DNA from: Nitratifractor sp.
GTDB taxonomy: Bacteria > Campylobacterota > Campylobacteria > Campylobacterales > Sulfurovaceae
DNA length: 64,000 bases
Direction: 5' to 3'
Assembly (NCBI GenBank): GCA_015488535.1
Contig: WFNP01000043.1
Coordinates: 1-64,000, forward strand
In this document: piece after piece, positions 1 through 64,000 of the stretch
Numbering within the stretch: the first letter of the stretch is position 1
Layout: each line of letters opens with the position of its first letter
The notes under the pieces: model-generated
Told to the model about the DNA's origin: nothing
What the model saw: only the letters and a program-made list of their open reading frames with translations
The model's database searches: none
Program-made: the position numbers and the translations under genes

Positions 1-967
1 CCAAACTCCAAGGTGGAGCAATTTCTTTACAAGCACCTTTGTTAGAGACAATAATTTTTTTATTATATTTTGCTGCTTCAACTAAAGGCAGACCAAATCC
101 TTCATATTTAGATAGGAAAAAGAGGGCTTCCATATTTTGATACATTATACTTAATTCATTATCAGGAATTTCACCAAGTATAATAATATTTTTCTTGTTT
201 TTAATATACTCTTCTAAATCAAAATAGAAATTTGTTTCATTACCGGCAATAAAAAAATAGCCATCATATAATTTTTTTTCATTCAAAATAACAAAAATAT
301 CTATCATTTGTTTTAAATTTTTATGCCTCCTTCTTTTTCCAACATAAAATAAATATCTTTTGTTTTTTATTGTCTTTATAAGTTCATTATCAGTATTCAT
401 ACTTGAGGAGCCTTCATTACTATAGCAGTTTGCATATTTTACTATTATCTTTTTTTTGTATTTTTTTCCAAAAAACTTTAAAATATCATTTTTTGTTGTA
501 TTTGATATTGTAATACAATTAGTTTTTTTCTTATTAAGATTCCAATATATTACAGCTTTAAAATATATTTTTTTAAAAAATGAAAGTTTTAATATATATG
601 ATTCCAATATTAGTGGGAAAAGATCAAAAATTACAAATATGGATTTTTTACGGACAAAAATTGGCATATCAAAATGAGGATAAAAATAAATATCACACTT
701 ACTACTATTGATATGCCTTGATACTGTAATATGTTGTTTGATACTTAAAATAGGTGCATCCAAATAGACAAAAATCTCTTTTGTATTACATATATTTTGT
801 ATTTGTATGAAAAGAGGATTTTTTGAATAATCATAATTCTTATTTAAAATAATCTCAAGTTTTCTATATTCATTGCTTTCAATTAACGATTTTAATACAG
901 AATATGAATACCTTGATAAACCGGAGAAATAATCCTCTAAATGTCTTGCATCATATATAATATACAA
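1..967 (-). CDS. GT4-family glycosyltransferase, 3' end cut by window edge
   Basis: Reads open on the minus strand from 967 to the left edge, so at least 322 residues. It is probably a retaining GT4 (group 1) enzyme adding a sugar during LPS O-antigen or capsule synthesis. Visible features are an N-terminal YDARHLEDYFSGLSRY segment, typical of GT4 starts that bind the acceptor; a VGKRRRHKNLKQMI segment starting the nucleotide-sugar domain; and the E-x7-E region (SKYEGFGLPLVEAAK) near residue 280. I chose TTG at 967 because AAAGGA lies just upstream and the conserved fold begins here. The frame stays open about 20 codons further upstream without an ATG. It lies downstream of the other minus-strand glycosyltransferases. 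The acceptor and sugar cannot be read from the sequence. Confidence 0.8.
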   Translation of the reverse strand, partial: MYIIYDARHLEDYFSGLSRYSYSVLKSLIESNEYRKLEIILNKNYDYSKNPLFIQIQNICNTKEIFVYLDAPILSIKQHITVSRHINSSKCDIYFYPHFDMPIFVRKKSIFVIFDLFPLILESYILKLSFFKKIYFKAVIYWNLNKKKTNCITISNTTKNDILKFFGKKYKKKIIVKYANCYSNEGSSSMNTDNELIKTIKNKRYLFYVGKRRRHKNLKQMIDIFVILNEKKLYDGYFFIAGNETNFYFDLEEYIKNKKNIIILGEIPDNELSIMYQNMEALFFLSKYEGFGLPLVEAAKYNKKIIVSNKGACKEIAPPWSL

Positions 968-1128
968 TATAATTCCTTTTTCATTATCAAAAGCAAAAGG
1001 TATTCGTCCAATATTCTGCTGTTAGTAACAATATCTAAACCTTTCCCTTTTAATAATGTATTAATTATCTTCTTTATACTACCTTCTACTAAAGAGGGTA
1101 TGATGTAAGAGACTTTAATATTTTTCAT
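937..1128 (-). CDS. Small ORF, possible decayed gene start
   Basis: A 63-residue ORF whose ATG overlaps the end of the upstream glycosyltransferase gene (stop at 1115), an arrangement suited to translational coupling. It runs 31 bases past the TTG start of the next glycosyltransferase in a different frame. I do not recognise the protein; its N-terminus (MKNIKVSYIIPSLVEGS) superficially resembles a glycosyltransferase start. Either it is a short coupling peptide, or the first part of an older gene was separated from the frame that continues below 967 by a frameshift. Real existence as a protein is uncertain. Confidence 0.3.
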   Translation of the reverse strand: MKNIKVSYIIPSLVEGSIKKIINTLLKGKGLDIVTNSRILDEYLLLLIMKKELYCILYMMQDI

Positions 1129-2182
1129 TTTCTAATGCTTTGTAAATTTTGCCCAACACGCTCTCTTCAGAGAACTCTTTTGCTTTTGATATACAAATAT
1201 CTCTGTATTTTTCACTATTTTCAAGAAGAGTAATAATATCTCTATAAAACTTATCATTTTCAGTATCTTCCAAATTAAATACTATACCGCTTTTTTCTCC
1301 GTATCCCTCTACAAACTCCGGGCAATATCCTGAGCTCTTCGTTACAATAGCAGGTATGCCTCTTGCATGGGCTTCAAGCAGAGTGGTGGCAAATCCCTCA
1401 TGATAGCTACTGATTACAAAACATTTGGCACTGTCGTAAACAAAGGGTAAATCTTTTCTATCCATCCATCCTCGTATCTCAACATCATTTTGCAGGTTAT
1501 AATGCTTCATAGTGTTTTTAATATTCTGCTTTTCTTCACCCTCTCCTACGATAAGTAGATTAAAATTACCATATTCACTATTTAGTTTGGATAGTATTTT
1601 TAAAAAGAGGGGAATATTTTTCTCTTTTGCCAATCGTGCCACAATTAAAAAATCGTAATTTTTTTTGCTTTGTCTGTCATACTCAAAAAACCAGTTAGAT
1701 ATGAAATTACCAATAAATACAACTTTCTCTTTACCAAAAATATCTATATTTTCTTTGTTTACACTGAAGATATGATCGCAAAACTTTGAGGCTTTTTTGA
1801 TAATCGTCATTTGAGTTCTTGTATGTCCAAGTCCTTGACCATTACCTCTATGCAGATACATATGTAATAATCCATAAACTTTAAATCCATAGAGTTTAAA
1901 GATTGGTGCCAGCCATAGAGAGGAGATATCGTTTAAAATTATTACTTTATAATTTTTTTTATACTTGTTTGCTACTTTAAAAGCTTCTAAAAGTCTGCCT
2001 TTATACGAAAACCCTTCTTCTAATATGACTGTATTACATTGAAAGTATTCCGGCATAGATGTAAAAATGGCACTCAAAAAGCCTTTTGTATTTAAAAATT
2101 TACATAACTCATCTATATATAGATGTCCTCCTCCCCACTGAGAGTATGCGGGTGAATATATCATAACAGTTTTATTTATCAT
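1115..2182 (-). CDS. GT4-family glycosyltransferase
   Basis: 355 residues, full length for a GT-B fold group 1 glycosyltransferase. The N-terminal domain has a WGGGHLYIDEL glycine-rich acceptor loop near residue 16. The C-terminal domain begins around FLIVARLAKEKN (about 180), continues with LLIVGEGEE, and carries the nucleotide-sugar motif YHEGFATTLLEAHARG with the two conserved glutamates near 263-271. It most likely transfers a hexose from a nucleotide sugar to a lipid-linked oligosaccharide on the cytoplasmic membrane face. Its start overlaps the stop of the GT2 gene upstream by four bases, so the operon is translationally coupled. Specificity is unknown. Confidence 0.85.
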   Translation of the reverse strand: MINKTVMIYSPAYSQWGGGHLYIDELCKFLNTKGFLSAIFTSMPEYFQCNTVILEEGFSYKGRLLEAFKVANKYKKNYKVIILNDISSLWLAPIFKLYGFKVYGLLHMYLHRGNGQGLGHTRTQMTIIKKASKFCDHIFSVNKENIDIFGKEKVVFIGNFISNWFFEYDRQSKKNYDFLIVARLAKEKNIPLFLKILSKLNSEYGNFNLLIVGEGEEKQNIKNTMKHYNLQNDVEIRGWMDRKDLPFVYDSAKCFVISSYHEGFATTLLEAHARGIPAIVTKSSGYCPEFVEGYGEKSGIVFNLEDTENDKFYRDIITLLENSEKYRDICISKAKEFSEESVLGKIYKALENEKY

Positions 2183-3096
2183 GGATTTTTCTTTCCCAAT
2201 ATTTTATATATAATTTTAGGCATAAATCTTACGATAAGATACGGTATTATGCTCCACGCTCCCAATCTGTACTCTTCTCCCGCATCTCTTGAAATCAACT
2301 CTTTGATATCAAATTGATATTTCCTGTTTTGATATGCCTTTTTGAGATATTCGGTAAAGATAAACTTTTTCAATTTTAGATTATTTGCTTTTGAGCATCT
2401 ATCTCTTTTTAGACCTTTTAGATATTTCGGTAAGTATCGCACTCCAATATCAGACAACATAGCCCCCTGGGTATCTGAAAGTTGATAAATCATACCTATA
2501 TAGTTACTGATTACAGCTTTACCTTCGCAAGATATCCTAATCAGCATATTTACATCTTCACCCATTTTTAAATCTTCAAAAAAACTCTCTATTTTTACTA
2601 TCATATCTTTTCTTAGCAATACACTCCCTATATGTATTAAAAATCGGTTTTTATAGAGCATATCGATATAATCAAGTGAGCTATACTTTATATCTTTTAT
2701 CTCTGATACTCTTTTGTGAGTGTTTTCTTCTTGAACGGTGACAATTCTGTTTGCAGATAGTATTATATCCGGATACAACTCAAAAGCTTTTATCATATAT
2801 TCCAAGTGTTTTTCTCTCCAAATGTCGTCTGCATCTATAAAAGCTATATACTTGCCTTTCGATTCGGCGATACCTCTATTTCTGGCTATGGATACTCCTT
2901 GGTTTGCTTGATGTATCACTCTAATTCTATTATCATTGAAGCTTTTTACAATCTCTATACTTTTGTCCGTTGAACCGTCATCTATGATTAATAATTCAAA
3001 ATCTTGAAATGTCTGATTCAAAACAGACTTCATTGTATCAGATACCCATTCTTGTTTATTATACAGAGGCATTATGATTGAAACAGTCGGTATCAT
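2179..3096 (-). CDS. GT2-family glycosyltransferase
   Basis: 305 residues with the GT-A fold of family 2. The N-terminus carries VSIIMPLYNKQEWV and then LLIIDDGSTDKS (near 36-47), the UDP-sugar pocket. The metal-binding DxD site is FIDADDIW near residue 89. The C-terminal third is basic and helical and ends with a hydrophobic IIPYLIVRFMPKIIYKIL stretch that could sit on the membrane. It is an inverting transferase for surface polysaccharide. It is separated from the preceding GT2 gene by one base and overlaps the following GT4 gene, so the genes are cotranscribed. Donor and acceptor cannot be assigned. Confidence 0.85.
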   Translation of the reverse strand: MIPTVSIIMPLYNKQEWVSDTMKSVLNQTFQDFELLIIDDGSTDKSIEIVKSFNDNRIRVIHQANQGVSIARNRGIAESKGKYIAFIDADDIWREKHLEYMIKAFELYPDIILSANRIVTVQEENTHKRVSEIKDIKYSSLDYIDMLYKNRFLIHIGSVLLRKDMIVKIESFFEDLKMGEDVNMLIRISCEGKAVISNYIGMIYQLSDTQGAMLSDIGVRYLPKYLKGLKRDRCSKANNLKLKKFIFTEYLKKAYQNRKYQFDIKELISRDAGEEYRLGAWSIIPYLIVRFMPKIIYKILGKKNP

Positions 3097-3097
3097 A

Positions 3098-4063
3098 TTA
3101 TTTGCTTCTTTTTAATACTCTGTATATCTTCACTGCATTGTGAAATCCCATACCGGATACAAGATAACCGAATTTACCCCTATAGGGTAATTTGTTGATA
3201 TCAAATCCCAGCTTCTCTATCTCTTTTTCAGCCTCTTTGACTATATGGGTGTGTATTCCGTAATGCTCTTTGACAAAGTTGGCATACATTATAGCCAGTG
3301 CCTCGTTGAGTTGTTTATTATTAAACTTTTCTATATTTTTTTCATACTTTTTCAGTGACTGAAGCACAGAGTATATAGCTTCTTCACTTCGTGATGCAGA
3401 TATCGAGTGTGAGCCTGTGCGACGGTAATATACCATTGTATTATCTGTCATTATTACTCTTTTTGCATTGAGCAAAACTCTTGAGAAAAACTCACCATCT
3501 TGATTTTTTTTAAGAGTCTCATCCCACTTTCCGGCTTTTTGAATCAGTTTCCTGTGTGTAAGCCATCCCATAACCACGCCGAAACCTCCACCGGACCATG
3601 AATCTCTCAGCCAATCCATTCCGCTTCTGTAAGATTTATCTATAGTTTGTTTGAAATATTTTGCATCTTCTATACTCTTTTTGAAATATGAAAACTTTGA
3701 TGAAAAGATTATATCGGGGGCATAGTTATATGTTTTGGCTATTTCTATTTGAGCAGATATTTTGTTTTCAGACATCAGGTCATCCGCATCTAGATATTGT
3801 ATATATTCACCTTTGGATTTCTCAAATGCCAAATTTCTGGCTCTTGGAGCTCCTGCGTTATTTTGGCAGTAAAATTTTATATTTTTATATTTATGGGCAT
3901 ACTCTTGCACAATCCTGGCACTACTGTCAGTAGAACCGTCATCTACGATAATTATCTCTATATTGCTATATGCCTGATTGAGACAAGACTCTATAGTCTC
4001 AGCTATAAATTCTTGACTGTTATATAAAGGTATCAATATTGATACCAACGGTTTTTTATCCAA
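3098..4063 (-). CDS. GT2-family glycosyltransferase
   Basis: 321 residues, a GT2 enzyme. VSILIPLYNSQEFI opens the Rossmann-like half, IIIVDDGSTDSSARI follows near residue 37, and YLDADDLMSENKI supplies the DxD metal ligands near 92. A GMDWLRDSW...FGVVMGWLTHRK segment and NQDGEFFSRVLL (the usual ED/DGEF-like acceptor-side motif) follow. It is the first gene of the minus-strand cluster in this window and lies about 440 bases from the divergent rpsJ gene, with a repeat element between. It probably acts in O-antigen or exopolysaccharide assembly; the exact linkage is unknown. Confidence 0.85.
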   Translation of the reverse strand: MDKKPLVSILIPLYNSQEFIAETIESCLNQAYSNIEIIIVDDGSTDSSARIVQEYAHKYKNIKFYCQNNAGAPRARNLAFEKSKGEYIQYLDADDLMSENKISAQIEIAKTYNYAPDIIFSSKFSYFKKSIEDAKYFKQTIDKSYRSGMDWLRDSWSGGGFGVVMGWLTHRKLIQKAGKWDETLKKNQDGEFFSRVLLNAKRVIMTDNTMVYYRRTGSHSISASRSEEAIYSVLQSLKKYEKNIEKFNNKQLNEALAIMYANFVKEHYGIHTHIVKEAEKEIEKLGFDINKLPYRGKFGYLVSGMGFHNAVKIYRVLKRSK

Positions 4064-4101
4064 TTTAAATCACTTTTATTATTTATCGATTTTATTTATA
4101 A

Positions 4102-4235
4102 CTGATCTTACGCATATAAAATTATATTGAACAATATAGCATAGGAGGCAGGGGTTCAACCCCGCATTGTGCAGGACTGAAGTCCTGCCTCCGAAGTAAA
4201 TTTATAGTTATTTTAACTAATATGCGTAATATCGG
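4102..4235. repeat. MITE/REP-like repeat, copy A
   Basis: A 134-base intergenic element. Its ends are near-perfect inverted repeats: TGATCTTACGCATAT at the left and ATATGCGTAATATCGG at the right; the 10-base core at 4108-4117 and 4220-4229 is exact. Inside are three palindromes: TATATTG/CAATATA (4124-4139), GGGGTT/AACCCC (4151-4163) and GCAGGACT/AGTCCTGC (4171-4188), the last two enclosed by GGAGGCA/TGCCTCC. A second copy lies at 26446-26605, and left-end sequence recurs at 42592. It has no coding capacity. It is probably a non-autonomous mobile element mobilised in trans; the transposase is not in this window. Confidence 0.75.
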
Positions 4236-4361
4236 ATAGTAAAACAAAATTATTTAAAAAAGATATTAGCATACCTGATATTATTTTCATCTTTGTCAAA
4301 TGCTGATTTGTCAGGATTTTAAAATAGGTGATATTCATTTGAAAGAGTATAATCTTATTAG

Positions 4362-4386
4362 TTTTTTCCTTTTAAAAAGGAAAAAA
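4362..4386. terminator. T/A-rich palindrome, possible bidirectional terminator
   Basis: TTTTTTCCTTTT is followed directly by its complement AAAAGGAAAAAA (one extra A at the centre). It could act as a terminator in either orientation between the divergent glycosyltransferase and rpsJ transcription units, or be a simple AT-rich cruciform. There is no GC-rich stem, so termination is only a suggestion. Confidence 0.35.
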
Positions 4387-4445
4387 TAAGCCAAAAAATT
4401 ATAAAAAACAGACTCTTTTTAACCTCTTTCATACACTTAAATAGC

Positions 4446-4506
4446 TATAATTCCGTCTCCAAATTTTATGTAGGAGTAATCCTACGAGTTCTTTATAAGG
4501 GAAATT
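4446..4506 (+). promoter_or_regulatory. Promoter and short leader of the S10 operon
   Basis: TATAAT at 4446-4451 is the -10 box, with no obvious -35, as is usual for sigma-70 promoters in this phylum. The transcript would start near 4458. The leader of about 49 bases holds a hairpin, GTAGGA-GTAA-TCCTAC (4470-4485), with a GNRA-type tetraloop. A ribosome binding site, AAGGG, lies at 4497-4501. The hairpin could serve ribosomal-protein feedback, but this is unproven. Confidence 0.6.
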
Positions 4507-4818
4507 ATGGAAAAAATTAGATTAAAGCTTAAAGCTTATGATCATCGTGTTTTGGATAGATCAGTTGCTGCTATTGTAGATGCAGTCAGACGCACAGGTG
4601 CTGAACTTCGTGGGCCAATCCCGATGCCTACGAAGATTAAAAGATATACGGTTCTTCGTTCTCCTCATATCAACAAAGATAGTAGAGAGCAGTTTGAAAT
4701 CCGTATTCACGGTAGAATGATTGACATTGTATCAGCTACACCTGACACAATCGATTCGCTTATGAAACTCGACCTCGCTCCAGAAGTAGAAGTCGAGATT
4801 AGATCAATGGACAAGTAA
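4507..4818 (+). CDS. rpsJ: 30S ribosomal protein S10
   Basis: 103 residues, normal length. S10 lies in the head of the small subunit and in other bacteria is also the NusE transcription factor that binds NusB/NusG. Family signature seen: the [20 protein letters not shown] start and the loop ending [21 protein letters not shown], followed by [15 protein letters not shown]. It is the first gene of the long S10-spc operon, directly behind a promoter and small hairpin leader. rplC follows after ten bases. Confidence 0.97.
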
Positions 4819-4828
4819 GGAGTAGGGT

Positions 4829-5410
4829 ATGGAATTTATCGTAGAGAAAATCGGTATGAGCCGAACTATCGATGTGCCAAGCGTACCTGTTACTTTGCTG
4901 AAAGTCGTTGAAGCGAAGGTATGTGAAGTCAGGGAAGATGGCAAAGCGATTGTTGCTTACAATAGCGGTAAAAAAATTAATAAAGCTATTGAAGGTCAGC
5001 AGAAAAAATACAGCATCACAAAAGAGTTTAACAAATTTATGACTCTTGAAGTAGCCCAAGGCACTGAACCAGGTGATTTAAAAGCTGATGCTTTGGCTGA
5101 AGCTAAGCTGGTAAAGACTAGCTTTAACAGCAAAGGTAGAGGTTTTAGCGGTGTTATTAAAAGACACGGGTTTGCCGGTGGTCCAGGTGCTCATGGTTCA
5201 AGATTCCACAGAGCTCCAGGTTCTATTGGTATGTGTGAATGGCCAGGTCGTGTTCAACCAGGTCAAAAAATGCCCGGTCAATACGGAAACAAAAAAAATA
5301 CAGTTAAAAACGAAGTGATCTCTTATGATGCCGAAAATGGTATCTTAGTACTAAAAGGTGCCGTTCCTGGACACAAAGGTGCTAGAGGTCTGGTAAGGAT
5401 TGTTAAATGA
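4829..5410 (+). CDS. rplC: 50S ribosomal protein L3
   Basis: 193 residues, somewhat shorter than the about 209 of E. coli L3. L3 binds near the 3' end of 23S rRNA and reaches the peptidyl-transferase centre with an extended loop. That loop is visible around residues 108-150 ([23 protein letters not shown] and [20 protein letters not shown]). Its stop overlaps the rplD start by four bases, indicating coupled translation. Confidence 0.97.
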
Positions 5411-6000
5411 GTAACGCAACAGTAATAAAAACAACAGATTTGCCTCAGAGCTTTCTTGAGGTTCATCCACACAATCTATACCTCTACTGTAAAGCTTATG
5501 CAGCTAATTTGAGAGCAAATACTGCTCAAACAAAAAACCGCTCAGCAGTAAGCGGAGGCGGTAAGAAGCCTTTTGCACAAAAGGGTGGCGGTAGAGCTAG
5601 ACAAGGTTCAATCAGAGCTCCTCATTACAGAGGTGGCGGTGTAGTATTTGGTCCTACAACTGATAGAAATTACACTCAAAAAGTAAATAAAAAGCAAAAG
5701 AGACTTGCTCTTATGCACGCTTTGGCTGAAAAAGCTGCCAATGAGAAGCTTTTTGTAGTAGATAGTGTATCTATCGAGTCTGGCAAGACAAAAGATGCTA
5801 AAGCATTTGTAGATGGTTTCAATCAAAGAGACTTGTTGGTAGTCAAAGAGATGATAGATGATAAAACATTCTTGGCATTTAGAAACCTTCAAGAGAGTTA
5901 TTTGATTGAAGAGAATGAACTCAATGCATACCTAGTAGCTGCATATCACGCTATCGTGATAGAAAAAGCTGTATGGGAAAAATTGACGAAAGAGAGTTAA
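5407..6000 (+). CDS. rplD: 50S ribosomal protein L4
   Basis: 197 residues. L4 lines the nascent peptide exit tunnel and in gammaproteobacteria represses the S10 operon. The tunnel loop is seen as [19 protein letters not shown] near residues 51-68. The start ATG overlaps the rplC stop. Whether L4 regulates this operon here is not known; the leader upstream of rpsJ is far shorter than the E. coli S10 leader. Confidence 0.97.
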
Positions 6001-6001
6001 G

Positions 6002-6283
6002 ATGGCAGATATTACAGATATTAAAGCAATTATATATACCGAAAAGACTATTGATCTTCAGGAGGATGGCGTAATCGTTGTCCAGACAACTCCTAGAATG
6101 ACTAAAAATGCTCTTAAAGAGGTATTTAGAGAGTATTTCGGTATCAAGCCGTTGAGAGTAAACTCTATGAGAGTCAATGGTAAGGTAAAGAGATTTAAGG
6201 GTATCGAGGGCAAAAGAGCCGATAGCAAGAAATTCTATGTCAAATTGCCTGAAGACGCCAAGATAGAAAGCTTAGCGGTATAA
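6002..6283 (+). CDS. rplW: 50S ribosomal protein L23
   Basis: 93 residues. L23 sits at the tunnel exit and is the docking point for trigger factor and SRP. It matches the family by the [16 protein letters not shown] start and the [15 protein letters not shown] hairpin. It begins one base after the rplD stop, so there is almost no intergenic space. Confidence 0.95.
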
Positions 6284-6292
6284 GGGGATAGC

Positions 6293-7126
6293 ATGGCAAT
6301 TAAAACATTTAAACCTATAACTCCTGCTCGTCGTTTTATGACGGTAATTGACAGTAGCGACATCACTGCTAAGGCAAGTGTAAGAAGTCTGCTTAAAAAA
6401 TTACCAAGACATGCAGGTAGAAACAGTTACGGAAGAATTACATCAAGACATAAAGAAGCAGGTGCTAAAAAGCTTTATAGAATTATCGATTTCAAAAGAA
6501 ATAAATTTGGTATCGAAGGTAAAGTAGCTACTGTTGAGTATGACCCATACAGAAACTGTAGAATCTGTCTAGTTAATTATGCAGATGGTGAGAAGAGATA
6601 TATTCTTCAGCCAAAAGGTGTAAAAGTAGGCGATACAGTAATGGCAGCAGAAGCCGGTTTGGATATCAAGCCTGGTAATGCTATGAAGCTAAAGAATATC
6701 CCTGTGGGAACTCTTGTGCATAATATTGAGATGAATCCTGGTCAGGGTGGAAAAATCGCCAGAAGTGCCGGTGGTTATGCTCAGATTATGGGTAGAGATG
6801 GTAAATATGTATCATTGAGATTACCTTCTGGTGAGATGAGATATATTCTTGGTGAATGTATGGCAACTATCGGAACGATTGGTAATGAAGATTTTGCCAA
6901 TATGGTAATCGGTAAAGCGGGTCGTAACAGACACAGAGGTATCAGACCTCAAACCAGAGGTTCTGCGATGAACCCAATCGATCACCCACACGGTGGTGGT
7001 GAAGGTAAAACAAACTCTGGAAGACATCCGGTATCTCCTTGGGGTATGCCTACAAAAGGTTACAAGACTCGTAAGAAAAAAGCTAGTGATAAACTAATCA
7101 TCTCTAGAAAAAAGAAGAAAAAGTAA
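6293..7126 (+). CDS. rplB: 50S ribosomal protein L2
   Basis: 277 residues, normal length. L2 binds 23S rRNA domain IV and is needed for subunit joining and peptidyl transfer. The conserved C-terminal signature [14 protein letters not shown], with the functionally important histidine, lies near residues 225-240, followed by the basic tail ending in KKKKK. The central region [16 protein letters not shown] is also typical. It has a good ribosome binding site (GGGGATAGC) nine bases after rplW. Confidence 0.98.
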
Positions 7127-7137
7127 GAGGAAGATAA

Positions 7138-7416
7138 ATGGCTAGATCATTGAAAAAAGGACCATTCATCGATGACCATTTGATGAAAAAGGTACTAAAG
7201 GCTAAAGAAGAGGGCTCAAACAAGCCTATCAAAACATGGTCAAGACGCTCAGTCATCTTTCCTGAGATGATTGGTCTTACCATCAATGTACACAACGGAC
7301 GACAGTTCGTTCCTGTATATGTAACTGAAAACCATGTCGGATATAAGCTCGGTGAGTTCGCTCCGACACGCACATTCAAAGGACACAAAGGTAGTGTCCA
7401 GAAGAAGGTAGGATAA
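7138..7416 (+). CDS. rpsS: 30S ribosomal protein S19
   Basis: 92 residues. S19 contacts 16S rRNA in the head and forms a bridge to 5S rRNA and tRNA. It carries the signature start [15 protein letters not shown] and the motif [18 protein letters not shown]. It lies between rplB and rplV in the standard operon order, with the ribosome binding site AGAGGAAG directly upstream. Confidence 0.97.
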
Positions 7417-7420
7417 GAAT

Positions 7421-7816
7421 ATGAGCAGAGCTATATTAAGATATGTAAGAGTTTCTCCGACAAAAGCTAGACTCGTAGCTAGAGAAGTGCAGGGAATGAA
7501 TGCCGAAGAGGCTATTGCAGCACTTGAGTTTATGCCAAATAAAGCTGCAGGAATTATCAGTAAAGTAATCGCTTCAGCTGTTGCAAACGGTGATTATGAG
7601 CCAGAAGAAGTGGTAATCACATCTTGTAGAGTTGATAAAGCTACTGTAATGAAGAGATGGAGACCCAGAGCAAGAGGTACTGCTACAAGAATTCTCAAGC
7701 CTACTTCACATATTATGGTAGAGGTAGCTGAAGCGCCAAAGGCGACTGAGAAAAATGCTAAAGCAGCGGCAAAAGCGGCAGCAGAGGCAAATACAGAGAA
7801 CGGAAAGGAAGCGTAA
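7421..7816 (+). CDS. rplV: 50S ribosomal protein L22, with Ala/Lys-rich tail
   Basis: 131 residues, about 20 longer than E. coli L22. L22 spans the large subunit and forms part of the exit tunnel constriction. The core is standard ([19 protein letters not shown] at the start; [19 protein letters not shown] forming the tunnel hairpin near residues 84-102). After residue 108 comes an extra low-complexity tail rich in Ala, Lys and Glu, probably extending on the ribosome surface. The stop codon directly abuts the rpsC ATG. Confidence 0.96.
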
Positions 7817-8512
7817 ATGGGTCAGAAAGTCAATCCTATAGGACTCAGACTTGGTATCAACCGCAACTGGGAGTCTCGCTGGTATCCTGCAAAGGACCGC
7901 TCTCCTAACTTCATTGCAGAAGACCATAAGATTAGAAAGTTCTTGAAAAAAGAGCTTTTCTATGCTGGTGTAAGCAATATTATCATCGAAAGAACAGTCA
8001 AAAAAATTAGAATCACAATTGTAACTGCAAGACCTGGTATCATTATCGGTAAAAGAGGTGCAGATATTGAGAATCTAAAAACAAGACTTCAAAAGATGAT
8101 AGGCAAAGATGTTGCTATCAATATCAAAGAGGAGAAAAGACCTCAAGCATCAGCTCAACTTGCAGCTGAGAATATTGCTACTCAGCTAGAAAGAAGAGTA
8201 GCATTTAGAAGAGCTATGAAAAAAGTTATTCAGGGTGCATTGAAGTCTGGTGCAAAAGGAATCAAAGTCCAAGTTGCAGGAAGACTCGGTGGTGCTGAAA
8301 TGGCAAGAACTGAGTGGTATTTGGAGGGTAGAGTGCCTCTACATACACTTAGAGCGAAAATCGATTACGGTTTTGCAGAAGCATTGACTACTTACGGAAT
8401 TATTGGTATCAAAGTTTGGATATTTAAAGGAGAGGTTCTCCAAAAAGGTATTCAGCCTGAGCCAAAAGAGTCAAGAGGCGGAAGAAGACCATCTAGAAGA
8501 AGAGGTGAATAG
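7817..8512 (+). CDS. rpsC: 30S ribosomal protein S3
   Basis: 231 residues. S3 helps form the mRNA entry channel and has helicase-related function. The N-terminus [13 protein letters not shown] is diagnostic. A type II KH domain carries the [14 protein letters not shown] loop near residue 75, and the C-terminal signature [22 protein letters not shown] is at about 147-170. The tail ends in an arginine-rich [12 protein letters not shown]. It starts immediately after the rplV stop. Confidence 0.98.
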
Positions 8513-8514
8513 TT

Positions 8515-8940
8515 ATGTTGATGCCAAAAAGAACTAAATGGAGAAAGCAACAGAAGGGTAGAAACAGAGGAAAATCCTTCCGTGGAAACAGAATAGAGTT
8601 CGGTGAATTTGCCATCAAAGCAGTAGAGCATGGTAGAATTGATTCTAGACAAATCGAATCAGCTCGTATTGCTATGACAAGAAAAGTAAGCAGAACAGGT
8701 AAAACTTGGATTAGAGTATTCCCAGATAAGCCACTTACCAAAAAACCTCTTGAGACAAGAATGGGTAAAGGTAAAGGTGGAGTTGAAAAGTGGGTAATGA
8801 ATATTAAACCCGGAAGAATTATCTTTGAGATGGCGGGTGTCAATGAGGAGCTTGCAAGAGCGGCTTTGACTCTGGCATGTCACAAGCTTCCTTTCAAGAC
8901 GAAAATTATTTCAAGGGAAGATAGCAATGAAATATACTGA
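8515..8940 (+). CDS. rplP: 50S ribosomal protein L16
   Basis: 141 residues. L16 binds at the A-site and 5S rRNA region and aids aminoacyl-tRNA placement. The start [20 protein letters not shown] is the usual one for this phylum, so I keep ATG at 8515 rather than the internal ATG at 8521. The conserved [13 protein letters not shown] loop is near residue 82. Its 3' end overlaps rpmC by 14 bases. Confidence 0.97.
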
Positions 8941-9118
8941 TTTGCAAGATAAGAGCGTTTCTGAATTACAGGATATGCTAAAAGAGAAGAAGCTTGAAGT
9001 GTTCACTTTAAAAGCTAAGTTAAAGACTATGCAACTTAACAATACAAGTGAATTAAGAGCGGCAAAAAAAGATGTCGCTAGAATCAAGACAGCAATTAAC
9101 GCTGCAAGATCGAAGTAA
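8927..9118 (+). CDS. rpmC: 50S ribosomal protein L29
   Basis: 63 residues, an all-helical small protein near the tunnel exit beside L23. The family pattern is seen in [21 protein letters not shown] followed by [24 protein letters not shown]. The start lies inside the end of rplP with GGGAAG upstream, indicating tight coupling. Confidence 0.95.
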
Positions 9119-9128
9119 AGGTGTAACT

Positions 9129-9380
9129 ATGCCAAAGAGAGTAATATCGGGAACGGTTGTTAAAAAAGCCGGTGACAAGACCGCTACGGTATTGGTGGAG
9201 AGAAAAGTTCTTCATCCAAGATACCACAAAACCGTAAAAAGATTCAAGAAATATCTTGTTCACGATGAGAAGAATGAGACTAATGTAGGCGATGTTGTTA
9301 CAGCAATAGAGTGCAGACCTCTATCTAAAAACAAAGCCTTTAGACTCACTGAAATCGTGAAGAAAGGGGAGTCGGAATGA
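9129..9380 (+). CDS. rpsQ: 30S ribosomal protein S17
   Basis: 83 residues from ATG at 9129. The frame is open further upstream into rpmC, but [21 protein letters not shown] is the family start and AAAGGTG precedes it. S17 is an OB-fold protein binding the 5' domain of 16S rRNA early in assembly. The motif [19 protein letters not shown] near residue 55 is typical. The end overlaps rplN by four bases. Confidence 0.96.
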
Positions 9381-9745
9381 TACAGAGTTTTACAAGACTT
9401 AATGTAGCTGACAACAGCGGAGCCAAAGAGATTATGTGTATCAAGGTATTGGGTGGTTCCAAAAGAAGATACGCTTCAGTTGGTGATGTAATTGTAGCAT
9501 CTGTAAAAAAGGCTATCCCTAACGGTAAAGTAAAGAAGGGTAAAGTTGTTAAAGCTGTTGTTGTTAGAACTAAAAAAGAGATCCAAAGAGAAAATGGATC
9601 TTTGATTAGATTTGATGATAATGCAGCTGTAATTATTGATGATAAAAAAGAGCCTATCGGAACAAGAATTTTCGGACCGGTAAGCCGTGAAACTAGATAT
9701 GCAGGATTTATGAAGATTGTATCTCTTGCACCGGAGGTTTGGTAA
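9377..9745 (+). CDS. rplN: 50S ribosomal protein L14
   Basis: 122 residues, exact family length. L14 forms inter-subunit bridges with 16S rRNA and is the docking site for the silencing factor RsfS. Signature features are [18 protein letters not shown] at the start and [15 protein letters not shown] near residue 75. It overlaps both neighbours, rpsQ and rplX. Confidence 0.97.
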
Positions 9746-9978
9746 TGGCAAAGAAATTCAAAATCAAAAAGGGCGATACTGTAATGGTAATCGCCGGAGA
9801 TGACAAGGGTAAAACAGGGACAGTGCTAAAAGTACTTACCAAAAAAGATGCTGTTATCGTAGAAGGGTGTAAGATAGCTAGAAAAGCAATCAAGCCTAGT
9901 GAGCAGAATAAAGAGGGCGGATTTGTAAACAAAGAGATGCCTATTCATATCTCAAATGTAAAGAAAGTAGAGGGCTGA
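9745..9978 (+). CDS. rplX: 50S ribosomal protein L24
   Basis: 77 residues, shorter than the about 104 of E. coli. L24 is an assembly initiator that binds the 5' end of 23S rRNA. The KOW motif [18 protein letters not shown] is at residues 7-24. I chose ATG at 9745, whose A is the last base of the rplN stop, with GGAGG seven bases upstream; an in-frame TTG at 9739 is less likely. Confidence 0.95.
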
Positions 9979-9981
9979 TAG

Positions 9982-10527
9982 ATGAGCAGATTGAAAGATA
10001 AGTATCAAAACATCGTCCCTGCACTGCGTGAAGAGCTTGGAATTGAGAATGTTATGCAGACTCCAAGACTTGAAAAAATTGTTATCAGCGTAGGTGCCGG
10101 TGAAGAGGGTAGAGACAGTAAGCTTATCCAAAATATGGCTGACACTATCTCACTGATTGCCGGACAAAAAGCTGTAATTACAGTAGCTAAAAAATCTGTT
10201 GCAGGTTTTAAAGCCAGAGAGGGAGCTCCTAGTGGTATCAAAGTTACACTAAGAGGCGAAAATATGTATAATTTCCTCGATAAGCTTATCTCTATTGCAC
10301 TTCCAAGAGTAAAAGACTTTAGAGGAGTGCCTAGAAAAGGTTTTGATGGTAGAGGAAATTACAGTTTCGGACTTGATGAGCAGTTGATGTTCCCAGAGGT
10401 TGTTTATGATAATATCATGAAGACTCACGGAATGAATATCACAATAGTAACTACTAGCGAAGATGACAAAGAGGCATTTACACTACTTGAAAAGCTTGGA
10501 ATGCCTTTTGCTAAAGGGAGAAAGTAA
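9982..10527 (+). CDS. rplE: 50S ribosomal protein L5
   Basis: 181 residues. L5 binds 5S rRNA together with L18 and contacts the P-site tRNA and S13. The conserved region [23 protein letters not shown] lies near residues 77-99, with RDFRGVP-type motif [21 protein letters not shown] after it. The stop codon shares a base with the rpsN start. Confidence 0.97.
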
Positions 10528-10712
10528 TGGCTAAGAAATCAATGATTGCCAAGCAGAAGCGAAAGCCTAAGTTTGGTGTTCAGGCATACACACGCTGTAA
10601 CATTTGCGGAAGACCACACTCTGTATATAGAGATTTTGGTATCTGCCGTATATGTTTGAGAAAAATGGCCTCAGAGGGTCAAATACCTGGCATGCGTAAA
10701 GCAAGCTGGTAA
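10527..10712 (+). CDS. rpsN: 30S ribosomal protein S14, zinc-binding form
   Basis: 61 residues, the short C+ (zinc-dependent) form of S14. The zinc knuckle is CNIC...CRIC near residues 24-43 ([20 protein letters not shown]). S14 completes the 3' domain of the small subunit head. No zinc-free paralogue is visible here; species with both switch forms under zinc limitation. It overlaps rplE by one base. Confidence 0.96.
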
Positions 10713-10726
10713 TCAAGGAGTAAAAG

Positions 10727-11122
10727 ATGATGACAGACAATATTGCAGACTCTCTTACTCGAATAAGAAATGCGGCTCAGAGAAGACTGGAGACTACTAC
10801 ACTGTTACACTCCAAGATGATTGAATCGATTGTTTCTATTCTTGTAAACAAGGGTTATTTGGAGAGTTATACAGTAGAAGAAGACGGTGCTAAAAAGAGC
10901 ATCAAGGTAGTTTTGAAGTATGACGATAACGGTAGAAGTGTAATCAATGAAATCAAAAGAATCTCAAAACCTGGTAGAAGAATCTACAAAGGCAAAGATG
11001 AGATCAAAAGATTTAAAAACGGTTATGGAACATTGATTGTATCTACAAGTGCAGGTGTGCTTCCTAATGACGAAGCTTTCAAGCTCGGCAAGGGCGGCGA
11101 AGTAATCTGTAGCATCTGGTAA
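10727..11122 (+). CDS. rpsH: 30S ribosomal protein S8
   Basis: 131 residues. S8 binds helix 21 of 16S rRNA and in E. coli represses the spc operon. The start [16 protein letters not shown] has two consecutive ATG codons; AAGGAG lies upstream of both. The conserved end [15 protein letters not shown]-like segment ([20 protein letters not shown]) and GEVICSIW close the protein normally. Confidence 0.97.
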
Positions 11123-11135
11123 GGGAGGTAAAACT

Positions 11136-11672
11136 ATGTCAAGAGTAGGAAAACAGCCCGTATCAATACCGGGTGGTGTAGATGTAAAATTGGACGGAAC
11201 TGCACTTGTAGCTTCCAAAGGTAAAATTGAGAAGAGATTAGAGACTCATGGTAGAGTAAATATCGAAGTTAAAGATAACGAAGTAGTATTTACAAAAAAA
11301 GATGACTCTAAACAATCTTCAGCATTTTGGGGGACTTACAGAGCATTGTTTAACAATATCGTAATTGGTCTGGACAAGGGCTTTAGCAAGTCACTAGAGA
11401 TCAACGGTGTTGGTTACAGAGCAAATGTAAATGGTAAAACTCTTGAGCTACAGCTCGGATTTTCTCACCCAATCAATTATGAGATACCAGAAGGTATTGA
11501 TATAAAGGTTGAGAAAAATATCATTACTGTAAGTGGAACAGATAAACAGCAAGTAGGTCAAGTTGCTGCGGAAATCAGAGGATTTAGACCACCTGAGCCA
11601 TATAAAGGCAAAGGTGTTAAATACACTGACGAAGTTATCATCAGAAAAGCCGGTAAAGCGGCAGGTAAGTAA
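11136..11672 (+). CDS. rplF: 50S ribosomal protein L6
   Basis: 178 residues, two L6 domains arisen by an ancient duplication. L6 binds the sarcin-ricin loop region and the GTPase centre. It begins [17 protein letters not shown] and ends with the signature [31 protein letters not shown] precedes the start. Confidence 0.97.
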
Positions 11673-11683
11673 GGAGCGTTGAT

Positions 11684-12040
11684 ATGTTGAAAAGTGTTCA
11701 AAAAAAGAAAAACAGAGTTTACGCTCAAAGAAAACGCCGTTCAAGAGGTTCTATTCACGGAACTGCCCAGATGCCTAGAGTTACAGTGTTTAGATCAAAC
11801 AAACACTTCTATGCTCAAGCTATAGATGATGACAAAGCTCATACTCTTGCTTATTCTGACGGTAACAAATTGGGTGTTCGCTCTACTACAGAAGGTGCAA
11901 AAGCAGTAGCTGCTGATATGGCTGAAAAGCTTAAGAGTGCTGGAATTGAGACTATCGTATTTGATAGAAACGGTTATGTTTATCATGGTGTGGTAGCGGC
12001 ATTTGCCGACGGACTCAGAGAAGCCGGTATCAAGTTTTAA
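11684..12040 (+). CDS. rplR: 50S ribosomal protein L18
   Basis: 118 residues. L18 attaches 5S rRNA to the large subunit with L5. Recognised by [19 protein letters not shown] near residue 30 and the C-terminal AFDRxG-like [24 protein letters not shown]. The ribosome binding site AAGGAG lies just before the ATG. Confidence 0.96.
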
Positions 12041-12051
12041 GGGATAGTGAT

Positions 12052-12495
12052 ATGGAAAATATAAATAGAGAAGACTTCGAAGAGGCAATCGTTAACATTG
12101 GTCGTGTGACCAAGGTTGTTAAGGGTGGTAGAAGATTCCGTTTTACTGCACTGGTAGTTATCGGTGACAAGAACGGAACAGTAGGTTATGGATATGGAAA
12201 AGCAAAAGAGGTACCAGATGCCATCAAAAAAGCTGTTGATGATGCATTTAAAAATTTGGTAAAAATCAATATCAAAGGTACTACTATTGCTCATGATATT
12301 GAGCATAAATATAATTCAAGCAGAATTATTCTAAAACCTGCAAGTGAGGGTACTGGAGCAATCGCCGGTGGTGCTGCTCGTCCAGTAATTGAACTTGCCG
12401 GTATCAAAGATGTAATTGCTAAATCTATCGGGTCAAATAACCCTAACAACTTGGTTAGATGCACAATAGAAGCACTTACCAGAATCAAAGGCTAA
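12052..12495 (+). CDS. rpsE: 30S ribosomal protein S5
   Basis: 147 residues. S5 lies at the mRNA entrance and affects decoding accuracy. The double-stranded-RNA-binding N-domain includes [19 protein letters not shown] and [17 protein letters not shown] (residues 16-63). The C-domain includes [19 protein letters not shown]. rplO follows directly: the usual rpmD (L30) gene is absent, as is normal for this phylum. Confidence 0.97.
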
Positions 12496-12504
12496 GGAGC
12501 ATAT

Positions 12505-12903
12505 ATGGGTTTGCATAATCTTCAACCCGCTCCCGGTTCTACTCACAAAACTAAAAGAGTAGGTCGTGGACAAGGGTCAGGAACAGGAAAGACAGCGGGT
12601 AGAGGTCAAAAAGGTCAAAAATCCAGAACTGGATACAGTAGAAAAAGAGGTTTTGAGGGTGGTCAGCAACCACTTTATAAAAGACTTCCAAAAATTGGAT
12701 TTACTTCAAGAGTTGAGAAGCCTTATGTAATCAATGTTGATCGCATCAAAGCTGTAGCTGAGCTTGAAGAGATTACACTTGAGAGTATTAAAAGTGTTCA
12801 TAAACTCAGCAAGAGTGTAACTAGAGTCAAACTTATCGGCACAGGAGCTAAAGATTTGGCTTCTAAGATCAAGGATGATGCAGTAACAACAAGTAGGAAA
12901 TAA
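12505..12903 (+). CDS. rplO: 50S ribosomal protein L15
   Basis: 132 residues. L15 is a late assembly protein that contacts much of 23S rRNA. The glycine/basic N-terminal extension (KRVGRGQGSGTGKTAGRGQK) penetrates the subunit; GFEGGQQPLYKRLPKIGF follows near residue 50. It ends two bases before secY. Confidence 0.97.
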   Translation: MGLHNLQPAPGSTHKTKRVGRGQGSGTGKTAGRGQKGQKSRTGYSRKRGFEGGQQPLYKRLPKIGFTSRVEKPYVINVDRIKAVAELEEITLESIKSVHKLSKSVTRVKLIGTGAKDLASKIKDDAVTTSRK

Positions 12904-12905
12904 AT

Positions 12906-14168
12906 ATGGGCAATGCTTTGACTCAGAAAATCCTGATAACACTCGGATTTCTTTTTGCCTATAGAGTTTTAGCATATATCCCCATCCCCGGCGTTGACCT
13001 TGGTGTAATCAAAAGCTTTTTTGACCAAAACGCCAACAACGCCCTCGGGCTGGCTAATATGTTTAGCGGAAATGCCATCAGAAGGATGAGCGTAATATCA
13101 CTCGGTGTAATGCCATATATCACCGCAGCAATTGTAATGGAACTTCTAGCTGCAACTTTCCCCACACTAGGACAGATGAAAAAAGAACGAGATGGAATGC
13201 AAAAATATATGCAAATCATCAGATATGGAACAATATTTGTAACTGTTGTTCAGGCTGTCGGTGTATCTATGGGACTTGCTGCTATGAAAGGTGCCCATGG
13301 TCAGAGTGCAGTGATGATAGATCCGACTGAATTTACAGTATTGGCAGTTTTCTCTATGCTAACGGGGACTATGATGCTAATGTGGTTTGGTGAGCAGATT
13401 ACCCAAAAGGGTATCGGTAACGGTATATCTTTGATAATCTTTGCAGGTATTGTATCTGGTATTCCATCAGCAATCGGCAAGACAATAGCAGCGGTAAATG
13501 CCGGAACTATGAATTTCCTGGTAGTATTGGCGATATTTGCCATTATGGTAGCTACGATACTAATAATTATATATGTAGAGCTAGGAGAGAGAAGAATACC
13601 AATCAGTTACTCACGAAAAACTATTATGCAAAATCAGCATAAGAGAGTAATGAATTACATTCCTGTGAGAGTAAACCTTTCAGGTGTTATTCCTCCGATT
13701 TTTGCAAGTGCTGTTTTGATGTTTCCACTTACTCTGCTTCAATCAAGCACAAATGAGATGGTCACATCAGTAGCTGATATATTACATCCGGGGGGATTGG
13801 TTTACAATACTGTAATGTTTTTGCTTGTAATATTCTTTGCATTTTTCTATGCTTCTATTGCATTTAATGCCAAAGATATTGCTGATAACCTCAAAAGACA
13901 GGGTGGCTTTATACCAGGAGTCAGACCTGGAGAGAAAACAGTTGCATTTTTGAATGAGGTAGCAAGCAGACTGACTGTATGGGGTTCAATATATTTGGCT
14001 GTTATTTCGACACTGCCGTTTATTTTGATAAATACTATGGGAGCATCATTCTATTTTGGTGGAACAGCTGTGCTGATTGTAGTTCAGGTAGCTCTTGATA
14101 CTATGCGTAAAATTGAAGCCCAAAGAATGATGAATCAGTATGAAACACTTGGGAATGTAGGTCTGTAA
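12906..14168 (+). CDS. secY: Protein translocase subunit SecY
   Basis: 420 residues, ten predicted membrane helices. SecY is the pore of the SecYEG translocon in the inner membrane, exporting unfolded proteins with SecA and inserting membrane proteins with SRP. Helix 1 is ILITLGFLFAYRVLAYIPIPG; the plug segment follows around MFSGNAIRRMSVISLGVMPYI. The cytoplasmic loops bearing ERRIPISYSRK and GFIPGVRPGEKT, which contact SecA and the ribosome, are present. The stop codon overlaps the map start. Confidence 0.98.
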   Translation: MGNALTQKILITLGFLFAYRVLAYIPIPGVDLGVIKSFFDQNANNALGLANMFSGNAIRRMSVISLGVMPYITAAIVMELLAATFPTLGQMKKERDGMQKYMQIIRYGTIFVTVVQAVGVSMGLAAMKGAHGQSAVMIDPTEFTVLAVFSMLTGTMMLMWFGEQITQKGIGNGISLIIFAGIVSGIPSAIGKTIAAVNAGTMNFLVVLAIFAIMVATILIIIYVELGERRIPISYSRKTIMQNQHKRVMNYIPVRVNLSGVIPPIFASAVLMFPLTLLQSSTNEMVTSVADILHPGGLVYNTVMFLLVIFFAFFYASIAFNAKDIADNLKRQGGFIPGVRPGEKTVAFLNEVASRLTVWGSIYLAVISTLPFILINTMGASFYFGGTAVLIVVQVALDTMRKIEAQRMMNQYETLGNVGL

Positions 14169-14923
14169 TGGCTATACCACTTAGAAAACCGGCTGAGATA
14201 GATAAACTGCGCAGAGCCGGTGCGGTAGTAGGTCAAACTTTGGAGTATCTTCAAGGGGTAGTAAAGCCTGGAATGACACTCAAAGAGGTAGATGCTCTAG
14301 GTGAAGAGTTTTTGAGAAATCTTGGAGCCGAACCCTCTTTTAAAGGGCTTTACGGCTTCCCCTCTGCTGTATGCACATCACTCAATGAAGTCATCATTCA
14401 CGGAATACCTGATGATACTGTATTAAAAGAGGGTGATATTCTTGGTATTGATATTGGCAGTAAATTGGAAGGTTATTATGGAGATGCGGCTATCACTATG
14501 CCTGTTGGTGAAATATCTGATATAGATAATAGATTGATAGAGTGTTCTAAAAAGACACTTTTTGATGCAATAGAGTCTATAAAACAGGGAATGAGATTTA
14601 AAGAATTGAGTCAAATTCTTGAAGATAGTATTTTGTCATATGGCTTTGTACCGTTGCGTGATTATTGCGGACACGGTATAGGAGCAAAACCTCATGATGA
14701 GCCTAATATCCCAAATTATCTTGAAGGCAAACCAAAGCAGGGACCAAAAATCAAAAATGGAATGGTTTTTTGTTTGGAGCCTATGGTTTGTCAAGAGAGT
14801 TCAGAGCCAATGCTATTGGAAGATAACTGGTCTGTTGTGAGTAGTGATGGCAAAAGAGGTAGCCACTATGAGCATCAAGTGGCTGTAGTAGATGGTAAAG
14901 CAGTCATATTGACGCTACCTTAA
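14168..14923 (+). CDS. map: Methionine aminopeptidase, type I
   Basis: 251 residues, normal for type I. Removes the initiator methionine from new proteins. The five metal ligands are visible: Asp in [14 protein letters not shown] (two Asp, near 98 and 109), His in [14 protein letters not shown] (near 173), Glu in CLEPMV (near 205) and Glu in HYEHQVAVV (near 237). It lies between secY and infA, as in many bacteria, and overlaps secY by one base. Confidence 0.97.
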
Positions 14924-14945
14924 AGAGAGTAAGAAGGAGACAGGT

Positions 14946-15164
14946 TTGGCAAAAGATGATGTAATTGAGATAGATGGCAAAGTTGTAGAGGCACTTCCCA
15001 ACGCTACTTTCAGAGTGGAGTTGGATAACGGGCATATTGTCCTGTGTCACATAGCCGGAAAAATGAGAATGCACTACATAAAAATTCTACCGGGAGACAA
15101 GGTAAAAGTGGAGCTTACTCCATATAGCCTTGATAAAGGTAGAATTACTTTTAGATACAAATAA
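14946..15164 (+). CDS. infA: Translation initiation factor IF-1
   Basis: 72 residues, a single S1/OB-fold domain. IF-1 occupies the A-site of the 30S subunit during initiation. The start is TTG at 14946, giving [19 protein letters not shown], with AAGGAGA eight bases upstream; no ATG fits. [19 protein letters not shown] and [18 protein letters not shown] are diagnostic. It is the last gene of the S10-spc transcription unit. rpmJ, usually next, lies 4.6 kb downstream. Confidence 0.97.
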
Positions 15165-15176
15165 TAATTAAAAATT

Positions 15177-15216
15177 TCGGAAGCAGGACTTCAGTCCTGC
15201 ATATTTCCGGATAATG
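15177..15216. repeat. Short palindromic repeat related to copy A
   Basis: GCAGGACT-TC-AGTCCTGC (15183-15200) has the same arms as the inner hairpin of the repeat at 4102-4235, with flanking TCGGAA and TTCCGGA. No terminal inverted repeat is seen, so this is a fragment or solo hairpin. It may also serve as the terminator after infA, although no T-run follows. Confidence 0.5.
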
Positions 15217-15263
15217 TTAAAAATTTTTATAAACTTCATTCAATACAGAGTATAATATACAGT

Positions 15264-16142
15264 ATGCTTAATCACTCGATATTTGGGCATAATTTAATCT
15301 TCACAAACAATACAAATATAAAAAATTTTATATCATCTGAGAGTATTGCTGATATCAAATTTATCAAAGTAGATGATTTTGATATTTGGCAATACGGCAA
15401 AGTTTATGAGTGGAGTAAACTCTCAGGCAAAGAAGCAAGAGTATCTATTAGTCGAGAAGCCTTTGCAAATGAAGGTAGCCACAGATGGGCATTGGAAGTG
15501 AGAGACAGAGTCAAGCTTGGCTGGGAAGGTGATGGCAATATAGTTTATTATACATACTCCTGTGGAGTTTTGGAATTGCTTTTTTGGATACTTCATACAT
15601 TCTTGCCTCTTTCGCTTGATTACAGTCATAAAATGAGTATATTTCATGCTTCAGGAGTAGATATAAACGGTAAAAGTGTTATCTTTTTGGCTCCGACTCA
15701 CGGAGGGAAATCGACTTTGGCAAATGCCTTTGTAGAAAGAGGCTACAAACTTATCGGTGATGATTCAATAGGTATAATAAGCAAAGATAAGAATATTTAT
15801 AGTGTATCTTCATATCCGTTTAGAAGACCTTACAGAAGAGTGAGAGAGTTGGGAATATTTACAGATAGATATTTGTCCGGATTTCAAGAGACAGGAAGTA
15901 TATTTATATTAAAAAGAGTCAATAAAGATAGTGTGATAGAAATAGACAATATTTCAGCTATAGAGGCTTTTGAGCATCTTGCAAAATCACTTTTTGTTAC
16001 TTATAGAACAATTCCAAGAGATAGAATGCTCTTGCTTAGTAATATACTCAATCAGATACCTGTATATGCGTTGAAGATACCTTGGAATATAAACAGAGTA
16101 TCCGAAGTGATAGAGGCAGTGAAATTGCATACCTTGTCATAA
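15264..16142 (+). CDS. HPr kinase/phosphorylase-like P-loop protein
   Basis: 292 residues. The C-terminal half resembles the HprK fold: a Walker A loop APTHGGKSTLANAF near residue 142-155, and a second acidic motif YKLIGDDSIGI near 162, where HprK has its catalytic aspartates. The N-terminal half (about 1-120) is not recognised. True HprK phosphorylates HPr of the sugar PTS, which bacteria of this group generally lack, so this is more likely one of the HprK-related kinases of unknown target. It has its own small promoter region after the infA end. No obvious partner gene (HPr, PqqD-like) is adjacent. Confidence 0.6.
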   Translation: MLNHSIFGHNLIFTNNTNIKNFISSESIADIKFIKVDDFDIWQYGKVYEWSKLSGKEARVSISREAFANEGSHRWALEVRDRVKLGWEGDGNIVYYTYSCGVLELLFWILHTFLPLSLDYSHKMSIFHASGVDINGKSVIFLAPTHGGKSTLANAFVERGYKLIGDDSIGIISKDKNIYSVSSYPFRRPYRRVRELGIFTDRYLSGFQETGSIFILKRVNKDSVIEIDNISAIEAFEHLAKSLFVTYRTIPRDRMLLLSNILNQIPVYALKIPWNINRVSEVIEAVKLHTLS

Positions 16143-16222
16143 TAGTGCGATTTTTTTATCTCTGTGATATATTCTAACTTGCTATAATCTTATGATATCT
16201 AAATCAAAGAAGAGGGAAGAGT

Positions 16223-17254
16223 TTGGACAGTTTTTTACCGGGATACAGAGACCCTATATTCAGTATCATTATTATTATGTTGATTATATTGGCAATATCT
16301 ATAGCTTCATACGGCTGGAGTGTTTACAAAGAGGAGAAGCTTAAAAAATCACTTTTTGGATTTATAGACAGATTTGACAGCGGTTCATGCAGTCTTGATG
16401 AAGATAATATGGTATTTGACAAGAGTATGATAAAGCCTCTTGTAATGCTTGCAAAGGCTTATGAAAAGAGCGGAGAGTATGACAAGAGCATAAGTATCTG
16501 TCTGTATTTGATACGGCATACAAATGATGATGAGTTGATGATATATTTGGGCAAAGTATATATGCGTGCAGGATTTTTACAAAGAAGCAAAGATATTTTT
16601 GAAGAGTTGATAAAAAGACATCCCAGACGAAAAGATATACTATACAGTCTAGAGAGTCTGTATGAAAAGATGGGAGATATAGATAGTGCCATGGAGGCTC
16701 TTGATGCACTTGAAGCACAGGGTGAAGATATATCTGCTATCAGGCGTTTTTTGAGACTCAAGAGAGTATTGAGTGACAGAAGTATGACTCCAACAGAAAG
16801 AAAAGATGCTATTTTAGAGATAGTAAATGATGATATATCCATATACAGAATGAGTTTGCGTCAACTCTTTGCAATAGCCCCTGAGAATGCATGGAATCTA
16901 ATCAGTGAGGATAGGGTCGAAGATGTGATTGATATCTTATGGTTGCTTCCATACTCCCAACTTCATTTGGATATAATTAAATCATCAAAAAAGCTACAGG
17001 CTGTATATTTTGCACGGGGAGATATACAAGAGTGCAGTGATGAGAGTGGTATTTTTGCCATAGATATCCTATGCTCTGCCAGAAAAGGCGGATACTCTGA
17101 AGGTGATTTGGAGTTTTCATATCTATGCAAAGAGTGTAAGAGAAGTTATCCTGTGTCTTTTAACAGATGCCCCGGATGTATGGCTATAAATTCAATAGAG
17201 ATAGAGGAGTCACTTGAAAAACGAAGATATGAAAGAGGTGAAACTCTACTGTGA
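16223..17254 (+). CDS. LapB/YciM-like TPR protein with C-terminal zinc ribbon
   Basis: 343 residues. One N-terminal membrane helix (residues about 12-31, IFSIIIIMLIILAISIASYG), a TPR-like helical body (about 70-250), and a C-terminal rubredoxin-like zinc ribbon CKECKRSYPVSFNRCPGC near 308-325. This is the layout of LapB, which in E. coli controls LPS synthesis by presenting LpxC to FtsH. The same role here is inferred from architecture only. The start is TTG at 16223 behind GAGGGAAGAG; TATAAT near 16182 is a likely promoter. The end overlaps rnhA by about 40 bases. Confidence 0.65.
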   Translation: MDSFLPGYRDPIFSIIIIMLIILAISIASYGWSVYKEEKLKKSLFGFIDRFDSGSCSLDEDNMVFDKSMIKPLVMLAKAYEKSGEYDKSISICLYLIRHTNDDELMIYLGKVYMRAGFLQRSKDIFEELIKRHPRRKDILYSLESLYEKMGDIDSAMEALDALEAQGEDISAIRRFLRLKRVLSDRSMTPTERKDAILEIVNDDISIYRMSLRQLFAIAPENAWNLISEDRVEDVIDILWLLPYSQLHLDIIKSSKKLQAVYFARGDIQECSDESGIFAIDILCSARKGGYSEGDLEFSYLCKECKRSYPVSFNRCPGCMAINSIEIEESLEKRRYERGETLL

Positions 17255-17657
17255 CGGTTCGAGTCTGGGTAATCCCGGACCTGGAGGATATGGTGGAATT
17301 TTGGAGTATAAAGGCAAACGCAGGATTTATGGTGGTGGTGAGAGTTATACTACCAATAACAGAATGGAATTAAAGGGTGTGATTGAGGGCTTAAAACTTC
17401 TCAAAGAGCCATGTAAAGTGGAAGTGGTTACAGACAGCTCGTATGTGGCAAATGCTATAAACAAATGGTTGGATGGGTGGGTAAAAAAAGATTTTAAAAA
17501 AGTTAAAAATCCTGAATTGTGGAAAGAGTATCTAAAAGTATCATCTTCTCACAATATTCATGCTACTTGGGTGAGAGGTCATAATGGTCATCCTCAAAAT
17601 GAGGAGTGTGACAAGATAGCCAAAGAGTATGCAAATAAATATAAAGGGGCCAAATGA
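17214..17657 (+). CDS. rnhA: Ribonuclease HI
   Basis: 147 residues. Cleaves the RNA strand of RNA-DNA hybrids. All active-site acids are visible: Asp in [15 protein letters not shown], Glu in NNRMELKGV, Asp in VVTDSSYVA and Asp in [10 protein letters not shown], plus the His in [10 protein letters not shown]. The start could be TTG at 17214 (GAGGAG four bases upstream) or ATG at 17229; I use the former because of its ribosome binding site. rnc begins four bases before its stop ends. A second RNase H (rnhB) lies at 61828. Confidence 0.95.
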
Positions 17658-18334
17658 GAGATTACAAGCAGTTGGAGAGTAGATTGGGCTACGAGTTTGG
17701 GAATAAGCAATTGATTATTGAGGCTCTTACACACAAAAGCTATAAGAAGCCTTACAATAATGAGCGGCTGGAATTTCTGGGTGATGCAGTGCTGGATTTG
17801 ATAGTGGGAGAGTTTCTCTTCAAAGAGTTTCCAGACAAAGATGAGGGTGTCTTATCCAAAATGAGAGCATCTATAGTGAATGAGGGAGGTTTTGCACTAC
17901 TGGCACGAAAAATAGGATTGGGAGATTATATATTTTTATCTATGGCTGAAGAGAATAATGATGGTAGAAACAAACCCTCTCTTCTTTCCAATGCTTTTGA
18001 GGCCGTAATCGGTGCAGTATATCTTGAAGCGGGATTGGAAATAAGCAGAGATATAGTGGAGAAGCTTTTGAAAGAGAGTTATCCCAAGATGGATTTGGAT
18101 ACTCTTTGCAAAGATTACAAAACTGCCTTACAGGAGCTGACACAAGCTACTCACGGTATGACACCGGATTATAATCTCCTCTCTTCAATAGGACCTGATC
18201 ATAAAAAAGAGTTTGAAATGGCAGTGGTATTAAATGGTGAAGTGATAGCAAAAGCCAAAGGCAGAAGTAAAAAACAGGCTCAGCAGAAAGCAGCAGAGAT
18301 TGCTTTGCAAAAATTGAAAAAAGAGAGTAAATAA
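17654..18334 (+). CDS. rnc: Ribonuclease III
   Basis: 226 residues. Endonuclease for double-stranded RNA that matures rRNA and trims mRNA. The catalytic signature [18 protein letters not shown] is at residues 35-52, and the second acid cluster is [18 protein letters not shown] near 110. The C-terminal dsRNA-binding domain spans about 155-223 and ends [19 protein letters not shown]. It overlaps rnhA and aroC. Confidence 0.97.
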
Positions 18335-19419
18335 TGAACAGCTTTGGTCAAAGATTCAGATTTACGACATTTGGTGAATCACACGGTAAAGCTATAGGTT
18401 GTATAGTAGATGGTATTCCTGCCGGACTTGATATAGATGTTGATTTTATTCAGTCAGAGCTTGACAGAAGACGCCCTGGTCAAAGTAATTTGGTAACAGG
18501 CAGAAAAGAGGCTGACAGAGTAGAGATACTCTCAGGTGTATTTGAGGGCAAAAGCACAGGTACACCGATAGCTATGGTGATTTTTAATGGTGACCAAAAG
18601 AGTAGAGATTATGATAATGTCAAAGATATATTCCGTCCCGGACATGCTGATTTTACATACTGGAACAAATATGGTATCAGAGATTACAGAGGCGGAGGCA
18701 GAAGCTCAGCAAGAGAGACAGCAGCAAGAGTAGCAGCCGGAGCAGTAGCCAAACTGATGCTCAAGGAAATTGGTATCAAAGTAGAAGCCGGAATATTTGA
18801 GATAGACGGTATCAGAGGTGATGAGAGTAGATTTGATTTTGATTATGCCCGGAAGAGTGAAATTAATGCACTTGATGCAGATATTGAAGCTAAACAGAAA
18901 GAAGCCATAGTTAATGCCAAAGAGAGTCATGATTCAGTAGGTGGAGCGGTATTGTGTAGAGCTACCGGTGTGCCTGTTGGACTTGGTGAGCCAATATACT
19001 ATAAGCTTGATGCAATCTTAGCAGATGCCATGATGAGTATAAATGCTGCCAAAGCGGTTGAGATTGGTGATGGTATAGAGAGTTGTAGAGTCAAAGGGAG
19101 CCAAAATAATGACGGTATTACACCTGATGGTTTTTTGAGCAATCATAGTGGGGGGATACTTGGAGGCATCAGCAACGGTGATACAGTTACAGTAAAAACA
19201 TATTTCAAGCCTACTCCCTCAATATTTAAAGAGCAAGAGAGTATCAATATACACGGTGAGAGTATCAAATATAAACTCAAAGGCAGACATGACCCTTGTG
19301 TAGCTGTTAGAGGTTCGATTGTATGTGAAGCGATGATAGCACTAGTTCTTGCTGATATGTTACTGCTCAATATGGGTAGCAGAATGGAGTATTTAAAGAG
19401 AATATATAACTTGAAATAA
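18334..19419 (+). CDS. aroC: Chorismate synthase
   Basis: 361 residues. Last step of the shikimate pathway: EPSP to chorismate, using reduced FMN. Signatures: FTTFGESHGKAIGCIVDG at the start, GHADFTYWNKYGIRDYRGGG near 107 and RSSARETAARVAAGAVAK near 128, plus GRHDPCVAVR near 313. It ends the block lapB-like/rnhA/rnc/aroC; aroA, the preceding step of the pathway, is at 30040. Confidence 0.98.
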   Translation: MNSFGQRFRFTTFGESHGKAIGCIVDGIPAGLDIDVDFIQSELDRRRPGQSNLVTGRKEADRVEILSGVFEGKSTGTPIAMVIFNGDQKSRDYDNVKDIFRPGHADFTYWNKYGIRDYRGGGRSSARETAARVAAGAVAKLMLKEIGIKVEAGIFEIDGIRGDESRFDFDYARKSEINALDADIEAKQKEAIVNAKESHDSVGGAVLCRATGVPVGLGEPIYYKLDAILADAMMSINAAKAVEIGDGIESCRVKGSQNNDGITPDGFLSNHSGGILGGISNGDTVTVKTYFKPTPSIFKEQESINIHGESIKYKLKGRHDPCVAVRGSIVCEAMIALVLADMLLLNMGSRMEYLKRIYNLK

Positions 19420-19502
19420 CTTTGTTTAAGTGTAATTTACTTTGGATGTGGGCTTTGACCTTACAAAAAAGGTGAGCTTCAAAAGAGTGGGACTAAATTC
19501 TC
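19420..19502. repeat. Degenerate repeat related to the 42.6 kb element
   Basis: AACTTTGTTTAAGTGTAA (19422-19439) also occurs at 42619-42637. The next stretch, TTTACTTTGGATGTGGGCTTTGACC and CAAAAAAGGTGAGCTTCAA, is a diverged version of 42669-42715 (TTCACTTTGGGGTGGGGCTTCAACC and onward). The hairpins are imperfect here, so this is a decaying copy. It fills most of the gap between aroC and the rpmJ promoter. Confidence 0.55.
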
Positions 19503-19572
19503 ATGAAATAAAGAATTGAAGCTCTCCATATCTTATAAATACTGCATAATCTAAATTTAATATATTTTTCAG

Positions 19573-19750
19573 TATAATCTCTGCCCGTCTGTTTCAGGCA
19601 ACTGTAATGACGGTAAACTGCGTGAAGAATCTTTATCAGGCGATGCACCGGCACGATAAGGGTTGGAGAGGCAGTATCTCAGCCATCCACGCAACATTCA
19701 TTATAAAATGAATATATACATCGGTGCAAAGAAAATATAGGAGGACCGCA
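19573..19750 (+). promoter_or_regulatory. Alpha-operon promoter and structured leader RNA
   Basis: TATAAT at 19573-19578 places the transcript start near 19585, about 165 bases before rpmJ. The leader pairs extensively: CCGTC/GACGG (19585-19589 with 19609-19613); TGCGTG/CACGCA (19619-19624 with 19688-19693) closing a domain; CTTTATC/GATAAGG (19631-19637 with 19655-19661); GGTTGGAGA/TCTCAGCC (19661-19684); ATTCATT/AATGAAT (19696-19713). The loop TGCACCG (19644-19650) is exactly complementary to CGGTGCA (19722-19728), ten bases before the AGGAGG at 19739-19744. This is a pseudoknot-type fold, in principle like the E. coli alpha-operon leader bound by S4, though the sequence is unrelated. Confidence 0.6.
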
Positions 19751-19864
19751 ATGAAGGTCAGACCATCGGTTAAAAAGATGTGCGATGATTGTAAAGTAAT
19801 CAAACGCAAGGGTGTAGTAAGAGTGATTTGTAAAAATCCAAAGCATAAACAGAGACAAGGATAA
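19751..19864 (+). CDS. rpmJ: 50S ribosomal protein L36
   Basis: 37 residues, the zinc-ribbon form: [14 protein letters not shown] and the later [11 protein letters not shown] provide Cys, Cys, Cys and His ligands. L36 is the smallest large-subunit protein and stabilises 23S rRNA near the GTPase centre. AGGAGG lies six bases before the ATG. It is the first gene of the alpha operon here and the direct target of the structured leader upstream. Confidence 0.97.
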
Positions 19865-19866
19865 GC

Positions 19867-20229
19867 ATGGCAAGAATTGCAGGTGTAGATCTACCTAAGA
19901 ACAAAAGAATGGAGTATGCTTTGACATACATCTACGGTATAGGTCTTACAAGTTCAAGAAAGATACTTGATGCTACAGGTATCAGCTATGACAAGAGAGT
20001 ATATGAGCTTACAGATGCTGAAGCGGCAACAATCAGAAAAGAGATTCAAGAGAATTACATGGTGGAGGGAGACCTTCGTAAAAAAGTAATGATGGATATC
20101 AAAACTCTTATGGATCTCGGTAACTACAGAGGTCTAAGACACAGAAGAGGTTTGCCTGTTAGAGGTCAAAAGACTAAAACAAATGCCAGAACCCGTAAGG
20201 GTAAGAGAAAAACTGTCGGTGCAGCGTAA
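19867..20229 (+). CDS. rpsM: 30S ribosomal protein S13
   Basis: 120 residues. S13 lies at the top of the small-subunit head and touches the P-site tRNA and L5. It begins [20 protein letters not shown] and ends with the signature [20 protein letters not shown] followed by the usual basic tail. Two bases separate it from rpmJ. Confidence 0.97.
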
Positions 20230-20242
20230 GGAGCAATGAAAA

Positions 20243-20617
20243 ATGGCTAAGAAAAAGATTAAAAAGAGTGTAGCTAAGGGCGTAGTATATATCGCTGCGA
20301 CATTTAACAATACTGTTATCACTGTAACTGATGAGATGGGTAATGTACTTACTTGGAGCAGTGCAGGAGCATTAGGCTTCAAAGGTAGTAAAAAATCTAC
20401 TCCGTATGCAGCTCAGCAGGCTGTAGAAGATGCTATGAACAAAGCAAAAGAGTATGGCATAAAAGAGGTTGGTATAAAAGTACAGGGACCCGGTTCCGGT
20501 AGGGATACGGCTGTCAAGTCTGTAGGTGCAATCGAGGGTATCAGAGTAACATTCCTCAAAGATATCACTCCGCTTCCTCACAACGGATGCAGACCTCCTA
20601 AGAAGAGAAGAGTATAA
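20243..20617 (+). CDS. rpsK: 30S ribosomal protein S11
   Basis: 124 residues. S11 forms the platform that faces the E-site and the Shine-Dalgarno helix. [19 protein letters not shown] near residue 13 and the C-terminal [11 protein letters not shown] are diagnostic, with [14 protein letters not shown] in between. It follows rpsM by 13 bases with AAGGAG upstream. Confidence 0.97.
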
Positions 20618-20686
20618 GATAGCTGTCCCAAACGGGCAAATAAAAGTTTTTACAGTATTTGAAGAAAATAGAAAGAGGTAATAGAT

Positions 20687-21313
20687 ATGGCAAGATATAG
20701 AGGTCCAGTTGAAAAACTCGAGAGAAGACTCGGCGTAGATCTAGGGCTAAAAGGTGAGAGAAGACTCGCAGGTAAGAGTGCTCTTGAAAAACGCCCTTAT
20801 GCTCCAGGTCAGCATGGTCAAAGAAGAGCAAAGATTAGTGAATACGGTCTTCAGCTTAGAGAGAAGCAGAAAGCCAAATTTATGTATGGATTGAGTGAAA
20901 AGCAGTTCCGTGCTTTATTTAAAGAGGCAAACAGAAGAGAGGGTAATACCGGAGAGCTTTTGATTCAGCTTCTAGAGCAAAGACTTGATAACATCGTATA
21001 TAGAATGGGATTTGCTACTACCAGAGCATTTGCCAGACAGCTTGTAAATCATGGTCATGTACTTGTAGATGGCAGAAGAGTTGATATCCCATCTTACAGA
21101 GTAAAACCTGGTCAAAAAATTGAAATCAAAGAGAAGAGTAAAACAAACCCTCAAATCATCAGAGCTATGGAGCTAACCAATCAGACTGGTATGGTTGAGT
21201 GGGTAAATGTAGATAAAGACAAACTTTTTGGAATATTTGAGAGAGTTCCAGAAAGAGAAGAGGTGTCAATTCCTGTTGAAGAGCGTCTAATTGTTGAGCT
21301 TTACTCTAAGTAA
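20687..21313 (+). CDS. rpsD: 30S ribosomal protein S4
   Basis: 208 residues. S4 nucleates 16S rRNA folding and in E. coli represses the alpha operon translationally. The start [20 protein letters not shown] and the S4 domain [20 protein letters not shown] (near 96-115) are typical; this form lacks the N-terminal zinc cysteines. It is the obvious candidate ligand of the leader at 19585-19750. The 69-base gap from rpsK contains a small GTCCC-AAAC-GGGC hairpin. Confidence 0.97.
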
Positions 21314-21335
21314 TAACCATTAAAAGGCTAGCATT

Positions 21336-22340
21336 ATGAGAAAAATAAAAACTGCACCGTTTTTGCCGACTGAAGTCGAGATAAATGAAATCAGTCCGAC
21401 AAAAGCACAAGTGGTTGCATATCCGTTTGAGAGTGGATATGCGGTTACGCTGGCCCATCCTCTGAGAAGACTTCTTCTAGGAAGCTCTATCGGTTATGCT
21501 CCAATATCTGTCAAGATAGAAGGAGCAGCACATGAATTTGATTCAATCAGAGGTATGCATGAAGATATTGCCATCTTTATCATAAATCTTAAAAGTATCA
21601 GATTTAAGATCAAAGAGGAGATGGGAGAGAGGGTCAAGGTTAGCTACAGCTTCAAAGGACCTGGAAAGATACTCTCGTCGGAATTAAATACTGATGAGTT
21701 GGAAGTAGTAAATGGTGATATTGTAGTCGCTACTCTTAATGAGGATGCAGAGCTTAACTTTACTATGGAAGTAGCCAAAGGTATAGGCTATGTACCTAGT
21801 GAAGATTTGAGAGACAGCATAGACAGCGATGCTATTGCCATTGATGCATTCTTTACACCTGTAAGAAAGGCCAACTACTCTATAGAAAATGTGCTTGTAG
21901 AAGATAATCCGGATTATGAGAAGATAGTTTTTGATATTGAGACTGACGGTTTGATTACACCTGTAGAAGCATTTGGTAATGCTTTAAAGACAATGAATCA
22001 GCAATTGTCAGTATTTGGCTCAATACTAAATCTAGACCTTAGCGTATCAAGTGATATCGCAGGTATCGGAGGTAATGAGCTTAAATCATTTATAGTCCCT
22101 ATTGATACACTTGGACTTAGTGCCAGAAGTTATAATTCTCTTGAAAGAGCAGGTATCAAGTATATAGGCGAGTTGGTTATGATGGGTGAAAAAGAGTTGA
22201 AAAATATCAGAAATCTCGGTTCTCGTTCACTTGCTGAAATACAGGAAGTGCTTGCAGATAGAGGTTTTGGTAGTGATTTTGTACTTGATGAAGATACAAA
22301 AAATGCACTAGCTAAAAAAATTGCACAATTAAAAGAATAA
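21336..22340 (+). CDS. rpoA: DNA-directed RNA polymerase subunit alpha
   Basis: 334 residues. The N-terminal domain (about 1-230) dimerises and holds beta/beta-prime (ESGYAVTLAHPLRRLLLGSS near 30). The C-terminal domain (about 250-330) contacts UP elements and activators; its IGELVMMGEKELKNIRNLG and SLAEIQEVLADRG segments are seen. It follows the usual rpsD-rpoA-rplQ order. Confidence 0.98.
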   Translation: MRKIKTAPFLPTEVEINEISPTKAQVVAYPFESGYAVTLAHPLRRLLLGSSIGYAPISVKIEGAAHEFDSIRGMHEDIAIFIINLKSIRFKIKEEMGERVKVSYSFKGPGKILSSELNTDELEVVNGDIVVATLNEDAELNFTMEVAKGIGYVPSEDLRDSIDSDAIAIDAFFTPVRKANYSIENVLVEDNPDYEKIVFDIETDGLITPVEAFGNALKTMNQQLSVFGSILNLDLSVSSDIAGIGGNELKSFIVPIDTLGLSARSYNSLERAGIKYIGELVMMGEKELKNIRNLGSRSLAEIQEVLADRGFGSDFVLDEDTKNALAKKIAQLKE

Positions 22341-22349
22341 AGGATCACC

Positions 22350-22700
22350 ATGAGACATAGACATGGATATCGTAAACTTGGCAGAAAGTCTCAGCATAGA
22401 GCTGCCCTGTTGAAGAATCTTGCAATAGCTCTGACTGAGCATGGAAGAATAGAGACTACTCTTCCAAAAGCAAAAGAGTTGAGAAAATATTATGAGAAGT
22501 TGATTACAAAAGCATCTGCTGGTGATTTTAATGCACACAGAGCAGTTTTTGCACAACTTCAGGATAAAACAGCTACCAAAAAATTGGTAGAAGAGGTTGC
22601 CCCTGAGTACAAAGAGAGACAAGGTGGTTATACAAGAATTATCAAAACAAGAGTTAGAAGAGGCGATGCTGCCGAAATGGCAATCATAGAACTCGTATAA
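22350..22700 (+). CDS. rplQ: 50S ribosomal protein L17
   Basis: 116 residues. L17 lies near the tunnel exit. The start [20 protein letters not shown] and the region [16 protein letters not shown] are diagnostic. It ends the alpha operon, followed within ten bases by a GC-rich hairpin. Confidence 0.97.
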
Positions 22701-22708
22701 AACTCTTT

Positions 22709-22738
22709 GGGCGGGTAATTCCGCCATTCTCTTTCTCT
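22709..22738 (+). terminator. Probable alpha-operon terminator
   Basis: GGCGG (22710-22714), loop GTAATT, CCGCC (22721-22725), then ATTCTCTTTCTCT. The stem is GC-rich but the T-tract is interrupted, so it may be a weak intrinsic terminator. The following 120 bases before 22859 are AT-rich with no further feature except a likely promoter for the LysM gene. Confidence 0.5.
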
Positions 22739-22858
22739 ACACTGTTAATTTTCCGTTTATATATTTACTAATATCATTTATATTCTATTATTTATCCAAT
22801 GTTATATTTGTATTTGTATATAGCTTAATCAAACTATATAACAAATAGAAGGAAACAA

Positions 22859-25267
22859 ATGATAATAAAACAGTTGATAATTATTATTGCTGTATTGGGT
22901 ACACTATTCAATATAGCATCTGCTAATAAGCCAAAAAAGGTAAAAATAGTAGAATATAAGGTAAAAAGTGGAGATATTTTATACTCCATTGCACACTCAC
23001 ATCATACGACAATAAAAGAGGTTCAAAAACTAAACGGACTTACTGAAAATGACAATATAAGAGTAGGTCAAATTCTGAAAGTGCCTGTAAATACTTATTT
23101 TCCTGATAAAACAGATAAAGCACAAGAGCATAGCAACAATAAAAAGAAAAGCAAAGTTAGTAAAAATAGTCAATCTGCACCTTCAGCTAACAAAAGTATA
23201 TATCATATAGTAAAAAGTGGTGAAACACTTGGTGCGATTGCCCATAAATATGGTCTGAAAACAGGTGAATTAAAAAGACTCAACGGTATGGATAAAGAGC
23301 ATTATATCATTAGGGTAGGCATGAAACTCAAAATTGCCAAAGATAAACCCAAAAGAGAAAAAAAGCCTGTAAAAAAAGTAAAAAAGAAAAAAGAGATAGT
23401 AAAAGTTACACAGAGTGTAAATGTCAAAAAGAGTATTGTCCATACGGTCAAAAGGGGAGATACTTTAGCCAAAATAGCCAATAAATATGATGTAAATATA
23501 AAAGATATAAGAAAACTAAATCATATTCGTATGGGGACTCCTATTCATATAGGACAAAAAATCAAAATACTCAAGAGTATCAAAGAGAAGAAGACAAAAA
23601 GTATAGAAGTAACTATTCACAGAGTCAAAAAAGGTGAAAAACTCAGCACTATTGCCAAAAAGTATCATATGAGTATAGATGAACTCAAAGAGATTAACAA
23701 GCTTGGCAAGAGTACTAAAATACATAAAGGTATGAAGCTTAAAGTAGCAAAACTTGAAAAAGATACAAAGAGTAAGAGAAAAGATAATAATACAAATATT
23801 GCAAAGTCAAAAAAAGTCAAAGTCAAAACTGTTAAAAAGCAGGTTATAAAAGTAGTTACTCACAAAGTAAAAAGAGGTGAAAAACTCAGCACTATTGCCA
23901 AAAAATACAATATGAGCGTAGATGATTTAAGAGAGATTAACAAACTTACAAAAAAGAGTAGAATACACAAAGGTATGAAGCTTAAAGTAGTAAAGTTGGT
24001 AACTGTTGAAAAACAGGTGCAAGAGCCTGTAAAAAAGAGTAAAACTACCCAAAAGAGCAAAATTTCTCAAAAAAGAGTAAAAGATATAGATATTTCATCT
24101 GATGAACTCACAAAAGATAGGTTGATTGCCATATTGACAAGCGATGCAATGACTCCAAAGATTAAAAAGCTTATCAGAGGTGAAAAGTATTATACAGTAG
24201 GTGACGGAGATATGCTCTTTTCCATTGCAAGAAAAAAGCATGTATCTTTAAAAGAGTTGATGAGACTAAATGGTATAGGAGCTACTGATATCATCAAACC
24301 TGGACAAAAACTGAAAATACCATTGACAGATGATGAAAAGAAATTGGTAGCAAGAGCCAAAAGATTGGAAGCCAAAAAACAGAAATTGGCAAAATTATAC
24401 AAAATAGAAAGAAGAGTAACAAAACATAAAGTCAGACACGGTGAAACACTCTGGAAAATAGCCAAAAAATATGGTGTAAAAACATCAGATATCAGACGCT
24501 TGAATCATTTGACAAGAAAGAGTGTTATCCATAAAAATATGGTACTTGTTATCAAAAAAGAGACTCTTGTTATACCAAGAGAGATTAAAAAGACATATAT
24601 CGTAAAAAGAGGCGATACTTTATGGAAGATAGCACATAAAAACAGAGTCTCTATCGCTGAGATTAAAAAATGGAATAAACTGGGTAAAAAAACTGTTTTG
24701 CACAAGGGTATGAAACTGACTCTTATCTTGCCTAATGCCAAACCTTTAAAAGATGGCAGAGTAAAAACAAAGACAAAAGTAAGGGTTGCAAAAAATAGCA
24801 AAAGTAAAAAAGCCAAAAAAAGAAAATATGCTTCAAGAAAAAAGAGCAAACACAGAAACAATCCTATGGATATCTTCAAGAGCCACAGCAATGGAGCAAA
24901 TGTAATAAGAATAGCCAAAAGATATTTGGGCAAAAGGTATGTATGGGGTGCAGAGGGACCAAATCAGTTTGACTGCTCAGGATTTACCCAATATGTTATG
25001 AAAAAGAGTAAAGGTATAAAGATACCAAGAGTATCAAGACGACAGGCATATTATGGGAAATATGTCAGTATGAGAAATTTAAAACCGGGGGATTTGATAT
25101 TTTTTGATACTTCAAGAAGTAGAAGAGGATATGTAAATCATGTAGGTATTTATATAGGTAATCATAAATTTATACACGCAAGCAGTGCAAGACACAGAGT
25201 AGTAATTACTTCACTAAACAGACCATTTTACAGAGCCAGATTTAAATGGGGTAGAAGAATAAACTAA
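22859..25267 (+). CDS. Eight-LysM NlpC/P60 peptidoglycan hydrolase
   Basis: 802 residues, unusually long. A signal peptide (1-22) directs export. Eight LysM peptidoglycan-binding domains lie at about 32-76, 114-159, 193-237, 252-296, 333-377, 443-487, 521-565 and 579-623, joined by Lys/Ser-rich linkers. The C-terminal NlpC/P60 domain (about 680-802) has the catalytic Cys706 in FDCSGF, His761 in VNHVGIYIG and His773 in FIHASS. It should cut stem peptides, probably D-Glu to the diamino acid, in cell separation or wall turnover. LysM 4 and 5 share nearly identical DNA, showing recent internal duplication. It stands alone after rplQ; purT follows by 11 bases. Very basic overall. Confidence 0.9.
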
Positions 25268-25278
25268 AAAGGATAGAT

Positions 25279-26445
25279 ATGGAATTTACAACACCTTTGA
25301 AGAGTGGTGCAACAAAGATTTTACTACTTGGTTCAGGTGAATTGGGTAAAGAGGTAGCTATTGAGGCTCAAAGATTGGGTATTGAAGTGGTAGCTGTTGA
25401 TAAATATGAGAATGCTCCTGCCCATCAAGTAGCCCACAGAGCTTATGTAATAGATATGCTCAATAGAGACAGTGTGCTTGAAGTGATTGAAAAAGAGAAC
25501 CCCGATTATATTTTACCGGAGGTTGAAGCTATCAGTATAGAGGCTCTGTTTGAAGCTGAAAAAAAGGGATACAGAGTAATTCCCAATGCTGAGGCTGTAA
25601 ATAAAACAATGAATAGAAAAAATATAAGAGTATTTGTGGCTGAAGAGTTGGGAGTAAAGACAAGCAGATATAAATTTGTAAAGAGCCTTGAAGAGTTGAA
25701 AGTAATAGCCAATGAGATGGGATATCCCTGTGTGGTAAAACCTGTAATGAGCAGCTCCGGACACGGACAGAGTATTATAAAAAGTGCCGATGATGTAGAA
25801 AAATCCTGGGAGATAGCAAAAGAGGCAAGAGGTGATGCCAGTGAATTGATAGTAGAAGAGTTTATATCTTTTGATTATGAAATTACACTTTTAACAGCCA
25901 GAACTGAAAGAGAGACTCTTTTTTGTGAGCCAATAGGACATATCCAAAAAGATGGTGATTATATTCTATCTTGGCAACCTATGCCAATGAGTCAAGAGAC
26001 TCTGCAAAAAGCCAAAGAGATAGCCAAAAAAGTAACAGATGGACTTGGTGGCAGAGGTATATTTGGAGTGGAGTTTTTTATCAAAGATGATGAAGTATAT
26101 TTTTCTGAATTATCTCCCAGACCGCATGATACCGGAATGGTAACTCTTATTACCCAAAGTCAGAGTGAATTTGCTCTACATATCAGAGCAGTATTAGGGT
26201 TACCATTGGGATTTTTGACATTCACTGCAGGAGCCAGTGCAGCATACAAGGCAAAAAATGAGAGTGAAAATCCTGTAATCACTATTCCAGATGATGCATT
26301 TACAAATAAGAGTTTTGTTAGAGTATTTGCTAAACCAGAGTCTCACAAAGGTAGGAGAATGGCAGTAGTATTGTATGCAGATGATGATGTAGAAGTAGCC
26401 AAAAAAGAGGCTTCTAAAATAAGAGATACTATAAAGGACAGATAA
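25279..26445 (+). CDS. purT: Formate-dependent GAR transformylase
   Basis: 388 residues. Makes formyl-GAR from GAR, formate and ATP in purine synthesis, so no folate is needed. ATP-grasp fold: [21 protein letters not shown] at the start binds nucleotide, [19 protein letters not shown] near 112, [14 protein letters not shown] near 152-165 is the ATP loop, and [22 protein letters not shown] near 272 carries metal ligands. It may be cotranscribed with the LysM gene (11-base gap). A repeat element follows. Confidence 0.95.
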
Positions 26446-26605
26446 ACAGCTTATGCACAAAAAATTATATTGAACAATATAGCACAGGAGGCGGGGTTTC
26501 AACCCCGCAATAGGTGAGACTGAAGTCCCACCTTAAAAAATAATCATAAAATATTTTGACTTTTAATTTCAGATGCTATTATTTCAAGTAATATGCGTAA
26601 TATCA
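26446..26605. repeat. MITE/REP-like repeat, copy B
   Basis: Begins just after the purT stop. Shares AATTATATTGAACAATATAG (from 26463) with copy A, then GCGGGGTTTCAACCCCGC (26491-26508) and GGTGAGACTGAAGTCCCACC (26513-26532). The right end ATATGCGTAA at 26591-26600, followed by TATCAC, matches the terminal repeat of copy A; the left end, CAGCTTATGCAC, is degenerate. The interior between the hairpins and the right end is longer than in copy A. Confidence 0.7.
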
Positions 26606-26714
26606 CTATAGAGAGTTGTTTAACTCTCTCAATCCTTCAAATATATACCAATACACCAATTCCTAACCACTTTTTAGATAAAATCAAACAATTTTATAAA
26701 TGGAGTAGAGTGTT

Positions 26715-27707
26715 TTGGAAAATATGAAAAATAGTATTATTAATTGTGCTACACTTGATGAACTTGAAAAGGTGCGTGTAGAGATATTTGGTAAAAAGGG
26801 AGCATTGGCAGCAGAGTTTGCCAAATTAAAAAGTGTCCCAGGACCTGAGAAAAAGGCATTTGCCGAAGGATTAAACAAGCAAAAAGCAGAGCTTCAGAGA
26901 TTGTTTGATGAGAAAATGGAAGAGATTAAAGCTCTTGAACTTGCCAAAAGATTGAAAAGTGAAGCTATTGATGTATCTTTGTATTCATCAATCAGCCACA
27001 AAGGAGCTTTGCACCCTGTAAAAGATACAATGGATAGAATTGTAGATTATTTTACAGCACTTAACTTCTCTGTGGAGAGTGGTCCTATGGCAGAAGATGA
27101 TTTTCACAATTTTGAAGCATTAAATCTGCCAAAAAACCACCCTGCAAGAGATATGCAAGATACCTTTTATTTCAGTGATGGCTCACTTCTTAGAACTCAC
27201 ACTTCACCTGTGCAGATAAGAACAATGATGAAGGGTGAAGCTCCTATCAGAATAATAGCTCCCGGAGCTGTATTTAGAAGGGATTATGATTTGACTCATA
27301 CCCCTATGTTTCACCAGGTAGAAGGACTTGTGGTTGAAAAGGGTGACAAAGTAGGATTTGCTCATCTTAAATGGATACTTACTGACTTTTTGCATGAGAT
27401 GTTTGGAGATGTAGAAGTCAGATTTAGACCAAGCTTTTTCCCTTTTACGGAGCCTTCGGCTGAGGTAGATATCAGCTGTATATTCTGTGAAGGCAAAGGG
27501 TGTAGAGTATGCTCTCATACCGGTTGGCTTGAAGTATTGGGTTGTGGAGTGGTTGACCCCAATGTATTTGAGGCAGTTGGATACAAAGATGTAAGTGGTT
27601 ATGCCTTTGGGCTTGGAGTAGAGAGATTTGCAATGTTGATACATAAAATTCCCGACCTTCGTTCTCTGTTTGAGGGTGATATTAGATTATTGGAGCAGTT
27701 TAGATGA
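26715..27707 (+). CDS. pheS: Phenylalanyl-tRNA synthetase alpha subunit
   Basis: 330 residues. Catalytic subunit of the (alpha-beta)2 enzyme charging tRNA-Phe. Class II motifs seen: [24 protein letters not shown] (motif 1/2 region near 140-163), [21 protein letters not shown] near 190 and [18 protein letters not shown] near 296 (motif 3). The N-terminal coiled coil (1-80) binds tRNA. The start is TTG at 26715, with ATG at 26724 as alternative. A GAGAGTT/AACTCTC hairpin lies upstream near 26611-26629. Confidence 0.97.
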
Positions 27708-30043
27708 TAGTTACAAGAAGATGGTTAAATGAGTTTATAGATATAAGCGATATAGATGATAATAGATTATATGAGACATTCAACTCTATCGGTTTGGAAG
27801 TAGATTCTATCAATAAACTTACTATGCCTGATAAAGTAGTCATTGGTAGAGTTGTAGAGTGTGGCAAACACCCTGATGCTGATAAGCTAAATCTTTGTAA
27901 AGTAGATGTAGGTGAATCTGAGCCTTTACAGATAGTTTGTGGTGCTTCAAATGTAGTAGATGCTGAGTATGTGGCAGTAGCTACCGTGGGAGCTGTATTA
28001 CCGGGAGATTTCAAAATCAAACCTGCCAAACTCAGAGGAGTAGATAGCTTTGGAATGATATGCTCATCTTCCGAGCTTGGATTGCCGGATATGGGCAAAG
28101 GTATTATGATACTTGATGATAGTATTGGTGAATTGGTAGTAGGAAAGTCTCTTTTGGAGTATGAAGCATTTAATGATACAGTCATTGAACTGGAACTTAC
28201 AGCAAACAGAGGTGATTGCCTGAGTGTCAGAGGCGTAGCTAGAGATTTGGCCGGATATTTTGACAAAGAGCTAAAGAGATTTTCTTACAGTGCCAGACAT
28301 ATTATGAAGATAGGGATAGCAAGAGAGTTATCTTTACACAGTGAAGGTGATATAGAGTGTGATATAAAATTTATGTTGGCAAAACCAAAAGAGTGTATTA
28401 CACCTATATCTATGCAGATACTTTTGGCTCTTTGTGGAGAGTATAAAGATAGTGTTATAGATTCACTTCTATCTTATGCTACACACGCCACAGGAGTAAT
28501 ACTTAGAGCCTATAATGCAGATAAACTTAGAAAAGAGAGTGGCAAAATAGATTTGACACTCAAAGGTGAAAAAAATAGTGCATCTGTTTTATATAAAGAT
28601 GATACTCAGTTATCAGTAGTTGGTATTATGATGAATGAAGAGTATAAAGCAGATATTAATTGTTCAGAAATTTTAATAGAAGCTTCATATACTGCCCCTG
28701 AAATACTAGTGGATACAGTCGCTGATAAAAAACTTAAAACTGATGCTTTGTATTACAACTCTTCAAGAGGCAGTGAGCCTGATTTGAAGTTTGGATTGGA
28801 TTATCTCCAAAAGGGTGCCGATAGTGCCGGAGATTGTGAATTTAGTGAAGATGCTGTAAAAATTATCAAAGATAGAAACAGTAAAAAGATTTCTGTAGAT
28901 ATTCCAAAACTCAACTCTATTATTGGTCAAGAGATATCTCGGACTACAATTCATAAGATACTTTCTGGTTTGGGATTTGAGATATCCAAAAGCTCAGATG
29001 ACAGATTTAGCGTAACTGTTCCAAATTACAGACACGATATATCCAATGTGTATGATGTAGCCGAAGAGGTATTGAGAATTATAGGTATCAATAATATCGT
29101 TGCCAAGCCTTTGGAGATAATAGAAAAAAACAGATTGAGTAATGAAGCAAAACTATTTAGAAAAAGAAGAGATATCAGACAAAGAGCTGTAAGTGCAGGA
29201 TTTTATGAAGCTGTAACTTATGCTTTTGCTCACTCAAACAGACTCAAAGAGTATGGTTTTGCGATACTCAAAGATGGGGTAGAGATTTTAAATCCTATTG
29301 TAGATGAGATGGATACATTGCGTTCTACACTGATGGTTAATCTTCTTGAATCGGTAAAAAGAAACAGAAGTTACGGCAAAAGAGTAATACCTCTGTTTGA
29401 GATAGGCTCTGTATTTGATGAAAACAGAGATGAGCAAGAAAAGATATCATTTGTATTCTCTGGAGAGATTGAAGAGCCGACAATTACAAATCAAGGCAAA
29501 CCTACCAAAATAGATTTTGCTGAATTTGTAGCACGAGTTACTTCAATTACAGGAGAGTTACAGCTGAGAAATGTAGATAAGACTCCTAACGGACTATTCC
29601 ACCCTTATCAGTGTGCCGAAGTGTTAAAAGATGGTATATCTATCGGATATCTTGGACAACTTCATCCAAGCATAGCAGAAGAGTTTGATATAGATATTAC
29701 ATATATTGCCGAGTTTGACCTATTGCCATTGATAGGTGGAATTAAACAAGCTGAGGGCGTATCCAATTTCCAGGGTGTATATAAAGATTTGAGTATTTTG
29801 GTAGATAAAAATATGCAATATAGTGCAATAGATAATACACTATCCAAAATAGAAGATAAGATACTTCAAAGATTTTTCCCAATTGATATATATAGTGATG
29901 AGAAGCTTGGAGATAAAAAGAGTGTAACAGTCAGATTTTATCTTCAATCTATGCAAACAACACTATCAGACAAAGATATAGAGCAGACTATGCAGAATAT
30001 TTTAGATAGATTATCAGCAGAGTGTGGAGCAGAACTTAGATGA
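27704..30043 (+). CDS. pheT: Phenylalanyl-tRNA synthetase beta subunit
   Basis: 779 residues, full length. Begins with the N-terminal [15 protein letters not shown] segment and an EMAP-like tRNA-binding domain with [20 protein letters not shown] near 45. The B3/B4 editing region follows (about 200-400), then B5 and the catalytic-like core, and an anticodon-binding ferredoxin-like domain at the C-terminus ([19 protein letters not shown]). Overlaps pheS and aroA by four bases each. Confidence 0.97.
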
Positions 30044-31329
30044 AAAGAGCAGTAGTAAAACCTGTAAAATCACCATTTGATATAGATTGCAATGATATAG
30101 CAAGTGATAAATCCATATCACATAGATGTGCTATGTTTTCTCTGCTAAGTAGTGGAGTAAATAGAATAGAGAACTTTTTAAGGGCAGAAGATACATTGGC
30201 ATCTCTAAATATTGCCAAAAGTTTGGGTGCTAAGGTCAAAGATAACGGCTCATATATAGAGATAACTGCCCCACAAGAGTTAAAAGAGCCTGATGATGTA
30301 TTGGATTGTGGTAATGCAGGAACTGCTATGAGATTATATTGTGGGCTTTTAAGCGGTATAGATGGAAGCTTTGTTTTAACCGGTGATAAGTATCTAAGAA
30401 GCCGACCGATGAACAGAGTAGCTAAACCTCTTAGAAGTATCGGAGCCAAGATTGACGGCAGGGAGTTTGGTAATAAAGCACCTCTTCATATAAGAGGCGG
30501 AAAACTAAAAGCTTTTGAGTATGAATCACCAATAGATTCTGCACAGGTAAAATCTGCAATGATACTCTCTGCTCTTCAAGCTGACGGTATAAGCAGATAT
30601 AAAGAGAATCTATTAAGCAGAGACCATACAGAGCGAATGCTCAAAGGTATGGGGGCAGAGATAGTTACAAATAGTGATGGTTGGATAGAGATTAAACCAT
30701 TGACAAAACCTCTCTCTCCTCTTGATATCAGAGTTCCGTCTGATCCGTCAAGCGGATTTTTCTTTGCTGTGGCATCTGCTATTATTCCCGGCTCAAAAGT
30801 AAAGATATCTGCTGTTACACTAAATCCCACAAGAGTAGAAGCATATAAAGTATTGCAGAATATGGGTGCAGATATAGAGTTTGTAGAAAAAGAGAATATA
30901 TATGAGCCAATAGGAGATATATATATCAAAGGGGTAGATAAACTCAAAGCGGTTGAGGTTAGTCAAAATATAGCTTGGCTGATAGATGAGTTACCGGCTC
31001 TATCTATTGCTATGGCAGTAGCTGAGGGTAGAAGTGTAGTCAAAAATGCAAAAGAGCTTAGAGTAAAAGAGAGTGATAGAATATCAAGTGTAGTCAATTC
31101 TTTAAAAGCTTGTGGCATAGAGGTAGAAGAGTTTGAAGATGGTTATGCCATTAGAGGTGGTAAATTTAAGAGAGCAACTATAAATAGCTATGGAGACCAT
31201 AGAGTTGCTATGAGTTTTGCAATAGCAGGGCTTTTAAGCGGTATGGAGATAGAAGATATAGAGTGCATTGATACATCATTTCCAAACTTTTTTGAGATTC
31301 TTTCACAAATTACGGAGATAGAGTTATGA
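30040..31329 (+). CDS. aroA: EPSP synthase
   Basis: 429 residues. Joins shikimate-3-phosphate and PEP to EPSP. Signatures: [17 protein letters not shown] near 23-39, [19 protein letters not shown] near 88-106, and [16 protein letters not shown] and [15 protein letters not shown] in the C-terminal half. It sits between pheT and ispH with four-base overlaps, the standard series for the phylum. Confidence 0.98.
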
Positions 31330-32162
31330 AGATAGAGTTAGCCAGTTCATACGGATTTTGTTATGGAGTAAAAAGAGCTATTGATATAGCCCAGACTCAT
31401 CCTGGAAGTGCTACTTACGGTCCGCTTATTCACAATAAAGATGAGATAAAAAGATTAAAAGATAATTTTGATATTGGACTTGTAAATAATTTACAAGAGG
31501 CGCAAAAGGTTGATTCTATTGTAATAAGAACTCACGGCATACCCAAAAAAGAGTTGAAAAAGCTCAAAGAGGAGGGTAAGCAGATAATCAATGCAACCTG
31601 CCCTTATGTTACAACTCCTCAGCAGATTGTAGAGAAGATGAGTAGTGAAGGGTATAGTATTGTAATTTTTGGAGATGAAAATCATCCAGAGATAAAAGGG
31701 GTGCGAAGTTATGCCAAAGATGAAAGAGATGCTTTTGTTGTATTAAATGAGGAGGATTTGGATAATTTACCTCTCAAATCAAAAGTTGCAATAGTAGCCC
31801 AGACTACAAGAAAACCACAGGATTTTTTAAAAATTGTAAATGCTTTGGTGCTAAAAGCCAAAGAGGTAAGAGTATTTAACACAATTTGTAATGCTACATT
31901 TGAAAATCAAGATGCAGCTGCTGATTTGGCAAAGAGGGCAGATATTATGATAGTAATTGGTGGAAAGCACTCATCAAATACCAAACAGTTACACTCAATT
32001 TGTAAAAACTACTGTCAAGATAGCTATTTGATAGAGAATGAAGCTGAATTGGACTTTGAATGGTTTGAAGGCAAAGAGTTATGTGGTATAAGTGCCGGAG
32101 CATCTACGCCCGATTGGATAGTCCAAAATGTTGTAAACAAGATTAAAGCGTTGGCAAATTAG
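31326..32162 (+). CDS. ispH: HMBPP reductase (4Fe-4S)
   Basis: 278 residues. Final step of the MEP isoprenoid pathway, reducing HMBPP to IPP and DMAPP. The three cluster cysteines are in [10 protein letters not shown] (near 12), [11 protein letters not shown] (near 96) and [14 protein letters not shown] (near 197). TH in [10 protein letters not shown] and SS in [10 protein letters not shown] bind substrate. Overlaps aroA by four bases. rpsA follows after 160 bases with its own promoter. Confidence 0.97.
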
Positions 32163-32289
32163 TATATTGCCTGATATAGCGGAGTTTATCTCCCTATATT
32201 TATAAAATCAAATCTTTTATTTTCAAATTAAAATCCCTCTTGATAATCGTATATTTTCTCTTTGTTTAATCCCTTTAAACAAAAAATTG

Positions 32290-32325
32290 TATAATAGCAT
32301 CAAAATAGGCAATAAGGATAGGTAT
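32290..32325 (+). promoter_or_regulatory. rpsA promoter
   Basis: TATAAT at 32290-32295 lies 31 bases before the ATG. The leader is short, with AAGGATAGG as ribosome binding site. The frame is open upstream to 32287, but the -10 box lies in that extension, so it is not translated. Confidence 0.6.
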
Positions 32326-33993
32326 ATGAAGTTCGAAGATATCGAAGTTGAGGATGTTGATTTTGGAGCAATGCTCGAAGAGTCTTTCAAAAAAGAGGAG
32401 CAAGGCGGTAATCTTACAGAAGGTACGATTATAAAAATCAACGAAGAAGAGAATCAGGCGATGATAGACATCGGAAGAAAAAACGAAGCTATTATCAATC
32501 TGGATCAGTTAAGAGACAAAGAGAGCGGTGAGGTAGCATTCAAAGAGGGTGATAAGATACCGGTAGTTGTAACAGGCAACAGAAATGAGAGACCTGTAGT
32601 ATCTTATGAGTTGGCTAAGAAAAGAGCTGCTATGAATGAGTTTATCTCAGAATATGATGATGAGCAAGAGTATATCATTGAGGGTGTAATTACCAAGAAA
32701 AACAAAGGCGGATATGTCGTAGAGTGTGACGGATTGGATTTCTTTATGCCAAGAACACTCTCTTATATCAGTCCAAAGACTGACCCAATGGGCAAAAAAA
32801 TCAAAGCTTTGATTGTAAAAGTTGATAAAGATAAAGGCTCTGTTATTGTATCAAGAAAAGAGTTGATCGAAAGAAACAAAGCTAAAACTCAAGAAGTGGT
32901 AGAAAAACTCTTAGAGAGTAAAGAGCCGGTAGTTGGAACAGTCAAAAAGATTACAAGCTATGGTATGTTTGTAGATGTAGGTGGTATTGATGGACTTGTC
33001 CACTACTCTCAAATCTCTCACAAAGGACCGGTAAATCCTTCCAAATATTTCAGTGAAGGTGATGAAGTAAATGTAGTAGCTCTTGATTATGACAAGAAAA
33101 AAAGACATTTGTCTCTGTCTGTAAAAGATGCAAACCCTGATCCTTGGGAAAATATAGATGAGATTCTTGAAACCGGTGATACTGTAAGTGTAGTAGTCAG
33201 CAATATTGAGCCTTACGGTGCATTCGTTGATTTGGGTGAGGATCTTGAAGCATTTTTACATGTATCTGAAATATCCTGGGATAAAAATGTAAAACATCCA
33301 AAAGATTATATCAATGTAGGTGACGAGATAAATGTAGAGGTTATAGAGATAGACAAAGAGAACAGAAGACTGAGAGTAAGCCTCAAGTCTCTATTCCCTA
33401 AACCTATGGAAGAGTTTGCCAAAAACCATAAAGTAGGTGATGTTGTCAAAGGAACAGTATCTTCAGTTACAGATTTTGGTGCATTTGTCAAAATTGACAG
33501 TGTAGAGGGACTCCTTCATAATCAGGAAATCTCATGGGATAAGAGCAAAAGAGCAAAAGATGTATTGTCTGCCGGTGATGAAGTAGAAGTTAAAATTATC
33601 AAAATCGATCCGGATGCAGGAAAAATATCTTTGAGTAAAAAAGCTCTTGAAGAGTCTCCTGTTGAAGCTTTTGCAAAAGACCACAAAAGTGGTGATATAG
33701 TTACAGGGACTGTAAAAGACAAAAAAGATTTTGGTGTATTTATAGCTCTAAATGACACTGTAGATGCACTTATTAGAACAGAAGATTTACATCCGCTCAA
33801 ATTTGATGAGATAGAGCCTGGTCAAGAGATTAAGGGTGTAATCAGCTTTATTGACCCTAAAAAAGACCAAATCAGAGTATCTGTAAAAAGATTGCAAAGA
33901 CAAGAAGAGAGAGAAGCTATGAAGCATCTCAATGATGGTGACGAGGGCAGTATGACTCTTGGTGACCTTATCAAAGACAAACTTGGAAAGTGA
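32326..33993 (+). CDS. rpsA: 30S ribosomal protein S1
   Basis: 555 residues from ATG at 32326. Six S1 repeats: two N-terminal ones bind the ribosome and four bind mRNA to recruit it. Repeats end in the usual pattern, for example VVGTVKKITSYGMFVDVGGI, VSVVVSNIEPYGAFVDLGED, VVKGTVSSVTDFGAFVKID and IVTGTVKDKKDFGVFIAL. The acidic N-terminus (FEDIEVEDVDFGAMLEES) matches S1 of this phylum. serA begins ten bases after the stop. Confidence 0.97.
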   Translation: MKFEDIEVEDVDFGAMLEESFKKEEQGGNLTEGTIIKINEEENQAMIDIGRKNEAIINLDQLRDKESGEVAFKEGDKIPVVVTGNRNERPVVSYELAKKRAAMNEFISEYDDEQEYIIEGVITKKNKGGYVVECDGLDFFMPRTLSYISPKTDPMGKKIKALIVKVDKDKGSVIVSRKELIERNKAKTQEVVEKLLESKEPVVGTVKKITSYGMFVDVGGIDGLVHYSQISHKGPVNPSKYFSEGDEVNVVALDYDKKKRHLSLSVKDANPDPWENIDEILETGDTVSVVVSNIEPYGAFVDLGEDLEAFLHVSEISWDKNVKHPKDYINVGDEINVEVIEIDKENRRLRVSLKSLFPKPMEEFAKNHKVGDVVKGTVSSVTDFGAFVKIDSVEGLLHNQEISWDKSKRAKDVLSAGDEVEVKIIKIDPDAGKISLSKKALEESPVEAFAKDHKSGDIVTGTVKDKKDFGVFIALNDTVDALIRTEDLHPLKFDEIEPGQEIKGVISFIDPKKDQIRVSVKRLQRQEEREAMKHLNDGDEGSMTLGDLIKDKLGK

Positions 33994-34003
33994 TATAGCA
34001 AAG

Positions 34004-35596
34004 ATGTCTAAATTTACAATAGTCGTTTGTGACCATATTCATGAGAGCGGCTTGAAGATACTGGATTCTGATCCGGCAGTAGAGATGATAAATGCAGCAG
34101 ATGAGGATAAGAGTGTGCTTCTTGAGAAGTTCATTCCTCTTGCTGATGTGGCAATTACAAGAAGTTCTACTGATGTGGATAGTGCTTTTCTTGAAAAAGC
34201 TACCAAGCTAAAAGCTGTAGTTCGTGCCGGAGTCGGTGTTGATAATGTGGATATTGAAGGGTGTAGCAGAAGAGGGATTATTGTGATGAATGTCCCGACT
34301 GCCAACACTATTGCCGCAGTAGAGCTTACAATGACTCATATGCTCTCCTGTGCGAGACAATTTCCGTATGCACACAATAATCTAAAGATAGACAGAGTGT
34401 GGAGAAGACAGGATTGGTATGGCACGGAGCTGAAAGATAAAAAACTCGGTATCATCGGCTTTGGTAATATCGGCTCAAGAGTGGGCAAGAGAGCCAAAGC
34501 ATTTGAGATGGATGTAATTGCGTATGACCCATACATTGACCCGTCAAAAGCTACCGATATGGATATACAATATACAGAAAATTTTGATGATATATTAGCC
34601 TGTGATATCATCACTATTCACACGCCAAAAACTGAAGAGACAATCGGTATGATAGGTGAAAAAGAGATTGCCAAGATGAAAGACGGAGTCATTCTCATCA
34701 ACTGTGCAAGAGGTGGATTGTATGATGAAGAGGCTCTCTATAACGGCTTAAAGAGTGGAAAAATAGCAATGGCAGGTATTGATGTATTCAATAAAGAACC
34801 GGCTACTGATCATCCACTGCTTGATTTGAATAATGTAACTGTTACTCCGCATTTGGGAGCCAATACAAAAGAGTCTCAGAGAAATATCGCTGTCCAGGCA
34901 GCCGAGAATGCAATAGCAGCGGCAAAGGGTATAGCATATCCAAATGCTTTAAATCTGCCTATCAAAGAGAATGAGTTACCGGATTTTGTTCCTCCATATC
35001 TGGAATTGATTCAAAAGATTGGGTATATGACCGCACAAGCGAGTAAAAATGCGGTCAAATCTATCAAGATAATTGCAAAAGGTGATATATCAGATTATAT
35101 TGATTCTCTATCTACCTTTGCAACAGTTGGTGTGATGAGTGAATCATTGGCTGACAAAATCAACTATGTAAATGCGGAATTTGTTGCCAGTGAGAGAGGA
35201 ATAGAGATTATCAAAGAGGCCGACAGTAATGTATCAGGTTTCAAAAATTTGATTTCTGTCAAATTGACTGCACAAAATGGCAATGTAATCAAAGTCAGTG
35301 GAACAGTCTTTGAAAATAATATGCAAAGAATTGTAGATATTGACGGTTATACACTTGATTTGGAGCCAAAAGGCAGATTGATACTGTTTAAAAATGATGA
35401 CCAACCGGGCGTAATCGGTGATGTGGGGCATATCATTGCCAAGTATGGTATCAATATCTCTGACTTTAGATTGGGTAGAGATAAGAATGGTCAGGCACTT
35501 GCAGTTGTAAGAGTAGATGGTGATATCTCAAATGAGATGATTGAAGAATTAGCATCACTTGATGCTTGTATAAGTGTAAAGAGTGTAACTATATAA
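34004..35596 (+). CDS. serA: D-3-phosphoglycerate dehydrogenase
   Basis: 530 residues, the long form. Oxidises 3-phosphoglycerate, the first step of serine synthesis. NAD site GFGNIGSRVGKRAKAF near 150; catalytic Arg in NCARGGLYDE (near 235), Glu in GIDVFNKEP (near 264) and His in TPHLGANTKE (near 284). The C-terminal part holds an intervening domain (about 320-455) and an ACT domain (about 460-530) for serine feedback. I use ATG at 34004 (MSKFTIVVCDHIHESGLKIL); an open frame extends into rpsA. Confidence 0.96.
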   Translation: MSKFTIVVCDHIHESGLKILDSDPAVEMINAADEDKSVLLEKFIPLADVAITRSSTDVDSAFLEKATKLKAVVRAGVGVDNVDIEGCSRRGIIVMNVPTANTIAAVELTMTHMLSCARQFPYAHNNLKIDRVWRRQDWYGTELKDKKLGIIGFGNIGSRVGKRAKAFEMDVIAYDPYIDPSKATDMDIQYTENFDDILACDIITIHTPKTEETIGMIGEKEIAKMKDGVILINCARGGLYDEEALYNGLKSGKIAMAGIDVFNKEPATDHPLLDLNNVTVTPHLGANTKESQRNIAVQAAENAIAAAKGIAYPNALNLPIKENELPDFVPPYLELIQKIGYMTAQASKNAVKSIKIIAKGDISDYIDSLSTFATVGVMSESLADKINYVNAEFVASERGIEIIKEADSNVSGFKNLISVKLTAQNGNVIKVSGTVFENNMQRIVDIDGYTLDLEPKGRLILFKNDDQPGVIGDVGHIIAKYGINISDFRLGRDKNGQALAVVRVDGDISNEMIEELASLDACISVKSVTI

Positions 35597-35609
35597 ATAG
35601 TGTAGTTAT

Positions 35610-35655
35610 GGCAATGAAAGCTTCTTGCTTCATTGCCGGCTCTTAGCCGATATTT
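35610..35655 (+). terminator. Tandem hairpins after serA
   Basis: GGCAATGAA (35610-35618) pairs with TTCATTGCC (35629-35637), extended inside by GC/GC. Directly after it, CGGCT-CTT-AGCCG (35638-35650) forms a second hairpin. Position suggests a terminator for the rpsA-serA unit, but there is no T-run, so it could instead be a 3' stabilising structure. Confidence 0.45.
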
Positions 35656-35725
35656 ACTGCAAAACAGCTCTCAAAAGCCTCTTTGGGAGATATTATTATA
35701 TAATCTTTTGATATTCATTATTTGT

Positions 35726-35759
35726 TATAATTTTAAAATTTTATCTTAGGAGATAAACT
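35726..35759 (+). promoter_or_regulatory. Promoter of the RND efflux operon
   Basis: TATAAT at 35726-35731, then AT-rich sequence and the ribosome binding site TTAGGAGAT eight bases before the ATG. No operator palindrome and no adjacent regulator gene is seen. Confidence 0.5.
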
Positions 35760-37181
35760 ATGGTCAAAAAACTTTTGGTGTCTGCTGTTATGGCATTGCC
35801 TCTGTTTGCAGGTGTGCATAGATTGACACTGCATAAAGCACTGGATATGCTTGATAGCAAAAATATAGAGATAAAAGTCTCAAAATACAATGAGACGATG
35901 AAAGCTTATGATGAAGTTGCTGTTGATGGTATGAATTACGGTAAAGCTACCATTTCTATTCAGGCTTTGCGTTCAAATGATGCCGGTAATGTATTTGGTT
36001 TCAAATTACAGAGTAGAGAAGCCACATTTGCTGATTTTGGATTCAGTCAATTTTTGGCTCCTATGGGTCAGGTATTGGAAGCTATGAATAAATATCCCGG
36101 AAAACTGCCACCGGGATTTACCCAGGATATGGGGTCTATTTTGGAGATTCAGCCTGATGATTTGAATTATCCTGATGCCAGAAACCATTTTCTGACAAAA
36201 TTGACTTATCAGATTCCTTTATATACCGGTGGCAAGATTACCGAATATAAAAAGATTACTCATGAACTTTATGAGATGAGCCAACTTGATACAAGAAAAT
36301 TGAGAAACGAGAAGATTTTTCAGGTAAAAAAAGCTTTTTATGATATCACTCTTGTGCAGAGCTATATCCATAATCTAAAAAGAATCAGACACAATATGTT
36401 AAAGCTTAAAAGAACTATTGTAGAGATGAAAAAAGAGGGATATACCAAAAAAACTGATGTTTTGGAGATAGATGCAAGACTTGCCAAAGTTGATTCTATG
36501 CTAAATCAGGCAAAACTAAACAGGACACTTGCTTATCAATTCTTATCTTTTTTGTTGGATACCAAAGTGGATTCTATAAAAAATGTATCTCTTAGAGTAA
36601 GAATGCCAAAAGTTACAAAAGCTGATATTGAAAAGTTGAGTATTGATATTTTAAAAGCCAAAAAAGGTTTGGATATTACCGAACATGCAATAGAGGCTGA
36701 GAAGGCAAATTTCAAACCTATGGTTGGAGCATTTGGAGAGTATGGCAGTGCTGATGACCATCTTTGGAATGATTTTGGCAAAAAAGATTTTTATACTGTC
36801 GGTGTGCAGGTACAGATGAATATATTTAATGGTGGCAGTGATTATGCCAAATTGGAAAAAGCAAGAGTCAATCATATGAAAGTGGCTATGCAGGTAGAGT
36901 TGGCAAAAAAAGGAATTGCTCTGCAAGTGCAAAAACTTCAAACTGCAATCAAAAGCCTGGAGTTTGATATACAGAGTCAGCAGACTCAGTTGAAACTGGC
37001 AAGAGCCATATATAAAACTTATGAAGAGAAATATAAAGTAGGCTTGGCTTCAATTACTGATGTATTAATCAAACAATCAATCGAGCTACAGGTGCTTTTG
37101 AAGTATCTACAGGTTGCCAACAAACATAATGAAAAAGTGTTTGAGTTGGAAAAAATTCTTGATTTAGGGGGTAGAGTATGA
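35760..37181 (+). CDS. TolC-family outer membrane efflux protein
   Basis: 473 residues. Signal peptide MVKKLLVSAVMALPLFAGVH (1-18). The body is mostly long amphipathic helices with heptad patterns (for example VELAKKGIALQVQKLQTAIKSLEFDI and LARAIYKTYEEKYKVGLASITDVL), as in the TolC alpha-barrel, with beta-strand segments around 55-65 and 190. It should trimerise in the outer membrane as the exit duct of the pump encoded by the next three genes. Overlaps the adaptor gene by four bases. Confidence 0.88.
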   Translation: MVKKLLVSAVMALPLFAGVHRLTLHKALDMLDSKNIEIKVSKYNETMKAYDEVAVDGMNYGKATISIQALRSNDAGNVFGFKLQSREATFADFGFSQFLAPMGQVLEAMNKYPGKLPPGFTQDMGSILEIQPDDLNYPDARNHFLTKLTYQIPLYTGGKITEYKKITHELYEMSQLDTRKLRNEKIFQVKKAFYDITLVQSYIHNLKRIRHNMLKLKRTIVEMKKEGYTKKTDVLEIDARLAKVDSMLNQAKLNRTLAYQFLSFLLDTKVDSIKNVSLRVRMPKVTKADIEKLSIDILKAKKGLDITEHAIEAEKANFKPMVGAFGEYGSADDHLWNDFGKKDFYTVGVQVQMNIFNGGSDYAKLEKARVNHMKVAMQVELAKKGIALQVQKLQTAIKSLEFDIQSQQTQLKLARAIYKTYEEKYKVGLASITDVLIKQSIELQVLLKYLQVANKHNEKVFELEKILDLGGRV

Positions 37182-37984
37182 TAAAAGTTTTAATAACACT
37201 TCTGATGGGGAGCGTTTTTGCCTTTTCAGAAAGTTTGGTATTGAGTGGGACAGTAATATCTGATAATCAAAAGATGATTACAAGCCGTTTTATGGGATTT
37301 ATTAAAAATATGAAAGTTGCCGAAGGTGATATGGTAAAAAAAGGTCAAGTGCTGTATGAGATAGACTCCAAAGAGATAGAAGCAGCAGTCAAGCAGGTGG
37401 ATTTAGCAATATCTCAGGCAAGACTTGCTTTGCAGATGAATGAGAATCAGCTCAATAATGTGCTTATCAATCTCGATAGAAATAAAAGACTCTATGATAA
37501 AGGTATGATATCCAAGTATGACCTTGAAAATCTGGAGTTGGCTGCTAAGAATATGAAAGATATGGTAAAGATTGCCGAAAAGCAGGTAGCTCAGGCAGAA
37601 GCCCAAAAAGAGGCGGTGCTTAATCAATATAAGTATCTTAAGATCAAAGCACCAAATGATGGTGTAATTGTCGCAAAAAGAATGAGTGAGGGTGATATGC
37701 AGATACCTGGTATGCCTTCACTAGTGATTACTGATTTGAAACATCTTAAAGTATTGACTGAGATTAGCGAAAGCAATTTAAAATATATCAGACTTGGCAA
37801 AAAAGTAAAGGTAGAAATCCCATCTATCGGCTTGAAGACAGATGGTAATATATCAGCAATTATTCCGGCATCAAACCCTATGACACATAAATTCAAAATC
37901 AAAGTAACATTTGATAAAAAAGATGCTTTTGTATTTCCAGGGATGTATGCCAAAATATATATACCACAAGAGGCTAAGAAATGA
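37178..37984 (+). CDS. RND periplasmic adaptor (membrane fusion protein)
   Basis: 268 residues, small for the family. Signal peptide 1-17. It has the two lipoyl halves (MVKKGQVLYEIDSKEIEA near 47 and YLKIKAPNDGVIVAKRMSEG near 150) flanking a helical hairpin (about 65-140), then a beta-barrel segment (LKVLTEISESNLKYIRLGKKVKVEI) and a short C-terminal part. It links the inner-membrane pump to the TolC-like duct. The start overlaps the preceding gene; the following permease begins four bases before its stop. Confidence 0.88.
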   Translation: MIKVLITLLMGSVFAFSESLVLSGTVISDNQKMITSRFMGFIKNMKVAEGDMVKKGQVLYEIDSKEIEAAVKQVDLAISQARLALQMNENQLNNVLINLDRNKRLYDKGMISKYDLENLELAAKNMKDMVKIAEKQVAQAEAQKEAVLNQYKYLKIKAPNDGVIVAKRMSEGDMQIPGMPSLVITDLKHLKVLTEISESNLKYIRLGKKVKVEIPSIGLKTDGNISAIIPASNPMTHKFKIKVTFDKKDAFVFPGMYAKIYIPQEAKK

Positions 37985-39567
37985 GTTATCAACCTAAAGA
38001 TATAGCAGGTAAGTTGGCTGCGGGTTTTTTGAAAAATCCTCTTACGGCTGTATTGGGTGTAACTCTCTTACTTTTGGGTTTTATATCACTTCAGGTAATG
38101 CCCAGAGAAGAAGATCCCCAAATAGCCATTTCAGGCGGTGCTGTAATTGCCCCGATGCCGGGAGCTACACCCAAAGAGATAGAAAATGTTATTGTCAATC
38201 CTCTTGAGAGAAGAATTAGAGAGATTAAGGGTGTGGATCATGTTTACGGTATAGCTATGCATAATGTGGGTATCGTAAATGTTGTTTACAAAATCGGTGA
38301 AAGAAGAGAAGATGCCAACTTGAAGCTGTATGACAAAGTGATGCAGAATATGGATCAACTTCCAAAAGGTGTAATGCAACCGCTTGTAAAACCGTTTGAT
38401 ATTGATATTGACATACCGATTTTGACATTTGCCTTCTATCCAATCAAAGGTCAAAAAGCTGATTATGAAAAACTTTTTCCAATAGCCAGACGACTTCAGC
38501 AAAGAATCAATGCAGTAAAGAATGTGGCAAAAACTACTCTAAAAGGGGCTCATAAGCCTCAATTTAATGTAGAGGTTGATTTGCATAAATTGACTGCTTA
38601 TAATCTCTCTTTGGGACAAATTATGAAAGCTATTCAGTCAATTGCTGTAAATGTGCCAGATGTCAAAGGTAGAACAAAAGACAAAAAGCTTATGATATTT
38701 GGTGTAAAAAATGCAATTGATGATGTGGACGATGTAAAAAATATCATCGTAGCTCAATATATGGGCTCTCCAATATATCTAAGAGATGTGGCAAAAGTTC
38801 AAAGAGGTATAGATTTTCAAAATTTTAAAACAGCTTATGTAGGATTTAAAAAAGAAAAAGGTGATAATTTATCTCCGATAAAAGAGCAAATCACTCTGAC
38901 TGTATCCAAACTGGCAGGAACAAATGCCGTATTTGTGGCTAATGATGTGCTAAAAGTTATGGATGAATATAAAGACAAATTGAGAAAAGCCGGTTTTGGA
39001 TATATTGTAACAAGAGATTATGGTAAAAGAGCAAATGATGCTGTTAATGAGTTGGTGCACCACCTGGTCATTACGATTATTATTATTGCTGTAATGCTGG
39101 TATTTGCTCTTGGATTTAAAGAGTCTGTAATCGTTACATTTACAGTCCCTGCTATTTTGGCAATCACACTCTTTATAGCATATCTCTCCGGGCAGACAAT
39201 TAACCGTATTACACTCTTTGCATTCTTGCTATCTCTGGGGCTGTTGGTAGATGCTGCCATTATCGTAATTGAGAATATTCACCGACATATGCATTCACAC
39301 GAATCAGCACATAAACCTATGGATGAGTTGTTAATAGAAGCTACCGATGAGATTGGAGCTCCTACAAACATAGCAACACTTGCAATTATTATGACAATGG
39401 TTCCTATGCTCTTCGTTGGTGGTATGATGGGTTCATTTATGAAACCAATTCCTCTTAATGTGCCGGTAGCTTTGATTGCCTCACTTATTGTGGCATATAT
39501 ATTTACACCTTATTTGAGTCTGAAGTTGCTCAAAAGAGACAAGCATCATGAAGGTGGGGAGAAGTAA
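37981..39567 (+). CDS. RND permease, N-terminal half
   Basis: 528 residues, equal to the first half of an approximately 1050-residue AcrB-like pump. TM1 (TAVLGVTLLLLGFISLQV) is followed by a porter domain with MPREEDPQIAISGGAVIA and the large periplasmic loop, then TM2-TM6. TM4 carries LLSLGLLVDAAIIVIENIHR, the proton-relay Asp region of the family. It stops in the cytoplasmic loop after TM6 (YIFTPYLSLKLLKRDKHH). The stop TAA shares its last A with the ATG of the C-half gene. Substrates are unknown; the family includes drug, metal and lipid exporters. Confidence 0.9.
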   Translation: MSYQPKDIAGKLAAGFLKNPLTAVLGVTLLLLGFISLQVMPREEDPQIAISGGAVIAPMPGATPKEIENVIVNPLERRIREIKGVDHVYGIAMHNVGIVNVVYKIGERREDANLKLYDKVMQNMDQLPKGVMQPLVKPFDIDIDIPILTFAFYPIKGQKADYEKLFPIARRLQQRINAVKNVAKTTLKGAHKPQFNVEVDLHKLTAYNLSLGQIMKAIQSIAVNVPDVKGRTKDKKLMIFGVKNAIDDVDDVKNIIVAQYMGSPIYLRDVAKVQRGIDFQNFKTAYVGFKKEKGDNLSPIKEQITLTVSKLAGTNAVFVANDVLKVMDEYKDKLRKAGFGYIVTRDYGKRANDAVNELVHHLVITIIIIAVMLVFALGFKESVIVTFTVPAILAITLFIAYLSGQTINRITLFAFLLSLGLLVDAAIIVIENIHRHMHSHESAHKPMDELLIEATDEIGAPTNIATLAIIMTMVPMLFVGGMMGSFMKPIPLNVPVALIASLIVAYIFTPYLSLKLLKRDKHHEGGEK

Positions 39568-41303
39568 TGATGAAAAAATTTGAGAATTTTGTATATGCAA
39601 TACTTGATAAAAAAAGTAATAAAACATTGGTGATTTTACTTACACTTATAGCATTGGCAGGTTCTGTTATGATGCTTCCTACCAAAATAGTAAAAGCCAA
39701 GATGTTGCCCGGAAAAAGTGACAATACTTTCTCTGTATATATTGATACACCAACAGGTAGCTCAAAAGAGCAGACTTACAAAGTAGGGAAATGTGTAGTA
39801 GAGCATCTCAAAAATGAGCCTGAAATTTTGAATATGGAGATTTATGCCGGTATGGGGATACCGCTTGACTATGCAGGATTGGTCAAGGGTGCGGGTATGA
39901 AAAACAGTGAAAATGTAGCTGAAATTGCCGTAAATCTCACAGACAAGCACGAAAGAGAAGAGACAAGCTATATGATGGTAAGCCGGCTCAGGCCAGTCAT
40001 AAAAAAAGCATGTGAGCCATTGGTCAAAGGTACTACTGTCAAATTTGTAGAGCAACCTGCCGGACCTCCGACTCTGGCATCTATTGTGGTAGAGGTAACC
40101 GGTCACAATATAGATAAAATCAGAGAGTTGTCCAAAGAGGTGGCATCCATTTTGAAAAAGACACCAAAACTGGTAGATGTGGATATTATGATGGATGATA
40201 TCTACAAAAAATATGAGCTAATACCGGACAAAGAAAAAATTGCCAGAAGCGGGCTTAGTGTAGAGCAGGTAAACAATATTATCTATTTGGCATTTGAGGG
40301 TATGGCGGTAGCACATAAAAATTCAGCCAATGAGCCGGACCAGATTCAGATATTTGAGATACTTGATCCAAATACCAAAAGATTTGAAAATAGAAGCAAG
40401 CAGGCACTTGAAGAGAAACTCAATGAGTTAAATCTTATGAATATGAAAGGTATGATGGTGCCGGTAAGTGAAGTAGTCCATGTAAAAGAGGTGGATTCTC
40501 AACCATCTATCATGCAAAAAGATTTGCACAGAATGATAAATGTAACAGCTGAAACTGATGAAGAGTCTCAAGTTTATCCTCTGCTTGAAGCCAGAGATAT
40601 GATGATAAAGCATTTCAAAAAGTTAGGGTACAAGGTCGAAAAAGAGCCTGGAATGAGTACTTATATGTTTGATTTGCATCTAACCGACCCCAAAACTGGA
40701 GAGAAGTATCTGCTCAGATGGGATGGTGAAATGAAAGTAACACTTGATACTTTCCGTGATTTGGGTGGAGCATTTATCGGAGCATTGGTGCTTATATTCT
40801 TGCTGCTTGTTATCTACTACAAGAGTTATACACTAAGTGGTATCGTTCTAGCTGGAAGTTTCTTGTCAATCATTGGGGTAATTGTTGGACACTGGGTAGC
40901 TGATTTGGTTACAAGAGATACATTCTTTTTAACAGCTACTTCACTAATCGGATTTATTGCATTGATGGGTATTAGCTCAAGAAACTCTTTGTTGTTGATT
41001 GATTTTGCAAAGAGTCTGATGGAGGCTCACGGTATGCCAAAAAGAAGAGCAATAGCAGTAGCTTCTGCTACAAGAGCCAAGCCTATTATGCTCACAGCAA
41101 TTGCTATTATTTTGGGTTCAGCACTTCTTGCAAGTGATCCAATCTTTGGAGGACTCGGAGTAGCTCTTATTTCTGGAACAGTAGCGGCAGTATTTGTATC
41201 ATTGATATTTGTGCCGGTATTGATGGATAATGCCAAAGCTATGGATTTGGATGATGATAATCCAATTCATCATGATAAAAAGAATATATCAATAACCAAA
41301 TAG
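39567..41303 (+). CDS. RND permease, C-terminal half
   Basis: 578 residues, corresponding to the second half of an RND pump. Begins with TM7 (NKTLVILLTLIALAGSVMML), has its own periplasmic porter/docking region (about 40-370), then TM8-TM12 (LGGAFIGALVLIFLLLVIYY through GTVAAVFVSLIFVPVLMD). TM10 contains the conserved GFIALMGISSRNSLLLIDFA. The two halves must assemble together since each lacks six helices. A terminator follows the gene. Confidence 0.9.
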   Translation: MMKKFENFVYAILDKKSNKTLVILLTLIALAGSVMMLPTKIVKAKMLPGKSDNTFSVYIDTPTGSSKEQTYKVGKCVVEHLKNEPEILNMEIYAGMGIPLDYAGLVKGAGMKNSENVAEIAVNLTDKHEREETSYMMVSRLRPVIKKACEPLVKGTTVKFVEQPAGPPTLASIVVEVTGHNIDKIRELSKEVASILKKTPKLVDVDIMMDDIYKKYELIPDKEKIARSGLSVEQVNNIIYLAFEGMAVAHKNSANEPDQIQIFEILDPNTKRFENRSKQALEEKLNELNLMNMKGMMVPVSEVVHVKEVDSQPSIMQKDLHRMINVTAETDEESQVYPLLEARDMMIKHFKKLGYKVEKEPGMSTYMFDLHLTDPKTGEKYLLRWDGEMKVTLDTFRDLGGAFIGALVLIFLLLVIYYKSYTLSGIVLAGSFLSIIGVIVGHWVADLVTRDTFFLTATSLIGFIALMGISSRNSLLLIDFAKSLMEAHGMPKRRAIAVASATRAKPIMLTAIAIILGSALLASDPIFGGLGVALISGTVAAVFVSLIFVPVLMDNAKAMDLDDDNPIHHDKKNISITK

Positions 41304-41329
41304 ATTTTTCTCTCTTTATTATCTCTTCT

Positions 41330-41359
41330 TGCTCCCAAATTCTATTTGGGGGCATTTTT
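41330..41359 (+). terminator. Rho-independent terminator of the RND operon
   Basis: TGCTCCCAAAT (41330-41340), loop TCT, ATTTGGGGGCA (41344-41354), then TTTTTA. An 11-bp stem with one G-T pair and a T-run: a classical intrinsic terminator. Confidence 0.85.
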
Positions 41360-41389
41360 AAATACACCAATTACTAATAAGCAAAAGAG

Positions 41390-41395
41390 TATAAT
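41390..41395 (+). promoter_or_regulatory. efp promoter -10 box
   Basis: TATAAT 31 bases before the efp ATG, downstream of the RND terminator, so efp forms a new transcription unit. The leader holds a TTAGGAG ribosome binding site. Confidence 0.5.
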
Positions 41396-41426
41396 TACTT
41401 ATATTTTAATTTTTAGGAGTATATTA

Positions 41427-41990
41427 ATGGCAACAGTAGGAATGGGTGATATTAAAAAGGGTGTCAGACTTGAAATTGACGGTAACCCCTTTAAAGTAAT
41501 CGAGTTTCAACATGTCAAACCTGGTAAAGGTGCTGCATTTGTAAGAATGAAAATAAGAAACTTATCTACCGGTAAAGTAATAGAAAAGACTGTTCATGCC
41601 GGTGATAAATTTGAAGTGCCGAATTTAGAGCAGAAGAAGATGCAGTATCTCTATGATGACGGTGAATTTTTACAATTTATGGATATGCAGACTTATGATC
41701 AGATAGGTTTGACAAAAGAGCAGGTAGGTGAAGTGTTTGATTTTATGATTGACGGAATGGAGGCTGATATCTTATTCCATAACGGCAAGCCTATTACTGT
41801 GGAAATTCCTCAAACAGTAGTATTAAAAGTAGTAGATACACCACCTAATTTCAAAGGTGATTCTCAGGGTGGTAAAAAACCGGCTACTTTGGAGAGTGGA
41901 GCAGTTGTGCAGGTGCCTTTCCATATTTTAGAGGGTGACAGTATAAAGGTGGATACTACAGAGGGTAAATATTTAGAAAAAGTAAAATAA
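41427..41990 (+). CDS. efp: Translation elongation factor P
   Basis: 187 residues from ATG at 41427 ([19 protein letters not shown]). Rescues ribosomes stalled on polyproline. The domain I loop carrying the modifiable residue is [16 protein letters not shown], with Lys in PGKGAAF near residue 34, the form used by EpmA-type lysylation; no epmA/epmB is in this window. Domains II and III follow, ending EGKYLEKVK. The open frame reaches back to a TTG at 41346 inside the terminator, which I reject. Confidence 0.96.
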
Positions 41991-42010
41991 GCTTTAAAAG
42001 GAGGCAAATT

Positions 42011-42577
42011 ATGGCAAAAGCGATTGTGCCTTTGGCAGAAGGATTTGAAGAGATAGAAGCAGTTACTATTATAGATATTATGCGAAGAGGCGGAGTAGAA
42101 GTTACAAGTGTGCATCTTGATGGTGAATTTGCTACTGATTTGGTATTGGGTGCAAACGGTATCACTGTTCAAGCTGATATGAATATCAAAAATGTGGTAG
42201 TAGATGAGTATGATGCTATTGTTCTACCCGGCGGTTGGGGTGGCACAAACAGATTGGCAGAAGACAGAGATGCCCAGAGATTGCTAAAAGAGTTTGCCGA
42301 TGCCGGTAAATGGGTAGCAGCAATGTGTGCAGCTCCTTATGCTCTACATAAAGCAGGAGTATTGAGTCAAAGATATACATGCTATCCGAGTGTAGAAGAA
42401 CAAATCAGAGCAGAAGATAGAGTAGATGAGATTGTAGTAGTAGATGGCAAAGTGGTTACATCTCAAGGTCCTGCTACAGCAATCTGTTTTGCTCTTGAGT
42501 TGGTCAGACAACTTGTAGGTGAAGAGAGTCACAAAGCAGTAAGAGAAGGGACTTTGGCTGCATACTGCCCGGAATAA
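42011..42577 (+). CDS. DJ-1/PfpI-family protein (YajL-like)
   Basis: 188 residues. The N-terminus AKAIVPLAEGFEEIEAVTIIDIMRRGG, split as in DJ-1/YajL, contributes the Glu near 16; the nucleophile Cys is in AAMCAAPYALHKAG near residue 107, and SQGPATAICFALELV near 156 is typical. DJ-1/YajL proteins act on oxidative or glyoxal stress (glyoxalase or chaperone activity); the exact function is debated. Spaced 20 bases after efp and likely cotranscribed. A repeat region follows. Confidence 0.85.
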   Translation: MAKAIVPLAEGFEEIEAVTIIDIMRRGGVEVTSVHLDGEFATDLVLGANGITVQADMNIKNVVVDEYDAIVLPGGWGGTNRLAEDRDAQRLLKEFADAGKWVAAMCAAPYALHKAGVLSQRYTCYPSVEEQIRAEDRVDEIVVVDGKVVTSQGPATAICFALELVRQLVGEESHKAVREGTLAAYCPE

Positions 42578-42591
42578 CAGATAAAATTATT

Positions 42592-42835
42592 TACTGATGT
42601 TACGCGTATAATTTGAAACAACTTTGTTTAAGTGTAACGCAAGTCTCGGATAAGAGATAACTAAGTGCCATTCACTTTGGGGTGGGGCTTCAACCCCACA
42701 AAAAAGATGAGTTAAAGTCCCACCCCCAATGTAGAGTATTTACTTCTCTAAGAAGATTGGGCTTAAACGAGACTCGCGTTAAGTGTAATTCACTTTTTTT
42801 GGGGGGGGTGAGGCTTTAGCCTCACATATTAAAAG
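42592..42835. repeat. Composite intergenic repeat region
   Basis: Fills most of the gene-free gap 42578-42900 between convergent genes. The left end ACTGATGTTACGCGTATA (42593-42610) matches the terminal repeat of copy A at 4102. Next is AACTTTGTTTAAGTGTAA, shared with 19422. Then an inner pair: AAGTGTAACGCAAGTCTCG (42630-42648) with the inverse CGAGACTCGCGTTAAGTGT (42768-42786). Between them are GTGGGGCTTCAACCCCAC and a diverged second hairpin ending AAAGTCCCACCCCC. A third hairpin, GTGAGGCTTTAGCCTCAC (42809-42826), lies outside. This reads as an element inserted in or fused with another. From 42836 to 42900 I see only AT-rich sequence. Confidence 0.65.
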
Positions 42836-42900
42836 ATCTTAATACTGCTTTATGTGTATAAGGTTAGTTATTCAATAATATTTAATATAATTTTGTCTTA

Positions 42901-44100
42901 TTACATACCCGGTATTCTCGGTATTCTACCAAGCTTAGAGTTTCTACAATACCAACCCCAACCCTTTTTGAGCCAATGTCCGATGACTGGCATAGGTATC
43001 ATTTTGCCACCTTTATTATCTCTATATACAAACGCAGCACCATCTCCGCTATCCATTACACACAAGATATTAAGATGCTCAGAGTAACCTTTTCGCTCAT
43101 TACTCCCTTTTTCCATAGCTTCGATATTAAAGGCGGTATTTCTTGCCATTACTTCAGCAATATGCCCCTGCTTGGCTCTCCAATCCGGTCCTTCAAGAGC
43201 GGCACTGTCACCGATGGCAAATACTTTATACTTTTCACCCGTTTCATCATAATCATGTGATACTTCACAATAGTCATTTATCTTGATAAGTCCAGCTTCA
43301 TTTAGAGGTAAATCGGAGTTTTTAAATACGCTATGTCCATCTCCTGCCGGTATAAACATTGTAAAATCACTCTCCAATTTACTATCATCTTCAAATACAA
43401 TACCATCAGCCTCAAATCGTTTGATTTTCTTTCCAAAGTGTTTTTTAATATTTAACTTATTGAAAAATATATCCATCATTTTGAGTGCCTGTTCTCCCAT
43501 TCTCGCCCCAGGTGTTGCCATAGGAGCAAAGAATGTAAGCTCAAACTTGTCTCTGATTCCAAGCTTTTTGAGTCTATTATGAAGATTAAATATTACCTCA
43601 AATGCCGGACCTCCACGCACATTGCTTGGGTCTTTTGGATTGCCTCCAAATCCCATAGCAATTTTACCGCTACCTTTTGCTATCAATTTATCAATAGCTT
43701 TTTTTATTTCAACAGACTCTTCTGGTTTGCCACAAATTGATAAGAAATTTTCGGCTCCTTCGTGCTTGACTTTGCCACTACCAATGGCGATTATCAAATA
43801 TTCACATTCTAACTCAGAGTTTTCACAAACTATTCTATACTCTTTGGAGTGTATCTCTTTTACACTATCTTGAATAAATTTAAATCCATGGACCTTGCTT
43901 AGCTCTTCGAGTGATACAGATATATCACTAAACTCTATTTCACCTGTTGGCACCCAGATAGAGGTGGGGTATATATAAAAATAGTCTCTATCTGATACCA
44001 AGGTTACCTCAAAGCCACTTTTTCTCAAAAAGATGGCAGCTTCCAATCCTGCAAAACCACCACCAAGAATCAAAATTTTACTTTTGATAACCTTACTCAT
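42901..44100 (-). CDS. Sulfide:quinone reductase-like FAD oxidoreductase
   Basis: 399 residues. The FAD-binding N-terminus ILILGGGFAGLEAAIFLRKSG (near 8-28) and the second FAD contact KVFAIGDSAALEGPDWRAKQG (near 295) define a two-dinucleotide-fold flavoprotein. The C-terminus (SGDGAAFVYRD, PVIGHWLKKGWGWYCR) resembles SQR and type II NADH dehydrogenase relatives that sit on the membrane and reduce quinone. Several Cys residues exist (about 124 and 350 among them), but I cannot confirm the redox pair of SQR. It starts two bases after ccoG ends, in one operon, suggesting a respiratory role. Sulfide as substrate is an inference. Confidence 0.65.
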   Translation of the reverse strand: MSKVIKSKILILGGGFAGLEAAIFLRKSGFEVTLVSDRDYFYIYPTSIWVPTGEIEFSDISVSLEELSKVHGFKFIQDSVKEIHSKEYRIVCENSELECEYLIIAIGSGKVKHEGAENFLSICGKPEESVEIKKAIDKLIAKGSGKIAMGFGGNPKDPSNVRGGPAFEVIFNLHNRLKKLGIRDKFELTFFAPMATPGARMGEQALKMMDIFFNKLNIKKHFGKKIKRFEADGIVFEDDSKLESDFTMFIPAGDGHSVFKNSDLPLNEAGLIKINDYCEVSHDYDETGEKYKVFAIGDSAALEGPDWRAKQGHIAEVMARNTAFNIEAMEKGSNERKGYSEHLNILCVMDSGDGAAFVYRDNKGGKMIPMPVIGHWLKKGWGWYCRNSKLGRIPRIPGM

Positions 44101-44101
44101 T

Positions 44102-45577
44102 TTATTTTTTCACCTTGTTTTTAAGCTCTGTAACAGATGGATATACAAATACTGTCTTTCTAAATACACTGATTTTTTTAGGGTCATCTACTGCATAAGC
44201 ATGGATTGTGATTGGAATAGGTACATCTTTTGCTTCATTCTTAGCTAAGATATCTTTTGTTTCCAATACAACAATTTTCTTTTTCTTATATTCAGAAGCC
44301 AAATGGAATGCCTCTTTTGGTCTTACAATTTTGATTTTATCATTACCTTGAACCTCAAAGTAATATTTATGAGGCTTATTGTCTGTATTTTGGAAAAGGA
44401 ATACATAATCATTCTCTACTCTTCCATCTGGATAAATTTTGTAGAGTCTTGTAGTTTTATTCACATTTAGAAGCATATGCTCTTTTTTGCTTCCCATAAA
44501 GAACAACATTCCCAAAACTATTGCCAAAACTGTAAAGTATGCTATAACTTTTGGTCTTAGATATCTGGTTTTTCCTTCATGTCTGAGAGCTTCTCTTTCA
44601 CTTGACCACTGCACCAATGAAGGTCTGCCATAAGCTGCTTGAACCTCTGTACAGGCATCTACACACTCCAAACAGTTTATACACTCAAGCTGTAACCCTT
44701 TTCTAATGTCAATATGAGTAGGACAGACTGTTACACATTTTTCACAGGCGATACACTCTGCATCAGGATTTTTTTCTAATAACTCTTTTCGTTTATGCAC
44801 AGCCTTGTGTCTTTCATTACCTTCACCTTCATATATTTGACCACCTCTGATTGGGTCATATACCGCCATAATGGTATCATCATCATACAATACTGATTGC
44901 ACCCTGCTGTATGGGCAGATATATACACAAAAGTTCTCTTTGATAAATACAACATCAGCAATTAAAAAGAGTGCAACACCTATCCAAAAGCCCATCAAGA
45001 CTGTATGGTTTGACGGATCTTGAATATATTTGAAAAAATCTTCCGGTGGGACGAAATACCATAAAAAGTCAGCAGCTGCGATAAATGCCAAAATAGACCA
45101 TATAGCTATTGCTATAATCTTTTTGGTCATATTTTCTGGTTTGCTTAAATCAACCTCTTGCTGTTTATTTGAGATTCTTTTATATAGATGAAGAAGTTTA
45201 GTCTCAATCAAATCTCTGTAAAGGACTCTAAAGATTGTCTGCGGACATGCCCAACCGCACCATACTCTACCACCTACCGATGTAAGAGCAAAAATTCCAA
45301 GGAATAGTAGCATCAACAAAAACGGCATTAGATAAAGCTCTTGCATATCAAATCGAACAAAGAAGAAGTGTAACTGTTTATGGTCAAAGTTTAATAAGAA
45401 GAAGTGATTCCCATTTATTCTAATCCAAGGCAGTATCAATGATATGATTGATATTGCCACATACATCCAGTATCTTTTTATTCTATATGGTATCCAACCT
45501 TTAAGATACTCCTTTGCATTTACTTTTTTCTCTTTTGGTTTTTTCAGATTCTCATTTTCGAGCGTAGCTTCTTGCAT
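44102..45577 (-). CDS. ccoG: cbb3 oxidase accessory protein CcoG (RdxA/FixG)
   Basis: 491 residues. Integral membrane iron-sulfur protein needed for copper handling in cbb3 cytochrome oxidase assembly. Membrane helices at about 38-56, 78-98, 155-175 and 190-208; Cys motifs GRVWCGWACPQTIF near 105 and CVYICPYSRVQSVL near 217; two 4Fe-4S ferredoxin sites CIACEKCVTVCP (near 275) and CINCLECVDAC (near 295). The C-terminal periplasmic domain is IG-like. The ATG shares a base with the stop of the upstream regulator-like gene, so the two are coupled. Structural cbb3 genes are not in the window. Confidence 0.93.
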   Translation of the reverse strand: MQEATLENENLKKPKEKKVNAKEYLKGWIPYRIKRYWMYVAISIISLILPWIRINGNHFFLLNFDHKQLHFFFVRFDMQELYLMPFLLMLLFLGIFALTSVGGRVWCGWACPQTIFRVLYRDLIETKLLHLYKRISNKQQEVDLSKPENMTKKIIAIAIWSILAFIAAADFLWYFVPPEDFFKYIQDPSNHTVLMGFWIGVALFLIADVVFIKENFCVYICPYSRVQSVLYDDDTIMAVYDPIRGGQIYEGEGNERHKAVHKRKELLEKNPDAECIACEKCVTVCPTHIDIRKGLQLECINCLECVDACTEVQAAYGRPSLVQWSSEREALRHEGKTRYLRPKVIAYFTVLAIVLGMLFFMGSKKEHMLLNVNKTTRLYKIYPDGRVENDYVFLFQNTDNKPHKYYFEVQGNDKIKIVRPKEAFHLASEYKKKKIVVLETKDILAKNEAKDVPIPITIHAYAVDDPKKISVFRKTVFVYPSVTELKNKVKK

Positions 45578-46257
45578 TATTTTCCTTTCTGTATTGGTTT
45601 TAAATTGTTATCAAATGTGCAACTAAGTTGCATATCTTTTTGCTCTACGGTTTTAATTCTGTTCTTAGCTTCTTGTAGCCATGAATCATCAACTATCTTT
45701 TTTAGTTGCCTCGATTCGATATAGTCCTTTAAAGAGCTTCGGCTTATACCTAACTCTCTGGCCAAAGCACTTACACTTTTGCCATTTTTAAGTCCTTCCA
45801 GTATCTCAGAGAGATAAATATCAAACTTAGATGAGGATTTTCGTCCCTTCGGTCTGCCTACACGAGTGTCTGTTTTGCTCTTTTCTTCATCACTTTTGAG
45901 TTTCATAAGAATAGGCAATATTTCAGACAATCCTGTTTGGGCAGTAACCTCTATATGATTGATGGCGATATGGAGTGATATATCTCTGCTAAGCATACAA
46001 TTTATCACCATAATAGCCTCTTGCATATCATAGGATAAGACTTCTATTCTCTCAACTATGATAATATTACCACCGCTTAGAGAATGGATAAACTCTCTAA
46101 ATCGTCTCCTCTCTTCAAGTGGAAGCTTTGAATTTTCGAACTCTATCATCTCATCATCGAGGGTCAATCCTTTCTCTTTGGCATACGATATAATCGTAGC
46201 TCTTTGAGACAGAATTGAATCATTGCCCCAGAGCTGTCTCATGACTGCATATGTCAA
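45577..46257 (-). CDS. Resolvase-fold protein with lost catalytic residues, HTH
   Basis: 226 residues. Its layout matches small serine recombinases: an N-terminal domain (1-130), a basic GRPKGRKSSSKF hinge near 138 and an HTH SVSALARELGISRSSLKDYI near 163-182. The key residues are missing. Where resolvases have Y-x-R-V-S with the nucleophile serine, it has YAVMRQLWGNDS; where they have LDRLSRS, it has IEVLSYD. It is therefore probably a DNA-binding regulator and not a recombinase. It starts at TTG 46257 with GGAGTGAGGA upstream, and is translationally coupled to ccoG, so it may control that operon. Confidence 0.6.
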   Translation of the reverse strand: MTYAVMRQLWGNDSILSQRATIISYAKEKGLTLDDEMIEFENSKLPLEERRRFREFIHSLSGGNIIIVERIEVLSYDMQEAIMVINCMLSRDISLHIAINHIEVTAQTGLSEILPILMKLKSDEEKSKTDTRVGRPKGRKSSSKFDIYLSEILEGLKNGKSVSALARELGISRSSLKDYIESRQLKKIVDDSWLQEAKNRIKTVEQKDMQLSCTFDNNLKPIQKGK

Positions 46258-46400
46258 TCCTCACTCCTTTCAATTAATCCCTCACGCAAAATATTATCTT
46301 TAAAATGGTGAAATAATTCTTAAAATGTTATATTTTTTCGTCATTTACTCGTTTTTCCGTCAAATTTTTGTGCTAAAATTGCACTACAAAGGAGAAAATA

Positions 46401-46874
46401 ATGAAATTAACACATCTTGATGAGCAAGATAAACCCAAAATGGTAGATGTATCAAGTAAAGATGAAACCATTAGAACAGCAACTGCAAGTGGAATAATTC
46501 AAATGAGCCGTGATGCTTATGAGGCAGTCATAGAAAACAGAGCCAAAAAGGGACCAGTGCTTCAAACAGCAGTAATTGCGGCTATTCAAGGCACTAAAAG
46601 AACTCCGGAGTTAATCCCTATGTGCCATCCATTGATGCTTAGTTCTGTAAAAACCGATATAGAGGAGTTACCGGAGTTACCGGGATTTAAACTATTTGTT
46701 ACAGCCAAACTTACAGGCAAAACCGGTGTAGAGATGGAGGCACTCACTGGTGTGAGTATAGGGCTTTTGACAATATATGATATGTTAAAAGCCATAGATA
46801 AGGCTATGGTAATAAAAGATATTCAACTTGAATCCAAAACAGGAGGTAAAAGCGGTGATTTTAGACGAGAATAA
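46401..46874 (+). CDS. moaC: Cyclic pyranopterin monophosphate synthase
   Basis: 157 residues. With MoaA it turns GTP into cyclic pyranopterin monophosphate, the first step of molybdenum cofactor synthesis. Signatures: [18 protein letters not shown] near 13, [17 protein letters not shown] near 73 and [28 protein letters not shown] with the catalytic Lys nearby. The promoter region faces the divergent regulator gene; GCTAAAATTGC holds a -10-like box. Molybdoenzymes (nitrate reductase, polysulfide reductase) are common in this group. Confidence 0.96.
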
Positions 46875-47124
46875 TCAAGATAAACCAAAAATTGAGTATC
46901 CGACTCAATGGGGATTTAAAATAATAGGCAGAGACAAAGATAAATTACACCAAGCCGTCAAAGATGTAATGGGTGAAAAAGAGCATCTGTGCCATTACGG
47001 AAATCCCTCTAAAAACGGCAAGTTTCACAGTTATAACGCAAGTTGTGAAGTCCAATCTCAAGAAGAGAGAGACAGACTCTTTAAAGCATTTCAAGACCAT
47101 GATGATGTAAAAATGGTGATATAA
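46855..47124 (+). CDS. DUF493/YbeD-like small protein
   Basis: 89 residues from GTG at 46855, placed by AGGAGG eight bases upstream inside the end of moaC (20-base overlap). A single alpha/beta domain with [21 protein letters not shown] and [21 protein letters not shown] resembles the DUF493 (YbeD) family, ACT-like regulatory proteins of unsettled function. Its coupling to moaC may be conserved or accidental. Confidence 0.7.
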
Positions 47125-47128
47125 TTTT

Positions 47129-48037
47129 GTGTCAAATTTAATACTCTCTATTTCCGGAATATACCTATTTATACTATTGGGATATTTCGGTAAGCTCAGA
47201 TTTAAAGATAGATTGGATGAGAAGAGTATTGTAGTAATATCTATATATCTGCTTCAACCTCTTCTTGTCTTTTGGGGGCTTACCAAAAATCCAATTGACA
47301 AAAATGCGATAGAGGCTTCTACACTCTTTTTACTATCTTCTGCAACACTTTTAATAATATCCTGGGGATTATCAAAAATATTTTTAGATGGAGTAAAGGA
47401 GCGTTCGGTTGCCACTGTGGCAGGAGTGATAGGCAATACGGGAAATCTTGGCATACCTCTTGGAATTGCACTCTTTGGTGAGCAGTCTATACTATATACT
47501 TCGATTATAAATATGGTAAATGTTTTTATTGTCTATACAATAGGGGTATATTTTTATTCAAGAGGTAATTTTAGTGTAATAGAGTCAATCAAAAATATAT
47601 TCCGACTTCCTGCTATATGGTTTGGAACAGGTGCAATTTTATTTAATATATCCGGTTTAAGTATCCCAAATAGTTTGGAGTTACCTCTGAAAATGGGAGC
47701 TTATGCCACAATGGTGTTGCAACTTATGATATTTGGTATATATTTGGCTACTGTCCATTCAGAAAAGATAAATATTAAACTCTCTGCATATATAGTAGTA
47801 TTTAAGTTTATCATTACTCCAATATTTGTATATCTTTTACTATCTTTTTTTGATACTGATATATTAGTTAGAAATGTATTGATTTTGGAAACTATCGTGC
47901 CACTAGCAGTAATGAATGTAAATTTAGCCGCACTTTATGACTCTTTGCCCAAACAGGTAGCATTTTTGACATTTATCACATCAGTAATATTTTTGCTATA
48001 TCTTTTTGTAGCTACCAATATACTATTTGTCTATTAA
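47129..48037 (+). CDS. AEC-family membrane permease
   Basis: 302 residues, about ten hydrophobic helices in two sets. The pattern of the auxin efflux carrier/malonate permease family is seen in GVIGNTGNLGIPLGIALFGE near 96 (the broken-helix motif) and the matching C-terminal LILETIVPLAVMNVNLAALY near 250. Substrate is unknown; relatives export organic acids or amino acids. GTG start at 47129. Its 3' end overlaps the convergent CvfB-like gene by 15 bases. Confidence 0.8.
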   Translation: MSNLILSISGIYLFILLGYFGKLRFKDRLDEKSIVVISIYLLQPLLVFWGLTKNPIDKNAIEASTLFLLSSATLLIISWGLSKIFLDGVKERSVATVAGVIGNTGNLGIPLGIALFGEQSILYTSIINMVNVFIVYTIGVYFYSRGNFSVIESIKNIFRLPAIWFGTGAILFNISGLSIPNSLELPLKMGAYATMVLQLMIFGIYLATVHSEKINIKLSAYIVVFKFIITPIFVYLLLSFFDTDILVRNVLILETIVPLAVMNVNLAALYDSLPKQVAFLTFITSVIFLLYLFVATNILFVY

Positions 48038-48880
48038 TAATATTTCACCATTCTCACCTACTGTAATGTTTGTATCTTCTTTCAATGCAGTCAAAGCCCT
48101 CTTGTAGGCTTTTCTGCTCATACCAAAAAGCTCTGAGCATTTTTGAGGAGATAATTTATACCCCTCTTTAATCTCTCCCTCTTTTTGGAGATAATTTAAT
48201 ATCTTTTGAGCATCAGTCAGACTCTTTTTATCACTGTTTAACTCTTGTAGTGAGATATCAAGTTTTTTATCGACTCGAACCTTTTTAATATAACCGATTA
48301 GTCTGTCACCTGTTTTAATATCGGTAAATATCTCATTTTTGTATATCATACCTTCATATTTGTCATTGGCTATTACCTTGTATCCCAGGGGAGTAGAAGC
48401 AATTACAAAAATATCTACTTTCATACCCGGCTTCAAGCCTTTCATATTTTTGCTGAAATATTTGCCTATTCTTTGAGTAGCATAGAGTCTGCCTGTTTTT
48501 TCATCGAGTGCAACTCTGAGTATCTTTTTGTCTCCTACTCTAAAATGCTCTTTTTGTTGAGACAGAGGAACAAACAGATCTTTTGGCAATCCCCAATCTA
48601 CAAACGCTCCATAAGCTGTGGTATCTACTACCTCAAACATCCCAAACTCTCCAAGTATTGCCGTAGGTGTTTCTGTAGTGGCTACTAGTCTGTCGTCTGA
48701 ATCATGATGAATAAAGACCTCTATTACATCACCTGTTTTCATACCCTCTTCAATATACCGATTGGGCAGTAATACCTTCTCTTCATCGGTAGATTGAAGA
48801 TAGTATCCATATTCACTTGTCTGTGAAATCTCTAATTTGTTTATTTTGCCTACTTGAATGGCGGGAGAAATTTTTTGCAA
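48023..48880 (-). CDS. CvfB/YitL-like S1-domain RNA-binding protein
   Basis: 285 residues. Three S1-like OB folds followed by a winged-helix end: VVDTTAYGAFVDWGLPKDLFV near 87 is the clearest S1 repeat, and the C-terminus (LTDAQKILNYLQKEGEIKEG and FGMSRKAYKRALTALKE) fits the CvfB wHTH. CvfB family proteins bind RNA and affect virulence factor expression in Staphylococcus; the role here is unknown. Convergent with the AEC gene. Confidence 0.75.
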   Translation of the reverse strand: MQKISPAIQVGKINKLEISQTSEYGYYLQSTDEEKVLLPNRYIEEGMKTGDVIEVFIHHDSDDRLVATTETPTAILGEFGMFEVVDTTAYGAFVDWGLPKDLFVPLSQQKEHFRVGDKKILRVALDEKTGRLYATQRIGKYFSKNMKGLKPGMKVDIFVIASTPLGYKVIANDKYEGMIYKNEIFTDIKTGDRLIGYIKKVRVDKKLDISLQELNSDKKSLTDAQKILNYLQKEGEIKEGYKLSPQKCSELFGMSRKAYKRALTALKEDTNITVGENGEILLIDK

Positions 48881-48911
48881 TGTATAACCTGTCTTGTTTT
48901 TTGGAAGTTTT

Positions 48912-48933
48912 TAATAAAAGCCCCAAAATGGGG
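48912..48933 (-). terminator. Terminator after rplT
   Basis: Read on the minus strand: GCCCC-ATTTT-GGGGC (48932-48918) followed by TTTTATT. A compact intrinsic terminator eleven bases beyond the rplT stop. Confidence 0.8.
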
Positions 48934-48943
48934 CCAGGAAGTG

Positions 48944-49303
48944 TTACTTTGATGCTAATGCTGCTTTTGAAGCTTCTGCTACTTTGCTGAATGCTTCAGG
49001 ATTGTTCATAGCCATATCAGCCAATACTTTTCTATCTAGCTCAATATTTGCCAGTTTAAGTCCATGCATAAATCTTGAATAGTTCATATCATTCAATCTT
49101 GCAGCCGCATTGATTCTGATAATCCATAGTTTTCTAAACTCTCTTTTCTTCTGTCTTCTATCTCTATAGGCATATACCAAAGATCTCTCAAGCTGCTCTT
49201 TGGCTTTTCTGAAGTGTTTTCTTCTACCACTGTAAAAGCCTCTGGCTTGTTTCATTAGTTTCTTGTGTCTTCTATGTCTTACGAATCCGTTTTTTACTCT
49301 CAT
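48944..49303 (-). CDS. rplT: 50S ribosomal protein L20
   Basis: 119 residues. L20 is essential for early 50S assembly and in E. coli and Bacillus represses its own operon by binding mRNA that mimics 23S rRNA. Starts [20 protein letters not shown] and contains [39 protein letters not shown] follows near 73. The 120-base gap from rpmI holds two hairpins that could be such a site. Confidence 0.97.
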
Positions 49304-49346
49304 TTAATTATTCCTTTACCTGAAATTTTTTGGTTAAATTTAGGTG

Positions 49347-49387
49347 TTGGACATTCTCTCTGCCCAAACTTGCCCCTGACCGGGGGA
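49347..49387 (-). promoter_or_regulatory. Paired hairpins between rpmI and rplT
   Basis: On the minus (mRNA) strand: CCCC-GGTCA-GGGG (49385-49373) followed by TTGGGCA-7nt-TGTCCAA (49367-49347, one G-U pair). They lie in the long rpmI-rplT spacer, about 45 bases before rplT. They could be a ribosomal-protein control element or a processing site. Inference only. Confidence 0.4.
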
Positions 49388-49423
49388 ATCTCGCCAATTT
49401 TTGTCTTTATATATAATGTATGC

Positions 49424-49615
49424 TTACGCTATCATCTCTTTGATATTTTTAGCATCAGCTTTATCTACATATTTGGGAGCTCTCATTTTTCTATGATGCT
49501 TACCATCAACTTTTGTAAGAATGTGGCTTCTATAAGCTGTTCCTCTTTTGATTTTTCCGCTTTTTTTTACCTTGAAGCGTTTTACAGCACCTTTGACGCT
49601 TTTCATCTTTGGCAT
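49424..49615 (-). CDS. rpmI: 50S ribosomal protein L35
   Basis: 63 residues, very basic. Starts [20 protein letters not shown] and contains [20 protein letters not shown]. First gene of the rpmI-rplT pair; the usual infC is not directly upstream, where instead an intergenic region and the divergent tRNA cluster lie. Confidence 0.95.
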
Positions 49616-49745
49616 TTGCTTTTCCTTTTCAATAAAATTTTTCTTAACCTTTATATAGGATAGAAAGAAGGAGTGTAACTATACTGAAACGAATCTTAAA
49701 TCATATTTAATTTTCAACTTTTTTGACTATTTTTCCAAAAAACTC

Positions 49746-49774
49746 TTGACATTTGTATAAAACTTGCCTATAAT
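49746..49774 (+). promoter_or_regulatory. Consensus sigma-70 promoter of the tRNA cluster
   Basis: TTGACA (49746-49751), 17-base spacer, TATAAT (49769-49774). A perfect consensus, unusual in this window, where other promoters show only the -10. The transcript should begin near 49781, just before tRNA-Pro, and could cover all five tRNAs. Confidence 0.85.
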
Positions 49775-49791
49775 TGCAGTCCGTTTTGAGA

Positions 49792-49868
49792 CGGAGTGTA
49801 GCGCAGTCTGGTAGCGCACCTGGTTTGGGACCAGGGGGTCGAAGGTTCGAGTCCTTTCACTCCGACCA
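49792..49868 (+). tRNA. tRNA-Pro (TGG)
   Basis: 77 bases with encoded CCA. Acceptor CGGAGTG/CACTCCG, anticodon loop TTTGGGA giving TGG, T-loop GGTTCGAGTCC. First of five tandem tRNA genes. Confidence 0.95.
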
Positions 49869-49888
49869 TTATTTTGGATTAAAACGGT

Positions 49889-49966
49889 GGTGGATATAGC
49901 TCAGCTGGTTAGAGCACCAGATTGTGGCTCTGGGGGCCGTGGGTTCGAATCCCATTATCCACCCCA
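49889..49966 (+). tRNA. tRNA-His (GTG)
   Basis: 78 bases including the encoded G-1 typical of tRNA-His, which faces C73. Acceptor GTGGATA/TATCCAC, anticodon GTG in ATTGTGGCT, CCA encoded. Confidence 0.95.
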
Positions 49967-49995
49967 TAATAAAAATAAAATTTTTAATAAAATGT

Positions 49996-50072
49996 GCGCC
50001 AGTAGCTCAATTGGATAGAGCATCAGACTTCGGATCTGAGGGTTAGGGGTTCGACTCCTCTCTGGCGTACCA
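49996..50072 (+). tRNA. tRNA-Arg (TCG)
   Basis: 77 bases. Acceptor GCGCCAG/CTGGCGT, anticodon loop CTTCGGA giving TCG, CCA encoded. With the GCG isoacceptor at 55689 it covers the CGN codon box. Confidence 0.93.
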
Positions 50073-50099
50073 CCCTAACCCATATTGTTGCGTAAATAT

Positions 50100-50176
50100 G
50101 CGTCCATAGCTCAGCTGGATAGAGCACTCGCCTTCTAAGCGAGCGGTCTCAGGTTCGAATCCTGATGGGCGTACCA
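50100..50176 (+). tRNA. tRNA-Arg (TCT)
   Basis: 77 bases. Acceptor GCGTCCA/TGGGCGT, anticodon loop CTTCTAA giving TCT for AGA/AGG codons, CCA encoded. Confidence 0.94.
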
Positions 50177-50184
50177 CCTTTTAA

Positions 50185-50269
50185 GCGGATGTGGTGGAAT
50201 TGGTAGACACGCCAGATTTAGGATCTGGTGCCGTAAGGTGTGGAGGTTCGACTCCTCTCATCCGCACCA
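50185..50269 (+). tRNA. tRNA-Leu (TAG)
   Basis: 85 bases, with the long variable arm of tRNA-Leu (TGCCGTAAGGTG). Acceptor GCGGATG/CATCCGC, anticodon TAG, CCA encoded. Last of the cluster; nine bases after tRNA-Arg(TCT). Confidence 0.95.
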
Positions 50270-50354
50270 CTCATACTTAATAATAATATCTTCAATATTT
50301 TTTCTCATATTAAATCTTTACCTTACAATTTTATTATATACTCTTAAATGATAC

Positions 50355-50376
50355 TATAATTACATAGGAGAAAATT
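50355..50376 (+). promoter_or_regulatory. Promoter and RBS of the GH9 gene
   Basis: TATAAT at 50355-50360 and AGGAG at 50366-50370, six bases before the ATG. With only six bases between the -10 box and AGGAG, the leader would be very short; an upstream promoter or tRNA read-through is also possible. Confidence 0.4.
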
Positions 50377-53013
50377 ATGTTAAAGAAAATATTTTTGGCT
50401 ATATCGGCTTTTTCTATGCTGTTTGCGACAATACCTACACAAGAGAGTGTGACCAAACTCTATATAGCTACATTTGACAGAGCTCCTGACCATAACGGAT
50501 TATTGTATTGGGTATATGATTCAGGATTGAGTATAGAAGGAATTGCTAAAAGTTTTTTTGATCAGCCTGAAACAAAAGCTCTTTATGGAGATAAAGTTTC
50601 CAATTATGATGAGTTTATAGACAGTGTATATACTCATCTTTTCAAAAGAGAGCCTGACAGTGCCGGTAAAGAGTATTGGAAAGAGGAGTTGTCAAATAAA
50701 AGAGTTCCAGTATCTACCTTTATATTGGCTGCGATGAATGGTGCTTTGGGTAAAGATGCAAATATTTTGAAAAATAAAACAACTGTAGGATTGATTTTGG
50801 CAAATCAAAAAGATTTTAATGAAACAGTGGCAAAAGAAGCAATGAAAGAGGTTACTGATGACCCCCAATCTATTCAAAAGGTAATTACAAAGGTGAAGCC
50901 TCTAATAAAAGAAGATAACATTGATGATATAAATAATACAATTATTACTAATAGTAAAAATCTAAAAGTATCTATTATCAGTAAAAATGATTGGAGTAGT
51001 GGATTTTGTAATGATATAAATATTACAAATACAGGCTCTTCACCTGTAATATGGAAAGTAACTTTTGACAGTGGAGGAGAAATATATAACTCCTGGAGTG
51101 CAGATTTTGATACTAGTGAGGCTCACAAAACAACAATTACCGGATTGGATTGGAACAAAGAGTTAAAAGCAGGGGAGACTACAACAGTAGGATACTGTGC
51201 CAAGAAAGATTTTGCCTCCATGCCTGAAGCGACTGTCGGTGACGGGCTGGAGTTGGATTCCAAACTCATCTCCAAATGGGATACAGGCTTTTGTAGAGAA
51301 GTAACTGTAAAAAATATATCAGACAAAGAGATTGTATGGAGTGTGGATATCAATGCCCAAGCTCCTGTATATACTCTATGGAGTGCATTATATACTCAAG
51401 ACAAAGATACTAATATATTGCATGTCAAAGGACTTGAGTGGAATAAGGTACTAAAGCCTGATGCTTCTACAAAATTTGGATTTTGTATAAATACAAAAAC
51501 AGATGATATCTCAACACAAGATACTCAAGACAATAATACCCATACTGATAATAGTGATACTTCAAAAGATAATGATGATAACAATATTTCAACGAATAAA
51601 GATGAGAGTAACAGTAATACTGAAATATCTGATAATAGTGATAATACCAAACCTGCTGACAGTGACATACCTACAAATAACAAAACAAGTGGATTTGGAA
51701 GCAAAGAGTATGAAGAGGCACTGAGACTCTCTTACCAATTTTATGAAGCCCAAAGAGCAGTGGGACCATTTCCCGTAGTTACATGGAGAAAAGCAGGACC
51801 AAAAGATGATGGCAAAGATGTAGGAGCAGACCTCTCAAAAGGTTGGTATGATGCAGGGGATACTGTGAAATTCAATCTGCCTATGGCTTACTCTACAAGT
51901 ATATTGCAGATGGGTATCTTAGAGTTTGAAGATGCTTACAAAGAGAGCAATTTGTATGATTATGCAATATCTCAGATTAAATATACACTGGATTACTTTC
52001 TAAATGCCTATAATCCGGGCAGTGATTTAAACAGTCCGGCTGATGATAAAATATATTATCAGGTAGCAGACCCAAATGCTGACCACCGTTTTTGGGGACC
52101 ACCACAGGATATGGATATGCCAAGACCTACATATACCTGTGATGCTTCCAACAGATGTAGTGAAGTAGCAGGTGAAATGAGTGCGGCACTCGCCGGAGGA
52201 TATCTTATATTCAAAGATACTAATAGGGCTTATGCTCAAAAACTGCTCGATACAGCCAAAAGATTATATAAATTTGCTACCACGTATGAAGGAAACAATG
52301 GTTATACAGCAGCCAATGGTTTCTATTCATCATTTAGTGGATACAATGACGAACTGGCATGGGCTGCAACCTGGCTATATAAGGCTACAGAAGATGAGAA
52401 ATATCTAAGTGATGCTAAAAAATATTTTGATAAAACAAATCCGTCTGGTTGGGCTTTGACCTGGGATAATCCGGGTAATGCAAACAGTGTATTGCTGTAT
52501 GAGCTTACAGGAGACAGAAAATATGCCTCTGAAGCAGAACAAAATATTGACAATGCCATGCATAAGCAAAAAAGAACAAAAGGCGGATTGGTATTTTATG
52601 ATGCATGGGGTTCACTCAGATATGCTGCAAATGAAGCATTTGTAGCACTCTCTTATGCCAAATTATTACCAGATGGCAATAGTAAGAAAAAAGAGTATAT
52701 AGATTTTGCCAAAAGTCAGATAGATTATATACTCGGAGACAATCCAAGAAAAAGCTCTTATATTGTAGGTTATGGTCCAAATCATCCGATAAATCCGCAC
52801 CACAGAGCTGCACATGATTCAAAAGAGCATAATATAGATACACCAAAAGATAATAGATATATTTTATATGGAGCATTGGTGGGTGGTCCAAAGAGTGCTG
52901 ATGATTTTGATTACAAAGATGACAGACACGACTATGAGGCTAATGAGGTAGCCTGTGACTATAATGCCGGATACAGTGGAGCTTTGGCAGGGCTTATTGA
53001 ATTGGCTCAATAA
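50377..53013 (+). CDS. Secreted GH9 cellulase with DUF4214 and two CBM2-like domains
   Basis: 878 residues. Domains: signal peptide (1-18); DUF4214-like region (about 20-130, with YIATFDRAPDHNGLLYWV and VYTHLFKREPDSAGKEYW); two CBM2-like cellulose-binding domains (about 196-276 and 292-374), each with NDW/KWD-type and NSW/TLW tryptophans and a first/last Cys pair; an Asp/Asn/Ser/Thr-rich linker (about 375-437); and a GH9 catalytic domain (440-878). GH9 residues seen: DAGD at 492-495 (base), NPHHRAAHD (substrate His) and the acid Glu near 857 in NEVACDYNAGYSGALA. It should hydrolyse internal beta-1,4-glucan bonds outside the cell. Single-gene unit beside a tRNA cluster; no other cellulolytic gene nearby. 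Transfer from another phylum is likely. Confidence 0.88.
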   Translation: MLKKIFLAISAFSMLFATIPTQESVTKLYIATFDRAPDHNGLLYWVYDSGLSIEGIAKSFFDQPETKALYGDKVSNYDEFIDSVYTHLFKREPDSAGKEYWKEELSNKRVPVSTFILAAMNGALGKDANILKNKTTVGLILANQKDFNETVAKEAMKEVTDDPQSIQKVITKVKPLIKEDNIDDINNTIITNSKNLKVSIISKNDWSSGFCNDINITNTGSSPVIWKVTFDSGGEIYNSWSADFDTSEAHKTTITGLDWNKELKAGETTTVGYCAKKDFASMPEATVGDGLELDSKLISKWDTGFCREVTVKNISDKEIVWSVDINAQAPVYTLWSALYTQDKDTNILHVKGLEWNKVLKPDASTKFGFCINTKTDDISTQDTQDNNTHTDNSDTSKDNDDNNISTNKDESNSNTEISDNSDNTKPADSDIPTNNKTSGFGSKEYEEALRLSYQFYEAQRAVGPFPVVTWRKAGPKDDGKDVGADLSKGWYDAGDTVKFNLPMAYSTSILQMGILEFEDAYKESNLYDYAISQIKYTLDYFLNAYNPGSDLNSPADDKIYYQVADPNADHRFWGPPQDMDMPRPTYTCDASNRCSEVAGEMSAALAGGYLIFKDTNRAYAQKLLDTAKRLYKFATTYEGNNGYTAANGFYSSFSGYNDELAWAATWLYKATEDEKYLSDAKKYFDKTNPSGWALTWDNPGNANSVLLYELTGDRKYASEAEQNIDNAMHKQKRTKGGLVFYDAWGSLRYAANEAFVALSYAKLLPDGNSKKKEYIDFAKSQIDYILGDNPRKSSYIVGYGPNHPINPHHRAAHDSKEHNIDTPKDNRYILYGALVGGPKSADDFDYKDDRHDYEANEVACDYNAGYSGALAGLIELAQ

Positions 53014-53069
53014 AGTTTTTTTATTTTATTTATTTTTTATTTACTTTTGTATAGATTTTTTTGATATAT

Positions 53070-53075
53070 TATAAT
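53070..53075 (+). promoter_or_regulatory. Promoter -10 of the BI-1 family gene
   Basis: TATAAT 31 bases before ATG 53107 in a very T-rich stretch that follows the cellulase stop. AAAGGAG is the ribosome binding site. No hairpin terminator for the cellulase gene is seen in the T-rich tract. Confidence 0.5.
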
Positions 53076-53106
53076 TCCAAAAATTTATAAAAATAAAGGA
53101 GTCACA

Positions 53107-53799
53107 ATGGCTTTGTATGATAGAGACTTTGCTCAGAGTGTGCCAAGAGAAGATAATACTTCCTTGAGCCTGTCTCGTGTGGAGTTTTTGAAAAAGACTT
53201 ATCAACTACTTGGTGCCAGTATGCTCACAGCTGCACTTGGGGCATATTTGACTATGCCGTTTGCTCATGCTGTGTATGAGGCAAGATGGCTTATATTCGG
53301 AGCAGAATTGTTGGTGTTGTTTTTTGGACTAGGCATGTCAAGAGGTAAACCGGGCTTAAATCTGTTTATGCTCTTTTTATTTACATTTTTGACAGGTGTA
53401 TCACTGGTGCCTCTGTTTGCTTCACTTATTGGTATGGGTAAAGGTGCAGTAATTGGTAATGCATTTTTGATGACATCAGTGCTATTTGGGGCATTGAGTC
53501 TGTTTGCTATTAATAGTAAAACAGATTTTTCAAGTTGGGGTAAACCACTGTTTATCACTATGATAGTGATTTTTGTAGCATCTCTAATCAATATATTTAT
53601 ACTCAAAAGCCCTATGATGCATGTATTTATTACTGCCGGTATATTGTTGTTGTTTGGAATATTTACAATATATGATACTCAAAATATAGCAAATGGTGCA
53701 TATGAGTCTCCGGTAGATGCGGCTGTATCTTTATATATTGATTTTCTTAATATGTTTACAGCTATTTTACAGTTGCTTGGTCTTTGGGGAGATGATTAA
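53107..53799 (+). CDS. Bax inhibitor-1/YccA family membrane protein
   Basis: 230 residues, seven hydrophobic helices after a polar N-terminus (about 1-28). Helix pattern and acidic end (PVDAAVSLYIDFLNMFTAILQLLGL) match BI-1/YccA (TMBIM) proteins, which in other organisms leak calcium or modulate FtsH. The conserved C-terminal Asp pair region IYDTQNIANG is present near 190. Function here is unknown. The next gene begins four bases after its stop. Confidence 0.85.
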   Translation: MALYDRDFAQSVPREDNTSLSLSRVEFLKKTYQLLGASMLTAALGAYLTMPFAHAVYEARWLIFGAELLVLFFGLGMSRGKPGLNLFMLFLFTFLTGVSLVPLFASLIGMGKGAVIGNAFLMTSVLFGALSLFAINSKTDFSSWGKPLFITMIVIFVASLINIFILKSPMMHVFITAGILLLFGIFTIYDTQNIANGAYESPVDAAVSLYIDFLNMFTAILQLLGLWGDD

Positions 53800-53802
53800 T
53801 CC

Positions 53803-54210
53803 TTGAATATTGATACAAAAACAGAGCGGTTGATAGATGCCAATATCAACCGTCTCAGAGAAGGTCTCAGAGTCATTGAGGATATACACAGATATATCTT
53901 TGATGATGCGGAGATTTCATCTGAGATAAAAAACCTTCGGCATAATATCCAACAAGCTTACAATATCCAAAGAATTATATACAGAGATATAGAAAATGAT
54001 GTATCCAAACATACTACGGAGAGTGAAATAAATAGAGAAGATTTGAACTCTGTATTGATAGCAAATTTCTCCCGTACTGAAGAGTCATCAAGAGTGCTTG
54101 AAGAGTTGTTTAAATTAAATTATCCAGAGTTATCAGGCATATTCAAAGATATCAGATACATGCTATATGCCATAGAAAAGAGAAGTTATCTTAGATATTT
54201 ACAATCCTAA
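53803..54210 (+). CDS. Stand-alone ThiE N-terminal helical domain protein
   Basis: 135 residues from TTG at 53803. RLIDANINRLREGLRVIEDI and IKNLRHNIQQAYN are the pattern of the helical N-terminal domain fused to thiamine-phosphate synthase in some bacteria; here the catalytic barrel is absent. The rest is helical (ESSRVLEELFKLNYPELSGIF). It may assist a separate ThiE elsewhere. Coupled to the BI-1 gene. Confidence 0.7.
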   Translation: MNIDTKTERLIDANINRLREGLRVIEDIHRYIFDDAEISSEIKNLRHNIQQAYNIQRIIYRDIENDVSKHTTESEINREDLNSVLIANFSRTEESSRVLEELFKLNYPELSGIFKDIRYMLYAIEKRSYLRYLQS

Positions 54211-54251
54211 GAAGTTTTATTTGCATAAGGTCTGTTATTTATGTGATTATA

Positions 54252-54339
54252 TGGCAGAGAGGAAGGGATTCGAACCCTCGGTGGGTTGCCCCACACACGC
54301 GTTCCAGGCGTGCGCCTTCGACCACTCGGCCACCTCTCT
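54252..54339 (-). tRNA. tRNA-Ser (GGA)
   Basis: 88 bases on the minus strand. Acceptor AGAGAGG/CCTCTCT, anticodon GGA in CCTGGAACG, long variable arm (GTGTGGGGCAACCCACC), T-loop GGTTCGAATCC, CCA encoded at 54254-54252. An apparent plus-strand ORF here is antisense to it. Confidence 0.95.
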
Positions 54340-54444
54340 ATCTGAAGAGTGAAATTATATCCAAAAAATTCAAAAAACAAAAGATTTGCAAATATATTTT
54401 TGATATATTCACAAGTTTATATATCATTTGAAAGTTTTTTATGA

Positions 54445-54450
54445 TATAAT
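54445..54450 (+). promoter_or_regulatory. SRP RNA promoter -10 box
   Basis: TATAAT seven bases before the 5' end of the SRP RNA; upstream is AT-rich with no clear -35. Confidence 0.6.
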
Positions 54451-54456
54451 CTCCCT

Positions 54457-54563
54457 GCCTCTTTTCAGACCTGTGCAACGGGATTGAAGGACAACGGGTC
54501 AGGATGGGAACATAGCAGCCCACCCTTCTTTTTCGTGTGCCGCAGCCATCTGGAGAGAGGTTC
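54457..54563 (+). ncRNA. ffs: Signal recognition particle RNA (4.5S type)
   Basis: About 105 bases. The SRP54/Ffh-binding domain is visible in GGGTCAGGATGGGAACATAG followed by CAGCCCACCC, with the GGAA-class tetraloop and the asymmetric loop A-G-C-A-G. The ends pair: CCTCTTTTCAG (54458) with CTGGAGAGAGG (to 54560). It binds Ffh to target membrane proteins to SecYEG. Confidence 0.92.
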
Positions 54564-55630
54564 TAATCATTTAATATGCTCCACTCATAAAACGGCAAGG
54601 CTTCAATAAAAAAATCTTTCATCTCTATAGTATATTGTGTAGATACGGTTACTACAGATATTTTTTTTATACCTTTTGAGAGGATTTTCTTTTTGATTTT
54701 TTGTAATCTTTTTATTATCATATCCTGTGGTTCAAATGGTGCAGATATAATAAGTTCTCTTTCAGCACTTAATATATAGGCTCTGTCGATAGATTTAAAA
54801 TATTTGCCATGTTTGTATAGTGCCAAAGCGACCATCGCATCAAATGTTACAGCAAATGGTTGTCTGTGATTGAGATATCTAGTAAGTGCAAAATCGTATA
54901 TAAACATTCTGCGACCACCGTTTATATCATCTATAAATATAATAATTCCCTCATTTTTAAATTTATTTAAAGTCTTGTATGTCCAATCTTTGGATATTTT
55001 AAAATATTCTCTTGCGGTAGTATATATTTGATGTGAATTTACTCTTTTGCCTTGAAATATTGACAGTATAGGCAGTAGTCTGCTTTCTTGTTCGCTAAAT
55101 CTCTCATAAAAGATACTTCTTAGAGCAAGAGTTGCATTCTCTGTTTTGCTTGAGGCTACAGAGGGTATAGTGCCTAATTTCAAAAATCTGTTGAATTGAC
55201 TCTCTGCTGTGCCATTTTTCCCAAATCCCAGAAACTCTTCATAATCCAAAGGGTGCATCAGCAAAGATTGCTCTATGGAAAATGATGGTATATATTCTCT
55301 ACTACAGAGTATAACTCTATCTACATTTGGACGGATATTAAAAAAACCTTCATACCAATGATCCAAAATAAGTAAAGTTATTTCTGATTCTTTTATGAAA
55401 TCATTCATCGTGTTTATATCTATATCTTCAAGGATAAATACGGGGTCTTGACAATCTATATATAGAGTTTTTGCATTGAGAGAGTCTATATAATCCAATA
55501 AAAGAGAGGTTTTACCTACTGAGGCAGCACCATAGAGATATATATCTCCATTTTTGGGTATTTCTATCTTTCTTGGATAATAAATTGCATTATTCGGTCT
55601 GTTATCATAAAAATACTCTAATATTTCCAT
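54563..55630 (-). CDS. AAA family ATPase with C-terminal winged-helix/nuclease-like part
   Basis: 355 residues. Walker A YLYGAASVGKTSLLLDYI near 33-50 and Walker B-like LLILDHWYEG near 85; FLGFGKNGTAESQFNRFLKLG and ILSIFQGKRVNSHQIYT (winged-helix-like) follow, and IFIDDINGGRRMFIYDFAL and the C-terminus are reminiscent of the AAA/DUF4143 type ATPase group (COG1373-like). These are widespread with unknown function, sometimes in mobile or toxin contexts. Its 3' end abuts the SRP RNA. No partner gene. Confidence 0.6.
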   Translation of the reverse strand: MEILEYFYDNRPNNAIYYPRKIEIPKNGDIYLYGAASVGKTSLLLDYIDSLNAKTLYIDCQDPVFILEDIDINTMNDFIKESEITLLILDHWYEGFFNIRPNVDRVILCSREYIPSFSIEQSLLMHPLDYEEFLGFGKNGTAESQFNRFLKLGTIPSVASSKTENATLALRSIFYERFSEQESRLLPILSIFQGKRVNSHQIYTTAREYFKISKDWTYKTLNKFKNEGIIIFIDDINGGRRMFIYDFALTRYLNHRQPFAVTFDAMVALALYKHGKYFKSIDRAYILSAERELIISAPFEPQDMIIKRLQKIKKKILSKGIKKISVVTVSTQYTIEMKDFFIEALPFYEWSILND

Positions 55631-55688
55631 TTTTGACCTTTTTATAATCTCTTTAAGTAATTATATAGTAATATTCTATCTCTGCGAT

Positions 55689-55765
55689 GCGCCCGTGGCT
55701 CAGCTGGATAGAGCATCTGATTGCGGTTCAGAAGGTCACAGGTTCGAATCCTGTCGGGCGTACCA
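55689..55765 (+). tRNA. tRNA-Arg (GCG)
   Basis: 77 bases. Acceptor GCGCCCG/CGGGCGT, anticodon stem TCTGA/TCAGA around loop TTGCGGT giving anticodon GCG, CCA encoded. Most bacteria use ACG with A34 edited to inosine by TadA; a G34 form reads CGC and CGU without editing. Confidence 0.92.
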
Positions 55766-55894
55766 CTTGTATTTTTCAATTACTCAATCATATAACACCT
55801 CGTTTCAATATATCAAAGTGTATAATTATTGTCTTGTTAAATATTATATATCTGTATTACATCAGATATGTAGTATCTCTTAGAAAGGTTCAAG

Positions 55895-56461
55895 ATGAAA
55901 ATACTATATGTGGGAAGAAGAAAAATTGTTTCAGAGATACTCAAAAAGGCAGTAGAGCAGACAGAAAATGATTTCATACAGGTAGATAATCCTGATGATG
56001 TTGATGCTCAATATGAGATGATATTTGTAGATTATGAAATATCAGATGAATTGTGCGAAAAAGAAGATATAGATTTTGAAGATATTGTAATAATGGCATC
56101 TTCTTATGATGATGTAGATGACGATATAGAGTGTGAAGTTTTAAGAACACCATTTTTACCGAGTGAAGTTGCATCTATTATTCAAAGCAGATATGAGTCA
56201 AGAGATATGAGTATTAAAAATGAAGATACGGAAAGTTTGGGAGTGGATATTCTAGATCCTGAAGAGATAGATATTGTGAAGTCATTTCTGAAAGATGTAG
56301 AAGATGAAGATTTATCCAACAATGACAGTGAAGAGAGTATGGTATTGACTCCAGAGGAGTTGATAGATTTAATAATGAGACTAAAAGTCAAAAAGATAAG
56401 AAAAATTTTGGAAGGTGCCAAAATAGAGCTGAAGATTACATTTCCAAAGGAGAGAGAGTGA
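55895..56461 (+). CDS. Acidic protein with degenerate receiver-like domain
   Basis: 188 residues, strongly acidic. The first 105 residues look like a response-regulator receiver: MKILYVGRRKIVSEILKKAVEQ (beta1-alpha1), MIFVDYEI near 42 (an Asp at the phospho-acceptor place), VIMASSYDD near 66 (Ser at the switch place) and LRTPFLPSEV near 84, where the conserved Lys is Thr. The usual acidic pair after beta1 is absent. The C-terminal half is a charged helical region ending KKIRKILEGAKIELKITFP. No DNA-binding domain. Its stop overlaps the gmk start. Function unknown; phosphorylation is doubtful. Confidence 0.55.
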   Translation: MKILYVGRRKIVSEILKKAVEQTENDFIQVDNPDDVDAQYEMIFVDYEISDELCEKEDIDFEDIVIMASSYDDVDDDIECEVLRTPFLPSEVASIIQSRYESRDMSIKNEDTESLGVDILDPEEIDIVKSFLKDVEDEDLSNNDSEESMVLTPEELIDLIMRLKVKKIRKILEGAKIELKITFPKERE

Positions 56462-57069
56462 GTGGAGCTATTTTAATATTGTCAGGTCCTAGTGGTGCAG
56501 GTAAAAGCACAATTATAGAAAATGCCTCTGAGCAGATTGGGGATTTCTATTTTTCTATATCCACTACTACGAGGAAGCCACGAGTTGGTGAAGTAGATGG
56601 AGTTGATTACTACTTTACAGATAAAGAGAGCTTTGAAAGAGATATAAAGGCTGGTGAATTTTTGGAGTATGCCAAAGTTCATGACAACTATTATGGCACA
56701 TCTTTAAAGCCTGTAAGAGAAGCTCTTGAAGAGGGTAAATTGGTAATATTTGATATAGATGTTCAAGGACATAGATTGGCAAGAGAAAAATTAGGAGATA
56801 TTATTACCTCAGCCTTTATTACTCCTCCTACACTGTCAGAATTGGAAAAACGACTCAAAAGCAGATGCACAGACAGCCCGGATATCGTAGCAAAAAGATT
56901 AATAAATGCCAAAAAAGAGATAGAAGAGATAAACTCTTATGATTTTGTGATTATTAATGACGATTTACAAAAGGCTACTGAGGAGTTTGTAACCATAGCA
57001 AGAGCCGCAAGGCTCAAGATGTCAGAGAGTGACAGGAGTAAATTTGTAGATGAGTGGAAAGCCAAATAG
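56458..57069 (+). CDS. gmk: Guanylate kinase
   Basis: 203 residues from GTG at 56458. ATP + GMP to ADP + GDP. P-loop ILILSGPSGAGKSTII near 5-20; GMP-binding STTTRKPRVGEVDGVDYYF near 35-53 and NYYGTSLKPVREALEEGK near 78. Overlaps the receiver-like gene by four bases. Convergent with the 57071 minus-strand gene, with one base between stops. Confidence 0.97.
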   Translation: MSGAILILSGPSGAGKSTIIENASEQIGDFYFSISTTTRKPRVGEVDGVDYYFTDKESFERDIKAGEFLEYAKVHDNYYGTSLKPVREALEEGKLVIFDIDVQGHRLAREKLGDIITSAFITPPTLSELEKRLKSRCTDSPDIVAKRLINAKKEIEEINSYDFVIINDDLQKATEEFVTIARAARLKMSESDRSKFVDEWKAK

Positions 57070-57070
57070 C

Positions 57071-58342
57071 TTAAAACTCAAACTTTTCTCCACTCTGCTC
57101 TGTAGCGATATATATATGCCATGCTCTGTATATTGCTACTAACAACAATCCAAAAGATATCACAATTACTGCACCTGTCAAGTGCCAGAAATATGGAATA
57201 GATACAGAAATTACAGCTAAAAATATTGATAACAGATGTATATATAAGTGAATTTTTGCATATTTTGGATTTATTACTTCGTGCATCATTGGAGCTTTGA
57301 AATATCCCTGTGCATTTAGATGAAACCATGTCAAAAATGGTACTATTTTATAACTCATTGCAAATATTATACTCGTTGCAAAAACAGGAAACAGTATTTT
57401 CATAGCCATCAATATACTTAAACTATTGAAATCGAATGAGTAAATAATACCCAATATTGAAAAAAGAGTTAATGATGATAAACCAATCAGCCAAAATTCA
57501 ACAGTGGCATCATTTACACTTCTTTTCCTTTTGATTAGTCTATATATTGCAACCAAGCTGTATATAGCTGTAAGTAGATATAAAACAAAATAGAATATAT
57601 TGCTTGTAATATCACTGTTTAAAGATATCACAAATAGTAGTGTAGTTATAAAAGCAATAGAAGCAGGTAGATATCTGCTTATATATTTTGGGAAACTCTT
57701 AGTTACATAAAACATCTCTATAACTTGAAATGATACAGATATTATTAGTAAAGTTATCCAGCCAATGCTACCAAAAGCTATATGGCTATCTCTTATGGCC
57801 GGATAATAGTCTGCACTCCAACCACTTCTGATAGCTATCAAAACCAATCCAAGAGATATAGTAAATATCAAACCATAAATTGCAAATCCCATACCTCTTG
57901 ATGAAGCAGAGTGATTTGGCAGTGCTATTAATCTGTTTAACATCTCAAATGCCACAGGCATTATTCCAATTAGCAATAATATACCGGCTATACTATACGC
58001 CAAAGCAGAGTCATAATATAAACCAAACAGTAGAGTAACTGTTCCAAACAGAGTAGGATATTGTGTCTGTATAGCTCTTTTTACCGGCTCTTTAAATGAT
58101 ACTCCAGCCACTACCGGCAACATTTGGAACAAGGCTCCAAGCATAAATGAGAGCATTATTCCAAGTGTAAATAGATGTGTAGTAACCAAACCTGTATTAC
58201 TGTAAGCATTTATGGCATCTTTTCCTTGAAATAGAATCCAAATCCCTTCTATCACACCAAATATAGCCCCAACCAAGAAAAATCTAAATACCACAGAGAT
58301 TGGTGGAGCCTGTTCTAATGATAATCCTTTGTTATGAAACAT
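57071..58342 (-). CDS. Polytopic membrane protein, NnrS/heme-copper-oxidase-I-like
   Basis: 423 residues with about 12 hydrophobic helices. Histidines fall inside or at the ends of helices: TTHLFTLGIMLSF near 57, RDSHIAFGSIGWI near 190, LTWFHLNAQGYF near 345 and AKIHLYIHLLSIF near 370, suggesting heme or metal binding, as in NnrS-type or oxidase-subunit-I-like proteins linked to nitric oxide. The assignment is by pattern, not by a solid motif. It overlaps the DUF2249 gene by 11 bases and is the last gene of the four-gene cluster. Confidence 0.5.
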   Translation of the reverse strand: MFHNKGLSLEQAPPISVVFRFFLVGAIFGVIEGIWILFQGKDAINAYSNTGLVTTHLFTLGIMLSFMLGALFQMLPVVAGVSFKEPVKRAIQTQYPTLFGTVTLLFGLYYDSALAYSIAGILLLIGIMPVAFEMLNRLIALPNHSASSRGMGFAIYGLIFTISLGLVLIAIRSGWSADYYPAIRDSHIAFGSIGWITLLIISVSFQVIEMFYVTKSFPKYISRYLPASIAFITTLLFVISLNSDITSNIFYFVLYLLTAIYSLVAIYRLIKRKRSVNDATVEFWLIGLSSLTLFSILGIIYSFDFNSLSILMAMKILFPVFATSIIFAMSYKIVPFLTWFHLNAQGYFKAPMMHEVINPKYAKIHLYIHLLSIFLAVISVSIPYFWHLTGAVIVISFGLLLVAIYRAWHIYIATEQSGEKFEF

Positions 58343-58616
58343 CTTTTAGCTCCTCTATTGAGTTGATATCTATAAGTAGAGTGTTTAAATCTACTTGATT
58401 ATTTGGTGATATCAATATATGCCATACACTATTTTCATCACATATTGATATATGATTTAAATTATGCTCTTTTGCAAGTGCCAACAGTGGCACTGGTTGC
58501 ATTCGATGTATCATATATAGATAACTCTCATTATCCAATTTTCTCAAAATTGATATAGCCCTCTCCAATGGAGTAGGGTGTTGTAACTCTCTTGCATCTA
58601 AAAAATAGTGCTTCAC
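58332..58616 (-). CDS. DUF2249 domain protein
   Basis: 94 residues. DARELQHPTPLERAISILRKL at the start and the TusA-like fold (MIHRMQPVPLLALAKEHNL) match DUF2249, a small domain often fused or linked to hemerythrins and NO-related genes. The TusA-type Cys is absent: where TusA has its Cys-Pro-x-Pro motif, HPTPLE is found. Overlaps both neighbours, so it is translationally coupled. Confidence 0.7.
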   Translation of the reverse strand: MKHYFLDARELQHPTPLERAISILRKLDNESYLYMIHRMQPVPLLALAKEHNLNHISICDENSVWHILISPNNQVDLNTLLIDINSIEELKDVS

Positions 58617-59053
58617 TCTTTTACAGCCTCCATTTTTTCTATAACTTCACTCTTTTTTTGTGGTGGTATGACTCTATCGCACATTGCATATAGCATCTGC
58701 TCCTCTTTCATATTGTGTTGTTGCAAAAGTATCATCATAGATTCACATAAAGACAGATATATATCTTTATCCTTTTTTTCTATAGCCTCAGCCATTTTGC
58801 CAAACAGACCTCTGACTTGCTCATGCTCATATCTCATTACATTGGTAGGTCCTTCACTTGAGCCTGTAATCTCTTCAAACAGAGGGAAAAGTTCATCTTC
58901 TTCTTTTTTAAAGTGTCTAAGTGTATCATCAGCAAACTCTAAAAATTTCTTTTCTCCATCTTGCCAGTTGCCTTGTGATATCAACTTTTCAGCCTCTGCA
59001 AAGTGGTTATCACACTCTCTATGCTCATTTGTTAAATAGTTTGATATCTGCAT
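58613..59053 (-). CDS. Hemerythrin HHE domain protein
   Basis: 146 residues, four-helix di-iron fold. Ligand pattern: LTNEHRECDNHF near 7-18, TLRHFKKEEDELFPLFEE near 49-65, MRYEHEQVRGLF near 78-89 and LLQQHNMKEEQMLYAM near 113-127. Such proteins bind O2 or NO or repair iron centres. The ATG overlaps the FmdE-like stop area with AAGGAGG upstream. Confidence 0.88.
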   Translation of the reverse strand: MQISNYLTNEHRECDNHFAEAEKLISQGNWQDGEKKFLEFADDTLRHFKKEEDELFPLFEEITGSSEGPTNVMRYEHEQVRGLFGKMAEAIEKKDKDIYLSLCESMMILLQQHNMKEEQMLYAMCDRVIPPQKKSEVIEKMEAVKE

Positions 59054-59054
59054 A

Positions 59055-59669
59055 TTATGCCTCCTTTGTAATTTTTGCTATATTTGACCAAATTTCTTGA
59101 TTTGTTATCATAGCCTTTACTCTCTCTTGCCACATATTTGCAAACTCTGCTTTCTCCTGCTTGGTTGCCTGATTTGATAGAGCTTTTTGCATTAGAGGCA
59201 TCATTTGAGGATTTGCCGGAATTTTGCTGGTATCAAGAGTCAGAGTAAGCTCTTTATTATTATCCAATCTTTTAAATGATATATCACCATTAATATCACT
59301 ATTTCCAAAAGAGACTAAATTTTTTCTGTTAAATTTGCCACCTATTCCGGCAAATCCACCCTCATCTGAAGCTCCACAGATAAATGAGGCAACATTAGCT
59401 ATAACTCCTGTTACCCCTTCTGTTTTGTCATTTTTCATCTTTATAGATATTTGGCTTCTTACAGGCAGTGTATCATCATATAGATACTCCAATGCCATAT
59501 AAGTCATTATATAAGCTCCTGCTACTGTCGGGCATGAGTGTCCTGCTAATTTGACACAATCAAGATAAGCAATCTCTACAACTCCATCTTGTGTAGCTCC
59601 AAGAAAATCAGAAAGTGGGTCATAGAGTCTAAATTTTGGGGCTTTATCGTAAAATTCTGGATATTTCAT
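59055..59669 (-). CDS. FmdE-like protein
   Basis: 204 residues. YLDCVKLAGHSCPTVAGAYIM near 33-53 holds the Cys-His-Cys metal-binding set seen in FmdE/GdmE family proteins, and SFICGASDEGGFAGIGGKFNR follows near 110-130. FmdE was named for formylmethanofuran dehydrogenase genes, but many bacterial members have no known role. It is the first gene of the cluster; AAAGGA precedes ATG 59669 and TATAAT-like sequence lies near 59725 on the minus strand. Confidence 0.7.
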   Translation of the reverse strand: MKYPEFYDKAPKFRLYDPLSDFLGATQDGVVEIAYLDCVKLAGHSCPTVAGAYIMTYMALEYLYDDTLPVRSQISIKMKNDKTEGVTGVIANVASFICGASDEGGFAGIGGKFNRKNLVSFGNSDINGDISFKRLDNNKELTLTLDTSKIPANPQMMPLMQKALSNQATKQEKAEFANMWQERVKAMITNQEIWSNIAKITKEA

Positions 59670-59805
59670 TACTGTCCTTTGTGTAGTTTTAACCTAATAG
59701 TGTAAATCAAGGTTTAACTGTGTCTATTATAACTTGTATTTTAATTTATTATACGATAAAATAGCTGTAAATAAGACTAAATTTATCTGATTTAAGGAGA
59801 CAATT

Positions 59806-60183
59806 ATGATGCAAGGAATGCCTCAACCGGCTTATTATATATTTAAATGTCAGCAAAGTGCGCCTCCGGGTATGCCAAAGCCAAGCTGTGTAAGACAAGA
59901 TGATCCAGAATCTCAACAACTTTTCCAGCATTTGGCTCAACAATTAATGATGAAAGGGCTTATAGCTACTGTGCAACCAGTGCAAACCGGATGCCTTGGT
60001 AGATGTCAGCAAGGTCCTGTAATGTTGGTTGAGCCAGGACACACTATGTATGTAAATTTGACAAAAGAAAAAATTGACAGAATTATCGAAGAGCATATTA
60101 TCGGAGGAAATCCGGTAGAGGAGTATATAATACCTGAAGAGTTTTGGGGTGAGCCGGTAGCTCCTAGTGAGATGGTGAGATAG
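59806..60183 (+). CDS. Thioredoxin-like [2Fe-2S] ferredoxin
   Basis: 125 residues. Four Cys in the 2Fe-2S thioredoxin-like pattern: FKCQQSAPPGMPKPSC (near 14 and 27) and TGCLGRCQQGPVML (near 62 and 66). This fold appears in NuoE and stand-alone ferredoxins of hydrogen or nitrogen metabolism. Divergent from the FmdE-like gene, sharing an AT-rich promoter region of about 136 bases. The electron partner is unknown. Possible second ATG at residue 2. Confidence 0.8.
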   Translation: MMQGMPQPAYYIFKCQQSAPPGMPKPSCVRQDDPESQQLFQHLAQQLMMKGLIATVQPVQTGCLGRCQQGPVMLVEPGHTMYVNLTKEKIDRIIEEHIIGGNPVEEYIIPEEFWGEPVAPSEMVR

Positions 60184-60193
60184 TAATTATGAT

Positions 60194-60290
60194 TTTACAG
60201 TCAGGAGTAAACTCCTTGGCTGTAATTTATCAGATATATATTCAGACTCCTGAGGGAATTTGAATATATATCTGTAGTAAAGGGATTTAT
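60194..60290 (+). promoter_or_regulatory. Two hairpins with alternative pairing before panD
   Basis: Hairpin 1: TTACAGTCAGGAGT (60195-60208) pairs with ACTCCTTGGCTGTAA (60211-60225), one bulge. Hairpin 2: CAGATATATATTCA (60231-60244) pairs perfectly with TGAATATATATCTG (60261-60274). The hairpin 2 loop has ACTCCTGA (60246-60253), the exact complement of TCAGGAGT (60201-60208) in hairpin 1. Hairpin 1 may simply end the ferredoxin gene, but the shared segment allows a switch or kissing contact. The panD ribosome binding site AAAGGGA is at 60280-60285. Confidence 0.45.
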
Positions 60291-60659
60291 ATGCAAATAA
60301 CGATGCTCTACAGCAAAATACACAGAGCGACTGTAACTGATGCCAATTTAAATTATGTTGGCTCTATTACAGTGGATACCGGACTTTTGAAAGCATCTGG
60401 TCTGAGAGTTGGACAAAAGGTAGATATTGTAAATATAAATAACGGAGAGAGATTTTCTACATATATCATACCGGGAGAGGAAGGTAAAGGTGATATATGT
60501 CTAAATGGAGCAGCAGCTCGTAAAGTGCAGGTGGGTGATAAAATTATTATTATAGCCTATGCAGTGATGGATGAGAAAGAAGCTGATGAATTTAAACCAA
60601 AGATTGTAATATTAAATGATGATAACTCAATAGCTCAACAATTTGTTGGATTAGATTAA
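60291..60659 (+). CDS. panD: Aspartate 1-decarboxylase
   Basis: 122 residues. Makes beta-alanine for pantothenate and CoA. The precursor self-cleaves at Gly-Ser in [11 protein letters not shown] (Ser25) to form the pyruvoyl cofactor. [26 protein letters not shown] is conserved. Followed after 13 bases by ybaB. Confidence 0.96.
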
Positions 60660-60672
60660 AAAAGGGGATAAA

Positions 60673-60987
60673 ATGTTTGAAGGTCTGGATTTGGGTAAGA
60701 TGACTCAAATGATGGAGCAGGTACAAGCCAAAGCCAAAGAGTTGGAAGAGAAAAGCAAATCCACCATTCTTACTGCAAAAGGTGGCGGTGGTATGGTAAA
60801 AGTCTCTGCCAATGGTGCAGGGGAGATAGTAGATATAGATATAGATGATTCTTTAATGGATGATAAAGAGGCTCTTCAAATACTGCTTATAAGCACAATC
60901 AATGAAGTCTTAAAGAGTGTAGAAGATAATAAAAAATCTCAGGCAATGAGTATGATGGGCGGATTAAATCCATTTGGTACAAAGTGA
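60673..60987 (+). CDS. YbaB/EbfC nucleoid-associated protein
   Basis: 104 residues. LGKMTQMMEQVQAKAKELEEK (coiled-coil start) and GGGGMVKVSANGAGEIVDIDID are typical of YbaB/EbfC DNA-binding dimers. Often beside dnaX-recR, but here between panD and an ankyrin gene, whose start overlaps its stop by four bases. Confidence 0.9.
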   Translation: MFEGLDLGKMTQMMEQVQAKAKELEEKSKSTILTAKGGGGMVKVSANGAGEIVDIDIDDSLMDDKEALQILLISTINEVLKSVEDNKKSQAMSMMGGLNPFGTK

Positions 60988-61526
60988 TGAATGATAAACT
61001 CAAAAGACTTTTGGAAGCTCTTGAAAGAGATAGTCTGGTAGAGATAAAAAATCTTTTGGCAAGTGGTGATATCGATTTGGAGTCTGATGTAATAGTAGGT
61101 GAAGAGTATGATATGGATGAACCAGATGAGATACCACTGCTTTTTTATGTAATAATGAATGGTGTTACTCTTGAAGCTATTGAGATGCTGATAGAAGCGG
61201 GTATGCCAATAGATACTTATACCAGAGAGGGTGTAGGGGCTTTGGATATAGCTATTAAGTATAAAAGAAGTGATATTGTCAAACTTTGTAAAGAGCATGG
61301 AATAAGCCTTATTGATACAAAACGAAAAAGTGGAATGACTCCTATAATGTTGGCAGCAGGATTCAATGATAAAGAGATGGTGGAGTTTTTGCTAAAAGAG
61401 GGTGCCAATCCTCTTGAGAGAGATAATTATGGTATGAATGCCCTGGATTATGCATCCAGACTCGGATATAAAAATATGAAAACTTTTATAGAAGAGAAGA
61501 TATCCGACGAAAACAGAAAAGATTGA
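60984..61526 (+). CDS. Ankyrin repeat protein
   Basis: 180 residues with about four ankyrin repeats; clear ones are TPIMLAAGFNDKEMVEFLLKEGAN near 117-140 and DNYGMNALDYASRLGYKNMKTFI near 143-166. No signal peptide. Protein-protein scaffold, target unknown. Overlaps ybaB. Confidence 0.8.
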   Translation: MMNDKLKRLLEALERDSLVEIKNLLASGDIDLESDVIVGEEYDMDEPDEIPLLFYVIMNGVTLEAIEMLIEAGMPIDTYTREGVGALDIAIKYKRSDIVKLCKEHGISLIDTKRKSGMTPIMLAAGFNDKEMVEFLLKEGANPLERDNYGMNALDYASRLGYKNMKTFIEEKISDENRKD

Positions 61527-61552
61527 TTTTTATAAATATAACTTATGCGTTT

Positions 61553-61580
61553 GAGCAAGAGGGTCTCTCTTGCTTCTTTT
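61553..61580 (+). terminator. Rho-independent terminator after the ankyrin gene
   Basis: AGCAAGAG (61554-61561), loop GGTCT, CTCTTGCT (61567-61574), then TCTTTTC. Ends the panD-ybaB-ankyrin unit. Confidence 0.75.
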
Positions 61581-61827
61581 CAGCTATTTTTAAATGAATA
61601 AAAGTATTAAAGGTGCCGGCATGATAATAAAAATCCGGCGATAACTGATAAGGCATACATCTTACAAAGTGCCGAAACATAATAAATAGAGAACTTTGGC
61701 TCTTCTATGTCTAACAAGGAGTTTACAGAAGGATGAATAACTTCAACCTTCATGTAATGGTATTGTAACCCATACTTATTAACTATAAAATAACAATATA
61801 TAAACAAATAATTAACAGAAAGATAGA
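61581..61827. other. Gene-free stretch before rnhB
   Basis: AT-rich. Holds a GCCGG/CCGGC inverted repeat (61614-61637) and a 76-codon minus-strand ORF without a ribosome binding site, which I do not accept as a gene. The rnhB promoter must lie in the last 100 bases, but no clear -10 is seen. Confidence 0.4.
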
Positions 61828-62403
61828 ATGATGACAATTTTTGAAAATAAAAATACAGATTTCTCTGTGTGTGGTATAGATGAGGCAGGACGAGGACCTT
61901 TGGCAGGTCCCCTTGTAATGGCAGGTGTTATACTAAACAAAGAGATAGATGGATTAGATGATTCCAAAAAATTGACTGTAAAAAAGAGAGAAAATCTATA
62001 TCCTTTGATTGTAAAAAATTCTAAATATTACATATCAATCATAGATAATTGCTATATAGATGAAAAGGGTATATCATCTGCAATACGGACTGCATTAAAT
62101 GAAATTATGCAGGAATTAGATGGTGAAGATATATTTTTTCTTTTTGACGGAAACAGCTCATTTGGGATAGATAGATTATCCTGTATGGTAAAAGCAGATA
62201 CGAAAATTCAGCAGGTGAGTGCTGCAAGTATATTGGCAAAAGTTACCAGAGACAGAATGATGATAGAGTATGCCAAAGATTATCCGGATTATGGCTTTGA
62301 CAAGCATAAAGGATATGGCACAAAAGCTCATATAGAAGCTATTAAAAGATATGGATATTCACCTATACATAGAAAAAGCTACAAAATAAAAGGACTTGAT
62401 TAG
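61828..62403 (+). CDS. rnhB: Ribonuclease HII
   Basis: 191 residues. Removes single ribonucleotides and RNA primers from DNA. Catalytic DEDD set: VCGIDEAGRGPLAGPLVMAG (Asp, Glu near 14-15), FLFDGNSSFG (Asp near 111) and a later Asp in YAKDYPDYGF; KHKGYGTKAHIEAIKRYG near 158 is the family C-terminal motif. A start one codon later (ATG at 61831) is equally possible. dnaG follows after 14 bases. Confidence 0.95.
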   Translation: MMTIFENKNTDFSVCGIDEAGRGPLAGPLVMAGVILNKEIDGLDDSKKLTVKKRENLYPLIVKNSKYYISIIDNCYIDEKGISSAIRTALNEIMQELDGEDIFFLFDGNSSFGIDRLSCMVKADTKIQQVSAASILAKVTRDRMMIEYAKDYPDYGFDKHKGYGTKAHIEAIKRYGYSPIHRKSYKIKGLD

Positions 62404-62417
62404 GATATAATCATATT

Positions 62418-64000
62418 ATGATTGATAAAGACTCTATAGAAACACTAAAACAGCATATAGATATTGTAGATGTAATAGGCAGTTACATTGAGCTTAAAAA
62501 AGCAGGAGCCAATTTTAAAGCAAACTGCCCTTTTCACGGTGAAAAAACGCCGAGTTTCGTAGTAAGTCCCACCAAGCAGATATTTCACTGCTTTGGTTGC
62601 GGTATTGGTGGTGATGCTATAAAATTTGTAATGGAGTATGAAAAGCTAAGCTATCCCGAAGCTATAGAAAAGTTGGCATCTCAATATAACTTTACACTAA
62701 AATATAGCAAAACTCAAGGGGATTTTTCCCAAGCCAAAAGAGTCCTTGATTTACTCAAAGAGTGGTATTATAAAAATCTTGACAAAGAAAATAATGCTCT
62801 GAATTATCTGTATAGTAGAGGAATAAGCAGGGCATCTATTGAAAATTTTGAGATAGGGTATGCCCCAAGCTCAAAAGAAGTAATGAATTATCTCAACTCT
62901 TTACACATACCTCTTCCTGTAGCCGAAGAAGCAGGAGTAGTGGCAAAAGGTGAGAGAGGATACTATGCTAGACTGAGTGAGAGAGTTATTTTTCCGATAT
63001 TCTCACCAAATGGATCTATCGTAGGCTTTGGTGGCAGAACTATGGTTAATCATCCTGCCAAATATATCAACTCTCCTCAAACCAAACTCTTCAACAAATC
63101 CAGACTCTTATACGGATACAGCAGAGCAAAAGAGTATATATACAGGCAGAAGAGTATTATTGTCTGCGAAGGGTATCTTGATGTAATAATGCTCCATCAA
63201 GCAGGTTTCAAAAATGCTGTAGCTACTCTGGGAACTGCACTTACCCAGGAGCATCTGCCTCTGCTTAGAAAAGGTGAACCCAAGATAGTTTTGGCTTATG
63301 ACGGAGACAGTGCCGGGGTGACTGCTGCACTCAAGGCATCCAGACTCCTCAGTTCACACGGTTTTGAAGGCAGGGTTGTTTTGTTTCCAGACGGTAAAGA
63401 CCCTGCCGATATGGTGGCATCCAGAGATATAGATAGTCTAAAATCTCTACTCTCCGGTGGCGATGAACTGATTGCATTTGTATTGAAGATGATAGCCTCA
63501 TCTTATGATTTGAGTAATCCATATGAGAAGGAGAAGGCGGTTGCCGAAGCAAAAGATTATCTAATGGGTCTTGGTGATATCGTTTCAGAAGCATATATTC
63601 CTTTTGCTTCTTCTGTTTTTGGTGTAGCTACAGCTCATTTTTCCAAAATTGTCAATAATAGTAACAGAAGATATCAACAAAAAGATATAGAGATTAGACA
63701 AGAAGTGACAGACCCAGCCTGGCAGGTCATTATCAAGACACTGATAGCCAATGAGAGATTGGTAGATGATGTAGTAGATATTATATCTCCTGAGATGGCA
63801 GGACCACATAAGAGAGCATTAGACGCTCTCTTCAGAGGAGAGAGAGATGATTCTGAATTGATAGGTATAGAGATAGATGAAGATATACCTGTATTGGAGG
63901 AAGATGAGTTAAAAAAGACTCTGATATTACAGGTGCAAAACTGGTATATTAGAAAACTCAAGAGTATCACGGCTGATAAAAGTTTGCCTTATCAAAAAAA
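62418..64000 (+). CDS. dnaG: DNA primase, 3' end cut by window edge
   Basis: At least 527 residues, open to the right edge. Synthesises RNA primers at the replication fork. CHC2 zinc finger CPFHGEKTPSFVVSP and FHCFGCGIGGDAI near residues 37-65; the RNA polymerase core includes YSRGISRASIENFEIGYAP; the Toprim domain has VCEGYLDVIMLHQAGF near 253 and LAYDGDSAGVTAALKA near 293. The C-terminal DnaB-binding domain is only partly inside. ATG at 62418 after rnhB. Confidence 0.95.
   Translation, partial: MIDKDSIETLKQHIDIVDVIGSYIELKKAGANFKANCPFHGEKTPSFVVSPTKQIFHCFGCGIGGDAIKFVMEYEKLSYPEAIEKLASQYNFTLKYSKTQGDFSQAKRVLDLLKEWYYKNLDKENNALNYLYSRGISRASIENFEIGYAPSSKEVMNYLNSLHIPLPVAEEAGVVAKGERGYYARLSERVIFPIFSPNGSIVGFGGRTMVNHPAKYINSPQTKLFNKSRLLYGYSRAKEYIYRQKSIIVCEGYLDVIMLHQAGFKNAVATLGTALTQEHLPLLRKGEPKIVLAYDGDSAGVTAALKASRLLSSHGFEGRVVLFPDGKDPADMVASRDIDSLKSLLSGGDELIAFVLKMIASSYDLSNPYEKEKAVAEAKDYLMGLGDIVSEAYIPFASSVFGVATAHFSKIVNNSNRRYQQKDIEIRQEVTDPAWQVIIKTLIANERLVDDVVDIISPEMAGPHKRALDALFRGERDDSELIGIEIDEDIPVLEEDELKKTLILQVQNWYIRKLKSITADKSLPYQK

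Follow-up and report, generated by a model that had tools for sequence, protein, structure and literature searches.

The 5′ leader of the rpmJ-rpsM-rpsK-rpsD-rpoA-rplQ operon in Nitratifractor sp. is, with a probability that we put at roughly 0.6, a cis-acting autoregulatory leader of the Campylobacterota alpha-type operon, in which ribosomal protein S4 would trigger translational repression by way of a three-way junction and a pseudoknot. This reading draws on comparative sequence analysis and on analogy with operon leaders in other phyla. The leader occupies positions 19585–19750 of the window, by which we mean the whole 64,000-nucleotide stretch of DNA that was analysed.

Operon context and elements of the leader

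The leader is the last part of the 331-base gap that separates the end of aroC (18334–19419) from rpmJ. The operon begins with rpmJ (L36; 19751–19864, with its ATG at 19751), which is followed, all on the plus strand, by rpsM (S13; 19867–20229), rpsK (S11; 20243–20617), rpsD (S4; 20687–21313), rpoA (RNA polymerase alpha subunit; 21336–22340) and rplQ (L17; 22350–22700). The operon under the leader encodes S4, as the E. coli alpha operon does. Judged by S13, the nearest named relatives are Campylobacteraceae metagenome-assembled genomes and Nitratifractor sp., at 97–99% identity. The gene upstream of the leader is aroC in the window; in many relatives infA is directly upstream.

The predicted structure, which lies on the plus strand throughout, opens with a 5′ hairpin, P0 (CCGUC/GACGG; 19585–19613). 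Helix P1 pairs UGCGU (19619–19623) with ACGCA (19689–19693). Within it come the junction sequence GAAG (19624–19627), which lies between P1 and P2 and is conserved in at least 97% of 76 leaders, the P2 hairpin (19628–19664; strands AAUCUUUAUC at 19628–19637 and GAUAAGGGUU at 19655–19664) and the P3 hairpin (19665–19688), which begins with an invariant GG...CC and has a conserved UC in its loop. The P2 loop holds the 5′ strand of the pseudoknot, UGCACCG (19644–19650). The 3′ strand, CGGUGCA (19722–19728), ends 11 nt before the Shine–Dalgarno sequence GGAGG of rpmJ (19740–19744) and 22 nt before the ATG. It is displaced downstream in the window because an AU-rich hairpin (19697–19713) is inserted between P1 and this strand, an insertion that is particular to the window sequence and absent from the aligned relatives.

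All the sequences named in the first-pass annotation (UGCACCG, CGGUGCA, the stem CTTTATC/GATAAGG at 19631–19637/19655–19661, the Shine–Dalgarno GGAGG and the ATG) are present where it had placed them. Among the leader's helices, P1, P2 and P3 are conserved, together with the pseudoknot. Visual inspection turned up counterparts of P0 in no family other than that of the window in the genome search (f1, which includes Sulfurovum and Nitratifractor).

Taken alone, the window sequence has an unremarkable nested fold (z = −1.05; 33 of 200 shuffles were equally good). A perfect Watson–Crick 7-mer between the P2 loop and the segment from P1 to the Shine–Dalgarno sequence arises in 0.13% of shuffles. 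The single-sequence fold is not significant; the evidence for structure is comparative.

Covariation in the junction and pseudoknot

We collected the regions upstream of rpmJ from about 130 Campylobacterales genomes. The relatives share a core, CUG-GAAG-A-P2-UUGG-P3-CC, with CAC in the P2 loop and, ahead of the Shine–Dalgarno sequence, a GUG strand complementary to it. Comparison of the sequences shows P1, P2 and P3 arranged as a three-way junction around conserved GAAG...UUGG...CC residues. About 20 nt before the rpmJ AUG lies a strand with which the P2 loop pairs, making a pseudoknot.

When 33 leaders were aligned by sequence (A1), 93.4% of the cells at the 26 proposed pairs held standard pairs, and 22 of the 26 pairs had changed on both sides. 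None of the pairing measures was reached in any of 500 shuffles, and sliding the partners by one base as a control lowered pairing to 47–51%. All 13 aligned pairs of P2 show changes on both sides, with 96% of cells paired, and RNAalifold recovers P2 and P3 unaided. A broad MAFFT alignment that took in diverged leaders (A3) was dropped because P2 was shifted by one base in some rows.

We also applied a home-made, phylogeny-aware test modelled on R-scape, which uses a G-test with average-product correction and a null in which the inferred substitutions are placed anew on the tree. The ten top pairs listed all belong to P2, P3 or the pseudoknot, with E = 0 for five P2 pairs and E = 0.01 for both P3 pair 62–89 and pseudoknot pair 34–126. 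The signal for P2 and P3 is stronger still in a 76-leader alignment than in A1; in several leaders of the larger alignment the 3′ strand is far off or misplaced, which blurs the columns of the pseudoknot.

An alignment-independent swap test compared the pairing of each leader's own segment with that of segments from other leaders. For the pseudoknot (P2 loop against the segment close to the Shine–Dalgarno sequence) the values were 13.1 for own and 9.1 for swapped segments, and for P1, over 39 leaders, they were 13.2 and 11.2. In each case 0 of 20,000 permutations did as well; the leaders, thinned at 90% identity, count as independent in these permutations, although their independence is not full. 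The pseudoknot occurs as the variants GCACC/GGUGC, UACACU/GGUGUA, CCACU/AGUGG, CCGCU/AGCGG and GGCAC/GUGCC. By these comparisons, P1 is supported more weakly than P2, P3 and the pseudoknot.

Compensatory change in all three of P2, P3 and the pseudoknot bears out the earlier proposal of a structured, pseudoknotted operon leader. It survives the phylogeny-aware test, including in the P2 stem and the pseudoknot, the two places where covariation had been suggested as a check. The idea that the complementarity arose by chance amid ordinary base pairing, to which the unexceptional single-sequence fold would conform, retains practically no credibility: covariation already refutes it, and the swap tests, the single model match per genome and the presence of the core in diverged leaders (see below) also oppose it.

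Distribution across Campylobacterota

A covariance model comprising only P2 and P3 (R1), built from A1 and used with a cut-off of E ≤ 0.001, matches 185 of the 397 Campylobacterota genomes searched, always with a single match per genome. The position of rpsD was compared with that of the match in 83 genomes; in every one of them rpsD lies on the same strand, 883–1125 nt downstream. Carriers include Campylobacter volucris, Sulfurospirillum, Sulfurovum and Nitratifractor; here and below we infer the links between genome families and organism names.

For the diverged leaders, a no-filter model search gave weak and some spurious matches and was replaced by a junction-core descriptor with shuffled controls. 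This descriptor, which fires in 3% of shuffled sequences, finds the core in 8 of 11 Sulfurimonas-type leaders, 6 of 10 Arcobacter-type leaders, four of the five from family f23 and one Nautiliaceae-type leader. More Nautiliaceae-type leaders and a variant in family f4 were recognized by eye or with R1. Leaders of the Sulfurimonas, Arcobacter and Nautiliaceae types are mostly without an evident pseudoknot. The descriptor did not find the junction core in Helicobacter (0/9) or in family f14 (0/9). Four members of a Helicobacter-type family (f13; L057, L074, L083 and L090) are without the leader and have a common stretch upstream of rpmJ, CATAGTCGTTTRGGTGATGAATRAGCCTTTGGAGGACTATAAACTCAATG, which could form a hairpin and is possibly a replacement leader in that family.

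On these matches, the leader is a single RNA family across most of the Campylobacterota families sampled, a spread for which its earlier description as lineage-specific is too narrow.

The leader might instead be a conserved structure to which no regulatory ligand binds, serving for example in mRNA stabilization or as a standby site, given that its ligand is deduced from operon content and precedent. We think this very improbable, because GAAG, UC and CAC are unpaired yet highly conserved within helices that covary, as is typical of ligand-binding RNA, and the leader stands as a single copy ahead of a type of operon that is self-regulated.

Promoter, terminator and mode of control

A TATAAT-like box is found upstream of the core in 67 of 67 leaders, and in 58 of them it lies 10–39 nt before GAAG. 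Since 77% of shuffles would also contain such a box at some place, its kept position alone counts as evidence. The box in the window, TATAAT at 19573–19578 on the plus strand, is the −10 element of a likely promoter; it lies 45 nt before GAAG, and the predicted transcript start is at about 19585. A scan for the −35/−10 consensus detected no promoter on the plus strand at the window leader; the likely promoter is instead assigned from the conserved position of the −10 box. The retention of this box immediately ahead of the structure makes a transcript start downstream of 19650 unlikely.

The window's leader has no predicted terminator, so that control is most likely translational; terminators are also absent from nearly all compact leaders. 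In most leaders, which are compact, the pseudoknot strand ends about 19–24 nt before the AUG, a region inside the cover of the 30S subunit. Given the closeness of the pseudoknot to the AUG and the lack of a terminator, a ligand that stabilizes the junction and the pseudoknot would hinder initiation at rpmJ. In the S4 autoregulation that we favour, S4 in excess over free 16S rRNA would bind the junction, and the bound junction would stabilize the pseudoknot beside the ribosome-binding site. Initiation at rpmJ would then be blocked or trapped, and translational coupling would lower expression of the downstream genes, S4 included.

Simple hindrance of this kind is countered by the leaders that are without a pseudoknot and by those in which it is distant from the AUG, lying 68–300 nt upstream of rpmJ in about 17 of 71 leaders. 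The distant pseudoknots would sit well with a leader that works by transcription attenuation, or by RNA processing or stability, and not mainly at initiation. So would two f4 leaders (L061 and L077), about 285 nt upstream of rpmJ, in which a hairpin that resembles a terminator and ends in a run of T (ACCGC...GCGGT-TTTTT) comes directly after the pseudoknot strand; this predicted hairpin suggests that the same leader may act by attenuation in that lineage. As the general mode of control we judge attenuation or stability improbable, since the window and nearly all compact leaders have no terminator and the distance of about 19–24 nt between pseudoknot and AUG is kept in most leaders.

Family f4 also contains four genomes (G003, G040, G105 and G117; leader L006 is similar) in which the leader is distant from rpmJ and the gap holds a second element. 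This consists of GCAGAGTCATCGTRG followed by a hairpin of varying stem just before the Shine–Dalgarno sequence. The 15-base string of the second element is present twice in G117 and a single time in each of the other three genomes.

The probable ligand

S4 is the most likely ligand of the leader, by the content of the operon, which includes rpsD, and by analogy with other phyla. S4 is the confirmed ligand of leaders of the alpha operon or rpsD in Gammaproteobacteria and Firmicutes, where it represses the alpha operon in E. coli and rpsD in B. subtilis, and it has been proposed as the ligand of leaders in Fusobacteriales, Clostridia, Bacteroidia and Flavobacteria (PMC7247131, PMC10931766). Against S4 counts the fact that its gene is not the one nearest to the leader.

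We looked for mimicry of the S4 site using 16S rRNA of relatives, as the window's assembly yielded none. In primary sequence, the best leader matches are not enriched at the S4 site (6 of 71 leaders, compared with 25 of 355 shuffled sequences). Two resemblances in the window, of GCACCG...GGUGCAA to the base of 16S helix 18 and of GAAGAA...GGUUG to helix 16, were dropped because of this lack of enrichment across the 71 leaders. The failure to find a 16S rRNA gene in the window's own assembly, which has an estimated completeness of 100%, probably reflects an assembly gap.

The same leader and autogenous logic might instead serve S13, S11, L17, L36, the alpha subunit or a complex of them. No result singles out S4, the leaders were not found to mimic 16S rRNA at the S4 site, and the genes beside the leader are rpmJ and rpsM. 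Leaders that respond to L17 are known, on rplQ alone (PMC7247131). We regard another ligand as possible but unlikely. S4 is an early primary binder of 16S rRNA and the usual regulator of alpha-type operons elsewhere (PMC7247131, PMC10931766). L36 and alpha are not known as leader ligands. Just as tentative is a model of an undescribed, nearly phylum-wide RNA family that would respond to another operon product or complex, with the junction core as the sensor and the pseudoknot and, in one family, a terminator as exchangeable outputs.

Relation to known leaders

The Rfam search that the first-pass annotation had recommended (cmscan, Rfam 15) found no family above the gathering threshold in the window or in 19 diverse relatives, and a search of the leader up to E = 10 returned chance matches only. 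The lack of a match to the Alpha_RBS (RF00140) covariance model agrees with the earlier view that this leader differs from that of the E. coli alpha operon. The two share the operon type rpsM-rpsK-rpsD-rpoA-rplQ, a pseudoknotted leader and S4 as the presumed ligand. However, the E. coli pseudoknot comprises the ribosome-binding site of rpsM (PMC10931766), whereas the Campylobacterota leader has a three-way junction upstream of rpmJ and a pseudoknot ending 22 nt before the AUG.

The presumed ligand and autogenous logic are also those of the S4 leaders of Firmicutes rpsD (B. subtilis) and of Fusobacteriales, the latter of which also precedes a similar operon. Those leaders have a conserved GUAA that is said to imitate 16S rRNA (PMC7247131); GUAA is not among the conserved columns of the Campylobacterota leader in the 76-leader alignment. 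Unlike the Campylobacterota leader, the B. subtilis S4 site forms no pseudoknot (PMC10931766). For Clostridia, Bacteroidia and Flavobacteria, too, S4 leaders have been predicted, on operons headed by rpsM or rpsD (Eckert and Weinberg 2020); those of Bacteroidia and Flavobacteria are hairpins.

Eckert and Weinberg 2020 do not report an S4 leader for Campylobacterota (PMC7247131), and the main text of Stav et al. 2019, in which Arcobacter sp. L was analysed, has no element matching the leader. Our literature search, with supplements and most subscription papers outside its scope, found no rpmJ or alpha-operon leader described in Campylobacterota; an earlier description is possible. Ribosomal-protein leaders are a known kind of element, and on present comparisons the RNA family and its architecture appear new.

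Implications

How ribosomal-protein synthesis is balanced in Campylobacterota is apparently undescribed: neither Rfam 15 nor the literature searched contains a leader for this operon. The leader offers a well-delimited RNA whose pseudoknot can be tested in laboratory-tractable genera such as Campylobacter and Sulfurospirillum. It would add one more architecture, seemingly unrelated to the others, for a regulator that is probably S4 here too, and would represent a regulatory RNA that has lost its pseudoknot in some lineages while the junction core has been kept.

Follow-up and report, generated by a model that had tools for sequence, protein, structure and literature searches.

A Catalytically Dead Serine Recombinase Homologue as a Putative Regulator of the ccoG Operon in Campylobacterota

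Could a serine recombinase that has given up catalysis live on as a dedicated transcription factor? Here, we describe a protein encoded directly upstream of ccoG in a 64,000-nucleotide stretch of a Nitratifractor sp. contig (WFNP01000043.1, positions 1 to 64,000; hereafter the window), which on comparative evidence is probably such a case. That is, a dead small serine recombinase of the invertase/resolvase type would have been exapted as a transcription factor, a dimer of which binds an inverted repeat, autorepresses the ccoG operon and is tuned by cysteines. The features read from the sequences themselves are the homology, the loss of catalytic residues, the linkage to ccoG, the repeat, the absence of the repeat where the gene is absent, its copies in trans and the cysteines; from these we infer physical binding, repression rather than activation, the dimer, cysteine sensing and the identity of the signal. 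The promoter inverted repeat of 38–40 bp is new in this analysis.

The ccoG Locus in the Window

On the minus strand of the window, the regulator gene is followed by ccoG and then by the gene of an SQR-like flavoprotein, while moaC diverges upstream (Table 1). The open reading frame that the initial annotation had placed here without giving a strand is a real one, with a TTG start behind an AGGAG site, and base 45577 is indeed common to its TAA stop and the ATG of ccoG, a one-base overlap. The ccoG product scores 498.7 bits against TIGR02745 (cut-off 316.7), and the window's genome carries a single copy of the regulator. Passages of PMC8475189 and PMC8267372 describe CcoG, after Marckmann et al. 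(2019), as a cupric reductase of the membrane that serves the assembly of cbb3 oxidase.

Table 1. Features of the regulator locus, in coordinates of the window
Feature	Position	Strand	Remarks
Proposed regulator, catalytically dead serine recombinase homologue	45577..46257	minus	226 aa, TTG start at 46257
Parts of the regulator protein	residues: core ~1-117, linker 118-133, GRPKG hinge 134-138, SKFD 143-146, HTH ~162-183, Cys87, Cys213
AGGAG ribosome-binding site of the regulator	46264..46268	minus	read from the sequence; AGGAG-like site before most orthologues
Candidate operator, 38-bp inverted repeat TGACGAAAAAA...TTATTTCACCA	46306..46343	minus	sole pattern match in the window's genome
Additional upstream TGACG half-site	46358..46362	minus	19 bp from the left arm of the operator
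ccoG, cbb3 oxidase assembly factor / cupric reductase	44102..45577	minus	491 aa; TIGR02745
SQR-like pyridine-nucleotide flavoprotein	42901..44100	minus	399 aa; operon gene after ccoG; homologue carries its own operator in family f16
moaC	46401..46874	plus	divergent neighbour; intergenic region shared with the operator

Elsewhere in the window, an 878-aa protein (50377-53013, plus strand) combines a glycosyl hydrolase family 9 domain with CBM2 cellulose-binding domains and DUF4214, which in our view is unexpected in a Sulfurovaceae-like genome.

Recombinase Homology and Loss of the Active Site

The N-terminal part of the protein matches the Pfam Resolvase model PF00239 with 26.3 bits (cut-off 23.3); the model is also matched by 62 of the 63 aligned orthologues. 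The resolvase HTH_7 model is matched at E 0.001 or less by 43 of the same 63, with the window protein alone at 18.7 bits, under the cut-off of 23.8. The nearest NCBIfam model is that of the Mpi invertase (PRK13413; 38.5 bits, far below the cut-off of 272), and among PDB structures a profile of the 63 relatives matches Sin (E 6e-10) and also gamma-delta resolvase. Across the orthologues, conservation is strongest in the near-invariant basic hinge GRPKG and in the HTH, which bears out the resolvase layout described by the initial annotation. The structure prediction against resolvases proposed there as a check points the same way. The AlphaFold2 model, built from six sequences, is moderate (pLDDT 69.6, pTM 0.50), but in Foldseek it is matched best by serine recombinases (32 hits with E no higher than 0.001, those of Tn3, Sin and gamma-delta on top), and VIA superposes it on a resolvase-family recombinase with Z 12.1 over 105 residues (rmsd 2.7). 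By these comparisons, the protein is a member of the serine recombinase superfamily by descent, having its N-terminal domain and an HTH after a basic hinge. The stretch from core to hinge falls, as judged by eye, some 20 residues short of that in invertase-type relatives.

For the active site, 97 orthologues were compared with 16 ordinary recombinase-like proteins that came up in the same searches. The profile alignment pairs YARVSS of Sin with YLRQLS of the family, which puts the nucleophile position at residue 9. This residue is Leu in the window protein, and Ser occupies the position in 0/97 orthologues vs 14/16 ordinary recombinases. The missing nucleophile asserted in the initial annotation is therefore upheld, as none appears after realignment; Ser at the neighbouring position 10 is found in 29/97 and is not conserved. 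Arg at the position of Arg68 is likewise found in 0/97 vs 13/16, and that of Arg71, which is present in all 16 ordinary recombinases, is mostly lost in the orthologues (Tyr in the window protein). The claim that the active-site Arg residues are gone was too broad, since R7, which we take to be the equivalent of Arg8 (gamma-delta numbering), is retained in 89/97, and Arg at R50, the probable Arg45 position, in 97/97. The Arg45 equivalence was dropped as evidence because the joint alignment with the ordinary recombinases is inconsistent at that column. As far as the alignment goes, neither the nucleophile serine nor the full Arg8/Arg68/Arg71 set that marks a functional serine recombinase is present.

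A second kind of recombinase-like protein with a degraded active site was found in family f8 (families and genera are labelled by numbers, such as f1 and g1), at L079:3983-4615(-), L093:3950-4585(+) and L094:3983-4609(-). Here, the Arg68 position is Val and Arg71 is kept, while the Ser is absent in L079 and L094 and present in L093. The gene stands just before genes read by eye as rplI, hslV and hslU in L079 and L093, and elsewhere in L094; these proteins are possibly an independent exaptation.

Distribution and Linkage to ccoG

Search scores are bimodal, with orthologues at 165 bits or more and other proteins under 80. By our count of rows, orthologues occur in 73/149 relatives and in 64/298 genomes drawn across the phylum, and the 97 examined comprise all 73 from the relatives and 24 of 34 additional ones. 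The related loci that were identified belong to Nitratifractor and Campylobacteraceae MAGs, i.e., to the Campylobacterota. The genome survey of ccoG linkage suggested with the initial annotation was positive: the regulator is directly upstream of ccoG in 94/97 orthologues, with ccoG directly downstream on the same strand in 71/73 of the relatives (as a decayed copy in G127) and 23/24 of the additional set, the 24th of which sits at a contig end. The two exceptions among the relatives are G105 and G136 (family f17), in both of which ccoG is elsewhere. Judging from these searches, the regulator is no local oddity: it forms an order-wide orthologous group with one copy per genome in many families.

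Regulator and CcoG distances correlate (r 0.77, n 91; the maximum of 1000 permutations is 0.12), in part because of shared phylogeny. In the tree, the 28 sampled orthologues lie on one side of a branch with 100/99 support and the 16 other recombinase-like proteins on the opposite side, and the sampled rows of f16, f4, f1, f6 and f20 cluster largely by family, as vertical descent would give. Two observations count against a regulator of ccoG. One is that ccoG is distributed more widely (142/149 relatives match the model, 128 of them over the cut-off), and many genomes carry it with no regulator. The other is that in G127 the regulator stays intact though the operon genes have decayed.

At this G127 locus (L150:3112-5904), the intact regulator and operator precede a ccoG and a flavoprotein gene that have both decayed, and an intact ccoG lies elsewhere. 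In G136 of f17 (L074:3965-6007), the regulator homologue is convergent with SCO1/SenC and PCu(A)C copper chaperone genes. Open frames of 707-720 aa in G300, G381 and G058 looked like fusions of regulator and CcoG, a candidate rejected on the DNA, which has an in-frame stop between the genes. A mobile element was also rejected for this clade: tblastn returned two plasmid records, 26-31% identical and annotated as recombinases, and no phage. The single PHROG match is a 'DNA invertase'.

Two cysteines are near-invariant in the orthologues, Cys87 (95/97) and Cys213 (94/97), and the equivalents of neither occur in any of the 16 other recombinase-like proteins. G105 and G136, the genomes with the regulator unlinked from ccoG, lack the two of them, and G277 is without Cys213. 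This pattern suggests that the cysteines form a thiol switch or bind a metal. Since CcoG is a cupric reductase aiding cbb3 activity, copper, redox or sulfur are plausible signals; the signal is probably copper, oxygen/redox state or reactive sulfur, with none of these favoured. The repeat described below also lies beside the cysteine-less genes of G105 and G136, a further point against the proposed reading, so the putative binding would be independent of the cysteines.

A Candidate Operator at the Regulator Promoter

The promoters of the orthologues carry an inverted repeat, TGACGAAAA...TTTTCRTCA, which measures 38–40 bp end to end in 93/97. Its outer ends are TGACG on the left and mostly CATCA, CGTCA or CGCCA on the right. 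A repeat score of 20 or more is reached by 92/97 promoters vs 2.8% of dinucleotide shuffles vs 0/97 gene-body stretches. The score was devised after the sequences were seen, so that the shuffle figure is a guide and no blind test, and the unlinked targets provide the independent check. The arms co-vary, as in TGGCG...CGCCA (L063, L068, L129) and AGACG...TCGTCT (L132). At 70/95 sites, the two arms enclose a -35 box and a -10 box follows past the right arm; the spacer is 17-18 in 69 of the 70. Extra upstream TGACG half-sites accompany 43/95 sites, mostly 19-21 or 40-41 bp away, i.e., in steps of about two helical turns.

The HTH varies along with the repeat. Residues 164 and 177 change with the right-arm sequence; for example, Lys177 is replaced by Arg in 9/13 with TGGCG, 2/26 with TGACG and 0/51 with TGATG, a covariation that phylogeny alone could cause. 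For the window itself, two points count against the regulator reading: the operator is imperfect (its right arm reads CACCA), and the search of the minus strand gave no consensus promoter next to the repeat. Across the orthologues, a putative operator overlaps the regulator's own promoter beyond chance, as would be expected of an autoregulatory repressor.

Unlinked Sites and Co-occurrence with the Regulator

The flavoprotein gene of family f16 lies apart from ccoG, and the repeat precedes this unlinked gene in 7/10 genomes with the regulator (shuffle p 0.004 or less) and in 0/3 without it (G135, G348, G126). A near-perfect repeat is also found before an operon that encodes a 69-aa protein together with an M48 peptidase, in 13/18 f16 genomes with the regulator and 0/2 without. 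The 69-aa protein heading this operon (L136:2775-2984(-) and other f16 genomes) has by eye a likely single membrane helix, and Pfam and NCBIfam scans gave no match for it. A strict pattern scan found zero sites in G135 and G348, and at least one site in most of their congeners that have the regulator. Counting against the regulator reading are the f16 genomes that have the gene and lack a repeat, at the flavoprotein gene (G121, G377, G254; 3/10) or at the M48 operon (5/18), as well as the strict pattern, for which no site was found in G361, G148 or G121 (the last of another genus), all with the regulator. Other repeat sites were seen close to a rhodanese pair in G300 and G381 and, in G104, ahead of a DUF6858 gene.

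Promoters of ccoG that have no adjacent regulator complete the comparison. Among 33 of them, comprising a set of 15 (best 19.8) and the 18 testable of 20 fetched (best 19.6), none reaches a repeat score of 20. Nine genomes of genus g2 (8/8 testable and L107) have kept moaC next to ccoG, with the regulator gone and no repeat found, and G056 of genus g3 looks like a separate loss of the regulator. Sites and regulator would therefore appear to be present or absent together, as an autoregulatory repressor and its operator would be.

A wider regulon outside f16 was considered and rejected. Apart from the regulator's own promoter, pattern hits in f20, f18 and most of f1 are about as many as with a reversed-pattern control; G092 (f4) has five hits per strand vs 0 in the control, of which those away from ccoG are not clearly promoter sites. 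Because most families lack trans sites above the control, the regulator would there serve only itself and its operon. The initial annotation had named a cbb3-assembly operon as the target; in f16 the apparent target set is wider. Its broader idea, a recombinase fold reused to regulate that operon, gains comparative support from the linkage in 94/97, the promoter repeat and the co-absence.

Proposed Mechanism and Alternative Explanations

On the proposed mechanism, an ancestral small serine recombinase would have lost catalysis, shortened the stretch from core to hinge and become a DNA-binding transcription factor. A dimer would occupy both arms of the 38–40 bp inverted repeat with the recombinase cores mid-site, the HTH reading the outer TGACG and the GRPKG hinge lying over the inner A-tract, as in resolvases. 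Because the repeat extends over the promoter and mostly has its right arm between -35 and -10, the bound protein should shut out RNA polymerase and so repress the regulator gene, ccoG and often the flavoprotein gene, and in f16 it would also act in trans on further promoters. Cys87 in the recombinase core and Cys213 in the C-terminal tail would then probably loosen or retune the hold on the DNA in response to a thiol-reactive signal.

The same repeat could instead be bound by a protein that activates, or that represses itself and activates other targets, e.g., by reshaping the promoter. Spacer-binding activators such as MerR bind between -35 and -10, just where the right arm lies, but MerR promoters have longer spacers, whereas spacers of 17-18 bp with good boxes are found at 70/95 sites; this suggests a promoter that is strong alone and needs restraint, and we hold activation to be unlikely. 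It is less probable still that the repeat is the site of another regulator and the dead recombinase a partner of CcoG in assembly or copper handling that merely lies beside it. The ccoG linkage would suit a physical partner and the two cysteines could bind copper; however, the HTH and hinge are the best-conserved parts, the repeat is missing wherever the gene is missing, unlinked targets included, and the symmetry of the operator, with A-tracts inside TGACG, suits a recombinase-type DNA-binding domain.

Two further explanations keep the protein closer to its ancestors. An active, divergent recombinase with another nucleophile, inverting or cutting at the repeat as in phase variation, might be suspected from the recombinase-like predicted fold and the retained Arg8 equivalent and Arg50. 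Yet the Ser and Arg68 equivalents are missing in 97/97, the Ser at position 10 is too sporadic, the core-to-hinge stretch is short, and a single matching site in the window's genome means no partner site, so we regard this as very improbable. Even harder to credit is a decaying remnant of a mobile element beside ccoG by chance, which the loss of the catalytic residues would fit. The conservation already refutes it: the motif residues are 100% conserved in 97 orthologues, the 28 sampled for the tree fall on one side of it with 100/99 support, and 94/97 keep the ccoG linkage, with no phage match and two distant plasmid matches only. An autorepressor derived from a dead recombinase thus remains our preferred reading, which can be put to a direct test through the 38–40 bp operator and the two cysteines.

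Comparison with Known Systems

Searches of an open-licence full-text library gave no paper linking ccoG with a serine recombinase, and none of the papers found, PMC8987985 included, is on this protein. In C. jejuni, ccoG, ccoI and ccoS are scattered, and the CcoG passages of PMC8475189 and PMC8267372 name no regulator of this kind. It is likely that genes of this kind are annotated as 'recombinase family protein' and hence hidden. Resolvases that double as repressors are already known. If the proposal is true, catalysis would here have been given up for a dedicated, vertically inherited chromosomal transcription factor, a route from a mobile-element enzyme to a regulator, and the missing regulator of copper supply to the high-affinity cbb3 oxidase of these microaerophiles would have been found. 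The full claim seems to us evenly balanced between right and wrong: that this is the founding member of a transcription factor family from a dead serine recombinase, retained in many families of a single order, with a remodelled recombinase-type operator about one turn longer and a two-cysteine switch by which copper, redox or sulfur controls CcoG and the flavoprotein, as well as a small unlinked regulon in one of the families.

With Mpi-type DNA invertases (PRK13413), Sin and the Tn3/gamma-delta resolvases, the regulator shares the core fold, the GRPKG hinge and the C-terminal HTH, and its site resembles theirs in being an inverted repeat with an outer box and an inner A/T tract. Unlike small serine recombinases, it is without the nucleophile, Arg68 and Arg71, has the shorter core-to-hinge stretch and two near-invariant cysteines, and is fixed in the chromosome before ccoG. 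Crossover sites of small serine recombinases are 26-28 bp, compared with 38–40 bp here; the outer ends are about one turn farther apart, and the helical phase would therefore stay.

Vaccinia F16, a predicted inactive serine recombinase targeted to the nucleolus according to the parts of PMC11980589 that treat it, is likewise a recombinase homologue that was kept though its catalysis is predicted to be lost; it is viral and nucleolar, and those parts state no operator or regulated operon. TnpR of Tn3, as sections of PMC7157771 describe, binds at sites that contain its promoter and acts as a repressor of itself and a neighbour, and in this respect it resembles the regulator proposed here, also a serine recombinase-type protein and putative autorepressor of itself and the neighbouring gene. 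However, TnpR is the active resolvase of a transposon, whereas in the Campylobacterota protein catalysis appears to be lost and the gene stands before a respiratory gene.

Follow-up and report, generated by a model that had tools for sequence, protein, structure and literature searches.

Thermobifida fusca Cel9A (E4; PDB 1js4/4tf4) is a GH9 cellulase whose accessory modules lie C-terminal to the catalytic domain, with a CBM3c behind GH9 (theme B, processive GH9-CBM3c). The CBM2a of Cellulomonas fimi Cex/Xyn10A (PDB 1exg) has three exposed tryptophans (W17, W54, and W72) and a cysteine pair that joins the two ends of the domain. DUF4214 (Pfam PF13946) occurs on secreted roseobacter proteins, including an S8 peptidase. 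AMOR_GH9A is reported to be a secreted, hyperthermophilic GH9-CBM3 cellulase from a hydrothermal-system metagenome (PMC6731012); the protein studied here is of the CBM2 type and resembles it by description. We examined a window of 64 kb, the whole stretch of DNA analyzed, which lies within a 69-kb contig of a 1.87-Mb Campylobacterota genome that is rated 100% complete and has a single GH9.

Module architecture and catalytic residues

The initial annotation described a secreted DUF4214-CBM2-CBM2-linker-GH9 protein with intact catalytic residues, and this prediction was borne out by the open reading frame, by Pfam, and by alignment with Cel9A. The order from the N to the C terminus was a signal peptide predicted by eye, DUF4214 (Pfam E = 4.5e-14), two CBM_2 stretches (Pfam E = 1e-24), linker, and GH9 (residues 445 to 870; Pfam E = 1e-131) (Table 1). 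The GH9 profile scored 440.8 bits against a cutoff of 27.7, and model positions 1 to 444 of 444 were covered. The best solved relative of the catalytic domain was Cel9A/E4 (E = 1e-110), whose D55, D58, and E424 aligned with D492, D495, and E857, respectively; all catalytic residues are thus common to the two enzymes, and most other substrate-binding residues of E4 are also retained. In contrast to Cel9A, the window protein carries its modules N-terminally and stops at the GH9 domain, with no CBM3c detected behind it by Pfam. Furthermore, the near-invariant H59 of the DAGDH motif is replaced by Thr496 (Gly in two other family members), and two conserved tryptophans are lost (E4 W75 to Met and W291 to Ala). 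These substitutions remove no catalytic residue and, judged from the alignment, may tune, alter, or weaken activity. Comparison of GH9 pairs gave omega values of 0.07 to 0.21, with dS near saturation in the pair formed with the same-genus metagenome-assembled genome (MAG) G044, and these values indicated that the enzyme is under purifying selection.

Table 1. Positions of the GH9 gene, its encoded modules, and its neighbors in the window
Feature	Position	Strand	Remarks
Complete GH9 cellulase gene, 878 aa	50377..53013	+	ORF exact; intact
Predicted signal peptide MLKKIFLAISAFSMLFA	50377..50427	+	Read by eye
All-helical N-terminal module, two DUF4214 stretches	50428..50940	+	Profile match, predicted structure
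CBM2 no. 1; aromatic triad W206/W240/W259; Cys pair C211/C274	50971..51231	+	Pfam match 50977-51213
CBM2 no. 2; aromatic triad W301/W335/W355; Cys pair C306/C370	51238..51498	+	Profile and alignment
Low-complexity Asp/Asn/Ser/Thr linker, residues 375-440	51499..51696	+
GH9 catalytic domain; predicted water-activating pair D492/D495, acid E857	51709..52986	+	Profile, structure-relative alignment
tRNA array Pro-His-Arg-Arg-Leu, directly upstream of GH9 gene	49792..50269	+	Neighbor, not a functional part
Sigma-70-type promoter, perfect match, upstream of tRNA array	49746..49774	+	Neighbor
Bax1-I family membrane protein gene, downstream of GH9	53107..53799	+	Neighbor

Both CBM2 modules matched the Cex CBM2a and contained the equivalents of its three tryptophans; they thus combine a Pfam CBM_2 match with a planar Trp triad, as in type A (CBM2a) modules. 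They are short (∼80 aa), and the canonical N- to C-terminal disulfide, which is common in CBM2 but not required, is absent; the cysteine pair is instead internal (GFC...GYC). This internal pair was common to nearly all CBM2s of the family, in which the Trp triad was mostly kept. The second module additionally matched ChiC (2rtt). GH9 enzymes include non-cellulose specificities, and chitin is common at vents. These three points would fit a main substrate other than cellulose (chitin, chitosan, mixed-linkage glucan, or xyloglucan), but endocellulase-type GH9s, e.g., E4 and 2xfg, are the nearest relatives among both solved structures and outgroups, and we regard such a substrate as distinctly unlikely.

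The DUF4214 stretches head a cellulase, unlike those of the roseobacter carriers, and plasmid homologues of the module include the S8 peptidase. The top matches of its predicted fold were phycobilisome linkers at nonsignificant E values of 0.19 or worse, obtained with a poor model (pLDDT of 59), and this likeness is at most a hint. Overall, the enzyme family is a known one, and its modest new points are the DUF4214 head and the CBM2s, which are short and have their cysteine pair in another place.

The tRNA array and the history of the gene

As the initial annotation stated, the GH9 gene adjoins five tRNA genes. The array had been read as a marker of transfer, and recent horizontal transfer into it from outside the phylum would fit both this position and the patchy presence of GH9 in the family. 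It would also fit the arrangement in G047, a GH9-negative genome of the same genus and sister in the RpoB tree (98/98), in which the same rplT-tRNA array is followed by a DNA ligase gene (ligA, named by eye from sequence) and not by the GH9 and Bax1-I genes found in the window genome. A weak serine-recombinase-like gene about 4 kb away (window 45577-46257, minus strand) can be counted on the same side; its Resolvase match had an E value of 9e-6, the Mpi invertase model fell far below its cutoff, and activity is doubtful. Against transfer, the GC content (0.364), GC3 (0.262), and codon bias of the GH9 gene were ordinary for the window, and the composition check proposed in the initial annotation gave native values. 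Neither a duplicate of the tRNA-Leu end nor an att-like repeat was present in the window, and no integrase was detected among the ten neighboring proteins scanned. A 28-nt repeat at 50150/55739, examined as a candidate for tRNA-end integration, consisted of the ends of two tRNA-Arg genes.

The GH9 gene of G044 was on another contig with other neighbors, and no tRNA was found within ∼1.5 kb on either side of the GH9 genes of relatives, G044 included. The copies of relatives sit in other housekeeping contexts than the window copy, with a local context shared within each of the groups G012/G013/G014, G055/G056, and G149/G150. In the comparison of tRNA-flanking synteny, the array itself recurred in a GH9-negative genome, and the GH9 genes of relatives lay elsewhere. 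The gene may have reached its present spot by rearrangement or by within-family transfer, and the tRNA neighbors are no evidence of a genomic island.

Within the family, 15 of the 175 genomes carried GH9; they fall in 6 of 11 genera, and the window's genus contributes 2 of its 13 genomes. A sample of 397 genomes from the whole phylum yielded 8 with GH9, a single one of them from outside the family. This rarity, together with an ATP-citrate lyase in the host genome, upheld the earlier view that a modular GH9 cellulase is unexpected in this group. The family matches in G062 and G172 and three extra copies in G149 were remote GH9s of a different type. In the GH9 tree, the family's 13 full-length Cel9A-type copies grouped in a single clade (100/100) that excluded the outgroups tested, a limited sampling of Bacteroidota, Bacillota, Alphaproteobacteria, Actinomycetota, Betaproteobacteria, and PDB sequences taken from among the matches listed plus one outside class searched. 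Within this clade, the window GH9 grouped with that of G044 (97/96), and identities were 50 to 64% within the family and 42 to 46% to the outgroups tested. The named relatives closest by gene, among the matches listed, were Campylobacterota MAGs. A closer donor could possibly be hidden by the limited outgroup sampling.

Forcing genus monophyly on the GH9 tree was disfavored in AU tests (three genus tests, raw P values of 0.0017 for g11, 0.002 for g4, and 0.021 for g8). The same three genera are clades in the RpoB tree, which is partly unreliable (wrong frames for G041 and G043; deep nodes unresolved). The disagreement of the GH9 tree with these genera suggests a long-standing family gene that was passed between members or lost in some of them. 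Close homologues at the same locus in most relatives, the pattern of an ancestral gene, were not seen; presence was patchy and loci differed. The phylogeny did not support a recent import, all 13 full-length family copies forming one clade. Recent import from outside was rejected by the tree with the outgroups tested, the composition, and the locus comparison, and we consider it highly improbable. The GH9 gene is an old, family-resident, patchily distributed gene, between a recent import and an ancestral gene kept at one locus.

Two C-terminal partial GH9 copies were also observed at contig ends (L098 and L099) of a genome from another family, G482. One was 60.7% identical to the window GH9 and nested in the family clade; either between-family transfer or misbinned contigs could explain these copies.

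Cellulose-associated proteins in relatives

The DUF4214-CBM2-GH9 layout was found with two CBM2s in G000 and G044 and with one in G055 and G056, and the hydrophobic N termini of the G044, G055, and G056 proteins aligned with the predicted signal peptide of the window protein. Other layouts in the family were CBM2-CBM2-GH9 (G024), GH9-CBM2x3 (G052), and CBM2-CBM2-aBig_2-GH9 (G012). A protein of 1,916 aa in G149 (within L133:9076-17511), with a counterpart in G150 (L134), combined GH9 and CBM2 with fn3, cytochrome c, and PSD/PSCyt domains (DUF1587/1595/1592/1588); the GH9-CBM2-cytochrome c-PSD fusion of G150 was assigned by sequence. Downstream of the fusion lie a DUF1552 gene and then a flavocytochrome c sulfide dehydrogenase-like gene, and G172 (L259) encodes a similar protein without GH9. 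In G044, a GH12 endoglucanase-family domain with a surface Ig-like domain (L122:3-3335, minus strand) is encoded 4.6 kb from GH9.

A conserved module of ∼400 aa was observed on the minus strand at L126:8008-9207, L260:1431-2612, L262:2395-3579, and L261:2348-3532. The copies shared 50 to 54% identity and the invariant motifs MEPEFNK and NEYHLG. In G160 the module is fused after GH9, whereas in G052, G012, and G014 it follows CBM2-CBM2-aBig_2. Searches of Pfam, NCBIfam, and PDB gave no significant match, and the plasmid search gave no match. The module is a candidate for a new cellulose-active module. It is a speculative and rather improbable reading that this family of presumed autotrophs possesses its own cellulose-attack kit, comprising the GH9 lineage, the ∼400-aa secreted module as a possible new enzyme family, and cytochrome fusions with a possible role in linking the attack on polysaccharides to electron transfer.

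Host metabolism and proposed function

ATP-citrate lyase was found in the host genome and in 19 of 20 family genomes tested, which makes reverse-TCA autotrophy of the host plausible. G044 (L019) was nearest among the matches listed and carries the sample name 4561-384, a name that also appears in the record for a study of deep-sea vent deposits. The earlier statement that other carbohydrate genes are missing held for the nearest genes on both sides, which are housekeeping genes, but not for the window or the relatives, given the glycosyltransferases at 1115-4063 and the GH12 near the GH9 of G044. These glycosyltransferases (group 1 and family 2) form a run within window 2-4063 (minus strand) that adjoins a ribosomal protein operon; the ORF beside it, at 2-967, had a GC content of 0.232, far under the window mean.

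The preferred reading, to which we assign a probability of about 0.8, is that the gene product is an exported, Cel9A-type, inverting GH9 beta-1,4-endoglucanase, held by its CBM2s on foreign cellulose and belonging to a family-resident lineage rather than a recent import into the tRNA array. Intact catalytic residues, CBM2 Trp triads of the kind that binds crystalline cellulose, the N-terminal signal sequence, and purifying selection are what the gene itself offers for an endoglucanase. The protein would be exported by Sec, with DUF4214 serving either as a spacer or for association with the cell surface and the CBM2 pair keeping the enzyme on insoluble cellulose. GH9 would then cut chains, with D495, together with D492, activating water and E857 serving as the acid. 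Likely substrates would be plant or algal detritus and tunicate or microbial-mat cellulose, on which an accessory enzyme could aid attachment, loosen matrix, or free oligosaccharides, rather than start a complete cellulose-growth pathway. The lineage would have spread through the family by internal transfer and loss.

The initial annotation had proposed use on host or biofilm cellulose or on the cell's own polymer; foreign cellulose is the likely part of this proposal. Remodeling of a cellulose-like polymer of the cell, as by BcsZ in bcs operons, would suit a single orphan secreted endoglucanase in a genome with family-2 glycosyltransferases. However, no canonical cellulose synthase was found: no CelA/BcsA-type match in the host genome exceeded 26 bits (best match, 25.4 bits against a cutoff of 699.1), and GH9 shares no operon with genes for cellulose synthesis. 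A pair of crystalline-type CBM2s is also unusual for periplasmic BcsZ-like enzymes, and own-polymer remodeling appears quite improbable.

True mixotrophy, in which the endoglucanase would feed cellodextrin uptake and catabolism and so support growth, is somewhat unlikely. On its side are the GH12 of G044, further CBM2 proteins in G052, G012, and G014, and a coastal enrichment on rice straw in which Sulfurovum had risen to 45% of the community at 6 months, a correlation only (PMC10469889). On the other side, cellobiose phosphorylase (GH94) was found in 0 of 20 genomes searched, and the one GH3 of the host was closest to a NagZ-type beta-N-acetylhexosaminidase, below the cutoff of that model, and also occurs in GH9-negative relatives. 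A complete cellulose-growth pathway was not found in the host by the searches for GH9, GH94, and GH3.

For the preferred reading, that of a resident endoglucanase acting on foreign cellulose, polysaccharide attack is a persistent, patchy accessory trait and no freak import in a Campylobacterota family that carries a reverse-TCA marker. It thus becomes possible to test for mixotrophy or particle association in bacteria that are generally regarded as chemolithoautotrophs. Stronger leads than the window enzyme come from the relatives, whose cellulose-associated proteins and modules are odder.
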